DNA of 44,786 nt from an uncultured Verrucomicrobiota bacterium (GTDB taxonomy: Bacteria; Verrucomicrobiota; Kiritimatiellia; Kiritimatiellales; Pontiellaceae), in NCBI GenBank assembly GCA_913065005.1, contig CAJYAJ010000009.1, forward strand, positions 1 through 44,786, read 5' to 3'. The notes beneath the pieces are model-generated. The model was given only the letters and a program-made list of their open reading frames with translations, had not been told where the DNA came from and did not search any database. Shown here in pieces: positions 1-44,786 of the stretch. The number at the start of each line of letters is the position of its first letter. Within the stretch, counting starts at the first letter, position 1. Both the position numbers and the translations under genes were made by a program.

Positions 1-102
1 CCACAGATAACAATTATATTAATTTTATTTGAATATATATAAAATTTTTTATTTAAATCTGGATAGTTTGTTTGAGGGTCAAAGCTTGCGTGGTCATCGA
101 GA

Positions 103-1020
103 TTGAGTAAGAGTAAATTTATGGGTCATACATTGCATACGATTGCGGTTTTAATGGGAGGAATATCTTCGGAGCGTGAGATTTCGATGGCATCGGGTAA
201 AGCTGTTGCGAGTGGGTTGCGAGCAGCTGGTTTTTCGGTGGTGGAAGAAAATATTAATTCATCAAATATAACGCTAAATAGCTCCGTGGATTTAGCTTTT
301 GTTGCGCTTCATGGAAGTTTTGGAGAGGATGGAGGCATTCAGAAGCAACTCTTAGATTTAGGTATACCTTTTACGGGTTCTTCGGTTGTTTCGTGTGAAA
401 ACTCCTTTGATAAAGTGAAAACACGCTCGATTCTCCGTCAGCTGGGAATTCCTGTGGCTACGGGGGAGGTTCTTCAATCTGCTCAAGAGCGCACGCTTTC
501 TTTGCCTGTTGTGGTAAAGCCTCCGAGAGAAGGTTCGAGTGTGGGTTGCCATATAGTGCGCAGTGAAGAGGAGTGGTTAAATGCATTTGTTGATACGGCC
601 TCCTTTTGTGAGGATGTGTTGGTTGAAGAGTATATACCGGGTCGAGAACTCACGGTTGGCATTGTGGGGGATCAGATTTTGCCGGTCATTGAGATTAGTC
701 CTCAGGGGGGGTGGTATGATTTTAAGGCTAAATATCAAAGTGATAAAACAATCTATCAAGTTCCGGCGCAATTGAGTTCTTCTGTTTCGGAGGAGCTTCA
801 GTCGATGGCTTGGGAGGTGTTTAAGGGATTAGATGCGATGGATTTGGCTCGGGTTGATTTTCGTTTAGATCCGGATAATCGTCCTTTTGTGCTAGAATTA
901 AATGCTATTCCCGGTTTTACAGAGAGTTCGTTACTTCCGAAAGCTGCGGCTGCCATCGGGATTTCATTTTCAGAGTTATGTTGTCGTATTGTTGAGGGTG
1001 CTTGGACTCGACAACGTTAA
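103..1020 (+). CDS. ddl: D-alanine--D-alanine ligase
   Basis: ATP-grasp enzyme that joins two D-alanines to make the dipeptide used by MurF. With the TTG start at 103 it has 305 residues. Visible motifs are HGSFGEDG (70-77), KPPREGSSVG (139-148, ATP-grasp loop), YDFKAKY (205-211), RVDFRLD (250-256) and LELNAIPG followed by SSLLPKAA (264-282), the metal and D-Ala binding end. An in-frame ATG at 121 gives 299 residues and a more usual N-terminus, and AAGAG lies 8 nt before it, so the true start may be 121. The gene stands first in the cluster, before mraZ; in many bacteria ddl lies near the end, next to ftsQ. The 100 bp before it are very AT-rich and probably hold the promoter, but I cannot place a convincing -35/-10 pair. 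Confidence 0.95.
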   Translation: MSKSKFMGHTLHTIAVLMGGISSEREISMASGKAVASGLRAAGFSVVEENINSSNITLNSSVDLAFVALHGSFGEDGGIQKQLLDLGIPFTGSSVVSCENSFDKVKTRSILRQLGIPVATGEVLQSAQERTLSLPVVVKPPREGSSVGCHIVRSEEEWLNAFVDTASFCEDVLVEEYIPGRELTVGIVGDQILPVIEISPQGGWYDFKAKYQSDKTIYQVPAQLSSSVSEELQSMAWEVFKGLDAMDLARVDFRLDPDNRPFVLELNAIPGFTESSLLPKAAAAIGISFSELCCRIVEGAWTRQR

Positions 1021-1029
1021 ACGGTTATG

Positions 1030-1044
1030 TGGAGTAAGGTGGGG
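1030..1044 (+). promoter_or_regulatory. Possible MraZ-binding direct repeat (upstream copy)
   Basis: TGGAG (1030-1034) and TGGGG (1040-1044) form a direct repeat with exactly 10-bp spacing in the ddl-mraZ gap. MraZ of E. coli is known to bind TGGGN repeats separated by 5 nt upstream of its own gene. The fit to spacing and core is good, but there are only two units and the motif is short, so this is a suggestion only. Confidence 0.3.
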
Positions 1045-1090
1045 CTTTCTCCCAGAATCTTTGATTTCGCCGTTGATCCTATATGTTTCC

Positions 1091-1104
1091 TTTTTACGTA
1101 AAAA
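1091..1104. promoter_or_regulatory. Palindrome and T-run in the ddl-mraZ gap
   Basis: TTTTTACGTAAAAA is a perfect 14-bp palindrome. It is followed by AAGAGC, a short loop, and GGC with ten T residues (to 1129). The set could be a weak terminator for ddl or an operator. A TTGACA hexamer at 1128-1133 lies just after it, but I see no good -10 element at the right distance. Confidence 0.3.
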
Positions 1105-1175
1105 AGAGCTATTTACGGCTTTTTTTTTTGACAGTATGTGGGTTGATATGGTTCTTTATGTTTATTAAGGGAGTA

Positions 1176-1646
1176 ATGTGGAGCAGTATGGAGTATAATA
1201 ATACAGATAGTCAGGTTTTGTTGGTGGGCTCTTTTACGCATCAGCTAGATTCAAAAAGACGACTTATTTTTCCATCAGTTTGGCGTAATTTAGCGGGCTC
1301 TGATCAACAATTATTTGCATTTCCTCATCCGGAAAGACCGTGTCTTTATCTCTATTTGAAGGATGAAATGTTGAGGCGTATGGCGCAATTACGCGATGTG
1401 AATTCGATGGATGCAGACGATCAGCAGGCGATTCGGTCGATTACTGCGGGGGGTGAGTTGCTTCATTGGGATGCGCAAGGGCGTGTTCGCATTGGAGATC
1501 ATCTTTTACGGGCGATTGATGTGCAAAGTCAGGTGGTTCTTGTTGGCGCATTGAGTCGGATTGAGGTTTGGAGTTCAGAGCGATATGATTTGGCTTTGCC
1601 GGCGAGTTCTTCGGTGGCAGATGAATTATTTTTTGGTGGGTATTAA
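1176..1646 (+). CDS. mraZ: Transcriptional regulator MraZ
   Basis: DNA-binding protein of the SpoVT/AbrB superfamily that controls the division and cell wall cluster it heads. From the ATG at 1176 it has 156 residues with two repeats of the fold. The first contains GSFTHQLDSKRRLIFP and the second HWDAQGRVRI then GALSRIEVW. The reading frame stays open back to 1083, but residues from there would form an atypical hydrophobic extension. AAGGGAG at 1167-1173 and the family N-terminus favour 1176, with ATG 1188 as the alternative. It is followed by a small ORF and rsmH, so the standard mraZ-rsmH pairing is interrupted by about 0.2 kb. Confidence 0.9.
   Translation: MWSSMEYNNTDSQVLLVGSFTHQLDSKRRLIFPSVWRNLAGSDQQLFAFPHPERPCLYLYLKDEMLRRMAQLRDVNSMDADDQQAIRSITAGGELLHWDAQGRVRIGDHLLRAIDVQSQVVLVGALSRIEVWSSERYDLALPASSSVADELFFGGY
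1179..1193 (+). promoter_or_regulatory. Possible MraZ-binding direct repeat (at mraZ start)
   Basis: TGGAG at 1179-1183 and again at 1189-1193 have the same 10-bp spacing as the pair at 1030-1044. The octamer ATGTGGAG occurs at both places (1027-1034 and 1176-1183). This pair overlaps the proposed mraZ start and would suit autoregulation, but purine-rich starts can produce it by chance. Confidence 0.25.
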
Positions 1647-1655
1647 GAGGAGGAG

Positions 1656-1853
1656 ATGGGTATGAGTATGTTTGATGTGGCACGGTATTTGAGTTATTCC
1701 AATTCGATTGATCATGCGAAGAGTGAGGTGCGGATTTTTAGTTTACGGGGTGTCCGTTCTGAGTTGGGTTTAAGTGGTCTAATTGGGGTGGGGCAAGATG
1801 AAAGTTTAAGCGGGAAGCGTGGTTTGCGTGCTGAACCTGGAAAAGGGCTCTAA
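1656..1853 (+). CDS. Small protein of unknown function between mraZ and rsmH
   Basis: A 65-residue ORF that I do not recognise. A strong Shine-Dalgarno-like stretch (AAGAGGAGG, 1645-1653) precedes two in-frame ATGs at 1656 and 1662; the second has the better spacing. The TAA stop abuts the rsmH ATG with no gap, so translation may be coupled. The protein starts with MSMFDVARYLSYSNSIDHAK, is soluble, has no cysteine, and is rich in Gly, Ser, Arg and Leu towards the C-terminus. There is no signal peptide or membrane segment. It may be a lineage-specific small protein, or a translated leader whose main role is to pass ribosomes to rsmH. Confidence 0.55.
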   Translation: MGMSMFDVARYLSYSNSIDHAKSEVRIFSLRGVRSELGLSGLIGVGQDESLSGKRGLRAEPGKGL

Positions 1854-2780
1854 ATGAGACATTTTCCGGTCATGTTAGATGCGTGTGTAGATGCACTGGT
1901 GCAGCAGCCGGATGGATGTTATGTCGATGGAACTGTTGGTGGGGGCGGACATACGGAAGCGATTTTACGCCGGCTTAGTTCGGATGGAAGCTTGATTGGT
2001 TTTGATCGTGATGAGGAAGCTATTGTGCGTGTTCAGAAGAGATTGGGTAGTGAGGCGCGTTTATCTTTGATTCATAGTAATTTTGCTAATATGGCTGCGA
2101 TGCTGGACGTCCGGGGTGTGGAAGCGGTAGATGGTTTATTTTTGGATCTCGGGGTGAGTTCTTTCCAGCTAGATGAGGCGGAGAGAGGTTTTAGTTTTCA
2201 ATCGAAGGGACCGTTGGATATGCGGATGGATCAATCGGAGGGTTTAACTGCTCAGGAATGGATTGCTCAGACCGATGAAACAGAAATGGCGAATGTGATT
2301 TATACCTTTGGTGAAGAGCGGGCGGCGCGCCGAATTGCGCGTGCTATTCGGGAGCGACGGTTGGAGCGTCCTTTTGAAACAACGGATGATTTAGCGGCTC
2401 TTGTGGAGCGGGTTAAGGGGGGGCGTCGGGGTGCACGGACGCATCCTGCGACGTTGACATTTCAGGCGATTCGTATGGTGATTAATCGAGAGCTTGAAAG
2501 TATTGAATCGGTTTTAAATGAGATGTTGAAGCGTATTCGGGTCGGTGGGCGGTTGGTTGTACTGACGTTTCATAGTTTGGAAGATCGATTGGTAAAACAA
2601 TTTTTTGCACGGCATACCCCTCGTGAAGTTTCGTTACAAGAGGGAGGGGTTCGGATTGAAGGTGAGCGTCCATTTGTGAGGTGGATATCGAAAAAACCGA
2701 TGTGTGCAGATGAGGAGGAGTTAAAAATAAATCCGCGTTCGCGGTCGGCAAAATTACGAGTGGTCACGGTGGAGGGGTAA
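1854..2780 (+). CDS. rsmH: 16S rRNA m4C1402 N4-methyltransferase RsmH (MraW)
   Basis: SAM-dependent enzyme that N4-methylates C1402 in the decoding centre of 16S rRNA. It has 308 residues, the usual length. Motifs are VDGTVGGGGHTEAIL (24-38, SAM loop), IGFDRDEEA, DLGVSSFQLDEAERGF, GPLDMRMD and TFHSLEDRLVKQFF. All are diagnostic of the family. It starts at ATG 1854, directly after the stop of the small ORF, and ends 1 nt before the ftsL-like start. Confidence 0.97.
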   Translation: MRHFPVMLDACVDALVQQPDGCYVDGTVGGGGHTEAILRRLSSDGSLIGFDRDEEAIVRVQKRLGSEARLSLIHSNFANMAAMLDVRGVEAVDGLFLDLGVSSFQLDEAERGFSFQSKGPLDMRMDQSEGLTAQEWIAQTDETEMANVIYTFGEERAARRIARAIRERRLERPFETTDDLAALVERVKGGRRGARTHPATLTFQAIRMVINRELESIESVLNEMLKRIRVGGRLVVLTFHSLEDRLVKQFFARHTPREVSLQEGGVRIEGERPFVRWISKKPMCADEEELKINPRSRSAKLRVVTVEG

Positions 2781-2781
2781 G

Positions 2782-3147
2782 ATGGGTAAGAAACGGAAAA
2801 AGCCAAATCGTAGACGCCAAGAAGTGCGTGTTCCTTTTCCAACTATTTTAGTAGGTGTGCTGACGCTGTCGGTTGTGATTGGTGCGGGTTATATGTCGAT
2901 CAATATTCGTTGTTCGGGATTGGGAAAGCAGATCAAACTGCAAGAGCGGGAATTGGTTGAAACGCAGAAGCGTTTAATGGTTGAGCAGGATAAATGGGCG
3001 AGTCGGACGGCTCCTATTAATTTGGAGCGTGCGTTAGCACATCATGGGCTGGAAATGGAAATGCCGGAGAGTCGGCAGGTGATTCGGATTGAAGCGTGGA
3101 AGGGGTCGAAGGATACGTTGGCCCTGAATCGTCGTCAGGCACGTTAA
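2782..3147 (+). CDS. ftsL: FtsL-like divisome protein
   Basis: Small bitopic inner-membrane protein of 121 residues. A very basic N-terminus (MGKKRKKPNRRRQ) precedes one membrane segment (about 20-43), then a periplasmic heptad-like helix (about 48-75) and a short tail with the phrase NLERALAHHGLEM, which resembles the end of the FtsL coiled coil. Sequence conservation in FtsL is poor, so the call rests on topology, size and the place between rsmH and ftsI. Its role would be to form the FtsL-FtsB-FtsQ complex that activates FtsW and FtsI. The start follows the rsmH stop with a 1-nt gap. Confidence 0.75.
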   Translation: MGKKRKKPNRRRQEVRVPFPTILVGVLTLSVVIGAGYMSINIRCSGLGKQIKLQERELVETQKRLMVEQDKWASRTAPINLERALAHHGLEMEMPESRQVIRIEAWKGSKDTLALNRRQAR

Positions 3148-3173
3148 TCGGGGAATAGATATTATTTTATTAG

Positions 3174-3207
3174 CCCGTTTTCTGCGTTGGTAGTGAACGG
3201 GTTTTTT
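3174..3207 (+). terminator. Intrinsic terminator or attenuator between ftsL and ftsI
   Basis: CCCGTT (3174-3179) pairs with AACGGG (3196-3201) across a 16-nt loop, and six T residues follow at once (3202-3207). This is a classical intrinsic terminator shape inside an otherwise continuous cluster. It may lower expression of ftsI and downstream genes relative to mraZ-ftsL. The stem is only 6 bp, so termination may be partial. Confidence 0.6.
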
Positions 3208-3224
3208 ATTGAGGAAGATCGTTT

Positions 3225-5021
3225 GTGGAAAAGTTAGTTCAGAGATCTTGGATCTTGGAGATCTTGATTGTTCTGCTCTTTGGTGGGATTTTTTTCCGAT
3301 TGACCTTATTACACTTGCGTCCGGAATCCTGGATTACCAAACCCATTGAAAAGAGCCGGGCACTGGAATTTCGACCCGTTGGAAGTCGTGGAAAAATTCT
3401 TGATAGGAATGGAGAAATTTTGGCGGCGGATGTAGCGGCTTATCATGTGGTATTGGATCCAAAATATATTTCTGAGCATGGAGATGCGTTTCGTGTGAAG
3501 GAGGTTTTATCATCTGTTCTGAAGCTTGATAGAGAGAGGGTGTCAGCGGCTTTGGTGGATCCAAATCGACGATATGTTCGTTTGGTGAAATATGTGCCGG
3601 CACGAAAATTAGAATTTTTTGATCGGGTTTTTCAGGGAGTGGCATATCGTCCGGATGATGAAACATCGGTGGTCTTAAAGGGGGTGTTGTTAGAAGAAGC
3701 GCCTATTCGAAGCTACCCTAAAGGCTCGCTCATGGCACATGTGTTGGGTTTTTCTAATCGTGAGGGAGTAGGTTCGGCGGGAATTGAGTTGCGTTATAAT
3801 AATTATTTAAAGGGTAAAGAGGGACACCGGAGTAGCAAGAAGGATGGACGGGGTCGTGAGGTCTACAGTGCGAGGGAGTTAGATATACCGCCTGAGAATG
3901 GAGCTACGGTCGTGCTTACGTTGGATCAGCAGATTCAGTATGTAACGGAAAAAGCGATTGAGAAGATTTGCTTTGAATATGATGCAAAAGGGGCGTGGGC
4001 GATCGTGCAGGATGTTCGAACGGGTGAAATCTTATCGATGGCATCTTTTCCGAAATTTGATCCAAATCGATATGGCCGTGCACCAAAAGAGTGGCTGAGA
4101 AATCAGGCCATTTCCGTTAATTTTGAGCCGGGTTCGACGATGAAAGCGGGTGTTGTATCGAAGGCAATCGATAAAGATTTGGTAACACCAAAAGATCGTT
4201 TCGATTGTGAGAATGGGTCATGGGCATACGGGGGAAGAAGATTAAACGATAGTCATGCGGAAGGGATTCTAAGTGTTGAGGATATTCTCAAGGTTTCGAG
4301 TAATATAGGGACGGCTAAGATCGCTCTGATGATGGGAGATCAACGCTTGTATGAGGGATTGAAAGAGTTTCAATTTGGAGAGCAACTGGGAGTGGGATTG
4401 CCGGGAGAAGAGGCGGGAATTTTTCATTCAACGAACTATTGGTCTAAAATTAGTGCTACTCGAATTGGGATGGGTCAGGGCATTAGTGCCACGGCGCTTC
4501 AAGTGCTTTCGATGATGAGTGCGATTGCAAATGATGGATTTCAGATGAGACCGTATTTGTTGAAGCAGGTGGTAAGTGATCGGGGCGAGGTGCTACAAGA
4601 GAGTGAGCCTGAATTATTGGGGCAACCGATTTCTCGCTCAACCGCTTTGCAAATGCAGCGCATGTTAGCGCGGGTCGTTTCGGAAGAAGATGGAACGGGA
4701 ACCAAGGCAAGGGTTGAGGGGTATTCAGTTGGTGGCAAAACGGGAACAGCTCAAAAGGTGAAGCCGCGGGAAGAGGGTGGCGGTTATTATGATAAGCGTT
4801 TTACCTCTTCGTTTGTTGGATTTATACCGGTCGAGAATCCGCAACTTGCGATCATTGTGGTGGCGGATGATCCCGGTGTCTATACCGAGAGTGGACGAAA
4901 AATAAGCTATTATGGTGGAACGGTGTGTGGACCTGCTTTTCGCGATATCGCTGAATTTTCAGTTCGGTATTTGCGTATCTCGCCGGAAGGGCGCACGGTA
5001 TATATGAATCGGTTTGAATAA
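3225..5021 (+). CDS. ftsI: Septal peptidoglycan transpeptidase FtsI (PBP3, class B)
   Basis: Class B penicillin-binding protein that cross-links septal peptidoglycan in the periplasm. It has 598 residues from a GTG start at 3225, with GAGGAAG at 3211-3217 as ribosome site. One N-terminal membrane anchor (about 9-30) is followed by the dimerisation domain (RPVGSRGKILDRNGEILA, about 50-67). The transpeptidase domain has the three active-site boxes: STMK (304-307, nucleophile Ser304), SSN (358-360) and KTG (505-507). No C-terminal PASTA repeats are seen. It overlaps murE by 1 nt (TAATG). The terminator-like hairpin just upstream may set its level. Confidence 0.96.
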   Translation: MEKLVQRSWILEILIVLLFGGIFFRLTLLHLRPESWITKPIEKSRALEFRPVGSRGKILDRNGEILAADVAAYHVVLDPKYISEHGDAFRVKEVLSSVLKLDRERVSAALVDPNRRYVRLVKYVPARKLEFFDRVFQGVAYRPDDETSVVLKGVLLEEAPIRSYPKGSLMAHVLGFSNREGVGSAGIELRYNNYLKGKEGHRSSKKDGRGREVYSARELDIPPENGATVVLTLDQQIQYVTEKAIEKICFEYDAKGAWAIVQDVRTGEILSMASFPKFDPNRYGRAPKEWLRNQAISVNFEPGSTMKAGVVSKAIDKDLVTPKDRFDCENGSWAYGGRRLNDSHAEGILSVEDILKVSSNIGTAKIALMMGDQRLYEGLKEFQFGEQLGVGLPGEEAGIFHSTNYWSKISATRIGMGQGISATALQVLSMMSAIANDGFQMRPYLLKQVVSDRGEVLQESEPELLGQPISRSTALQMQRMLARVVSEEDGTGTKARVEGYSVGGKTGTAQKVKPREEGGGYYDKRFTSSFVGFIPVENPQLAIIVVADDPGVYTESGRKISYYGGTVCGPAFRDIAEFSVRYLRISPEGRTVYMNRFE

Positions 5022-6481
5022 TGAAGATAAGAGAAGTCATTCAGGTGCTTGGTGAGCCTTTGTTGAGTGGGGATGCGGAGCAGATGGTTAGCGCGGTGGT
5101 CTGCGATTCGCGCTCGGTATTGCCCGGTGCGGTGTTTGTTTGTATTGGGGGAGCTCGATTTGATGGTCATGAATTTATTGAAGAGGCGATTCAAAGGGGT
5201 GCCATACTGATTATTGCAGAGCGGGCTGTTCATGTGCCGGAGCCGATTGGATTACTTCACGTGGGATCTTCTAGAGAGGCATTGGCAAGACTGGCTCATG
5301 TTTTTCATGGGGCGGCTGGAGATCGGCTTCATATCACTGGGATTACGGGTACGAATGGAAAGACGTCGACGGCGTTCATGCTCCAGCATCTTTTGCAAAG
5401 TGCTTCCATGAAGACGGGTCTGATCGGCACTGTTCAATATGATCTTGGCGATCGTGTTCTGCCGGCTCAACGAACCACTCCAGAGGCAGATGAGTTGCAT
5501 GCTTATTTGGGCGAGATGCAGCGGTGCGATTGTGAGGCGGCGGTGATGGAAGTTTCATCGCATGCGATTGATATGAAGCGGGTTTCAGGGCTCTTATTTG
5601 ATGTGGTTTTATTTACAAACCTATCGCACGATCATTTAGATTATCATGCAGATATGGAGGAATATTTTCGTGTAAAATGCCGTCTGTTCTCGCAGACAAA
5701 AGAGAACGCGATAGCGGTTGTGAATGGTGATGATGCGTATGGGCAAAGATTGATTAAGGAGCTTTCGGTTCCGGTGATTGCTTTTGGGGAAGGGGAAAAT
5801 ACAGCTTTGCAGGTGCGCGCAGATCGGATTAAAACGCGTGCAAAAGGAACGTGTTTTTATGTGTATTCTCCGTGGGGTGAGGGGTGGATTCATTTACCCC
5901 TTTTAGGGCGATTTCATGTGGTAAATGCGTTGGCGGCGATGTCGGTTGCAGGTTCGTGTGGCATTTCTTTTGAAGCAATGCAGGCGGCCTTTAAGCGAGT
6001 GCCATCTATTCCGGGAAGGTTGGAATTGATTCGTACATTTAGTCAACGTCGTATTTTTATCGATTATGCACATACACCGGATGCGTTGGAGGCGGTCTTG
6101 AAGACGTTGCGTTCGTGGGTTCGGGGTAAGCTGTGGGTGGTGTTTGGATGTGGTGGAAATCGAGATCAACAAAAACGGATATTGATGGGGCGTATTGCGT
6201 CGACCCATGCCGATAGGGTTGTTCTAACGAGTGATAATCCTCGGAGAGAAGATCCTATATTAATAGTTCGTTACATTCTTGAGGGGTGGGTGGATTCAAA
6301 TCGTCCTCATGTCGAAATTGATCGAAAAAAGGCGATTGGATATGCGATGAGGCGTATGAAACGTGGGGATGTTTTATTAGTGGCTGGGAAAGGGCATGAG
6401 ACGTATCAAGAAGTGAATGGAACGGTTGTACCATTTGAGGATCGATTGGTGATTGAAGCATGGACTAAACGATGCAGTTAA
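5021..6481 (+). CDS. murE: UDP-MurNAc-L-Ala-D-Glu--meso-diaminopimelate ligase
   Basis: Cytoplasmic Mur ligase that adds the third residue of the stem peptide. It has 486 residues. Motifs are GTNGKTST (110-117, ATP), EVSSHAID (177-184), the presumed carbamylated lysine in FRVKCRLF (K219), IDYAHTPDA (347-355) and DNPR (405-408). DNPR is the known signature for meso-diaminopimelate as substrate, which points to Gram-negative-type peptidoglycan. The start codon overlaps the ftsI stop by 1 nt and the end overlaps murF by 10 nt, so translation is probably coupled. Confidence 0.97.
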   Translation: MKIREVIQVLGEPLLSGDAEQMVSAVVCDSRSVLPGAVFVCIGGARFDGHEFIEEAIQRGAILIIAERAVHVPEPIGLLHVGSSREALARLAHVFHGAAGDRLHITGITGTNGKTSTAFMLQHLLQSASMKTGLIGTVQYDLGDRVLPAQRTTPEADELHAYLGEMQRCDCEAAVMEVSSHAIDMKRVSGLLFDVVLFTNLSHDHLDYHADMEEYFRVKCRLFSQTKENAIAVVNGDDAYGQRLIKELSVPVIAFGEGENTALQVRADRIKTRAKGTCFYVYSPWGEGWIHLPLLGRFHVVNALAAMSVAGSCGISFEAMQAAFKRVPSIPGRLELIRTFSQRRIFIDYAHTPDALEAVLKTLRSWVRGKLWVVFGCGGNRDQQKRILMGRIASTHADRVVLTSDNPRREDPILIVRYILEGWVDSNRPHVEIDRKKAIGYAMRRMKRGDVLLVAGKGHETYQEVNGTVVPFEDRLVIEAWTKRCS

Positions 6482-7785
6482 CGGTGGATAATTTGGCTCG
6501 TTGGAGTGGGGGAAGCTGGTCTCAGAAGCCGGATGTGGATGGCGTTACAGGTGTTAGCCAAGATACGAGAAAGATCGTTCCGGGCATGCTTTATGTGGCT
6601 TTGGTTGGGGAACGTTTTGACGGACATGATTATATTGAGGAAGCCTTTCAGAAAGGTGCCGTTGCGGCGTTAGTTTCGGATTCCTATCGGGGTAAAGAGT
6701 GGGGCTTGTTGTTGGTTCAGGATCCCTTACGGGCTTTGCAGAAAATAGCGCTGGCATATCGTCAAATGTGGTCTGGTTGTGCGATTGGCATTACAGGAAG
6801 TGTCGGGAAAACAACGGTTAAAGAGCTTTGTTCTGTGATGATAGGCGGAGTAGATGATGTGCATAAGACGCCGGGTAATTATAATAATCATATTGGGGTT
6901 CCGTTAACTCTATTGGAGCTCAAGGAACAGCATCGTTGGGCGGTCCTGGAATTGGGTATGAATCATCCTGGAGAAATTAGACCGTTGGCGGAAATGATAG
7001 AGCCGGAAATTGGCATTATGACGGATTTAGGTGCGGCTCATCGTGCCCATTTTAATTCGATGGAAGAGATCGTTAAAGAAAAGGCAGAATTAGTGCGTGC
7101 GTTACCTAAAAATGGAACGGCGATATTGATGCGAAACGAAGTTTGGTATGACACACTTTCGTCTCAAACAGATGCAACGGTTTTGGATGTGGGTCTGGAT
7201 ATAGATGCAACGATTCAAGGTTCATTTCAAGAGGATGTTCTGGTGGTTGATGGATATCGTTATCACTTACCTCAACCGGGTGAACATATGGCTCGGAATG
7301 TATTGCGAGCGATTGGTTTGGGACTTGTTTTAGGGCGTACGCATGATCATATGATAGAAGGCTTACAAGCCTATACTCCTGCTCCTATGCGATGGGCTGA
7401 ACATGAACTTGAGGGTGTTTGTTGGATTAATGATGCGTATAATGCCAATCCGCTTTCTATGCGAGCAGCCCTTAAGACGTTTAAGCAACGATCAGCGCGA
7501 AAGCGGTATGCTGTGCTTGGAGAAATGTGTGAATTGGGTGAGACAGCCGAAAAGGAACATATGGCATTGGCACAATTCTTGGAGGAATTGGAATTAGATG
7601 GTTGGATTGTGCTTGGATCGTTTGGCAAGTTAATGGCGATGGGACGTTCGGGGATTGCGGTTGAATCAGCAGAAGAAGCAGCAGAGCAGATTAAGAATTG
7701 GGTTTCAGCTGGTGATTCGGTTTTATTAAAGGGTTCCCGGAGCATTCACGTTGAACAGGTAATGGATTTTTTTAAAAAGGATTAA
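6472..7785 (+). CDS. murF: UDP-MurNAc-tripeptide--D-Ala-D-Ala ligase
   Basis: Mur ligase that adds the D-Ala-D-Ala made by Ddl to finish the cytoplasmic pentapeptide. It has 437 residues. The ATP loop GITGSVGKTT lies at 106-115, followed by NYNNHIGVPLTLL, LELGMNHPGEI and NDAYNANPLSM, which are typical of MurF. The ATG at 6472 lies inside the last codons of murE, in another frame. mraY starts 3 nt after its stop. Confidence 0.97.
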   Translation: MQLTVDNLARWSGGSWSQKPDVDGVTGVSQDTRKIVPGMLYVALVGERFDGHDYIEEAFQKGAVAALVSDSYRGKEWGLLLVQDPLRALQKIALAYRQMWSGCAIGITGSVGKTTVKELCSVMIGGVDDVHKTPGNYNNHIGVPLTLLELKEQHRWAVLELGMNHPGEIRPLAEMIEPEIGIMTDLGAAHRAHFNSMEEIVKEKAELVRALPKNGTAILMRNEVWYDTLSSQTDATVLDVGLDIDATIQGSFQEDVLVVDGYRYHLPQPGEHMARNVLRAIGLGLVLGRTHDHMIEGLQAYTPAPMRWAEHELEGVCWINDAYNANPLSMRAALKTFKQRSARKRYAVLGEMCELGETAEKEHMALAQFLEELELDGWIVLGSFGKLMAMGRSGIAVESAEEAAEQIKNWVSAGDSVLLKGSRSIHVEQVMDFFKKD

Positions 7786-7788
7786 GGA

Positions 7789-8928
7789 ATGCTTTATTTT
7801 CTCTCGCAATTTGAATCTGTGCTCTCTGAGTTTCGGTTGTTCCAATACATTACAGTGCGGACGTTAGGTGCAGCGGCTACAGGGTTTGTGGTTATGTTGC
7901 TGATCAGTCCAAGTTGGATACACCGGCTTCGCTCAATTAATTTTAGTGAGCAGAAAGTGGATGAGCGGGTTGGAGTTGAGCGAAAAGGCCATAAGGTGGG
8001 TACGCCAACCATGGGGGGGATTATTATTATTATCGCTACCACTTTTTCCACGCTGTTGTGGGCGATCCCAACCAATCGTTATGTGTTACTGACGTTAGGT
8101 ACGTTGATTGTTATGGGAGCCATTGGTTTTCTTGATGATTATTGGAAAATTAAGCGTAAAAATGGACTGAGTATACGCGGTAAATTTTTGGCTCAGTTGA
8201 TATGGGCAATGGTGGTCTTCTCGGTATTGTGGAGCGATCCGGAGACTCAGCAGCGGGTACGTGATCTTATGGTGCCTTTTTATAAATATCCGCTTATTGA
8301 TTTGGGGCTAGTTGGAGGATGGATCTTTATCGTGGTTGTTTTAGTGGGAGCCTCAAATGCGGTTAATTTAACGGATGGATTGGATGGTCTTGCAATTGGA
8401 TGCACGAATTCGGTGATTGGAGCATATCTACTTCTAACCTATGTGGCAGGTCATTTTAATTTTTCACAATATCTACAAGTGCCTTTTGTGCAGGGCAGTG
8501 GAGAGCTAACTGTTTTTTGTGGGGCATTATTGGGTGCTGGACTGGGTTTCCTTTGGTTTAATTGTCATCCGGCTAAGATATTTATGGGTGATACAGGCAG
8601 TTTAGCGCTAGGAGGTGCTGTAGCCATGTTGGCTATTCTCATTAAACAGGAATTGCTGTTGGTTATTGTAGGTGGTGTGTTTGTGATTGAGGCGTTGAGT
8701 GTAATTGTGCAAACGAGTTATTATAAATATACGCGGATGCGGTTTGGTAAGGGCCGTCGTGTTTTCAAGTGCGCACCTTTGCATCATCACTTTGAGCACT
8801 TGGAAAAAGAGCGTGCCATTCAATCGAATCGATTGCCGCAATTGATTGAAACTGTGATTGTTACGCGTTTTTGGATTTTAGGCATTATTTTTGCTCTGAT
8901 CGGAGTCGCTACATTAAAAATTCGTTAA
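7789..8928 (+). CDS. mraY: Phospho-MurNAc-pentapeptide transferase MraY
   Basis: Polytopic inner-membrane enzyme that moves phospho-MurNAc-pentapeptide to undecaprenyl phosphate, giving lipid I. It has 379 residues and about ten membrane segments. Catalytic motifs are GTPTMGG (71-77), FLDDYWK (114-120, with the Asp pair), NLTDGLDG (193-200), FMGDTGS (265-271) and the HHHFE loop (332-336). The usual length is about 360. The stop overlaps the murD start by 1 nt (TAATG). Confidence 0.97.
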   Translation: MLYFLSQFESVLSEFRLFQYITVRTLGAAATGFVVMLLISPSWIHRLRSINFSEQKVDERVGVERKGHKVGTPTMGGIIIIIATTFSTLLWAIPTNRYVLLTLGTLIVMGAIGFLDDYWKIKRKNGLSIRGKFLAQLIWAMVVFSVLWSDPETQQRVRDLMVPFYKYPLIDLGLVGGWIFIVVVLVGASNAVNLTDGLDGLAIGCTNSVIGAYLLLTYVAGHFNFSQYLQVPFVQGSGELTVFCGALLGAGLGFLWFNCHPAKIFMGDTGSLALGGAVAMLAILIKQELLLVIVGGVFVIEALSVIVQTSYYKYTRMRFGKGRRVFKCAPLHHHFEHLEKERAIQSNRLPQLIETVIVTRFWILGIIFALIGVATLKIR

Positions 8929-10232
8929 TGAATGATTCTAATCCATCGAGTGTAATCTTGGGAGCGGGGCGAAGTGGTCTTGCTGCAGAAGCCCTTCTCC
9001 AGTCGGAAAAGATTATGGCGTCTGTTTTTGATGAGCAAACGCATACGATACAAGATCTGAAAGATCACTGTGAAGAAAATGTGATTGATCAAGCGATAGT
9101 GAGTCCGGGCTTTTCTTTAACTCATCCTTGGTGTGATGTATTGCGGCAATTTTCGATTCCTCTCTGTTCTGAATTAGAGTTGGGATGGTCGCGGTTTAAA
9201 GGAAAAACAGTTGCGGTTACGGGATCAAATGGAAAGAGTAGTGTGGTTAAATGGATCTCTGAGATATTGCAGTCGATGGGATATGAGGTTTTGCTGGGGG
9301 GTAATTATGGCATACCGGCAAGCGAAGTGGTCATGAAAAATCCCAATGCGGATTGGTTGGTACTCGAGGTGAGTTCGTTTCAGTTGGAGACGGTTCGAGA
9401 GTTTTCGCCTACATTCGGGGTGCTAATAAATCTCTTGCCAAATCACTTGGATCGTCACGGTTCGATATGTGCATATATGGCGATAAAAGGCCGTATTTTC
9501 GGTCCCTCTTTTTCTTCAGAGACGAATGCGATTCTTCCTTTTGATTTAATGTCTTGTTACGAGAAGGAACTACAAAGTGTCGCCTCGGTTTTGAGCTTTG
9601 GAACTTGTTCAAATGCGGATTATATTGCTTCGAATGGCGTTGTTAAGTGGCAAGGTCAGCCTCTTTTGGATTTGCGGCAAACCCATTTTGCGGTCTCGCA
9701 TTTATTGGAGAGCAGTGGTGCCGCAGTAGCTGCATTCATGCATGCACTGGAGGTGGATATGGGAGAGGTTCGGGAAGCAACTCTATCATTTCAGGGCTTA
9801 GCTCATCGATTTGAACGGCTTGGAATTGTTCATGGGATTACGTGCATTAATGATTCAAAGGCGACGAATCTAGCGGCAATGGCAGCAGCCGTTCGGTCTT
9901 GTGATGGAAAGGTTCATTTGTTGGCGGGCGGGTTGTTAAAGGAGTCAGATTTGACTTTTGTTAAAGAAATACTGGTAGAACAGGTCTCTAGATTATACGT
10001 TTTCGGTGAGTCGGCATTCAAAATGCAGACAGATTGGGGTGATGCAGTTGCATGTTCATTCTGTTCGTCTCTTGAAGAGGCGTTTGATTTGGCATGTAAT
10101 GAGGTATCGTCTGGAGAGACTTTATTGCTTTCGCCGGGCTGTGCCAGTTTTGATCAGTTTAGTGGATTCGAAGACCGTGGAAATCAATTTCGATCCTTGG
10201 TGAGTCGATGGAAAGAAAAAGGTAGGAGTTAA
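8928..10232 (+). CDS. murD: UDP-MurNAc-L-alanine--D-glutamate ligase
   Basis: Mur ligase that adds D-glutamate to UDP-MurNAc-L-Ala. From ATG 8928 it has 434 residues. An upstream ATG at 8871 in the same frame lies inside mraY and would add 19 residues unlike the family, so I reject it. Motifs are VILGAGRSGLAA near the N-terminus, VTGSNGKSSVVKW (ATP), EVSSFQLE, NLLPNHLDRHG and NDSKATN. The start codon shares one base with the mraY stop. The LysM gene follows 3 nt after the stop. Confidence 0.95.
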   Translation: MNDSNPSSVILGAGRSGLAAEALLQSEKIMASVFDEQTHTIQDLKDHCEENVIDQAIVSPGFSLTHPWCDVLRQFSIPLCSELELGWSRFKGKTVAVTGSNGKSSVVKWISEILQSMGYEVLLGGNYGIPASEVVMKNPNADWLVLEVSSFQLETVREFSPTFGVLINLLPNHLDRHGSICAYMAIKGRIFGPSFSSETNAILPFDLMSCYEKELQSVASVLSFGTCSNADYIASNGVVKWQGQPLLDLRQTHFAVSHLLESSGAAVAAFMHALEVDMGEVREATLSFQGLAHRFERLGIVHGITCINDSKATNLAAMAAAVRSCDGKVHLLAGGLLKESDLTFVKEILVEQVSRLYVFGESAFKMQTDWGDAVACSFCSSLEEAFDLACNEVSSGETLLLSPGCASFDQFSGFEDRGNQFRSLVSRWKEKGRS

Positions 10233-10235
10233 GAT

Positions 10236-11171
10236 ATGAAAGTAAATGTGATGAAAACAGCGGGTTACGTTGTCGTGGCTGGATTCTTTTTAATGACACA
10301 AGGATGTATTACGACCGAATCATTCGGAAGCGGTCGAGGTGCAGGTGCGAAGCATAAAGGACCCTGGCGCCACCAACATCAAGGTGGAGTTCAGTCAAGC
10401 GCAATGCAGAGTATGCAACCGGTAATCAATAATCAGATGATTTTCAGTGAAGAAGTATATGAGCCAATCATTACATCAAGTGAAATGGTGGCGGATATTT
10501 CTCCCGTAGAGATTCCTGCGACGTCTACGGAAATCTATCTCGTTCAAAAGGGCGATATGATCTCTCAGTTGGCTATTGATTTTGATACGAGCAGTGCCAG
10601 ACTTATTGAGATGAATAATCTTGAAAATCCAGATGTGTTATATGTGGGTCAGAAGTTAAAGGTTCCTGCTGGTCGGGGTGCGATCTCCTCACCAAAAACG
10701 ATTCAATTGTCAACTTCATCAGCGGTTGAAAAAGGCGGAACATACCTGATTCAGTCTGGGGATACGCTTTCTGAAATCGCCCGACGTGCAAGTGTTAGCA
10801 TAGATGACCTGAGAAGTTTAAATCAGATTAATAATGATACCATTTACGCAGGTGATAAAATTTATATACCCAGCTATGGAAAGGTTCCAGATGCGGTGGC
10901 AGAAGTAGACGTCATTCCGCTGTCTGAGCCTGTTCTATTGGCTGCGCCGGAACCAGCCGCTGTTGCGCCTGTTGTGGAGGCGTTTCCGGTTGAAGTGCCA
11001 GAGGGTGCGATTGGTATGGTGAAAGAAGTGCAGGTGTATCCGGGTGAAACGTTAGATGATTATGCGCGTATATATAGTGTGAGTAAGGCTGAAATCTTGC
11101 GTGCGAATCCTCAGCTTGAAGGTGAAGAGCCGAAAGCAGGCTTTACCATTCGGATTCCGATCAGCGAATAA
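10236..11171 (+). CDS. Exported protein with three LysM domains
   Basis: A 311-residue protein with a hydrophobic N-terminal segment ending in GC (Cys24), probably a lipoprotein signal, although the residues before Cys (MTQG) are not ideal for a lipobox. Three LysM modules follow at about 100-144, 169-212 and 264-308, each with the VQKGD, IQSGD or VYPGE opening and a final I/V-P. They are joined by Ser-rich and Pro/Ala/Val-rich linkers. LysM binds the GlcNAc-containing glycan strand, so the protein is likely to sit on peptidoglycan. No catalytic domain is visible. Its place between murD and ftsW suggests a division or septal wall-binding role; that is inference from position. Confidence 0.85.
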   Translation: MKVNVMKTAGYVVVAGFFLMTQGCITTESFGSGRGAGAKHKGPWRHQHQGGVQSSAMQSMQPVINNQMIFSEEVYEPIITSSEMVADISPVEIPATSTEIYLVQKGDMISQLAIDFDTSSARLIEMNNLENPDVLYVGQKLKVPAGRGAISSPKTIQLSTSSAVEKGGTYLIQSGDTLSEIARRASVSIDDLRSLNQINNDTIYAGDKIYIPSYGKVPDAVAEVDVIPLSEPVLLAAPEPAAVAPVVEAFPVEVPEGAIGMVKEVQVYPGETLDDYARIYSVSKAEILRANPQLEGEEPKAGFTIRIPISE

Positions 11172-11189
11172 GTTAGCGCGGTCGTACCG

Positions 11190-12320
11190 ATGCATCGGAC
11201 TGTTACCCCTTTGATTACAGTCGTTCTTTTGCTTGTCGCATTGGGGATGCTGGTCTTGATGAGCGCTAGTTCAGAACGAAGTGTAGATGCTTCGTATTTT
11301 GTTCAACGTCAGTTGATCTGGTTGGTACTTTCCATCTTTGCGGCGATCATAACGGCGCGGTTGGATTATCGCTTTTATGAAAAAGCCTTACTTCCTATGG
11401 CACTTGCATCAATCACGCTCTTAATTTTAGTTCGTATTCCGGGTATAGGCAAGATGGTGAATGGTAGCTGGCGTTGGTTGCAGGTGGGACCGATGACGAT
11501 TCAGCCTTCCGAATTTGCAAAACCGGTGTTTCTTATCGTGATGGCGTGGTGGCTGTCGCGTAGTCTCAGACGCATCGATGAATTCCGATACGGGGTAGCC
11601 ATTCCGTTTGTCTTATTGGCCTGTTTTGCTGTGCCTATTTTAGTGGAGCCGGATTATGGGACGACTTTATTAATCTCGGCGGTTGGCATTTGTTTACTCC
11701 TAATAGCTGGGGCTTCGATCGTACCGTTGAGTGCGGTAGCGGGTGCCGGTTTGCTTGGCGTAGCGGGTTTAATTTTTCAAAATCCAGAGCGAATGGGGCG
11801 GATTATGGCGTTTCTTGATCCACAGATGCACGAACAAGGGAAAGCATGGCAGTTGGCTAATTCACTTCGTGCCTTTGCGAGTGGAGAGATTTTTGGGGTT
11901 GGGTTTGGCAATAGTTTTCAGAAATATCATTATCTTCCTGAGGCGCATACCGACTTTATTTTTCCGATTATTGGAGAAGAACTGGGTTTGATTGCTTCCT
12001 TACTGGTGGTAAGTCTGTATGTGATTCTGTTTTTGGTAGGCATGCGCGTGGCGCGGCAAGCTCAAGATCATTTTGGACGATTTTTGGCGCATGGGATTGC
12101 GTTAATGATTGCGTTGCAGGCGCTCATTAATTTTGCGGTTGTAACGGGATCAGCTCCCACCAAAGGATTGGCATTGCCGTTTATCAGTTATGGGGGTTCA
12201 AGTATCATGGCCTCATCGATTATGTTTGGTATTTTGCTGAATATAGCGATTGATGCTGAACGTGGGCGGAGGAATAGCCGTCGGAGATTATTTAAAGATC
12301 GGAGTCGAAAAGCATCATGA
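11190..12320 (+). CDS. ftsW: SEDS peptidoglycan glycosyltransferase FtsW
   Basis: Polytopic membrane enzyme (376 residues, about ten segments) of the SEDS family that polymerises lipid II at the septum with FtsI. Family features are the SASS segment after the first membrane helix, [20 protein letters not shown] in the first large loop, a long extracellular loop ending in [14 protein letters not shown], and FISYGGSS near the C-terminus. FtsW is preferred to the paralogue RodA because of the division cluster. The upstream gap of 18 nt has no strong ribosome site. It overlaps the next gene by 4 nt. Confidence 0.92.
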
Positions 12321-13162
12321 ATCAATCTAAGGCGTATGCATTACTTGATAGTGGAGCAGGTCGAAAATTAGAAAAATTTGGAGACGTTGTTTTAGATCGA
12401 CCCTGTGCTCAGGCGGTGTGGGCTCCTCAACATCCAGCCATGTGGAATCAAGCCACGGCTCGCTTTGATCGGCAGGCAGGATTGCAATGGGAAGGGCGTG
12501 AGGCTTTGCCGATTCATTGGCATGTCAACGTGGGGGGGGTTGAGATGAAGTTGGCAGCAACGGATTTTGGGCATGTGGGTTTATTTCCTGAAACCCGTGT
12601 GATGTGGCATTGGATACGAGATACCCTTGCGGAGGCAAAAAAACGTGCATCCATTAACTTTTTAAATCTTTTCGCCTATTCAGGTGGAGCTACATTAGCG
12701 GCGGCCCAAGCTGGGGCTTCATGTTGCCACTTGGATGCTTCGAAAGGGATGGTCGATTGGGCTCGCGAAAACGCACGGTTGAATGAACTTGAAGAGGCAC
12801 CGATCCGTTGGATTGTTGATGATGTGATTAAGTTTCTACGCAGAGAAGTCAAACGTGGCAATCGATATGATGCTATTCTATTGGATCCACCCTCGTTTGG
12901 TCGTGGGCGAAAAGGGGAACTTTTTAAAGTGGAAGAGCAGATGCTGACGACGCTTGAATTGGTTCATTCCGTTTTGAGTGATAAGCCATTATTCGTTATT
13001 CTCACTTCGCATACACCAGGATTCTCGCCGCAAGTACTTCATAATTTATTAGCTCAATTCCATGCCGGTGGTGTTCACGAACAGGGAGAGATGCTGTTGA
13101 CGGGTGCTGCACAATGTTCACCTTTACCGAATGGAACCTGGGCGCGCTGGTTGGAGACGTAA
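12317..13162 (+). CDS. RlmI-like SAM-dependent RNA methyltransferase
   Basis: A 281-residue class I methyltransferase related to the RlmI/RlmK family that makes m5C or m2G in 23S rRNA. It lacks an N-terminal PUA domain. [11 protein letters not shown] precedes the SAM-binding loop [36 protein letters not shown] and the catalytic-type motif [11 protein letters not shown] follow. The target base cannot be read from the sequence. The ATG overlaps the ftsW stop by 4 nt and an RluA-type gene follows 2 nt after its stop, so it extends the cell wall operon into RNA modification. Confidence 0.85.
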
Positions 13163-13164
13163 AA

Positions 13165-13839
13165 ATGCAGTCATATCGTGCACAAAAGCTATCCGATCAA
13201 ATTCTTTATACCGACAACCATTTATTGGCGATTAATAAGCCGGGAGGCATGCTGACGCAGGCGAGTGGGCAGCATGAATTAAATTTGGAAGATTGGGCAC
13301 GTGAGTGGATTCGGGTTGAGAAGAATAAACCGGGTGCAGTTTTTTTGCATGCGGTGCATCGATTAGATCGGCCCGTGAGTGGTGTGGTTTTGTTTGCGCG
13401 AACCAGCAAAGCTTTAAGTCGATTAAATGAATCGATGCGAAATGCTCGAAGCGGAAAGATATATCATGCTTGGGTGGAGGGGGTGCCGGAGCAACAAAAA
13501 GGAACGTGTACAGACTATCTCATACATGGGAATCATCGTGCAGAATTGGCGACTGAGAGAGAGCCTGATGCAAAGAAGGCGGTTCTTCGCTATACGGTAC
13601 TCAGAGCAAAGTCCGATCAGGCTTTGCTAGAAATCGAGTTGATCACCGGACGCTATCATCAGATTCGAGTTCAGTTAAGTGGCTTGGGGTGTCCGATTAA
13701 AGGAGATTCAAGGTATGGAGCGAAAAAAGGCGATGGCACTATCGGACTGCATCATAAGCAGTTAACAATTGAACATCCGGTCAAGCATGAGCAACTTAAA
13801 ATTAACGCCCCGCTTCCGGCAGAGATGCGTTGGGATTAG
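13165..13839 (+). CDS. RluA-family pseudouridine synthase
   Basis: Enzyme that converts uridine to pseudouridine in rRNA or tRNA; 224 residues from ATG 13165, with GGAG in the upstream gene's last codons as ribosome site. The signature HRLDRPVSGVVLFAR carries the catalytic Asp, and GRYHQIRVQLSGLGCPI is the conserved C-terminal motif. There is no S4 domain, so it resembles the short RluA or RluC/TruC-type catalytic unit. The frame is open upstream to 13114, inside the methyltransferase gene; that extension is unlikely to be used. Its stop overlaps the convergent rlmD-type gene (TTAG, 13836-13839). Confidence 0.92.
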   Translation: MQSYRAQKLSDQILYTDNHLLAINKPGGMLTQASGQHELNLEDWAREWIRVEKNKPGAVFLHAVHRLDRPVSGVVLFARTSKALSRLNESMRNARSGKIYHAWVEGVPEQQKGTCTDYLIHGNHRAELATEREPDAKKAVLRYTVLRAKSDQALLEIELITGRYHQIRVQLSGLGCPIKGDSRYGAKKGDGTIGLHHKQLTIEHPVKHEQLKINAPLPAEMRWD

Positions 13840-15290
13840 AGGCGCTCGAATCGAGCAATGCTCTCGACATGATTGGTTTGTGGGAAAAGGTCAACGGGCG
13901 TGCAGTTGATTAAACGATATTGCTGATTTTCGCAGAGTAGGGCACTATCACGGGCAAGCGAAGCGGGATTGCAGCTCACGTAAATGATAATGGGAGGCGC
14001 CCATTCACGAAGGATTTCAATAGCTTTGGGGTGCATGCCGGCACGAGGTGGGTCTGTGATAACCACATCGGGTGCACCGAATAAGGCACATTCGGATTCG
14101 ATACTTTGCAATGCTTTCATATCGAGTTGTATGAATTGGCAATTCTTCACGTTGTTAAGCTCGGCGTTTGCTTGGGCATCCTTTACGGAACTTTCCACCC
14201 ACTCAATGCCCAATACTTTGTGGCAATGTGTTGAAGCAAAAAGAGTGATGGAACCGGTTCCGCAGAATAGATCATATACGGTATCGGTAGGCTTTAGTTG
14301 GGCAGCATTCAAGATCTGTTGATAGAGCACTTCAGCTTGCGCGGTGTTGGTTTGAAAAAAGGAGTTGGGTGAAATTTGATACGTGTATGTTCCCAGGCGA
14401 TCGGTGATGGAGCCATTTCCATGCATCACAAATTCTTTTTCCCCAAAGGCGACCGTGTTTTTGGCAGACGTGGTGCTGTTGACGAACGTGGTGAGTTCAG
14501 TGCCTATTTCTGCGAGCAAACGATCTCGAAGCAATTTCATGAGATTTGCTTGGTGAGATGTGGTTACGAGATTGACCATGAGTTCATGGGTATGCCCACT
14601 ATGACGAATCACTAGATTTCGAAGTTCACCGGTATGAGTTCGAGTTGAATAGATGGGTAACTCATCTTTGTGTTCTAGGCAAAACGATCGAACAAGATTG
14701 AGAATCTGATTCATTGCGGGTGTGGCTAGATGGCAGTGGTCTATGTCGATGGCTTTTGCAAATCGACCCGGTGCATGAAAGCCGAGGGCAAAATCGACGG
14801 GTTTGCTGAGTTGATCTTCCGGTTGAGCCATCTCTTCTTCGGTGAGATACCGAAGATCTGTGAAAGAAAAATCGACTTTATTGCGATAGTTGAATGTGTT
14901 CTGAGCAGCGATACAGGGTTCGCAAATGATGTCTTTACATCCCCCAATATGGTGAAGCGCATCTTGTACTTGCTTTTGTTTAAGACGGAGTTGTTCGCTA
15001 TATTGCATGTGTTGCCATTTGCAACCTCCGCACGTGCCAAAATAGCTGCAGATGGGATCGGTTCGGGTTTCGGCGGGTGTAAGAATTCGGGTAAGACGAG
15101 CCACGAGATATTGTTTCTTTATCTTAATAATTTCGGCTTCCACTCGATCACCTACTGCCACCGTGCCTTGAACAAAGACGCTCATACCATCGTCAAGGCG
15201 GCCAAAGCATTGGTTTTTTTCAGCAAGGTCAATAATGAGAAGTTCAATTCGTTGTAATTTTTTATACATGATGACGATAGGTATAGACAT
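13836..15290 (-). CDS. rlmD: 23S rRNA m5U methyltransferase, RlmD/RumA type
   Basis: TRAM-domain plus SAM methyltransferase of 484 residues that makes 5-methyluridine in RNA. The N-terminal TRAM barrel is followed by an Fe-S cysteine set (C of ICSYFG, then TCGGCKWQH and a later C), then NSFFQTNTAQAE, the SAM motif YDLFCGTGSITLF, DPPRAGMHPKA and the catalytic-Cys motif YVSCNPASLARD. RlmD (U1939) and RlmCD or TrmA-like relatives share these features, so the exact uridine is uncertain. A second in-frame start, at 15269, begins MYKKLQRIEL and may be the real one. Confidence 0.9.
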   Translation of the reverse strand: MSIPIVIMYKKLQRIELLIIDLAEKNQCFGRLDDGMSVFVQGTVAVGDRVEAEIIKIKKQYLVARLTRILTPAETRTDPICSYFGTCGGCKWQHMQYSEQLRLKQKQVQDALHHIGGCKDIICEPCIAAQNTFNYRNKVDFSFTDLRYLTEEEMAQPEDQLSKPVDFALGFHAPGRFAKAIDIDHCHLATPAMNQILNLVRSFCLEHKDELPIYSTRTHTGELRNLVIRHSGHTHELMVNLVTTSHQANLMKLLRDRLLAEIGTELTTFVNSTTSAKNTVAFGEKEFVMHGNGSITDRLGTYTYQISPNSFFQTNTAQAEVLYQQILNAAQLKPTDTVYDLFCGTGSITLFASTHCHKVLGIEWVESSVKDAQANAELNNVKNCQFIQLDMKALQSIESECALFGAPDVVITDPPRAGMHPKAIEILREWAPPIIIYVSCNPASLARDSALLCENQQYRLINCTPVDLFPQTNHVESIARFERL

Positions 15291-15307
15291 TCAAGGAGTT
15301 GTAATCA

Positions 15308-15343
15308 ATGATCACTTTATGTGCTAAACAACCCAAAGTATAA
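15308..15343 (+). CDS. Possible 11-codon leader ORF before trxA
   Basis: AAGGAG at 15293-15298 is spaced 9 nt from ATG 15308. The reading frame encodes MITLCAKQPKV and stops at 15341-15343, 25 nt before trxA. The site quality is good but the peptide is tiny and contains one Cys. It could be a translated leader, or the Shine-Dalgarno could be coincidental. Confidence 0.2.
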   Translation: MITLCAKQPKV

Positions 15344-15368
15344 AACAAACAACAGTAAGGAGTTAAAA

Positions 15369-15683
15369 ATGGCAGAAGGATTAATTGATTTAGATACGGA
15401 TACGTTTGATGCGGCGGTTGAAAAGGGGAAGGTATTAGTGGATTTCTGGGCGCCTTGGTGTGGACCTTGTAAAATGCTCACGCCGATTCTAGAGAAAGTC
15501 AAAGCAGAGGTGGGTGATAAAGCGATGATTGCCAAAGTGAACGTGGATGAGAATCCTGATTTGGCGGCTAAATTTGGAATTCGCTCGATCCCTTCGTTAT
15601 TGCTGTTTGATAGTGGAGAAATGAAAGAGACCTTGATCGGCTTAAAACAACAAAAAGAGTTAGTGGCACTCCTCACTGATTAA
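15369..15683 (+). CDS. trxA: Thioredoxin
   Basis: Cytoplasmic disulfide reductase of 104 residues. The active site WCGPCK has its cysteines at 31 and 34, preceded by VLVDFWAP, and the conserved cis-Pro is in RSIPSLLLF. TAAGGAG 7 nt upstream fixes the ATG at 15369 against a GTG at 15321. It is transcribed alone between two minus-strand genes and ends in a perfect hairpin terminator. Confidence 0.97.
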   Translation: MAEGLIDLDTDTFDAAVEKGKVLVDFWAPWCGPCKMLTPILEKVKAEVGDKAMIAKVNVDENPDLAAKFGIRSIPSLLLFDSGEMKETLIGLKQQKELVALLTD

Positions 15684-15704
15684 GTGAATAGATTAGATCG
15701 ACGA

Positions 15705-16313
15705 TCAAAGGGCTGATGGATCAATCAGCCCTTTTTCTTTAAATGCTTGATACAAACGGCGTCCTAGCCATGCATCAGTTGCGGCATACTGTTTTTGTGA
15801 ATCACTTAGTTCGAGTTTGGCCCAATTTGAAACTTGTTCTTTTTTGGAAATACGGAAGTTAAAAAAGAGGGCAGCGAGCGCGCGAAGGCCGAGGTTTTTG
15901 ATACCGGCTTCTTTTGCAAGATCGGCTAATTCAACAAATCCTGCTGGCTGAAAAGGGGTGACTTGCTTGAGTTCATCTACATCTCGATCGAGTGCAACCC
16001 CTGCCTTTAAAATATCGGACCGACTGAGAAGTTCAATAAGAGAAGGCGTGAGGGTGCATTGTTGGATTTGGAATAAAAAAACATGATTCTCTCCAGCCAA
16101 TTGAAGAAGAGCAGGTGGATAATGTTCTCCTTTCTTAAACGTGGGTCGAGTTTCCGTATCGAATCCGAGCAGGGTTTCTTTCAGCAGTTTTTGCGCCGCT
16201 TCTTCTGCTTCGTCCGGGGTGGAACAGCAAACAATATCGTCTTCGTATGCTTGGATGGGTAATTCATTTATTTCAGCTTTACTGATCGATTTTTTTTCCG
16301 GGAATAGACTCAT
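15705..16313 (-). CDS. DEDDy 3'-5' exonuclease, RNase D/WRN-like
   Basis: A 202-residue single-domain exonuclease. The DEDDy residues are seen as GFDTET (Exo I), LKAGVALDRDVDEL (Exo II) and YAATDAW (Exo III, Tyr and Asp). No HRDC domains follow, so it resembles the short WRN-type or plant-type exonucleases more than full RNase D. Its substrate (RNA ends or DNA) cannot be told. It is the last gene of a minus-strand run after the nfo and trmJ-type genes, and its final codons form half of the terminator shared with trxA. Confidence 0.85.
   Translation of the reverse strand: MSLFPEKKSISKAEINELPIQAYEDDIVCCSTPDEAEEAAQKLLKETLLGFDTETRPTFKKGEHYPPALLQLAGENHVFLFQIQQCTLTPSLIELLSRSDILKAGVALDRDVDELKQVTPFQPAGFVELADLAKEAGIKNLGLRALAALFFNFRISKKEQVSNWAKLELSDSQKQYAATDAWLGRRLYQAFKEKGLIDPSAL
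15707..15736 (+). terminator. Bidirectional-type terminator after trxA
   Basis: AAAGGGCTGAT (15707-15717) pairs perfectly with ATCAGCCCTTT (15724-15734) around a 6-nt loop. On the plus strand the T-run lies 24-50 nt past the trxA stop. The same bases code for the last residues of the convergent exonuclease gene. Confidence 0.9.
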
Positions 16314-16315
16314 GG

Positions 16316-17074
16316 TTATTTTTTCTGCGGGTTAGATGTTTCGCGCCACCGCTCGACGACCCAAAGGGATTGCTTGGCAAGTCCCATAAGTATCTTCGCA
16401 TCTGGAACGGTTAACTTACCACGCGTGAAAATACGTCTGAGACCCATCATCATATGATCTAGTTTTTGATCATGGGTAAATTCAGTTTGAATCATCATTT
16501 CGCGCCAAAGACCAAACATCCGTTCTCGGAGCTGCGAGTCAGCTTCTTCCGCTTTTTCGATCGGCGCTTCAAAGGCATCATTGGCTTTAAAGAGTTCATA
16601 GCAACAGACCATGACCGCATGGGAAAGATTTAAGGAGGTGTATAACGGACTGGTGGGGATATGTATGATGTGAGTGCAACAGGCCAATTCATCATTAAAG
16701 AGACCTTTGTCTTCTCTTCCAAACAGAAGTGCAATTTTGTGATGTGCGGCACTTTCTAGCGCGATGGGTGCAAATTCAGAAGGTGTCATTGCAGTATCCC
16801 GATAGAAGCCCGTGCGTGCAGAGGTACCCGCTACGAGGGTGCAATCGCCAATAGCTTCTTCTAGTGTATCGAATGTTCTACGCGCGGCAAGTTGGGGCCG
16901 TGCATTGCATGCGAGTTGTGCTGCTGCGGGCCAGTTGGTATCGGGACGGGGGTTTACAACGGCTAGATCGGTGATGCCATTGTTATTTATGGCGCGACAG
17001 ACCGCTCCAATATTTCCTCCAATCATGGGTTCCACGAGTACAACTCGAATCTGATCAAGTGGATTCATTTTCAA
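16316..17074 (-). CDS. trmJ: TrmJ-like 2'-O-methyltransferase (SPOUT)
   Basis: SPOUT-fold RNA methyltransferase of 252 residues, most like TrmJ, which methylates the 2'-OH of residue 32 in tRNA. The N-terminal motif is [20 protein letters not shown]. The knot region has [15 protein letters not shown] and [19 protein letters not shown]. It overlaps the upstream nfo gene by 20 nt and is followed by the exonuclease with a 2-nt gap, so the three probably share a transcript. A TrmH-group rRNA enzyme is the alternative. Confidence 0.88.
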
Positions 17075-17906
17075 ATCCTCTCAATAGGGCAATCTCTTCT
17101 GCCCAAATTTCGCTATCAATGGTTTCAAGGATGAGAGGGATTCCATCAAACCGATGATCTTGAAGAATGAAGCGAAATGCTTCTATGCCGATTTCACCTT
17201 TTCCCAAGCTATGATGCCGGTCTACTCGGCTACCTAATTCTTTCTTGGAGTCATTTAGGTGCATACCTCGCAACCATTCAAAACCCACCACCTGGTCGAA
17301 TTCTTCAAAAACAGCGGCACTGCTTTCAGTGGTTCGAAGATCATACCCACCGGCGAAGGCATGGCAGGTATCGATGCAAACGCCGACGCGGCTTTTGTCT
17401 TTCACGCCGTCCATGATTGCGGCTAGGTGTTCAAAGCGAAAACCAAGATTGGATCCTTGGCCCGCTGTGTTTTCGATCACAGCGGTTACGCCTTGTGTCT
17501 GCTCAAGTGCGATATTGATCGATTCTGAGATTAATTGGAGGCAGGTCTCTTCATCAATCTGTTGGAGGTGACTTCCGGGATGAAAGTTAAGCTGCTTCAA
17601 CTCCATCTGTTCGCAGCGCTTCATCTCTTCATTAAAGGCGTCACGCGATTTTTGGAGTTTCGCTTTTTCGGGGTGACCCAAATTAATAAGATAACTGTCG
17701 TGCGGGAGAATATGATCACGATGGATTTGATGTTCTTCACAGGCCTTGTGGAAGGCTTTGATATCATGGGTTTCGAGGGGCTTGCCGATCCATTGGCGTT
17801 GATTTTTTGTAAAAAAAGCAAAGGCATCTGCTCCAATCGCGGCGGCATTTAGGGGGGCATTCGATACCCCACCAGCGGCACTAACATGGGCTCCAATTCG
17901 TTTCAT
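17055..17906 (-). CDS. nfo: Endonuclease IV (AP endonuclease)
   Basis: Zn-dependent endonuclease that cuts DNA 5' to abasic sites in base excision repair. From ATG 17906 it has 283 residues, close to E. coli Nfo (285). It opens [14 protein letters not shown] and shows [48 protein letters not shown], the metal-ligand motifs. A Shine-Dalgarno AAGGAG is 9 nt before this ATG; the frame runs 10 codons further up to 17936 but that start lacks support. Confidence 0.96.
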
Positions 17907-18040
17907 TGATGGGTTCTCCTTGGGAATTGAGGTCATGAAAACACAGAATACAGATGGAAAAAAGCGTTCTTCGATGCCATCTACTTTGAAACTAACTGGA
18001 AATTGATTGAAGCGAAAACGAAAGAGAGGGGGGTGTAAGC

Positions 18041-18153
18041 AAAGTGCAAGAGTTAATTAAGCACTTTTTTGTGGCAAATTGTGTTGTTTCGCCTGCGAGG
18101 CAGACTTAATCTGCGCTTTTGCGATTTAGAAAAGAACTACGAAAAAGTAGTTC
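18041..18153 (+). promoter_or_regulatory. Structured leader upstream of aceE
   Basis: Three inverted repeats lie in the 268-bp nfo-aceE divergent gap. AAAGTGC (18041-18047) pairs with GCACTTT (18061-18067) and runs into six T residues, like a small terminator. GCAGA (18100-18104) pairs with TCTGC (18110-18114). GAACTAC (18134-18140) pairs with GTAGTTC (18147-18153), ending 21 nt before the aceE ATG. They may be operators or RNA hairpins that control pyruvate dehydrogenase expression. I could not assign a regulator or a -35/-10 pair. Confidence 0.4.
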
Positions 18154-18174
18154 GATAATAAAAGGACAGGCGCG

Positions 18175-20796
18175 ATGGATTTAGCAAAGCAAGACTGGCT
18201 CGATGCACTGGATGATCTTATTGAAAGTGAGGGCGCTGATCGCGTTAAAGAAATTTTGAGTGATCTGCAACTCTCAGCGTATCGAAAAGGAATTCGATTA
18301 TCTTTTTCTGCGAATACGCCATATGTGAACACCATTCCCGTAGATCAACAAGTACCTTATCCGGGAGATCGCGAAATGGAGCGGCGCATCAAAAGTTTGA
18401 TTCGTTGGAATGCGATGGCGATGGTGGTTCGAGCCAACCGCGCAAAAGATGGCATTGGCGGGCATATTTCGACGTATCAATCGATTGCTACGTTATATGA
18501 AGTTGGATTTAACCATTTTTTCCGAGGTAAGACGGATGATTTTCCAGGCGATCTAGTCTATTTTCAAGGGCACTCCTCCCCGGGAGTGTATGCACGAGCG
18601 TATTTAGAAGGACGTTTGACGGATGAGCATTTACTTAATTTTCGGCAGGAACTGAATGACAAGCCAGGACTCTCTTCCTATCCGCACCCGTGGTTAATGC
18701 CTGATTTTTGGCAATTTCCAACGGTTTCCATGGGATTAGGACCTATATCTGCGATTTATCATGCGCGCTTTATCAAATATTTGGAAGACCGAGGGTTGAG
18801 AGAGCGGACAAATCAAAAAGTGTGGGCTTTCTTGGGTGATGGTGAAACCGATGAGCCAGAAACCTTGGGTGCGATCAACCTTGCGGCTCGTGAAAAACTC
18901 GATAACTTGACCTTTATTGTGAACTGCAATCTGCAACGGTTGGACGGACCGGTGCGCGGAAATGGAAAAATTGTTCAGGAGCTGGAAGCCTCCTTCCGTG
19001 GTGCGGGATGGAATGTGATTAAAGTATTGTGGGGCGATGATTGGGATCCACTATTTGAGAAGGATTCCAATGGGGCACTTGCGAAGCGAATGGGTGAAGT
19101 AGTCGATGGGCAATATCAGAAATATACCGTGGAGAGCGCTGATTATGTTCGCGATCATTTTTTTGGTGCTGATCCGGAATTAGCCGAAATGGCATCGGGT
19201 CTTTCGGATGATCAAATTAAACGGATGCGACGGGGCGGTCATGATCCGGCCAAGGTGTATGCGGCTTATCATAGCGCTGTGGAGACGAAAGGTCGTCCGA
19301 CTGTGATTTTAGCCAAAACCGTGAAGGGTTATGGTTTAGGCGCAGCAGGGGAAGGTCAGAATATTACCCATTCGCAAAAGAAAATGGGTGAAGAAGCGTT
19401 GCGCGAATTTCGGACTCGTTTTGGATTACCGATTTCAGATGAAGAGATTGATGATGTTCCTTTTTATCGTCCCGATGTAGATTCTCCAGAAATGAAGTAT
19501 CTGTTGGAGCGCCGGTCTGAGTTAGGTGGATATGTACCGCAACGTCGGACGGAGTATAAACCCGTTGAAATGCCTGCGGATAAAATCTTCGAAGAATTCA
19601 ATGATGGTTCGGATCGTGAAGTCTCAACTACGATGGTCTTTGTTCGTATTTTAAGTAAGATTTTGGCCGATAAAAATATTGGCAATCTAGTTGTTCCGAT
19701 TGTGCCGGATGAAGCCCGCACGTTTGGGATGGATGCCCTGTTCCGGCAGGTGGGTATTTATGCGCATACAGGTCAGCTTTATGAGCCGGTAGATGCCGAT
19801 AATCTCCTGTATTACAAGGAAGCGGAAGATGGGCAGATTCTCGAAGAAGGTATAACAGAAGCGGGATCGTTTGCTTCCTTTGTGGCTGCGGGTACGGCGT
19901 ATGCGAACCATGGGATCAATACGATTCCATTTTATATCTACTATTCAATGTTTGGATTTCAGCGGATTGGTGACATGGCATGGCTCGCAGGAGATTCACG
20001 TTGTAAAGGATTTCTATTAGGAGCTACTGCTGGTCGTACAACCCTCGCAGGCGAGGGCTTGCAGCACCAAGATGGACATGGGCATGTAATGGCACTGACT
20101 ATTCCGAACATGATGGCATACGATCCGGCATTTGCTTATGAGTTGGCCGTAATCATCAAAGATGGTATTCGCCGCATGTATGTCGAAAACGAGCAGCTAT
20201 TTTATTATGTCACACTCATGAATGATAATTATGTTCAAGCCGCCATGCCGGATGGATGCGAAGAGGGCATTTTGAAAGGGATGTACAAATTCCGAAATCA
20301 TAAAAATGCACAAGCGCAAATTTTGGGGAGTGGCGCTATCTTACCAGAGGCCATCCAAGCGAGTGAGTTGCTCGAAGAGAAATACGGGGTTGCCACAAAT
20401 ATATGGTCGGTAACAAGTTATAAATGTCTGATCGAAGACGTGCAGGATGCGCAACGTGAACAAATTCGAAATGGCAAAGAAGTGAAACCCTATTTTGCAT
20501 CTTGTCTGGAGGGAGAAGTCGGTCCGGCTATTGCCGCTTCTGATTATCTAAAATTGATGCCAGGTGTTTTGGCACAGCATGCCCCGAACGGGCTCATCGC
20601 ATTGGGTACGGATGGATTTGGTCGCAGTGATGACCGTCCGGCATTGCGGCAGCATTTTGAGGTGGATGCCCATGCGATTGCTTGGTCTGTGCTTGCCTCA
20701 CTGGCAGCAAAAGGACAGTATGACGCGAAGCAATTGGAGAAAGCCCGTGGTGAGCTGGGCATCGATGTTAATAAACCCAATCCGCTAGGAGAATAA
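18175..20796 (+). CDS. aceE: Pyruvate dehydrogenase E1 component, homodimeric type
   Basis: Thiamine-diphosphate enzyme that decarboxylates pyruvate and passes the acetyl group to the lipoyl arm of AceF. It has 873 residues, the usual length for AceE (about 887 in E. coli). The TPP/Mg motif is GDGETDEPE (about residue 220) with LTFIVNCNLQRLDGPVRGN after it. The central domain has FEEFNDGSDREVSTTMVFVR and the C-terminal domain TAGRTTLAGEGLQHQDGHGH. An AAGGA ribosome site lies about 10 nt upstream. aceF follows 2 nt after the stop; no lpd (E3) gene is in the window. Confidence 0.97.
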   Translation: MDLAKQDWLDALDDLIESEGADRVKEILSDLQLSAYRKGIRLSFSANTPYVNTIPVDQQVPYPGDREMERRIKSLIRWNAMAMVVRANRAKDGIGGHISTYQSIATLYEVGFNHFFRGKTDDFPGDLVYFQGHSSPGVYARAYLEGRLTDEHLLNFRQELNDKPGLSSYPHPWLMPDFWQFPTVSMGLGPISAIYHARFIKYLEDRGLRERTNQKVWAFLGDGETDEPETLGAINLAAREKLDNLTFIVNCNLQRLDGPVRGNGKIVQELEASFRGAGWNVIKVLWGDDWDPLFEKDSNGALAKRMGEVVDGQYQKYTVESADYVRDHFFGADPELAEMASGLSDDQIKRMRRGGHDPAKVYAAYHSAVETKGRPTVILAKTVKGYGLGAAGEGQNITHSQKKMGEEALREFRTRFGLPISDEEIDDVPFYRPDVDSPEMKYLLERRSELGGYVPQRRTEYKPVEMPADKIFEEFNDGSDREVSTTMVFVRILSKILADKNIGNLVVPIVPDEARTFGMDALFRQVGIYAHTGQLYEPVDADNLLYYKEAEDGQILEEGITEAGSFASFVAAGTAYANHGINTIPFYIYYSMFGFQRIGDMAWLAGDSRCKGFLLGATAGRTTLAGEGLQHQDGHGHVMALTIPNMMAYDPAFAYELAVIIKDGIRRMYVENEQLFYYVTLMNDNYVQAAMPDGCEEGILKGMYKFRNHKNAQAQILGSGAILPEAIQASELLEEKYGVATNIWSVTSYKCLIEDVQDAQREQIRNGKEVKPYFASCLEGEVGPAIAASDYLKLMPGVLAQHAPNGLIALGTDGFGRSDDRPALRQHFEVDAHAIAWSVLASLAAKGQYDAKQLEKARGELGIDVNKPNPLGE

Positions 20797-20798
20797 AG

Positions 20799-22067
20799 AT
20801 GGCCATTGAATTTAAGTTGCCTGAACTGGGCGAAAATATTGAAGGCGGTGATGTGGTAAGCGTACTCGTTAAAGAGGGCGACAGCATCAGCGAAGGACAG
20901 TCGATTTTAGAGATCGAAGCCGGCAAAGCGAGTATGGAAATTCCCGCACCTGCTAGTGGAACCATCAGCAAACTGCTCATTGCACAGGGAGACAATGTGA
21001 GCGTGGGACAGCATGTCTTGACTCTAGAAGGTGAAGTGGCTGCTCCTTTGAAGGAAGAGGCACCCGTTGCAACTGAACCCGAAGCGAAGCCAGAGCCGAA
21101 GCCAGAGCCGAAACCAGAGCCGAAGCCAGAGCGGACCGCTGCACCGGCTCCCGCTCCAGAACCAACACCAGAACCTATTGCAGATGCAACGCCTCGTACA
21201 ATTGTTTCAGCTGCTCCGAACGTACGTAGATTGGCTCGCGAATTAGGAATCGATATTCAAACCGTGAAAACGTCGAATGAAAATGGCCGAATTTCTCTTG
21301 AAGACGTAAAAGCGTACGCCAGAGCTATCATGGAGAGTGGCGGAGGCGCATCTACTTATCAACCTGTTCGACCAAGTGGTATTCAGGGGCATATACGTGC
21401 TGAAAAAATGAGCGCCATTCGCAAAGCTACAATGAATCATATGGCTCATTGTTGGGCAACGATTCCACATGTTACCCAACACGATACGGCAGACATCACG
21501 CGTTTGAATGAATTACGCAAACGGATGGTGAGCACGGCAGAATCGGCAGGGGTGAAATTGACCATTACGTCGATGTTGGTGAGTATTGTTACCGGAGCGC
21601 TTCGTCGCTTTCCCAATTTCAATGCGAGTATTGACGCAGAGAAAGGTGAGATTCTCTTTAAAGATTACTACAATGTCGGGATTGCCGTAGATACAGACAA
21701 AGGACTTATGGTCCCTGTGATTCGGGATGCCGATCATCTTTCGATGACGGAGATGGCAGCCGCCTTAACCGAGGTATCTCAGAAAGCCCGGAGTGGTCAA
21801 ATCGGACTTGACGATTTACAAGGGGGAACCTTTACGATCTCAAACTTGGGTGGCATTGGAGGTTCTTTCTTTACTCCGATTGTGAATTCACCCGAGGTAG
21901 CGATCTTGGGCGTAGGCCGGGGTGCTCCAGATACCGAGGGTCGTTTGCAAATGCCTTTATCCCTTTCCTATGATCATCGACTGATTGATGGTGCTGATGG
22001 CGCGCGTTTCTTGCGGTGGATTGTGGAAGCGATTGAAGAGCCGATCTACTTCTACATGGAGAATTAA
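20799..22067 (+). CDS. aceF: Dihydrolipoyl acetyltransferase, pyruvate dehydrogenase E2
   Basis: Core subunit of the pyruvate dehydrogenase complex; 422 residues. One lipoyl domain (1-80) has the modified Lys in IEAGKASMEIPAP; the residue before it is Gly where many homologues, E. coli included, have Asp. A flexible linker of PEPK repeats (about 90-110) leads to the peripheral subunit-binding domain (VRRLARELGIDIQTVK) and the acyltransferase domain, which ends with the catalytic YDHRLIDGADGARFL (His and Asp). One lipoyl domain is fewer than in E. coli (three). Confidence 0.96.
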   Translation: MAIEFKLPELGENIEGGDVVSVLVKEGDSISEGQSILEIEAGKASMEIPAPASGTISKLLIAQGDNVSVGQHVLTLEGEVAAPLKEEAPVATEPEAKPEPKPEPKPEPKPERTAAPAPAPEPTPEPIADATPRTIVSAAPNVRRLARELGIDIQTVKTSNENGRISLEDVKAYARAIMESGGGASTYQPVRPSGIQGHIRAEKMSAIRKATMNHMAHCWATIPHVTQHDTADITRLNELRKRMVSTAESAGVKLTITSMLVSIVTGALRRFPNFNASIDAEKGEILFKDYYNVGIAVDTDKGLMVPVIRDADHLSMTEMAAALTEVSQKARSGQIGLDDLQGGTFTISNLGGIGGSFFTPIVNSPEVAILGVGRGAPDTEGRLQMPLSLSYDHRLIDGADGARFLRWIVEAIEEPIYFYMEN

Positions 22068-22074
22068 GACCGCT

Positions 22075-22653
22075 GTGCGACTGAACGAATCCACGCTGTG
22101 TGTGCTCGATTTCGAGAGCACCGGTGTGGTTGCGGGTCATCCTAATGAACCATGGCAAATTGGTTTGGTGTTCCTGCGGGAAGGGGTGGTGGATAGAGCA
22201 TCTATGTGGGAACAATTTATGCGCATTGATCCCACGCGTCCGTTCAATCCGCATGCCCCCGGTCGACATGCTCAACTGCGAGAAATCTTGGCGGATGCAC
22301 CGGAACGAGAGATGCTTCTTCCGCAATTACGTGAACGTTTGAAAGGGGATGCTCGAGTGGCGCATAACTGTTCAACTGAACAAAAAATGTTAAGAATGAT
22401 CGCGCCTATGCACCGCTTTGAACCTTGGATTGATACGCTTAAACTAGCCCGCGAAGCATGGCCAGGCCTTCCTTCTTATGCCTTAGAATCATTGGTGGAG
22501 ACCTTGTATTTGCAAGAACGGATCGAGACGCTTGTGTCGGATCGAATCGCTCACGATGCCCTCTATGATGCCGTAGCCGCAGCGGTTTTATTGGAACGAC
22601 TCTGTAAAGAGGGGTGGGGCAATCTATCGCTGTCGCATCTGCTTACTACTTAG
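22075..22653 (+). CDS. DEDDh 3'-5' exonuclease domain protein (DnaQ-like)
   Basis: An exonuclease-fold protein of 192 residues from a GTG at 22075 (GGAG at 22059-22062). Motifs are VLDFESTG (Exo I Asp and Glu), VAHNCSTEQKML (Exo II) and RIAHDALYDAVAAAVLL (Exo III, His and Asp). This fits the DnaQ/polymerase III epsilon-like group, but it stands alone, so it may be a proofreading, RNA-trimming or repair nuclease. Open frame upstream to 21985 lies within aceF and is unlikely. It directly follows aceF and its stop overlaps the convergent DAHP synthase gene (TTAG). Confidence 0.82.
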   Translation: MRLNESTLCVLDFESTGVVAGHPNEPWQIGLVFLREGVVDRASMWEQFMRIDPTRPFNPHAPGRHAQLREILADAPEREMLLPQLRERLKGDARVAHNCSTEQKMLRMIAPMHRFEPWIDTLKLAREAWPGLPSYALESLVETLYLQERIETLVSDRIAHDALYDAVAAAVLLERLCKEGWGNLSLSHLLTT

Positions 22654-23678
22654 CCGAGCAACATGTTCTCAGTGGTTTCCCAATCAATGCAAGGGTCGGT
22701 TATGGAAAGACCATACTGCCGTTGCCCTGCGATTTTCTCATTGTCTGCTTCGATAAAACTTTCAATCATTGCACCCGTAATGGAGCAGGAATCTTCTTTG
22801 CGTTGTTCAAGGATGCTATTCCATACATTAATCTGATTGGCGGCCACCTTATTGGCATTGGCATGCGAGCAATCGACCATGAGTGAGGGTTGAAGGTTCG
22901 CTTGCTCGAGGCGTTCCGTGGCAGCGACTACTTCTGGCTTCTCGTAATTAGGGACTCCATCGCCTCCGCGCAAGACCAGATGGGTATTGGGATTACCTTC
23001 TGTGGTGACAACGGAGGTGTAGCCTTCGGGGTCGATGCCTAGAAAACGGTGGGGAATACTAGCGGATTGAATTGCGTTGATGGCCACTTGTACATTGCCA
23101 TCGGTGCCATTTTTGAAGCCTACCGGCATGGATAGACCACTGGCCATTTCACGGTGGGTTTGCGATTCGGTGGTTCGCGCGCCTATCGCCGCCCAGCTGA
23201 TCAGATCAGCGGTATACTGAGGCACAATCGGATCTAAAAATTCCGTGGCAATCGGGAGCCCTAATTCAGCAATTTGTAGAAGCAGTTGACGGGCGACTTG
23301 CAAGCCGTGTCCCATATCACAACTATCGTCTAAACGCGGATCATTAATAAATCCTTTCCATCCGGTGGTGGTGCGGGGTTTTTCGAAATAGACCCGCATC
23401 ACGATGAAGAGACGGTCGGCGGTTTGATCGGCAACGACTTTGAGTCGTTGGGCATAATCAAGAGCGGCTACGGGATCGTGAATCGAGCAAGGACCGATCA
23501 CGGTCAGCAGACGTGGGTCTTTTCGGTCAATAATATCGCGAACGGCTTGACGTTGATCAATGATTTGTTGAACGAGCGCATCGCTCAAGGGCAGCTCGGC
23601 TTTCAGCTTTGCGGGTGTAATGAGTCGTTGCAAGCCGCGGATGCGGAGGTCTTCAGTATGTTTATTTTTGGTTGTCAT
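22650..23678 (-). CDS. aroG: 3-deoxy-D-arabino-heptulosonate-7-phosphate synthase, AroG class
   Basis: First enzyme of the shikimate pathway: condenses phosphoenolpyruvate and erythrose 4-phosphate. From ATG 23678 it has 342 residues. Motifs are VIGPCSIHDP, VMRVYFEKPRTTTGWKGFIND, GARTTESQTHREMASGLSMP, GFKNGTDG and MVDCSHANANK, all of the type I AroF/G/H class, which is feedback-regulated by aromatic amino acids. The frame continues to a TTG at 23717, which adds 13 residues not seen in the family. A strong hairpin 70 nt upstream separates it from the beta-barrel gene. tyrA and aroA of the same pathway lie at 41-43 kb. Confidence 0.95.
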   Translation of the reverse strand: MTTKNKHTEDLRIRGLQRLITPAKLKAELPLSDALVQQIIDQRQAVRDIIDRKDPRLLTVIGPCSIHDPVAALDYAQRLKVVADQTADRLFIVMRVYFEKPRTTTGWKGFINDPRLDDSCDMGHGLQVARQLLLQIAELGLPIATEFLDPIVPQYTADLISWAAIGARTTESQTHREMASGLSMPVGFKNGTDGNVQVAINAIQSASIPHRFLGIDPEGYTSVVTTEGNPNTHLVLRGGDGVPNYEKPEVVAATERLEQANLQPSLMVDCSHANANKVAANQINVWNSILEQRKEDSCSITGAMIESFIEADNEKIAGQRQYGLSITDPCIDWETTENMLLG

Positions 23679-23748
23679 AACGCGGGCGAATAAACCACAA
23701 ACAGGCGGTTGGAACAAGGGTAGGAAACAACTTTCTAAAACGAAAACA

Positions 23749-23772
23749 GGCGCTCTGTTTGCACAGAGCGCC
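23749..23772 (-). terminator. Intrinsic terminator between beta-barrel gene and aroG
   Basis: GGCGCTCTGT and ACAGAGCGCC pair perfectly over 10 bp around a 4-nt loop. On the minus strand TGTTTTCGTTTT follows, so it can end transcription of the beta-barrel gene at 23818-24387. It could also act as an attenuator for aroG just downstream. Confidence 0.8.
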
Positions 23773-23817
23773 CTTTATCCTCAACACATTCAAATAGAAG
23801 GAAAAAATGTGTCGAAA

Positions 23818-24387
23818 TTAATACATCTGGCTATAACCGAGTTGAATCGAATGGCCGCCTTGTTCAACCTCTAGTTCGCTGCTTTCAAAGTCATTGGCGA
23901 ATAGATATTTGTATTCGAGGTTTATTGAGCAATCTTCATCGATTGCTTGAGAAATACCTATCCCGAGTTGGGCTCCGAATACAGTATCGCCAATATCTAC
24001 AATATCAATTTCAACTTCTGTACTGATAATACCAACTCCGCCCAGCAGATAGGTTTCGAGTTCATTTGATAAATCAAGGAAGTACATTCCGTTCAGCATG
24101 GTCGACCATTGAGTTACGTCACTCGTGCCTTCGTCCCATTCTGTATCTAAATAACTGAGTGCCAGTTCAATGGCAATGGGCATGCCGGCGCATCTAACGC
24201 CTAATGCGCCTTCGATGATATAGCCAGCTTCATACTCAACCTCACCTAAGTTCACACCAATAAACGTAACATCAGCATCACTGGGTTGCGCCCAGCCGCC
24301 ACTAAGACTCCAGTAGGTTCCTTGTCCGGCAGATGCTCCGAGAGCTACGGTTGCAATTAAAAGCAGTAATACGTTTTTTTTATTCAT
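23818..24387 (-). CDS. Outer-membrane beta-barrel protein (OmpA-like 8-strand type)
   Basis: A 189-residue exported protein. A Lys-Lys N-terminus and hydrophobic core end in GASA, a good signal-peptidase I site near residue 20. The rest is rich in alternating aromatic and small residues (SYWSLSGGWAQPSD style openings, LALSYLDTEW, LGGVGIIS) and ends in Tyr, as expected for an outer-membrane beta-signal. No periplasmic peptidoglycan-binding domain follows. Function is unknown; such small barrels are often structural or adhesins. It is a close paralogue of the damaged gene next to it at 24461-25029. Confidence 0.8.
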   Translation of the reverse strand: MNKKNVLLLLIATVALGASAGQGTYWSLSGGWAQPSDADVTFIGVNLGEVEYEAGYIIEGALGVRCAGMPIAIELALSYLDTEWDEGTSDVTQWSTMLNGMYFLDLSNELETYLLGGVGIISTEVEIDIVDIGDTVFGAQLGIGISQAIDEDCSINLEYKYLFANDFESSELEVEQGGHSIQLGYSQMY

Positions 24388-24417
24388 TTTTCATTCCTTT
24401 CGTTTAGTGAAAATCAT

Positions 24418-24443
24418 TTCACCCATCACGAGGGATGGGTGAA
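24418..24443. terminator. Perfect hairpin between the two beta-barrel genes
   Basis: TTCACCCATC (24418-24427) and GATGGGTGAA (24434-24443) form a perfect 10-bp stem with a 6-nt loop. No immediate T-run follows on either strand, so it may be an RNA-stabilising or operator element and only a weak terminator. Confidence 0.45.
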
Positions 24444-24460
24444 GCATGGGTAAAATCGAT

Positions 24461-25029
24461 TTAATACATGTAGGTGATGCCCAGCTGAAGGATTTGAGTG
24501 TTGAATTCAACTTCACTTTCATTGATTTCGAGATTATTAGCGAACAGATAGCGATATTCGAGGTTCAGACAGGTCATGGGATCGATGGAGTAGCAGATGC
24601 CGGCTCCGAGTTGCCCTGCAAAATCAATGTCGCCGTCGATATCATCAGAATCGTAATCGATCAATCCAACCCCTGCTAAACAAAGGGTGTAAAACAGGAG
24701 CTAGAATCGATGAAGTACATGCCATTTAACATGAGTGTCCAGACATCTACGTCTAGACTGGTTGAATCACCCTTCATATTCGCTTCATTTTGTTGATAAG
24801 AGAGTGCGAGTTCATAAGCAATGGGTAGATCGCTGATCTTATTCCCGATCGCTCCTTCGATGATCCATCCTGCGTCGTATTCAATTTCTCCTGCAGTCGT
24901 GCCAGACTCTATAATATCACCATCACTGGGTTGTGCCCAACCGGCACTGAGGCTCCAATAGGATTGTTGATCGGCGATGGTTCCTGCTGCAATAAGTAGG
25001 CTACATGTGAATACCATTAATTTTTTCAT
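24461..25029 (-). pseudogene. Second beta-barrel outer-membrane protein, frameshifted
   Basis: Paralogue of the 23818-24387 gene. The N-terminal part (25029 to 24676) has a signal peptide and SYWSLSAGWAQPSDGD, reaches MLNGMYFIDSSSCF and then hits a stop. The rest continues in another frame (GVGLIDYDSDDID, then CLNLEYRYLFANN and a final ITYMY). Adding one T to the T4 run (A4 on the plus strand at 24691-24694) restores one frame of about 189 residues through FYTLCLAGVGL. It is either a recent one-base deletion or a sequencing error. Its ATG overlaps the radical SAM fusion gene by 4 nt, so it is at the end of the pyrC operon. Confidence 0.75.
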
Positions 25030-26774
25030 GCTTTAAAGTCGATGATCCGTTGTTCACGGTTGCGAACAATTTCACGATGCGTCCAGAGTAGATGTGGATC
25101 GTGAAAGGGGATGCCTCGGGTGGTGGTTTCGAGCGAGTGTTGTTCTTTCTCGGATATGGGCTGAAGAAGAAGATGGGCGTCTAGCGTGGCTTGCGTTCCT
25201 CTGTGAGGACGTCCGACTGGGGTTGTTTCGCCAATGGAAAAACCGGCTTGCAGCAGACCAGCGCGTATGGGGCCGGCAGCAGCATAGGTGAAGAGTTGAG
25301 CGTGAGGTCGCATGATTCGTTTGATTTGTTGAAAGAATTGCAGGGTCCAACATTCGCTGTTGCGGGGTGAGGAGAAGGCGTCCAGAAAGATGAGATCTAC
25401 GGACGTATCGGGTAGCCGTGTGAGGGTATGGCGGGCATCGCCCCATTGCATATGAATGGGATGCTCGGGAAGGGGTGTGGCAGATCCATGCTCATAAAGT
25501 TGCCGCAGTATGGCGTTCCAGTTGAAGTGGGCTTTTGGATCGGTGGGCAGGATTTCAGCGGCATGCCGGACGATGCGTCGATCCATTTCAAGTGCGGTTA
25601 TTTGAAGGGGGTGAGCAGCACCGATGGCGGCGTTAAGTGCGGCATGGCTGTTGTAGCCGAGTCCAAAGCAAATATCGAGCAGGTGGAGGGGTTTGTTTTG
25701 AAGTAGTTCATGAAGATGGGCAGGTTGGACATATTTTTCTTCGGCTTCGAGGTGGGCTCCGGTACGGGTATGATAATGTTCTTTTACGTGATCATTCCAG
25801 AAGGTGGTTGATCCATCGTCGGTGATAACGGGATGAATGGTGAGTTCGGTGGGGGGCTCAGTATGAGTGTATGCGGGGAAAAGATCACCTTGCCGCCATT
25901 CTCGGGCTTCCATTTGGGCGATGATATAGTTCCGAAATTTTTGTTTATCCATCTGCCAGCGGGGGGCGATAAGTTCATGATCGAGCGTATCGGTGGTTAA
26001 GCGCATGATCGGGAGGGTGGGTGGCATACGGCGGATAAAATCAATCAGATGTTCGCCAAAGGTATATTCATTGAAAACGGGGAGGGGGGTGAGGGCATGC
26101 TCGAGGGCTAGGGTGGTTCCTTTCTCAATGTGGAGGTTGTGGATTTTTACGGCTTGTATGGGCAGTTGAGCGAAGCGGTCGGCGGTTGCTTGAAAATCGG
26201 TGGCGGTTTCGCCGGGTAGACCGAGAATGGCGTGGAGGGCGATGGGTATATTTGCTTGATGAAGAAGCTCAATGGCACGTTCGCTGCTGGCCCAGTCGTG
26301 TCCGCGATGAACGCGTTCGAGGGTGGCATCGTGGATGGTTTGTACACCGAGTTCCACCCAAACTTCGATATGGCGATTGAGTTCGATGAGGAAGTCGAGG
26401 GCTTGTGGGGTGATGCAGTCGGGGCGGGTGCCGATGCTAACGGCTGTGAAGGGAAATTGATCAAGTAGATTGAGATATAGAGGTTGTTGGGATGCTCCGA
26501 AGGTGGCAGAGAAGGCTTGGATATAGGCCATAAATTTTTTGGCACCATATCGGCGTCGGGCAAAATCGATGGCGACTTGCATTTGTTCTTCGACGGTTTC
26601 GGTGCCGAGGGTTTGAACGGCGGCCGATCCCCGGAGATTACAGAAGGTGCAGCCGCCTGATCCGTCGGCTTCCCGGTTGGGACAGCCAAAGTTAAAGTCG
26701 ATCGGAACGCGGTGAAGCGGCGCACCGTGGCGTTCAATCATGAAATCTTTATAGGAGGTGAAGGGGAGCTTCAT
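25026..26774 (-). CDS. Radical SAM (TIGR01212/YhcC-like) fused to MnmC-like methyltransferase
   Basis: A 582-residue two-domain protein. Residues about 1-300 are a radical SAM enzyme of the TIGR01212 group (YhcC; YtqA in Bacillus), with the [4Fe-4S] cysteines at 31, 42 and 45 (C-x10-C-x2-C) and later LGVQTIHD and ILGLPGET. Residues about 310-570 are a class I SAM methyltransferase like the methyltransferase half of MnmC (DUF752): SAM loop DICFGLGYN (367-375) and LDAFSSPRNSECWT (464-477), which matches the D-x-F-x-P-x-(K/R)-N-x-x-x-W motif. No FAD oxidase half is present. The family link to tRNA wobble uridine modification is known; the joint role is inferred. It overlaps pyrC and the barrel gene by 4 nt each. 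Confidence 0.85.
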   Translation of the reverse strand: MKLPFTSYKDFMIERHGAPLHRVPIDFNFGCPNREADGSGGCTFCNLRGSAAVQTLGTETVEEQMQVAIDFARRRYGAKKFMAYIQAFSATFGASQQPLYLNLLDQFPFTAVSIGTRPDCITPQALDFLIELNRHIEVWVELGVQTIHDATLERVHRGHDWASSERAIELLHQANIPIALHAILGLPGETATDFQATADRFAQLPIQAVKIHNLHIEKGTTLALEHALTPLPVFNEYTFGEHLIDFIRRMPPTLPIMRLTTDTLDHELIAPRWQMDKQKFRNYIIAQMEAREWRQGDLFPAYTHTEPPTELTIHPVITDDGSTTFWNDHVKEHYHTRTGAHLEAEEKYVQPAHLHELLQNKPLHLLDICFGLGYNSHAALNAAIGAAHPLQITALEMDRRIVRHAAEILPTDPKAHFNWNAILRQLYEHGSATPLPEHPIHMQWGDARHTLTRLPDTSVDLIFLDAFSSPRNSECWTLQFFQQIKRIMRPHAQLFTYAAAGPIRAGLLQAGFSIGETTPVGRPHRGTQATLDAHLLLQPISEKEQHSLETTTRGIPFHDPHLLWTHREIVRNREQRIIDFKA

Positions 26775-28090
26775 CGGTTGAAACGGAGTCGCATTCCGCG
26801 AGTTGATTCGTTGGGAGTTCCTTTGTGATAGGCGAGTTGGCCGTTGACGAAGGTGGCGGCAACGGTGGCGCTGAAGGTGATCCCTTCAAAGGGAGACCAG
26901 CCGCAGTGGTAGAGGATGTTTTCGTTGGATACGGTGTGCGGTGCATCGGGGTCGATGAGTGTGAGGTCTGCGTGGTAGCCTTCACGAATGAAGCCCCGCT
27001 CTGCGATTTGATAGATGGTTGCAGGGTTGTGTGCGGTTTTTTGTACGATCTGTTCGGGTGTCATGAATTCGAAGAGAACCTGAAGGGCGCTTTGCACCAC
27101 GGGCATGCCGGAGGGAGCCTTGAAATAGGTGTGTTGTTTTTCATCCAATAAATGGGGGGCATGATCCGTTCCTACCGTATCGATCAAACCTGTTTTTAGT
27201 GCCTCTCGCAGGGCTTTTCTATCTGCTGCTGTTTTGATGGCCGGATTGCATTTTATACGTGAACCGAGCTGATCGTAATCGTCTTCAGAGAACCATAAAT
27301 GATGAGGACATGCTTCAACGGTTATCTTTTTATCTGCGACTGCTGAGGGTTCAAAAAATTCTAATTCTCGAGCGGTTGTCATATGCAGAATATGAATTTG
27401 AGTGTCATATGCTTTTGCCCGAGCAACCGCCTCTTTTGTGGATAACCAGCAGGCTTCGGATGATCGAATATTGCCATGTTCTCTAAAGGGGATCTGTTCG
27501 CCATATTTTTCGAGTGCCGCTTGCTCGTTATCACGAATAATTTGATCGACTTCGCAGTGCAGGGCAATGGGTACCTTGACTTGTTTAAATATCTGATCAA
27601 TTTGTTCTTCTCTGTTCACAACCAAGTTGCCTGTTGAAGATCCTAAAAATAATTTTACGCCGCAGACCCATTCCGGATCGAGGGTGAGGAGTTCATCGAG
27701 GTTATGGTTGGATGCACCGAGATAGAATGAATAGTTGGTGTGTGAGGTTTCGGCGGCAAGGGTATATTTTTCTTCGAGAGCGGCAAGGGTTACGGCGGCT
27801 GGTTTGGTGTTGGGCATTTCCATGGTGGAGGTAATCCCGCCGGCTACCGCTGCGCGACTCTCGCTGGCGATGGTGCCTTTGGCTTCAAGGCCGGGTTCTC
27901 GGAAATGGACATGCACATCGATCATACCCGGCAACACTAATTTGCCCGCTGCATCAAAGACGGTTTCGTTTGCGCTGCCCTCAATGGAGGAAGCGATGGA
28001 TTCAATTCGTCCATTTCGGATGAGCAGATCGCCGGTTTGAATCTGATTTTCGTTTACGATACGGGCGTTTATAATTCGTCGTGTTTGCAT
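26771..28090 (-). CDS. pyrC: Dihydroorotase (class I)
   Basis: Zn amidohydrolase that cyclises carbamoyl aspartate to dihydroorotate in pyrimidine synthesis. With the ATG at 28090 it has 439 residues and begins QTRRIINARIVNE, like the family. The frame extends to a GTG at 28141. Metal and substrate motifs are DVHVHFREPG, VKLFLGSSTG (bridging Lys), LHCEVD, IHILHMTT, CPHHLWF and GTDHAPHLLDEK. It is the first gene of the minus-strand run pyrC, radical SAM fusion, beta-barrel. Codon composition shifts within the gene: the 3' part, near 26.8-27.1 kb, is more C-rich on its coding strand. Confidence 0.93.
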   Translation of the reverse strand: MQTRRIINARIVNENQIQTGDLLIRNGRIESIASSIEGSANETVFDAAGKLVLPGMIDVHVHFREPGLEAKGTIASESRAAVAGGITSTMEMPNTKPAAVTLAALEEKYTLAAETSHTNYSFYLGASNHNLDELLTLDPEWVCGVKLFLGSSTGNLVVNREEQIDQIFKQVKVPIALHCEVDQIIRDNEQAALEKYGEQIPFREHGNIRSSEACWLSTKEAVARAKAYDTQIHILHMTTARELEFFEPSAVADKKITVEACPHHLWFSEDDYDQLGSRIKCNPAIKTAADRKALREALKTGLIDTVGTDHAPHLLDEKQHTYFKAPSGMPVVQSALQVLFEFMTPEQIVQKTAHNPATIYQIAERGFIREGYHADLTLIDPDAPHTVSNENILYHCGWSPFEGITFSATVAATFVNGQLAYHKGTPNESTRGMRLRFNR

Positions 28091-28187
28091 CTGCTCAACG
28101 TAGGTGATGAGTTCGGCGGAATCAAGGCGCTTATCTATCACACTTTTTTTGCTTTTTTACGTTAATTTATTCGAATCCGAGCGATTG

Positions 28188-28193
28188 TATAAT
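28188..28193 (+). promoter_or_regulatory. Candidate -10 element for the mqn genes
   Basis: A perfect TATAAT sits about 97 nt before the mqnE start in the divergent gap with pyrC. No good -35 hexamer is found 16-18 bp before it, so the call rests on one box. Confidence 0.35.
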
Positions 28194-28289
28194 GTGTGTG
28201 GCGTTGAATCGTTATTTTTTGATCGATTTTATTCGGTTCCATTCGCAAGAGAATGATAAAGAGACAGCAGTCAATGGCGAGGAAGTCAA

Positions 28290-29969
28290 ATGAGTGAATT
28301 TGTGCAGCAACGAATAAGTGATGAAGAAGCATTAGATATGCTCAAGCATATGCCGACGGCAGAACTGATGGCACGTGCCAACGAAATTCAGCGGGCGCGG
28401 CATGGAAACAAAGTGTATTATGTGCACAGTCATAATTTGAATCCGACCAATTTATGCGTCGTGAAATGTAAACTCTGTTCGTTTTATCGAGATGAAAATG
28501 CGCCTGATGCGTATGTCACAACGCTTGAAGATGCGCGAAAAGATTTAGAAAAAGCACAGGGGCACAACCTAACCGACCTGCATATTGTGGGTGGAATGAT
28601 TCCAGAGCTGGATATTGGATATTATGAAGATCTATTCGCTTTATCCCGTGAAATGCTACCAGGTGTTTTGCTGCAAGGTATGACGGCGGTTGAAATTCAT
28701 TGGATTGCAGGGAATGCAGGCATTTCAGTGAAAGAGTGCTTGGAACGATTAACCGCGAAGGGGTTTGGTTCAATTTCTGGGGGTGGAGCAGAAATTTTTC
28801 ATCCGGATGTGCGCAAAAAAGTCGCGACTACGAAGATTCTAGCGCAGCATTGGTTAGATGTTCATCGGGAAGCTCATGCGCAGGGAATTCCAACGAATGC
28901 AACGATGCTCTTTGGTCATATAGAGAAAGATGAGCATCTGATTGATCATCTCTCGCGTCTGCGCTCATTACAGGATGAGACCGGAGGTTTCCAAGCGGTT
29001 ATTCCGTTGCCTTTCCAAGCGAATGGAAAAGCGCTCGGTGTTAAATATAGTCCAACTGGAGATCGTCAAGTGCGTGTGGCGGCTTTGTCGCGCATCTATT
29101 GTGATAATTTTCCGCATGTACGGATGTTGGTAAATTATATGGATCGGAAACTATTGGGCGTTTTGACGCACAGCGGGGTGGATGACATTGGGGGTACCAG
29201 CTTGAATGAACGGATTGCGAAGGAGGGCGGGGCTCCTCAAAGCCAGAAGTTCTTCACGGCGGAAGAGATGGAAGAGTTTTTAGTGAATCATGGGCATACA
29301 CCGGTGTTGACGAATAGTGCCTATGATCAACTTGAAGGGCAGCCGGATGTGAAGGCGTTGCCTCCCATGCCGACCGTTTCAACGCGTTGGAAACCGATTT
29401 TGGATCGCGTGGAATCAGGGGAACGGATTAATGCAGAGGATGCGACGATCCTTATGGACGAAGCCCCTTTCCAAGAATTGGGTCGTGTGGCGGCGAAAAA
29501 ACGGGCGCTTGCAGTTCCGGGTGATCTGGCAACCTATGTATTTGATAAGAATTTAAACACGACCAACGTCTGTGTGGTGGATTGTAAATTCTGTGCCTTT
29601 TATACCAACCCAGAAAACAAGCGGGGCTATACCCGAACACCGGAACAAATTTTGGAAGAGGCGAGAAAAGCAGCCGAAGCAGGGGCCACTCAAATCTTGA
29701 TTCAGGGCGGATTGAACCCGGATTTGAAATTAGACTATTACGAGAAATGTCTGAGTTTGATTCGAGATAATGTAGATATTTGGATTCACTCATTATCACC
29801 AACCGAAATCGAGTTCATTGCGGCGGAAGAAAATATTACGATTAAGGAGTGTTTAAAACGTTTACAAGCGGCTGGGTTACAATCATTACCGGGGGGGGTG
29901 CAGAGATGTTGGTGGATGATATTCGAAAAGCCATCAGCCCTAAAAAAACGCGTTCACAAGCGTGGCTAG
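28290..29969 (+). CDS. mqnE: MqnE-MqnC fusion (aminofutalosine synthase plus start of dehypoxanthine futalosine cyclase)
   Basis: Radical SAM fusion for menaquinone by the futalosine route. Residues 1 to about 370 are MqnE-like: HNLNPTNLCVVKCKLCSFYR (cluster cysteines), QGMTAVEIHWIA, SGGGAEIFHPDVRKK, TNATMLFGH and DETGGFQAVIPL. A linker leads at about 410 to a second domain with TTNVCVVDCKFCAFYTN and IHSLSPTEIEFIA, typical of MqnC. The frame is lost at a G8 tract (29891-29898): SLPGGV is read where SLPGGGAEM is expected, and the ORF ends 23 codons later. Nine Gs would fuse it to the next ORF, giving about 731 residues. GAGGAAG precedes the ATG. The layout mirrors the FbiC fusion of CofG and CofH, but the active-site phrases fit MqnE and MqnC better. 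Confidence 0.85.
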   Translation: MSEFVQQRISDEEALDMLKHMPTAELMARANEIQRARHGNKVYYVHSHNLNPTNLCVVKCKLCSFYRDENAPDAYVTTLEDARKDLEKAQGHNLTDLHIVGGMIPELDIGYYEDLFALSREMLPGVLLQGMTAVEIHWIAGNAGISVKECLERLTAKGFGSISGGGAEIFHPDVRKKVATTKILAQHWLDVHREAHAQGIPTNATMLFGHIEKDEHLIDHLSRLRSLQDETGGFQAVIPLPFQANGKALGVKYSPTGDRQVRVAALSRIYCDNFPHVRMLVNYMDRKLLGVLTHSGVDDIGGTSLNERIAKEGGAPQSQKFFTAEEMEEFLVNHGHTPVLTNSAYDQLEGQPDVKALPPMPTVSTRWKPILDRVESGERINAEDATILMDEAPFQELGRVAAKKRALAVPGDLATYVFDKNLNTTNVCVVDCKFCAFYTNPENKRGYTRTPEQILEEARKAAEAGATQILIQGGLNPDLKLDYYEKCLSLIRDNVDIWIHSLSPTEIEFIAAEENITIKECLKRLQAAGLQSLPGGVQRCWWMIFEKPSALKKRVHKRG

Positions 29970-30484
29970 ATTTACATGATGACGCTCATTCGATTGGAAT
30001 GAAAACGACGGCTACCATGGTGTATGGCTTTGGTGAAACCGGCGCCCAGCGGGTTGAACATTTGATAAAGGTACGAGATCAACAAGATAAATCTGGCGGC
30101 TTCACTGCCTTTATTCCTTGGAGTTTTTCTCCGAATAAAACCAAGTTAGATTGTCCGCGTTTGATGAACGGAACGGATTATTTGCGGATGGTGGCAATGG
30201 CTCGCATCATTTTGGATAATATCCCGCACTTGCAGGCGGGTTGGGTCACTGAAGGGCCGGATGTTTCTCAGTTGGCACTGCAATTTGGTGCAGATGATTA
30301 TGGCGGGGTATTGATGACCGAAGAGGTGGTGAGTGCCACTGGTTTAGAATATGGCGTTACGGAAGATCAAGTCGTGAATATGATTCGCGAAGCGGGCTAT
30401 GTACCTGCGCAACGAACCACACAATATGATACGATTCGTGTCTATGGGGATGAAGAAGAACCGGTAGGAGCATACGATGGCTAA
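29849..30484 (+). CDS. mqnC: MqnC C-terminal part in the shifted frame
   Basis: This frame holds the rest of the cyclic dehypoxanthinyl futalosine synthase: GGGAEMLVDDIRKAISPKK, TTATMVYGFGETG, GGFTAFIPWSFSPNKTKL, YLRMVAMARIILDNIPHLQ, WVTEGP and FGADDYGG. Real homology starts at about 29891. The GTG at 29849 only marks the first possible start and codes an unrelated decapeptide, so the part is likely to be expressed as the end of the upstream ORF, by frameshift or after correction of a sequencing error. It overlaps the DUF2237 gene by 8 nt. Confidence 0.75.
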   Translation: MFKTFTSGWVTIITGGGAEMLVDDIRKAISPKKTRSQAWLDLHDDAHSIGMKTTATMVYGFGETGAQRVEHLIKVRDQQDKSGGFTAFIPWSFSPNKTKLDCPRLMNGTDYLRMVAMARIILDNIPHLQAGWVTEGPDVSQLALQFGADDYGGVLMTEEVVSATGLEYGVTEDQVVNMIREAGYVPAQRTTQYDTIRVYGDEEEPVGAYDG

Positions 30485-30842
30485 AAATGTTTTAGGCGGT
30501 CCCTTAATGGTTTGTTCGTCAGATCCTGTTACAGGTTTTTTCCGGAAAGGGAAGTGCGATACCTGTGCGGATGATACTGGCATGCACACGGTATGCGCGC
30601 TCATGACCGAAGATTTTCTGATGTTTTCGAAGGAACATGGGAATGACCTTTCAACACCTCGTCCAGAGTTTAGTTTTCCAGGATTGGAAGCAGGGGATTA
30701 TTGGTGTTTGTGTCTATCGCGCTGGATACAGGCTTTTAATGCGGATTGCGCACCTCAAATTCGTTTAGATGCCACGCATGCGTCAGTGTTGGAGTTTGTA
30801 GACCTAACTCGTCTCAAGGAGTTCGCTTCCGAAAACGGTTAA
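30477..30842 (+). CDS. DUF2237 family protein
   Basis: A 121-residue protein of a family with no firm function (DUF2237). The family pattern is clear: [20 protein letters not shown], then [49 protein letters not shown] and [12 protein letters not shown]. Several cysteines are conserved, which suggests a metal or redox site. The gene overlaps the mqnC end by 8 nt, so it is co-transcribed with the quinone genes. Its stop overlaps the convergent fhs stop (TTAA). Confidence 0.85.
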
Positions 30843-32602
30843 AATAGACCGGTCACTTTCCCAGTATGGGTATCCACATCAATGCGCCGAAATCCAGGAT
30901 TCGAGCCGGTTCCCGGCATGAGTTTAATATCACCCGCTACTGGAACAATAAACCCAGCTCCACGGTAGATTAAAAGGTCTCGAATCGGCAGTCGCCAACT
31001 CGTTGGGGCCCCTTTAAGGGTTGGGTCATGAGAGAGGCTTAAATGGGTTTTCACCATACAGATGCCTAAGGCGACTGCTGCAGGATCTGCTTCGAACCGT
31101 TTTAATTTTTCTTGTGCATCTGGTAACCAATCGACGCCTGTTGCTCCATAAATCTCGGTTGCAATTTTTTCGACCCGTATTTGAATGGGTGTATCGGTCT
31201 CATAGAGAAAGGAAAATGTGTTGGGTTCTTCGGCTGCATCAATCACCTGTTGAGCGAGTTCTTTGGCACCTTCACCGCCGTTTAACCAATGTTCCGAAAC
31301 GGCACAGCGTGCGCCGGCTTCTTCCGCAACTTGCTTAATAAGCGCATGTTCGGCTTGGGTATCGGTATGAAAGCTATTAATACAGACAACAGGGTTGGAT
31401 CCACTTTTTAAAACGGTCTGAATATGGGCGATCAGATTGGAACAGCCTGCTTGGAGCAGGGGTACGTTTTCTTCGATGTAGGCGCGATCCAATGGTTTTC
31501 CGGGTTTTACATCTGGACCGCCGCCATGCATTTTTAGCGCTCGAACGGTAGCGACAATAACGACAGCATCGGGGGTAAGCCCAGAGTAGCGGCATTTAAG
31601 ATTCCAAAATTTTTCAAAACCAATATCGGCTCCAAAACCGCTTTCGGTAACGAGATAGTCGCCGAGGCGAACGCCGATTTTATCGGCAATAACCGAATTT
31701 TGCCCAATGGCAATATTGGCGAATGGGCCGGCATGAACGAGCACGGGATTGCCTTCGAGGGATTGCACGAGGGTTGGGTTGAAGGTTTCAAGCATCAGGG
31801 CGGTCATGGCGCCATCGACTTCGAGATCGGCTGTGGTGATTTCGCGTCCATCGGTGCTGAAAGCCACGACCATGCGGGCGATACGCTGGCGCATGTCGGT
31901 GAGATCTTCGGCAATGGCTAGAATGGCCATTAATTCACTGGAGACGGTGATTTGGAATCCCGACTCCATCTCGAATCCATCCATCTTGCCACCTTGCCCG
32001 ATGGTGATGTTACGTAGGGCTTGTGCGCAGAAGTCGATGGCCCATTTGATTTGAACTTGGGTGGGATCGATATCCAGCCGGGGGATACCGATTTGCGCGA
32101 GACGTTTATCATCGTAGTTGTGTTCATGTTGCATACGCGCAGTGAGGGCGACCATGCAGAGATTGTGTGCGTTGGTAATGGCGTCGATGTCGCCCGTTAA
32201 TCCGAGGGCGAAGGGGGCGAGGGGGATGCATTGGGCTCGTCCGCCACCAGCAGCAGATCCTTTGATGTTGAAGGTGGGTCCGCCACTCGGTTGCCGGATG
32301 GCTCCGACCGATTTTTTACCGAGACAGGCCAGCCCTTCAACCAGTCCAAGAGTGGTGGTTGTTTTGCCTTCACCTAAGGGGGTGGGTGTAATCGCGGTTA
32401 CATCAATATATTTTCCAATGGGGTTGGATTGAAGGCGGTTCCAGAGCGTTTGAGCATTGAGTTTTGCAATACCTTTGCCTTGCGGAATCCATTCATCGGT
32501 TTCCACGCCTAGTTTTTTTACGATGGTTTCGATCGCCTGCATCTGGGTTTCAGCGGCTTCTGCGATTTGCCAATCGGCGAGTTGAGTGGGGTCAAGGTTC
32601 AT
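30839..32602 (-). CDS. fhs: Formate--tetrahydrofolate ligase
   Basis: ATP-driven enzyme that makes 10-formyl-tetrahydrofolate from formate and THF, feeding one-carbon units. From ATG 32602 it has 587 residues. The ATP loop is [16 protein letters not shown], followed by [19 protein letters not shown] and the family C-terminus ending in GLF. The frame runs up to 32656, inside focA, but the start overlapping the focA stop (ATGA) is preferred. Pairing with a formate channel gene supports formate assimilation or export of excess formate. Confidence 0.96.
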
Positions 32603-33456
32603 GCGTCTGCTCCCGCTTTTGGGGTGGGTGCTCCGCTGCGTAAATAGAGGATCCAATAGACCGAGCCCACAAAGATGGCACCACCTACCATGTTGCCAAT
32701 GGTGACGGGTATCAGATTATTTAAGGCCCCTTTCAGCGTGAGGGTGTGAACGGCGATGTCGGCAGGTTGCACCAGAAAATCAGGATGATTCACAAGAAAG
32801 AGTCCGGCGGGAATAAAGTACATATTGGCAATGGAGTGCTCAAATCCCATCGCGACAAAGGCGGTGATGGGAAAAATGATCGCGAGAATCTTATCGGTTA
32901 CGGACCGTGCGCTGTAGCAGAGCCAGATAGCGAGACAGACGAGAATATTGCAGAGCATCCCACTCGCGAAGGCTTCGGTGAAGCTGAGCGAGGTTTTAGC
33001 GGCTGCGATTTCAAGCGCCACTTGCCCCACGGCACCTTGATTGTGGAGCCAATGTCCGCTGAGAAAAACGAGCATGACGATGGCAATTGCGCCGATTAAA
33101 TTACCCATGAGAACAATCAGCCAGCTTCGAAGCATTTGTGAAATACGGATGGAGCCGCTGTAGCAAGCCATGACCATGAGCGTATCGCCTGTGAATAGAT
33201 CGGCTCCGGCAATAATAACGAGGATGAGACCGAGCGAGAAGGCAAGCCCCCCGAGTAATTTAGCAAGCCCGAGGCCCAGCGAGCTGTCGTGAATCACGTG
33301 CGTGAAGAAAGCAGCTCCGAAGGCGATAAATGCACCCGCTTGAATGGCGAGAAAGAGCGCACTCAGCAGATCGCGGTTCGCCTTTCGAATGCCAGATGCT
33401 TCCGCTCGTTTTGCCATGACGGCGGGAATATAGGCGTCTACATTTGGATCGTCCAT
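32599..33456 (-). CDS. focA: Formate/nitrite channel, FocA-NirC family
   Basis: Inner-membrane pentameric channel protein of 285 residues with about six membrane segments. It has [10 protein letters not shown] in the second part, [16 protein letters not shown], and the family signature [18 protein letters not shown] 33456 has GAGG 6 nt before it and is preferred to 33468. The neighbour fhs suggests that formate, not nitrite, is the substrate, which is inference from context. The two genes overlap by 4 nt. Confidence 0.92.
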
Positions 33457-33520
33457 AAAGTACCTCAATAAGCGGCAAAACCTACCGGATCGGTTTTCGG
33501 TTTACGAACGAAAAACGTGT

Positions 33521-34330
33521 TCATTCAATCCAGTTGAGTGAGCGTAAAAAGAGCGTCGCCTCTTCAATAGTTTCATCATATTTGGTTTGGTTGAAGAAGC
33601 CGTGTGGCATTCCTTCATAAAGCTTGAGTTCGCAACGGTTTTCTTGCTCTTTCATCGCTTTCTGAAAATCGACCGCTTGCGTGTGCGGAACGGTCGCGTC
33701 TGAGGTGCCGTGCATGATCAGCGAAGGTGGCATATCCGGTTGGATATGTTGAAGCGGCGAAAGTCGGTTGGCGAGATCACCTAAACGTGAGCCAGCGTAA
33801 AGCCATGTATCTAAGACGGGATTGAAAAGAATCAAGGCGTTTGGAATGGTCGAAAGGGAAAGGTCATCTTGTGGGTCATTCATTTCAGTCAAGGTGGCGG
33901 TGGCTAAGGCAAGGTGTCCGCCTGCAGATCCGCCAGAAGCGGCAATTCGATTGGGATCGATATTCCAATCGGAAGCGTGTTCACGAAGGTAACGCATGGC
34001 TGACTTGGCATCCATAACGCAGCTATCGGGTTGGACATCATCGCGGTTTTTCACGCGGTACTCGGCAGCGCATGCGATCATCCCTCGATCGGCAATATGC
34101 TGGGCTTGTCGGTAGAATTGGGTTGGAGAGCCGTTGTTCCATCCGCCCCCAAAGAAAAAGAGAATAGCGGGGCGAGGGTCGCCGGACTGCACCGAGTCGG
34201 GCAAAAATACGTGGAGCTTGAGAGGGGTCTGTTCGGTTGTTTTGTATAGCACGAGTTGGTCGGGTTCTGGCCGATTTTGTGCGCCGGAGAGGCTTTGAAT
34301 AAAGAGCAGAACGAGAATTATATATTTCAT
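33521..34330 (-). CDS. Exported alpha/beta-hydrolase, carbohydrate esterase-like
   Basis: A 269-residue hydrolase with an N-terminal signal peptide (MKYIILVLLFIQSLSGA). The oxyanion loop is FFFGGGWNNG. The nucleophile elbow is ASGGSAGGHLA (G-x-S-x-G-G type), the acid lies in HGTSDATVPH and the His in EGMPHGFFN. This fits the BD-FAE/acetyl esterase-like group. It ends the minus-strand run galK-galE, 3 nt after galE, so it may remove acyl groups from a galactose-containing glycan. The substrate is unknown. Confidence 0.82.
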   Translation of the reverse strand: MKYIILVLLFIQSLSGAQNRPEPDQLVLYKTTEQTPLKLHVFLPDSVQSGDPRPAILFFFGGGWNNGSPTQFYRQAQHIADRGMIACAAEYRVKNRDDVQPDSCVMDAKSAMRYLREHASDWNIDPNRIAASGGSAGGHLALATATLTEMNDPQDDLSLSTIPNALILFNPVLDTWLYAGSRLGDLANRLSPLQHIQPDMPPSLIMHGTSDATVPHTQAVDFQKAMKEQENRCELKLYEGMPHGFFNQTKYDETIEEATLFLRSLNWIE

Positions 34331-34333
34331 AGA

Positions 34334-35308
34334 TTACTCCGGTGAATATCCATTTGGGTGTGCTTGATGCCATGCCCATGCCGTTTTAACGATGGTTTCA
34401 AGATCGGGGTATTGTGGATCCCAGCCCAGTTCATGGTGTGCTTTGGTGGCATCGGCGACGAGGATAGTACAGTCGCCCTCGCGCCGCGGTTGTACTTCGG
34501 CTGGAATGGGGTGTCCGGTTACGTTGCGACAGACATCGATCACTTCTTTCACGGTATATCCGCCCCCATTTCCGAGATTATACGCCCCTCGTATTTCTGG
34601 CTTGAGGGCGAGAATATGCGCCTGTGCGAGGTCTTTAATATGGATATAGTCGCGTACACAGGTTCCATCGCGCGTTTCATAATCATCGCCGAAGATATAA
34701 ATTTTTTCTCGTTTACCTTGTGCCACTTGTAGGATGAGCGGAATGAGATGGCTTTCAGGAATATGGGCTTCGCCATAGGCTTCGGTGGCTCCGCACGCGT
34801 TGAAGTAGCGTAGGAAGACACACTCCACACCGTGAATTTTTTCCGCCCATTGAAAGATTTTTTCGCAGAGCAGTTTTGATTCACCGTAGACGCTTTCGGG
34901 GTGTTGCGGCAGAGATTCATCCATTGGAATTTTTTCGGGGGTTCCGTAGGTGGCACAGGTGGAAGAAAAGATGAGTTTTTTACAGCCTGTTTCTACCATG
35001 GCCTGCATGAGGTTGAGTGAACCGGTTACATTGTTCTCGAAGAAAGGAAGGGGCTCTTTCATGGATTCACCGACTTCAATATAAGCGGCAAAATGAATGA
35101 TGGCATCCGGTTGTTCGACCTCGAGCGCGGATTGAATATCCTGTTTATTGCGGAGATCGCCTTGAATGAAGTGAGCTCGTGGATCGACCGCTGGGCGGTA
35201 GCCGCGTTCGAGGTTATCAAACACGACCACCTGATGATCGGCATCGCACAACATCTGTGTGGTTACACTTCCGATATATCCGGCCCCACCGGCAACTAAA
35301 ATTTTCAT
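34334..35308 (-). CDS. galE: UDP-glucose 4-epimerase
   Basis: NAD-dependent short-chain dehydrogenase that interconverts UDP-galactose and UDP-glucose. It has 324 residues. The NAD motif is GGAGYIGS at the N-terminus, the catalytic Ser is in IFSSTCATYG and the Tyr/Lys pair in VYGESKLLCEK. DGTCVRDYIHIKDLAQAH and GNGGGYTVKEVI are also typical. It overlaps galK by 4 nt and supplies the Leloir pathway together with it. Confidence 0.96.
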   Translation of the reverse strand: MKILVAGGAGYIGSVTTQMLCDADHQVVVFDNLERGYRPAVDPRAHFIQGDLRNKQDIQSALEVEQPDAIIHFAAYIEVGESMKEPLPFFENNVTGSLNLMQAMVETGCKKLIFSSTCATYGTPEKIPMDESLPQHPESVYGESKLLCEKIFQWAEKIHGVECVFLRYFNACGATEAYGEAHIPESHLIPLILQVAQGKREKIYIFGDDYETRDGTCVRDYIHIKDLAQAHILALKPEIRGAYNLGNGGGYTVKEVIDVCRNVTGHPIPAEVQPRREGDCTILVADATKAHHELGWDPQYPDLETIVKTAWAWHQAHPNGYSPE

Positions 35309-36495
35309 AGGATCTCCTGCTTGAATGAGGGGTTAATGATCTGGGCGCCTGCAGAGGGGATGGTGATCTCGGCCGTCGGTTGAAATCCTTTTTGACGACA
35401 GGTCTCTAGAATCGATTCAGTGAGCGTTTCTGCTTCGGCTTCACGGGCGAGAACGACAACACTGCCGCCCCAGCCGCCCCCCGAAAGGCGGGCTCCGAGG
35501 GCTCCGGCTTGTTGGGCGGCTTCGACGACGGTATCGAGTTCGGGGCAGGAGTTTTCGAAGGCGGTGCGGGAGGTTTCGTGCGAATCATAGAGGAGTTGTC
35601 CAAACGCGTTGAGATCGTGTTGTTCAAGGTGCTCAATGCCTTGTGCAACGCGGGTGATTTCTGCAATGACATGTTCAGCGCGTTGTGCTGCTTCGGGGTC
35701 GATCCGATCGCGGTATTGGGTGAAGTCTTCCCACGACACATCTCGCAGGGCTTCGACTGGATGGTCGAGCCATTCATTGAATTGCGCTGCGGCTTTTTCG
35801 CAACTGATGCGTCGTTCGTTATAGGGAGATGCTGCCAACGCGTGTTGGATATGCGGGTTAATCATAATAAAGCGCGCTTCGGTTGGCAGGGCTATGGATG
35901 CCGTTTCGAGGGTGCGGAAGTCGGAATAGATCAGCCCCGAGGGAATGCCAAAGATGCTGGAAAACTGGTCGAGCAGCCCGCAGTTGCAACCGGCAAACCG
36001 TTGTTCTGCGGCTTGGGCAACTTTTGCGACCGTAATGGGATCGAGTTGACCCCCTGCATATTCGATGAGGGCAAACGCGGTTGCCACTTCAAGGGCGGCG
36101 GAGCTGGAAAGTCCGGCTCCCATCGGAATGGAGCCTGCAAAGGTGCAGTTCACGTTGTCGACTTCGATGCCATGTGGACGCAGCAGATTGAAGACGCCTT
36201 TCACATAATTGGCCCATTGAAATTCCTCGCTTAGCGTCTCATCGGTGGTGGGGTTAAAATGAACGGATTGATTGAGGTTGGCAGCGGAGAGGTTCACGCC
36301 GGGGGTGTCGGAGGGCGAGAGTATTACGGCGGTACCGCGATTGATCGCGGTGGAGAGCGTGGTTCCTGCGTTATAATCGGTATGATTTCCTAAGATTTCG
36401 ATGCGACCCGGTGCATAGGCTTGCACCGTTGGGGGTGCGGCATAGGTGGCTTGGTGAAATTGGTTGGCAAGTTCTACCGGTTTCGGGTCATACAT
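35305..36495 (-). CDS. galK: Galactokinase
   Basis: GHMP kinase that phosphorylates galactose at C1. It has 396 residues. Substrate signature is APGRIEILGNHTDYNAGTTL, ATP loop is GSIPMGAGLSSSAALEVA and the C-terminal motif is ARLSGGGWGGSVVVL. It heads the minus-strand run with galE and the esterase. No galT is in the window, so the uridylyl transfer step must be elsewhere or by another enzyme. Confidence 0.95.
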   Translation of the reverse strand: MYDPKPVELANQFHQATYAAPPTVQAYAPGRIEILGNHTDYNAGTTLSTAINRGTAVILSPSDTPGVNLSAANLNQSVHFNPTTDETLSEEFQWANYVKGVFNLLRPHGIEVDNVNCTFAGSIPMGAGLSSSAALEVATAFALIEYAGGQLDPITVAKVAQAAEQRFAGCNCGLLDQFSSIFGIPSGLIYSDFRTLETASIALPTEARFIMINPHIQHALAASPYNERRISCEKAAAQFNEWLDHPVEALRDVSWEDFTQYRDRIDPEAAQRAEHVIAEITRVAQGIEHLEQHDLNAFGQLLYDSHETSRTAFENSCPELDTVVEAAQQAGALGARLSGGGWGGSVVVLAREAEAETLTESILETCRQKGFQPTAEITIPSAGAQIINPSFKQEIL

Positions 36496-36661
36496 GGTCT
36501 TTCAGCTCCGTTCGTCAAGGAGGGTGCAAGATACGAAGTTGTGAATCATTTATCCAACATTATTTACGGAGTTCTTCTTTTTGTAAGTGAGATTCCTGAA
36601 GGGCAGGGCTTGCTTGAGAGGGGTGGCTTGGATAGACTCTGCCTTTTAAACGAATGCAGTG
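36496..36661. promoter_or_regulatory. Divergent galK/dnaX promoter region
   Basis: A 166-bp gap. For dnaX, TTGCTT (36610-36615) and TAGACT (36633-36638) have 17-bp spacing and end about 24 nt before the ATG. For galK on the minus strand, TTGGAT (36552-36557) and TATCTT (36528-36533) have 18-bp spacing, with GGAG before the galK ATG. Both are weak matches to the sigma-70 type consensus. Confidence 0.3.
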
Positions 36662-38407
36662 ATGGCCTACGAAGTTTTAGCACGAAAATGGAGACCCCAG
36701 CAGTTTAGCGACGTGGTGGGGCAGGAACATGTAACCCGCACCCTCGTCAATGCGATTGAGCAGGAGCGGGTGGCTCATGCGTATATGTTTGTTGGATCGC
36801 GAGGCACCGGAAAAACGACAACGGCGCGTATCTTGGCGAAAGCGCTTACTTGTGAAAAAGGACCCTCTCCAATCCCATGTGATACGTGCGATGCGTGTCG
36901 TGAAGTGATGGCGGGCAATAGTCTGGATGTGATCGAGATTGATGGGGCTTCGAATAACAACGTTGATCAAGTGCGTGATTTGCGCGATAACGCTCGTTAT
37001 GCGCCGACCCGAGGGCAATATAAGATCTATATTATCGATGAGGTGCATATGCTCTCTACGGCGGCGTTCAATGCCCTGCTCAAGACCTTAGAAGAGCCGC
37101 CTGCACATATTAAATTTATTTTTGCGACCACCGATGTGCATAAAGTCTTGCCTACGATTCTCTCCCGTTGTCAGCGGTTTGATTTACGCCGGATTTCGAT
37201 TCAGGATATTGCGGGTCGTCTGCGCAAGGGTTGCGAAGAAGAGGGGATCAAGATCACGGAAGATGCGCTGATCGCGATTGCTCGCGGGGCAGAAGGGGGC
37301 TTGCGCGATGCGGAGTCGGCTCTCGATCAGTTGATCTCTTTTCGGGGTAAAGATATAACGGAAGAGGATGTACTAGCGGTCTTTGGATTGGTTTCTCGAG
37401 AAAGGCTTGAGCAGGTATCAACGGCCATTCTTACCAACAATGTAGCGGGTATTATGTCGTTGATTGCGCAGATGGATCAGGCCGGCAAAGATTTGCAACG
37501 AATTGTGATGGAGTTGCTGGACCTCTATCGAAACCTGCTGGTGGTCTCGTATGGTGATGATGCCGCATCGGCCTTGGAGTTGCCTGAATCGCAATTGGCA
37601 TCTTTGCAGGCGCAGGTGAAGCAGACGGATGCCGGACGAATTTTACGGGTGATTGATGGATTGGTTGAAACGGATGGACGGATGCGGTATGCGCTTTCGA
37701 AGCGGACCCTGCTTGAAACCGGACTGATTCGCTGTGCGCGTGCAGCCGAAACCGTTACGCTCAATGAACTGATGGCGGAAATAGCGACCCTAAAAAAAAA
37801 AGGGGATAGCCTAACCGAAACCGCTCCATACCAGACCGAAGAAGAAATGCAACCCACAAAAAAGCCGGAATCAAAACCGGATGAACCTATTCTTGAAGCG
37901 AAACCAGCGGAGTCAAAACCAGTTGAAGAGGTGCCAGACGTGCCTGCAGAACCGGTAGTTGAGGTGCCGATAGAACGATCCCATAATCAGATTACGGTGG
38001 ATGTTCAAGCACTCATTACCGATTGGCCGCATATCACCGATGCCGCCGCAAAAGCTGACTCGCTCTCTAAAAGCTATCTTCATGATACAGTGCCGATTGC
38101 CTTGGAAAATAACATCTTAGTGATTGGATATGATCCCGAATTCGCGTCGGAAGTGGAACGGTTCAAGGAACATCGCTTGCAGATTGCCTTGAGTCGTTCA
38201 ATTGAGAAAAAAATCGGACAGAAGTTCCAACTGCAATTTCGTCCGTTGGTGGGAGAGAACCCGCAGGTGTTACCCACCGATCATCCGATCGAAGAACCGA
38301 TGCCGATTGCATTGAGTGCCGAACTAGATCAGGTAGAATATGAGCATCCGGTGGTCAAAGAAGTGGTTGAGATTTTTAACGGACGTATAACAGATATTAG
38401 AACGTAG
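36662..38407 (+). CDS. dnaX: DNA polymerase III subunit tau/gamma
   Basis: Clamp-loader ATPase and replisome organiser, 581 residues from ATG 36662. Walker A is GSRGTGKTT (45-53). Zn ligands are C64, C73, C76 and C79. The Walker B/DExH part is IIDEVHML, followed by LLKTLEEPP. Domains I-III end near residue 370, and a Pro/Glu/Lys linker (about 395-440) leads to a C-terminal tau-like domain. An A10 run followed by GGGG at 37792-37805 falls exactly at the junction, where a shorter gamma form would end. It is followed by ybaB and recR, the common dnaX-ybaB-recR order. A GTG just before the ATG is an alternative start. Confidence 0.96.
   Translation: MAYEVLARKWRPQQFSDVVGQEHVTRTLVNAIEQERVAHAYMFVGSRGTGKTTTARILAKALTCEKGPSPIPCDTCDACREVMAGNSLDVIEIDGASNNNVDQVRDLRDNARYAPTRGQYKIYIIDEVHMLSTAAFNALLKTLEEPPAHIKFIFATTDVHKVLPTILSRCQRFDLRRISIQDIAGRLRKGCEEEGIKITEDALIAIARGAEGGLRDAESALDQLISFRGKDITEEDVLAVFGLVSRERLEQVSTAILTNNVAGIMSLIAQMDQAGKDLQRIVMELLDLYRNLLVVSYGDDAASALELPESQLASLQAQVKQTDAGRILRVIDGLVETDGRMRYALSKRTLLETGLIRCARAAETVTLNELMAEIATLKKKGDSLTETAPYQTEEEMQPTKKPESKPDEPILEAKPAESKPVEEVPDVPAEPVVEVPIERSHNQITVDVQALITDWPHITDAAAKADSLSKSYLHDTVPIALENNILVIGYDPEFASEVERFKEHRLQIALSRSIEKKIGQKFQLQFRPLVGENPQVLPTDHPIEEPMPIALSAELDQVEYEHPVVKEVVEIFNGRITDIRT
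37792..37814 (+). promoter_or_regulatory. Slippery A10-G4 tract in dnaX (candidate gamma/tau switch)
   Basis: Codons 378-380 are three AAA, part of ten consecutive A residues. In the -1 frame a TAG lies at 37807-37809; in the +1 frame a TAA lies at 37812-37814. Ribosomal frameshift or transcript slippage would therefore give a product of about 382 residues carrying domains I-III only. E. coli uses A-AAA-AAG and Thermus uses A9 in dnaX for this purpose. Confidence 0.6.
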
Positions 38408-38422
38408 AGAAGGAGTCCCTTT

Positions 38423-38737
38423 ATGGACATGATGAAAATGATGAAGCAGGCGGCTGATCTGCAGAAGAATATGAAGAAAAAGCAGAAGGCTCTCGCGAAA
38501 ACCAAGGTATCGTATGAGCATGATGGGGTGCGGGTTGAAGTCTCTTGTGATATGAAAATTCAATCGATTCAACTCGATGAGGCGCAGGTGGTGGCAGGCA
38601 ATGCCAAGCAGCTTGAACAAGCCGTTCAGAAAGCCGTGCAGGGTGCGCTCGATCAAGCCCAAGATGCGATGAATAAAGAGATGGGGTCGCTGACGCAGGG
38701 GATGAATTTGCCGGGTAATATGAAATTACCTTTCTAA
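38423..38737 (+). CDS. ybaB: YbaB/EbfC nucleoid-associated protein
   Basis: A 104-residue DNA-binding protein of the YbaB/EbfC family, usual length. It has the helical, Met- and Lys-rich start (MDMMKMMKQAADLQK) and the core VSYEHDGVRVEVSCDMKIQSIQLDE. AAGGAG lies 9 nt before the ATG. It sits between dnaX and recR, the conserved place for this family. Confidence 0.95.
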   Translation: MDMMKMMKQAADLQKNMKKKQKALAKTKVSYEHDGVRVEVSCDMKIQSIQLDEAQVVAGNAKQLEQAVQKAVQGALDQAQDAMNKEMGSLTQGMNLPGNMKLPF

Positions 38738-38749
38738 CGAGGAAATGCG

Positions 38750-39349
38750 CTGAATATTTTACTCGATAATTTAGTAGCGGCATTAAGTCGACTGCCTAGT
38801 ATTGGGCGGCGAACCGCCGAGCGGATGGCGTTTATGCTGGTCGAGGATCAACGCGGGCTCATGCGGTTGCTCGCGAATGCACTGCTGGAAGCAGATGAGG
38901 GCATTGTTTGCTGTGAGCGGTGTGGTGGAATCACCGAAGGGCGCGTCAATCCGTGTCGTATTTGCACGGGAGAACGAGCAGAAGGGCACGTTTTGTGTGT
39001 GGTTGAGGCTCCGAGTGATATTCTCAAGATTGAAAGCTCTGGCGGCTTTAAGGGTCGATATCATGCTTTAATGGGGCGGCTTTCACCGATTCAAGGGGTG
39101 GGGGCGGCTGATTTACGGGTGGAAGCGTTGCTGGAACGGTTGCAGCCGGAAGGCATCAAGGAAGTATTGATCGCACTAGGAACGGATGTGGAGAGCGAAG
39201 CCACTGCGCACTATCTGCGCGAACTGCTCGAACCGCGTGGCATTCAGCTCAGTCGGATGGCATTGGGTCTGCCAGCCGGAAGTGCGATTGAATATTCAGA
39301 CGCCGCCACCTTATCTGAAGCGATACAGGGTCGGCGCTCTTTTACGTAA
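38750..39349 (+). CDS. recR: Recombination protein RecR, non-AUG start
   Basis: Zn-finger and Toprim protein of the RecFOR/RecOR pathway that loads RecA at gaps. Family sequence starts at NILLDNLVAALSRLPSIGRR (the helix-hairpin-helix), well before the first in-frame ATG at 38825. Between the ybaB stop (in the same frame, 38735) and that ATG the only plausible start is CTG at 38750, with GAGGAAA 5 nt before it. This gives 199 residues, exactly the family length. The Zn finger is CCERCGG to NPCRIC and the Toprim motif VVEAPSDILKIE. An out-of-frame ATG-CGC-TGA mini-ORF overlaps the start. Confidence 0.9.
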   Translation: MNILLDNLVAALSRLPSIGRRTAERMAFMLVEDQRGLMRLLANALLEADEGIVCCERCGGITEGRVNPCRICTGERAEGHVLCVVEAPSDILKIESSGGFKGRYHALMGRLSPIQGVGAADLRVEALLERLQPEGIKEVLIALGTDVESEATAHYLRELLEPRGIQLSRMALGLPAGSAIEYSDAATLSEAIQGRRSFT

Positions 39350-39413
39350 AAAGTCGATTTGGAATGGTTGACTTCCAGACGGTTTCATGTACCTTTTTTG
39401 ACCTTTGGCAGAT

Positions 39414-39488
39414 TCCTGCGTAGCTCAATGGTAGAGTAGGTGGCTGTTAACCACTTGGTTGTTGGTTCGAATCCAACCGCAGGAGCCA
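39414..39488 (+). tRNA. tRNA-Asn (GTT)
   Basis: A 75-nt tRNA including an encoded CCA. Acceptor arms TCCTGCG and CGCAGGA pair perfectly. D-stem GCTC/GAGT has one wobble pair. The anticodon arm GGTGG/CCACT encloses CTGTTAA with anticodon GTT. The variable loop is TGGTT and the T-arm is GTTGG-TTCGAAT-CCAAC. The discriminator is G, usual for Asn. It lies alone after recR. Confidence 0.95.
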
Positions 39489-39547
39489 ATTTTCTTTTTC
39501 TTTCCCCGAATGAACCACTTGCCCATCCCTATTTCATGGTGGAAAAT

Positions 39548-39579
39548 AAAAAAGCCCGACCATTCGATCGGGCTTTTTT
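39548..39579. terminator. Bidirectional terminator between tRNA-Asn and sod
   Basis: AAAAAAGCCCGA (39548-39559) pairs perfectly with TCGGGCTTTTTT (39568-39579) around 8 nt. The A and T flanks make it work on both strands: for the tRNA transcript on plus and for the superoxide dismutase gene on minus. Confidence 0.92.
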
Positions 39580-39598
39580 GTTATCTAGGAATGTTGCG

Positions 39599-40207
39599 TT
39601 AGCCTGCGTAGAGCGCAGAAACTTTATCCCAGTTCACCACATCAAAGAACGCCGCGATGTAGTCTGGCCGACGATTCTGATAGTTAAGGTAGTAGGCATG
39701 TTCCCAAACATCCAATCCAAGGATGGGAGTTCCACCTTCGACATCCGCCATGTAGGGGTTGTCCTGATTGGCCGTTGACGTCACGCTCACGCTACCGTCA
39801 TCGTTTTTGCACAACCACGCCCAGCCAGACCCAAAACGAGTGGCAGCTGCATTGGCGAACGCTTCCTTGAAGCCCTCCATGCTGCCAAAAGCACTATCGA
39901 TCGCCGCCTGCAGCTCGGCACTTGGCGCCGAAGATTCCGAAGAGAGAATCTCCCAGAAAAGCGAATGATTGGCGTGACCACCGCCATTGTTACGAACCGC
40001 ACCGCGTTTCGCCTCAGGCAGTTCGCCCAATCGAGCGCAGAGTTCTTCCACGGGAAGATCTGCAAATTCAGTACCCTCCAGTGCCGCATTCGCTTTCGTG
40101 ATATACGCCTGGTGGTGTTTTGTGTGGTGGATTTCCATTGTTTTCGCGTCGATATGCGGCTCTAACGCATCATACGCATACGGCAACGCCGGTAGTTCAT
40201 AAGCCAT
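39599..40207 (-). CDS. sodA: Superoxide dismutase, Mn-type
   Basis: Cytoplasmic dismutase of 202 residues. The metal ligands lie in [11 protein letters not shown], in [12 protein letters not shown], and in [19 protein letters not shown] (Asp and His). GGGHANHS and the NQDNPY context resemble Mn-dependent SodA more than Fe-dependent SodB, but a cambialistic enzyme is possible. A good ribosome site (AGGAG) is 7 nt upstream. It has its own promoter region with an inverted repeat and its own terminator. Confidence 0.96.
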
Positions 40208-40237
40208 TTGTTTCTCCTAGGTTAAACGATTCACTGC

Positions 40238-40269
40238 TCTGATAATGAATCAGAACACGAGTAAGTCAA
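40238..40269 (-). promoter_or_regulatory. sod promoter with operator-like inverted repeat
   Basis: On the minus strand TTGACT (plus 40264-40269) is followed, 18-19 nt on, by TTATCA or TATCAG as -10. The -10 lies within a perfect inverted repeat TCTGAT-N5-ATCAGA (40238-40254). The placement suits a repressor that blocks RNA polymerase. The regulator is unknown. Confidence 0.4.
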
Positions 40270-40319
40270 TCGAGAAGGGGGGGAACTTACACACTTTGTC
40301 GGTTGCAAGCTAGAGAGAT

Positions 40320-40345
40320 AAAAAAAGCCCGCCAAATGGCGGGCT
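40320..40345 (-). terminator. Intrinsic terminator after the RHS-like gene
   Basis: AGCCCGCC (40326-40333) and GGCGGGCT (40338-40345) pair perfectly over 8 bp with a 4-nt loop. Read on the minus strand it is followed by seven T residues. It ends the transcript of the gene at 40436-40978; the roughly 90 bp between the stop and the hairpin hold no gene I recognise. Confidence 0.88.
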
Positions 40346-40435
40346 GAAATCATCTTGTCGGCGATGGTGCTGTGGGTTGCACGACAAGGTAGTAGAGTGA
40401 CTACAATCATTAATACGCAGGCACCCTCTGATCTG

Positions 40436-40978
40436 TTACTCAAAAGCGCACTTTTTTTCATTTTTATTTTTAAACCCAATAAAACAGGGGGTTTGAGTGG
40501 TTTCGGTGCGGGTGACGGCTCCATAAGGTAAATAAGCGAACTCGTCGGTGAGGGTTCCGCTGGAATCAGTCAAAGCTATTGTGGAGCCGAGTTCGTCGGC
40601 GTGGTAGTAGGCGATGGAGCCGTCGGCTTCGAGGACGTTGAGGTTGGTGAGGCCGGCGCCGTTGCCGTAGATGATGCCGTTGGTGTCGATGCTGAGGTGG
40701 ATGGCTTCGGTGCCGGGGGCGGCATACCAGAAGGAGAGTCCGTTGCTTTCTTGATCCATGGTGATGTCCCAGAGGCTGTCATCTTGGGTGTTGCGGAGGC
40801 GGAAAAATTTCCATTGGTCGGTCTGCCCTTGAATTTCAAGGGCGGGGATGATTCCGTCTTGTGCTTGGAGGGTGAGGGTGCCGGTCATGGTGTCTCCTTG
40901 CTTCTGAACGAAGTCCTCTGCTTGAGTGGGGAGGATGAGGGTGGTGAGCGTTAGTGTGATGATGCATGCTGTTTTCAT
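40436..40978 (-). CDS. Secreted protein with tail-fibre-like repeats and truncated RHS core
   Basis: A 180-residue exported protein. The signal peptide (MKTACIITLTLTTLILPTQA) is followed by GDTMTGTLTLQAQDG and IIYGNGAGLTNLNV, phrases typical of tail-fibre or collar-like repeat proteins. Residues about 125-165 then match the RHS/YD-repeat core: YYHADELGSTIALTDSSGTL then FAYLPYGAVTR and CFIG. After CFIG the usual continuation (Tyr-rich, ending in a GRF-type motif) is missing, and the protein ends in a Lys-rich tail. It is therefore either a stub left from a larger RHS gene or a small secreted RHS-end module. Confidence 0.7.
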   Translation of the reverse strand: MKTACIITLTLTTLILPTQAEDFVQKQGDTMTGTLTLQAQDGIIPALEIQGQTDQWKFFRLRNTQDDSLWDITMDQESNGLSFWYAAPGTEAIHLSIDTNGIIYGNGAGLTNLNVLEADGSIAYYHADELGSTIALTDSSGTLTDEFAYLPYGAVTRTETTQTPCFIGFKNKNEKKCAFE

Positions 40979-41184
40979 GTGCTTCTCCTGATTTGAATAC
41001 GCTGTGCGTGAGGGAAATAGATCAACAGTTAATAATTACTTTGCAAATTATTTTATTATTTACTAATAAAGATATTTTTTTGATTCATATTTTTTGATTG
41101 CTGGGTGGGTTGAAGCTGGGGGTTTTGGATTGATTTACTGGGGGAAGGTACCATTATGTTTTGTATCGATAATCAGGGCAGTGG
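40979..41184. promoter_or_regulatory. AT-rich divergent region upstream of tyrA
   Basis: A 206-bp gap between the divergent RHS-like and tyrA genes. About 41030-41100 is strongly AT-rich, then composition turns G-rich before tyrA. TTGATT (41130-41135) and CATTAT (41152-41157), spaced 16 bp, are a weak candidate promoter for tyrA-aroA-cmk. I see no other element. Confidence 0.3.
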
Positions 41185-42054
41185 ATGATGAATGGTGTAA
41201 ATCAAATTAGCATTATGGGTATGGGTTTGATGGGGGCGTCGCTGGCGGCGGGGCTGAAGGATAGTGCGTATTCGGGTTCGGTGATTGGCTGGGGGCGTCG
41301 GGATGAGGTGCGTGAGGCGGCGGAACGGTCGGGTTGGTTTGATTCGGTGACGGCGGATGCGGCGGCGGCGGTGGCGGGGGCTGATTTGGTGGTGTTTTGT
41401 CTGCCGGTTAAGGCGATTGGTGAGGCGGTGCTGGCTTTGGTGGATGATTTTAAGGTGGGTGCGGTGATTACGGATGTGGGAAGTACGAAGTTGGCCTTGG
41501 GGGAGCTGTTAGGTACGCGGTTGGCTGCGGGTTCGGTTTCGTTTGTGGGTTCGCATCCGATTTGTGGCTCGGAGAAGAGTGGATTTGGGGCGGCGGATGC
41601 GTGTTTGTATCGGGATCGGTTGACGGTGGTTTGTCCGGGTGATTCGGAAGTGGCGATGGCGCGGGTTTCGGCGTTGTGGGCGTGTGTGGGTTCGGAGGTG
41701 GTTGAGATGGGGGCGCGGGAGCATGATGTGCTTTTGGCGTCGGCGAGTCATTTGCCTCATATGGTGGCGGCGTTGGTGGTGCGGGCGGTGGCTGGTGAGC
41801 CGGATGCAATTGATTTTTGTGGTACGGGTTTTCGGGATACAACGCGGGTGGCTTCGGGTTCGTCGGCGGTGTGGGCGGATATTATGGAGAGCAATCGTGA
41901 GGTGCTGGGGGGGACGTTGGTTCGGTTTCAGGATGAGTTGAGTGGGCTGTTGAGGTTGTTGGATTCGGGTTCACATGCGGAGATGGAGGCGTGGTTGGCG
42001 GAGGCGGCGGCGCAGCGGGATGAGATGGTGGACAATAGTAGGTATTTAGATTGA
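41185..42054 (+). CDS. tyrA: Prephenate dehydrogenase
   Basis: NAD(P)-dependent enzyme that makes 4-hydroxyphenylpyruvate for tyrosine. It has 289 residues; the second ATG at 41188 is equally possible. The nucleotide-binding motif is GMGLMGASLAAGL, followed by VGSHPICGSEKSG, ASHLPHMVA and FRDTTRVASG. No chorismate mutase or ACT domain is fused. Its stop overlaps aroA by 4 nt. From here to the end of plsC the coding strand is exceptionally rich in G and G-ending codons, unlike the division cluster. Confidence 0.94.
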   Translation: MMNGVNQISIMGMGLMGASLAAGLKDSAYSGSVIGWGRRDEVREAAERSGWFDSVTADAAAAVAGADLVVFCLPVKAIGEAVLALVDDFKVGAVITDVGSTKLALGELLGTRLAAGSVSFVGSHPICGSEKSGFGAADACLYRDRLTVVCPGDSEVAMARVSALWACVGSEVVEMGAREHDVLLASASHLPHMVAALVVRAVAGEPDAIDFCGTGFRDTTRVASGSSAVWADIMESNREVLGGTLVRFQDELSGLLRLLDSGSHAEMEAWLAEAAAQRDEMVDNSRYLD

Positions 42055-43364
42055 TGAGTGGTGTGGTGGTCTATCCGGGTGTGTTGTCGGGGCGTGTGGC
42101 GTTGCCGGGCGATAAGAGTGTTTCGCAGCGGGTGGCGATGTTGGCTTCGTTGGCGTGTGGGACGTCGGAGGTGACGGGCTATTTGGATGGGGAAGATGCG
42201 CAGAGTACGTTGGCGGCGATGGTGGCGTTGGGGGCGTTGGTGGAGCGGAAGCCGGATGGGGTGATTTGTATTACGGGGGTTGGGGGTGCGTTGCGTGTGC
42301 CTTCGGAGCCGTTGGATTTGGGGAATTCGGGGACGGGTACGCGGTTGTTGGCGGGGTTGCTGGCGGGTGCGGGTGTGCGGGCGACGGTGGTGGGTGATGC
42401 GTCGTTATCGCGGCGTCCGATGGGGCGAATTGAGAAGCCGTTGGCGCTGATGGGTGCGGATCTGCAGTTGACGGGGGAGCGGGGTACGTTGCCGATGGTG
42501 ATTGCGGGGGGGGATTTGAAGGGGATTAGGTATGAGATGCCGATGGCGTCGGCGCAGGTGAAGTCGTGTGTGTTGTTGGCGGGGTTGTTTGCGGAGGGGG
42601 AGACGACGGTGGTGGAGCCGCGTCCGACGCGAGATCATACGGAGAAGTTATTTGAGATGTTTGGTATTCCGGTGCGGGTTGAGGGTCGGTGCGTTTCGGT
42701 GATGGGGTGTGGTGCGGCGGGTCCGGTGTTTGCGGGTCGGGCGGTGCGGGTGCCGGGTGATTTTTCTTCGGCGGCGTTTTGGTTGGTGGCGGCGGCGGCG
42801 CGTGAGGGGGCTGTGATTGAGATGGAGGGCGTGGGGTTGAATCCGCGTCGGACGGCGTTGCTGGATGTGTTGAAGCGGATGGGTGCGGATGTGGATGTGG
42901 TGCCGGAGGTGGTGATGGGTGATCCGGTGGGTCGGTTGCGGGTACGGGGTGCGGTGCTGCGGGGTACGGTGATTGAGGGGGATGAAATTCCTAATTTAAT
43001 TGATGAGTTGCCGATTTTGGCGGTGGCGGGTGCGTTGGCGATGGGTGAGACGGTGATTCGGGATGCGGCGGAGTTGCGGGTGAAGGAGAGCGACCGGATT
43101 GCGGAGATGGTGAAGCATTTGCGTTCGTTTGGGGTTTCGGTGGATGAGTTTGAGGATGGGATGCGGGTGCAGGGGGGGGCGGTGTTAAAGACGCCTGCGG
43201 GGCCGTTGCTGAGTGAGGGGGATCATCGGATTGCGATGTCGATGGCGATTTTGAATACGTTTGCGGATGGGGCGTTGAGGTTGGATGAGGTGGGGTGTGT
43301 GGATACATCGTATCCGTCGTTTTGGAAGGATTTGGTTTCGTTGGGGGGGCGGGTCGATCGATGA
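42051..43364 (+). CDS. aroA: 3-phosphoshikimate 1-carboxyvinyltransferase (EPSP synthase)
   Basis: Sixth shikimate-pathway enzyme, 437 residues. It has LPGDKSVSQR (N-terminal substrate motif), NSGTGTRLLAG, KESDRIAEM (Lys and Glu of the active site) and GDHRIAMSMAIL. The NSGTGTRL phrase has Gly-Thr-Gly where class I enzymes have Gly-Thr-Ala (NAGTAMRPL), so it may belong to the glyphosate-tolerant class II, though this is not proven. It contains two in-frame G8 tracts (42506-42513 and 43172-43179). Overlaps of 4 nt tie it to tyrA and cmk. Confidence 0.95.
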   Translation: MMSGVVVYPGVLSGRVALPGDKSVSQRVAMLASLACGTSEVTGYLDGEDAQSTLAAMVALGALVERKPDGVICITGVGGALRVPSEPLDLGNSGTGTRLLAGLLAGAGVRATVVGDASLSRRPMGRIEKPLALMGADLQLTGERGTLPMVIAGGDLKGIRYEMPMASAQVKSCVLLAGLFAEGETTVVEPRPTRDHTEKLFEMFGIPVRVEGRCVSVMGCGAAGPVFAGRAVRVPGDFSSAAFWLVAAAAREGAVIEMEGVGLNPRRTALLDVLKRMGADVDVVPEVVMGDPVGRLRVRGAVLRGTVIEGDEIPNLIDELPILAVAGALAMGETVIRDAAELRVKESDRIAEMVKHLRSFGVSVDEFEDGMRVQGGAVLKTPAGPLLSEGDHRIAMSMAILNTFADGALRLDEVGCVDTSYPSFWKDLVSLGGRVDR

Positions 43365-44032
43365 GGGAGTTGGGCACGTTGATTGCAATTGATGGACCGT
43401 CGGCATCGGGGAAGTCTTCGGTGGCGCGGGGTGTGGCGCAGGAGTTAGGTTTCATTTATGTGGATTCGGGGGCGCTTTATCGGGGGGTGACGTGGCTGGC
43501 GTTGGAGTCGGGCTTGGATGGTTCGGATGAGGCGGCGGTGATGCAGGTGGTGGATGCGGTGGCGTGGCGTTTTTTTGTGGAAGCGGGGGCGGTTGTGTTT
43601 TCGATTGATGAGGTGCGTCCGGGGGAGGCGTTGCGGGGGAAGGCGGTGCGGGAGGCGGTTTCGCGTTTTGCGGCGTTGCCGCGGGTGCGGTCGTTTGTGG
43701 TGAGTCGGTTGCGGTCGCATGCGCAGTTGGGTTCGTTGGTGATTGAGGGGCGTGATATTGGGAGTGCTGTTTTTCCGGATACGCCGTTGAAGTTTTATTT
43801 GGATGCGGATGAGCGGGAGCGGGCGATGCGGCGGCATCGGGAGTTGATGGCGGCGGGGGAGTCGGAGAAGGCGGAGGAAGTGTTGTTGAGTTTGAAACGG
43901 CGGGATAAGATGGATGCGGCGCGGGTGCATGATCCGTTGCGGGTTCCGGTGGGGGCGGTGCGGATTGATAGTACGTCATTGAATTTGAAAGAGGTGATCG
44001 AGGTCGTGATTAATCGGGTGTTGGAGTGCTGA
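43361..44032 (+). CDS. cmk: Cytidylate kinase
   Basis: Phosphorylates CMP and dCMP. From ATG 43361 it has 223 residues: IAIDGPSASGKSSVARGVA (P-loop), VDSGALYRGVTWLA, VIEGRDIGSAVFPD and a C-terminal helical region with IDSTSLNLKEV. The frame is open to 43295 inside aroA but the ATG that overlaps the aroA stop is preferred. The order aroA-cmk, often followed by rpsA, is common in bacteria; here plsC follows. Confidence 0.95.
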   Translation: MRELGTLIAIDGPSASGKSSVARGVAQELGFIYVDSGALYRGVTWLALESGLDGSDEAAVMQVVDAVAWRFFVEAGAVVFSIDEVRPGEALRGKAVREAVSRFAALPRVRSFVVSRLRSHAQLGSLVIEGRDIGSAVFPDTPLKFYLDADERERAMRRHRELMAAGESEKAEEVLLSLKRRDKMDAARVHDPLRVPVGAVRIDSTSLNLKEVIEVVINRVLEC

Positions 44033-44037
44033 ATGAG

Positions 44038-44691
44038 ATGATTGATCCGGTCAACCATGAGGTGATGGCAGATATGCGGATTTATCAGGCGTCGACGCGC
44101 GTGTTTAAGTTGGGCTTGTTGCTGTGGAATCGTATTCAGATTTCGGGGGCGGAGCATATTCCGGAGCGGGGGGGCGTGATGATTGCGTCGAACCATGTGA
44201 GCTATTTGGACCCGGCGATTGTGGGAGTGGGGTATCGGGGGCGTCCGGTGCATTTTATGGCGCGGGATACGTTATGGAAACCGGGATTTGGTAATTGGTG
44301 GATGGATCATGTGGGGTGTATTCCGGTGGCGCGGGGTACGGGCGATATCCGGGCGATGAAGCTGACGATTAAGGCGTTGCGGGAGGGGAAGGTGGTTTCG
44401 ATGTTTCCGGAGGGAACGCGGAGTCCGGATGGTTCGTTGCGGTCGGCGAAGAGTGGTGTGGGCATGATTGTGGAAAAATCGGCGTGTGCGGTGGTGCCGG
44501 CGTATATTCGGGGTAGTTATAAGGCGTTTCCGAAGGGGGCTACGTGGATTAAACCGACGACGGTTTCGATCGATTTTGGGCGGCCTATTTTGCCGGAGGA
44601 TTTTCAGGCGTTGGGTCAGGGGCGTGAGGCGTATGAGGCGCATGCGGCGTTGATTATGGAGCGGATTGCTGGGGTGCGTGAGGGGGATTGA
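44038..44691 (+). CDS. plsC: 1-acyl-sn-glycerol-3-phosphate acyltransferase
   Basis: Membrane-associated acyltransferase that makes phosphatidic acid. It has 217 residues from ATG 44038, 6 nt after the cmk stop; an in-frame GTG at 44026 is the alternative. The catalytic motif is NHVSYLDP (N-H-x4-D), followed by MFPEGTRSPDG and VPAYIRGSYKAFP. It lacks a clear multi-pass membrane region, like other short PlsC enzymes. It follows the aroA-cmk pair and shares their G-rich codon use. Confidence 0.9.
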   Translation: MIDPVNHEVMADMRIYQASTRVFKLGLLLWNRIQISGAEHIPERGGVMIASNHVSYLDPAIVGVGYRGRPVHFMARDTLWKPGFGNWWMDHVGCIPVARGTGDIRAMKLTIKALREGKVVSMFPEGTRSPDGSLRSAKSGVGMIVEKSACAVVPAYIRGSYKAFPKGATWIKPTTVSIDFGRPILPEDFQALGQGREAYEAHAALIMERIAGVREGD

Positions 44692-44759
44692 GTTTGGGTT
44701 TTTCGTGCGTTTGAATTGTTTGGGCGTTAGATTGAGCAACTAATTTTTGGAGTAAGTGC

Positions 44760-44786
44760 ATGGGTAAGAAGCAAAGAACGCCGATT
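44760..44786 (+). CDS. Start of a gene cut by the window end
   Basis: ATG at 44760 has a GGAG ribosome site and opens MGKKQRTPI before the window ends. The cmk-plsC context makes a ribosomal or nucleic-acid-binding gene such as rpsA possible, but nine residues do not allow a call. Confidence 0.45.

Follow-up and report, generated by a model that had tools for sequence, protein, structure and literature searches.

The window examined here is a 44,786-nucleotide stretch of DNA from an uncultured Verrucomicrobiota bacterium, and it carries on its minus strand, at positions 25026-26774, a gene that raises a simple question: what would a protein do that joins a radical SAM domain of the MnmL type to a methyltransferase of the MnmC type? 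The initial annotation had proposed that the two are fused in one polypeptide that may act on the tRNA wobble uridine. The fusion itself is borne out, since the gene is one uninterrupted ORF of 582 amino acids, with the radical SAM half followed by the methyltransferase half, and profiles of both domain families match it; the residues and positions given for it are likewise correct. The host genome bin measures 1.2 Mb and is 79% complete, and its relatives belong to the Kiritimatiellales.

The ATG of the fusion gene overlaps by 4 bases the stop of an upstream pyrC-type dihydroorotase gene (26771-28141, minus strand; 636.9 bits to NF006688), which is context only and lies outside the system. 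The same pyrC neighbour adjoins the fusion in relatives L002-L004, L006, L007, L011, L012 and L015, and in the Kiritimatiellales the fusion gene is frequently flanked by pyrC and aroF. At its other end, it directly precedes an outer-membrane-protein-like frame. This frame belongs to a tandem pair of outer-membrane beta-barrel-like genes (23818-25029, minus strand), and the member adjoining the fusion seems to be split into frames 24676-25029 and 24461-24664, perhaps as a broken copy. Elsewhere in the window (28290-30484, plus strand), MqnE and MqnC, the radical SAM pair of the futalosine pathway to menaquinone, are apparently fused; they form one continuous frame in relative L003 (337-2484, minus strand), and the interruption of the MqnC frame near a run of eight G in the window is probably a sequencing or assembly error.

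From the profile searches, the N-terminal half (residues 5-300; 25875-26762, minus strand) is a member of TIGR01212, named 'tRNA modification radical SAM protein MnmL/YtqA' in NCBIfam, with a score of 220.6 bits against a cut-off of 180, and the Pfam families Radical_SAM (PF04055) and Radical_SAM_C (PF16199, residues 206-289) both match above gathering. The cluster motif CX10CX2C, formed by C31, C42 and C45 (26640-26684, minus strand) as had been claimed, is invariant in all 36 aligned fusion proteins, and the cluster cysteines of E. coli YhcC align with the same three residues. YhcC is itself a TIGR01212 member and came up as a control match in the profile search, in a genome that also carries a complete MnmC; thus membership of this family alone is no proof of MnmL function.

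The C-terminal half (residues 310-582; 25029-25847, minus strand) matches PF05430 (Methyltransf_30, formerly DUF752) with 80.3 bits against a gathering threshold of 22. Its score of 101.8 bits to the MnmC2 equivalog model NF033855 (residues 328-516) lies below the cut-off of 136, as do those of four stand-alone MnmC2 proteins tested from Verrucomicrobiota (90-113 bits), and we therefore regard it as a divergent MnmC2. Residue equivalences were taken from an alignment with E. coli MnmC, obtained from its genome, in which 37 fusions were included. The SAM-binding loop D367-ICFGLGY-N375 (25650-25676, minus strand) places F370, G371 and G373 at the positions of E. coli F67, G68 and G70, E396 (25587-25589, minus strand) corresponds to E101, and in the motif at residues 464-477, LDAFSSPRNSECWT (25344-25385, minus strand), D465 and F467 correspond to D178 and F180; all six residues are invariant in the 37 fusions. 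Together with D367, N375 and W476, they are also kept in 36/36 aligned fusions. The loop at 367-375 and the D465-x-F467...W476 motif stand where the initial annotation had put them. Where the E. coli protein has D26, the fusions carry E or Q. For the E. coli enzyme, D178 has been proposed as the base, E101 is described as contacting the SAM ribose, and F67, G68 and G70 make up the SAM loop (PMC3648344). The Pfam search detected neither an FAD/DAO domain nor PF06962 in the fusion protein, in agreement with the claim that the FAD oxidase half of MnmC is missing from the chain.

The predicted structure agrees with these assignments. An AlphaFold2 model built from a 36-row alignment reached a mean pLDDT of 91.0 and a pTM of 0.89, and its C-terminal half superimposes on Aquifex MnmC2 (3vyw) with a Z score of 30.0 over 261 residues (rmsd 2.5 Å), and on E. 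coli MnmC with a Z score of 21.7. The sequence search of solved structures likewise gave 3vyw as the top match (5e-25), with no TIGR01212 structure among the matches. The C-terminal domain is thus placed by both profile and closest structure inside the MnmC/DUF752 family, and not outside it, the position that the initial annotation had named as grounds for refuting its proposal. For the N-terminal half, the structural neighbours are Elp3 proteins from yeast, human, mouse, archaea and bacteria, with Z scores of 18-25 (best 24.6). Elp3 is a radical SAM tRNA enzyme that acts on wobble U34.

The same fusion was then sought in other genomes, as had been suggested. A scan of named genomes gave full-length fusions in seven MAGs (53-90% identity), all of the Kiritimatiellales type because the search patterns were drawn from the window protein. 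A sample of 289 Verrucomicrobiota genomes reached much further, with full-length fusions down to 34% identity, several of them on megabase contigs, including single contigs 3-4 Mb long. In a near-identical sample of 289 counted by profile, both domains share one open frame in 58 genomes. All 36 aligned fusions (36/36) match both TIGR01212 and MnmC2. Such a two-domain frame is far beyond chance, and its recurrence in the same frame in 58 genomes of several classes rules out an assembly chimera or a frame artefact; the presence of several copies on megabase contigs adds to the conclusion that the fusion is genuine. Plasmid records yielded only single TIGR01212 proteins and no fusion.

Among the 289 genomes, MnmL (TIGR01212) is present in 73 and MnmC2 (PF05430) in 81, and the two occur together in 65, against 20 expected (58 fused, 7 as separate genes; Fisher p about 6e-40, uncorrected for the relatedness of the genomes). 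Not one of the 289 combines MnmL with a DAO-type bifunctional MnmC or with a fusion of MnmC2 to TGT (queuine tRNA-ribosyltransferase). The 16 carriers of MnmC2 without MnmL comprise one free MnmC2, four bifunctional MnmC and eleven TGT-MnmC2. Pfam confirmed the DAO domain in two of the four and the TGT fusion in six of the eleven, the remainder being assigned by the length of the frame and its score. Conversely, eight genomes have MnmL without MnmC2, and 4/8 of these carry MnmM, while the profile search found neither MnmC2 nor MnmM beside MnmL in G048, G114, G217 and G271. This pattern indicates that MnmL travels with some nm5 methyltransferase, either MnmC2 or MnmM, and that it avoids arrangements that may have another route to nm5.

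We have also checked the partners of the pathway in 57 fusion genomes, a set drawn, like the profile counts, from near-identical samples of 289 Verrucomicrobiota genomes. The initial annotation had predicted loss of the MnmC oxidase and presence of mnmE and mnmG, and this is what was found: the oxidase (TIGR03197) scores above cut-off in 0/57 and MnmM (PF06962) was found in 0/57, with MnmG in 55/57, MnmE in 56/57 and MnmA in 55/57, the few missing cases being perhaps due to incomplete bins. The idea that these genomes hide an MnmC oxidase or MnmM at some other locus was thus discarded at the cut-offs used. Some fusion genomes give weak DAO oxidase matches below 83 bits (cut-off 174), and a divergent oxidase may be present in some of them; these matches are uninformative, since 13/14 control genomes give them as well. 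Where it recurs across the Verrucomicrobiota, the fusion appears to replace the classical MnmC.

Two other arrangements came to light in these genomes. In four Verrucomicrobiota genomes, G128, G229, G039 and G173 (L040, L041, L064 and L065), MnmM has a stand-alone DAO-type oxidase no more than about 300 bases away. The score of this oxidase against the model of the MnmC oxidase, 57-82 bits, is below cut-off, and a separate oxidase plus MnmM arrangement is possible in these genomes. In other members of the phylum, TGT (PF01702) is fused to the PF05430 MnmC2-type methyltransferase (Pfam-confirmed at L043:1467-3512, L044:1764-3797, L045:960-2879, L046:920-2944, L047:655-2700 and L049:1844-3871), a single chain thus holding two wobble-34 enzymes that serve different tRNAs. 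The SAM loop of TGT-MnmC2 differs from that of MnmC by F67 to L and G70 to A, and the profile search found no MnmL in any of the TGT-MnmC2 genomes.

In trees of each half, the fused proteins form two large groups, with the window protein in the Kiritimatiellia-type group, and the TGT-MnmC2 and DAO-MnmC2 domains form clades of their own in the methyltransferase tree. The separate MnmL and MnmC2 proteins of a few families (f5, f32) fall within or beside the fused groups, and in the radical SAM tree the unfused proteins branch close to fused relatives. Three label changes are required on each of the two trees, which is compatible with one fusion followed by later splits or losses. The fused radical SAM domains and the MnmM-paired ones of Verrucomicrobiota are separated by about 1.2 changes per site on each side of the root. 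Within the window lineage, the two halves have diverged unequally from those of genus relatives, with a path of about 1.16 for the methyltransferase half and about 0.53 for the radical SAM half, roughly a twofold difference.

On these grounds, we consider it likely that the fusion is a bifunctional wobble-uridine enzyme, whose radical SAM half converts cmnm5(s2)U34 to nm5 and whose methyltransferase half converts the latter to mnm5. What was observed of the domain families, the fold, the residues of the active sites and the genome-wide pattern supports the wobble-uridine role first suggested; the reaction is what we infer from them, by analogy as regards the substrate, the radical chemistry and its by-product, the order of the steps and any hand-over between the sites. 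In the proposed scheme, MnmEG would install cmnm5(s2)U34 from glycine or nm5(s2)U34 from ammonium, and MnmA would add the 2-thio group. A [4Fe-4S] cluster on C31, C42 and C45, together with SAM, would then generate a 5'-deoxyadenosyl radical that strips the carboxymethyl group from cmnm5(s2)U34 to give nm5(s2)U34, and the MnmC2 domain would methylate the amine, with D465 as the likely base, to give mnm5(s2)U34. Consistent with the first step, MnmL has been listed as an MnmC alternative for nm5s2U formation (PMC12548931). Several observations count against this reading: the pairing of YhcC with MnmC in E. coli, the long branches between the fused and the MnmM-paired radical SAM domains, the NF033855 score, the four genomes in which MnmL has neither MnmC2 nor MnmM, the E or Q at the position of D26, and the weak oxidase matches. 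The fusion need not imply channelling, because the two active sites of E. coli MnmC lie about 45 Å apart and act independently (PMC3648344).

Could the methyltransferase half alone belong to the mnm5 pathway? MnmEG places cmnm5 or nm5 at U34 and can use ammonium as a donor (PMC9976899), so nm5U34 might reach MnmC2 directly, with the radical SAM half performing some other YhcC-type reaction at the same or another tRNA site. The retention of YhcC beside MnmC in E. coli would fit this, as would the TGT-MnmC2 genomes, which have neither MnmL nor DAO-MnmC, meaning that MnmC2 is able to work without either. However, the distribution in 289 genomes, where MnmL is nearly always accompanied by a free or fused MnmC2 or by MnmM and never by DAO-MnmC or TGT-MnmC2, is not what an unrelated reaction would lead one to expect, and we regard this explanation as unlikely.

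Two further explanations seem to us very improbable, to much the same degree. Decarboxylation of the glycine moiety of cmnm5U34 would chemically be expected to yield mnm5 in one step, and the radical SAM half might thus make mnm5U34 outright, leaving the methyltransferase merely to rescue nm5U34 derived from ammonium. Against this, B. subtilis MnmM converts nm5s2U to mnm5s2U, and its loss leaves nm5s2U with mnm5s2U undetectable (PMC9976899); since nm5s2U accumulates in this way although MnmL is present, MnmL itself makes no mnm5 in that organism. Nor is it easy to suppose that the family resemblance misleads and that a different nucleoside or RNA is the target. TIGR01212 is a broad family and the methyltransferase half is divergent by its NF033855 score, but the MnmC active-site residues are invariant and the closest match among solved structures is an established MnmC2. 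The accompanying MnmE, MnmG and MnmA speak in the same direction, though weakly, as they are near universal. The bifunctional wobble-uridine enzyme thus remains the preferred reading.

Each half is already known, and so are bifunctional MnmC and the route through MnmL and MnmM. E. coli MnmC also takes cmnm5 through nm5 to mnm5 in one chain, as the fusion is inferred to do, with a homologous methyltransferase and the same active-site residues; however, it has the FAD oxidase MnmC1 in place of the radical SAM domain, and the domain order is reversed, the methyltransferase of the fusion being C-terminal. The MnmL and MnmM pair (YtqA and YtqB) of Bacillus and Streptococcus likewise combines an MnmL-family radical SAM protein with an nm5 methyltransferase, but MnmM (PF06962) is a separate protein of a different family, in whose place the fusion uses the MnmC2 type. 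Stand-alone Aquifex MnmC2 (DUF752), the closest solved structure at 27% identity, is not joined to a radical SAM domain. Elp3 of Elongator shares the fold of the N-terminal half at 15-19% identity, yet it bears an acetyltransferase domain and adds a group of the carboxymethyl type, whereas the fusion would remove one.

No description of an MnmL-MnmC2 fusion was found in the literature searched, whose reach did not extend to the MnmL paper of Jaroch et al. 2024. The abstract of that paper reportedly mentions 'fusion proteins', and the present one may be among them. A bolder proposal is that MnmL-MnmC2 is an undescribed enzyme type. Its radical SAM domain would stand in for the MnmC oxidase, which uses oxygen, and would pass nm5U34 on to the methyltransferase attached to it, and the enzyme would provide the main mnm5 route for much of the Verrucomicrobiota. 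To this proposal we give slightly less than even chances.

Taken together, the mutual exclusion between MnmL and the other MnmC2 arrangements supports annotating the TIGR01212 members of these genomes as mnm5 enzymes. The fusion, with its dozens of orthologues, allows both steps to be assayed on one protein. As its methyltransferase is MnmC2 and not MnmM, it also gives the radical SAM step a second and independent tie to the mnm5 pathway.
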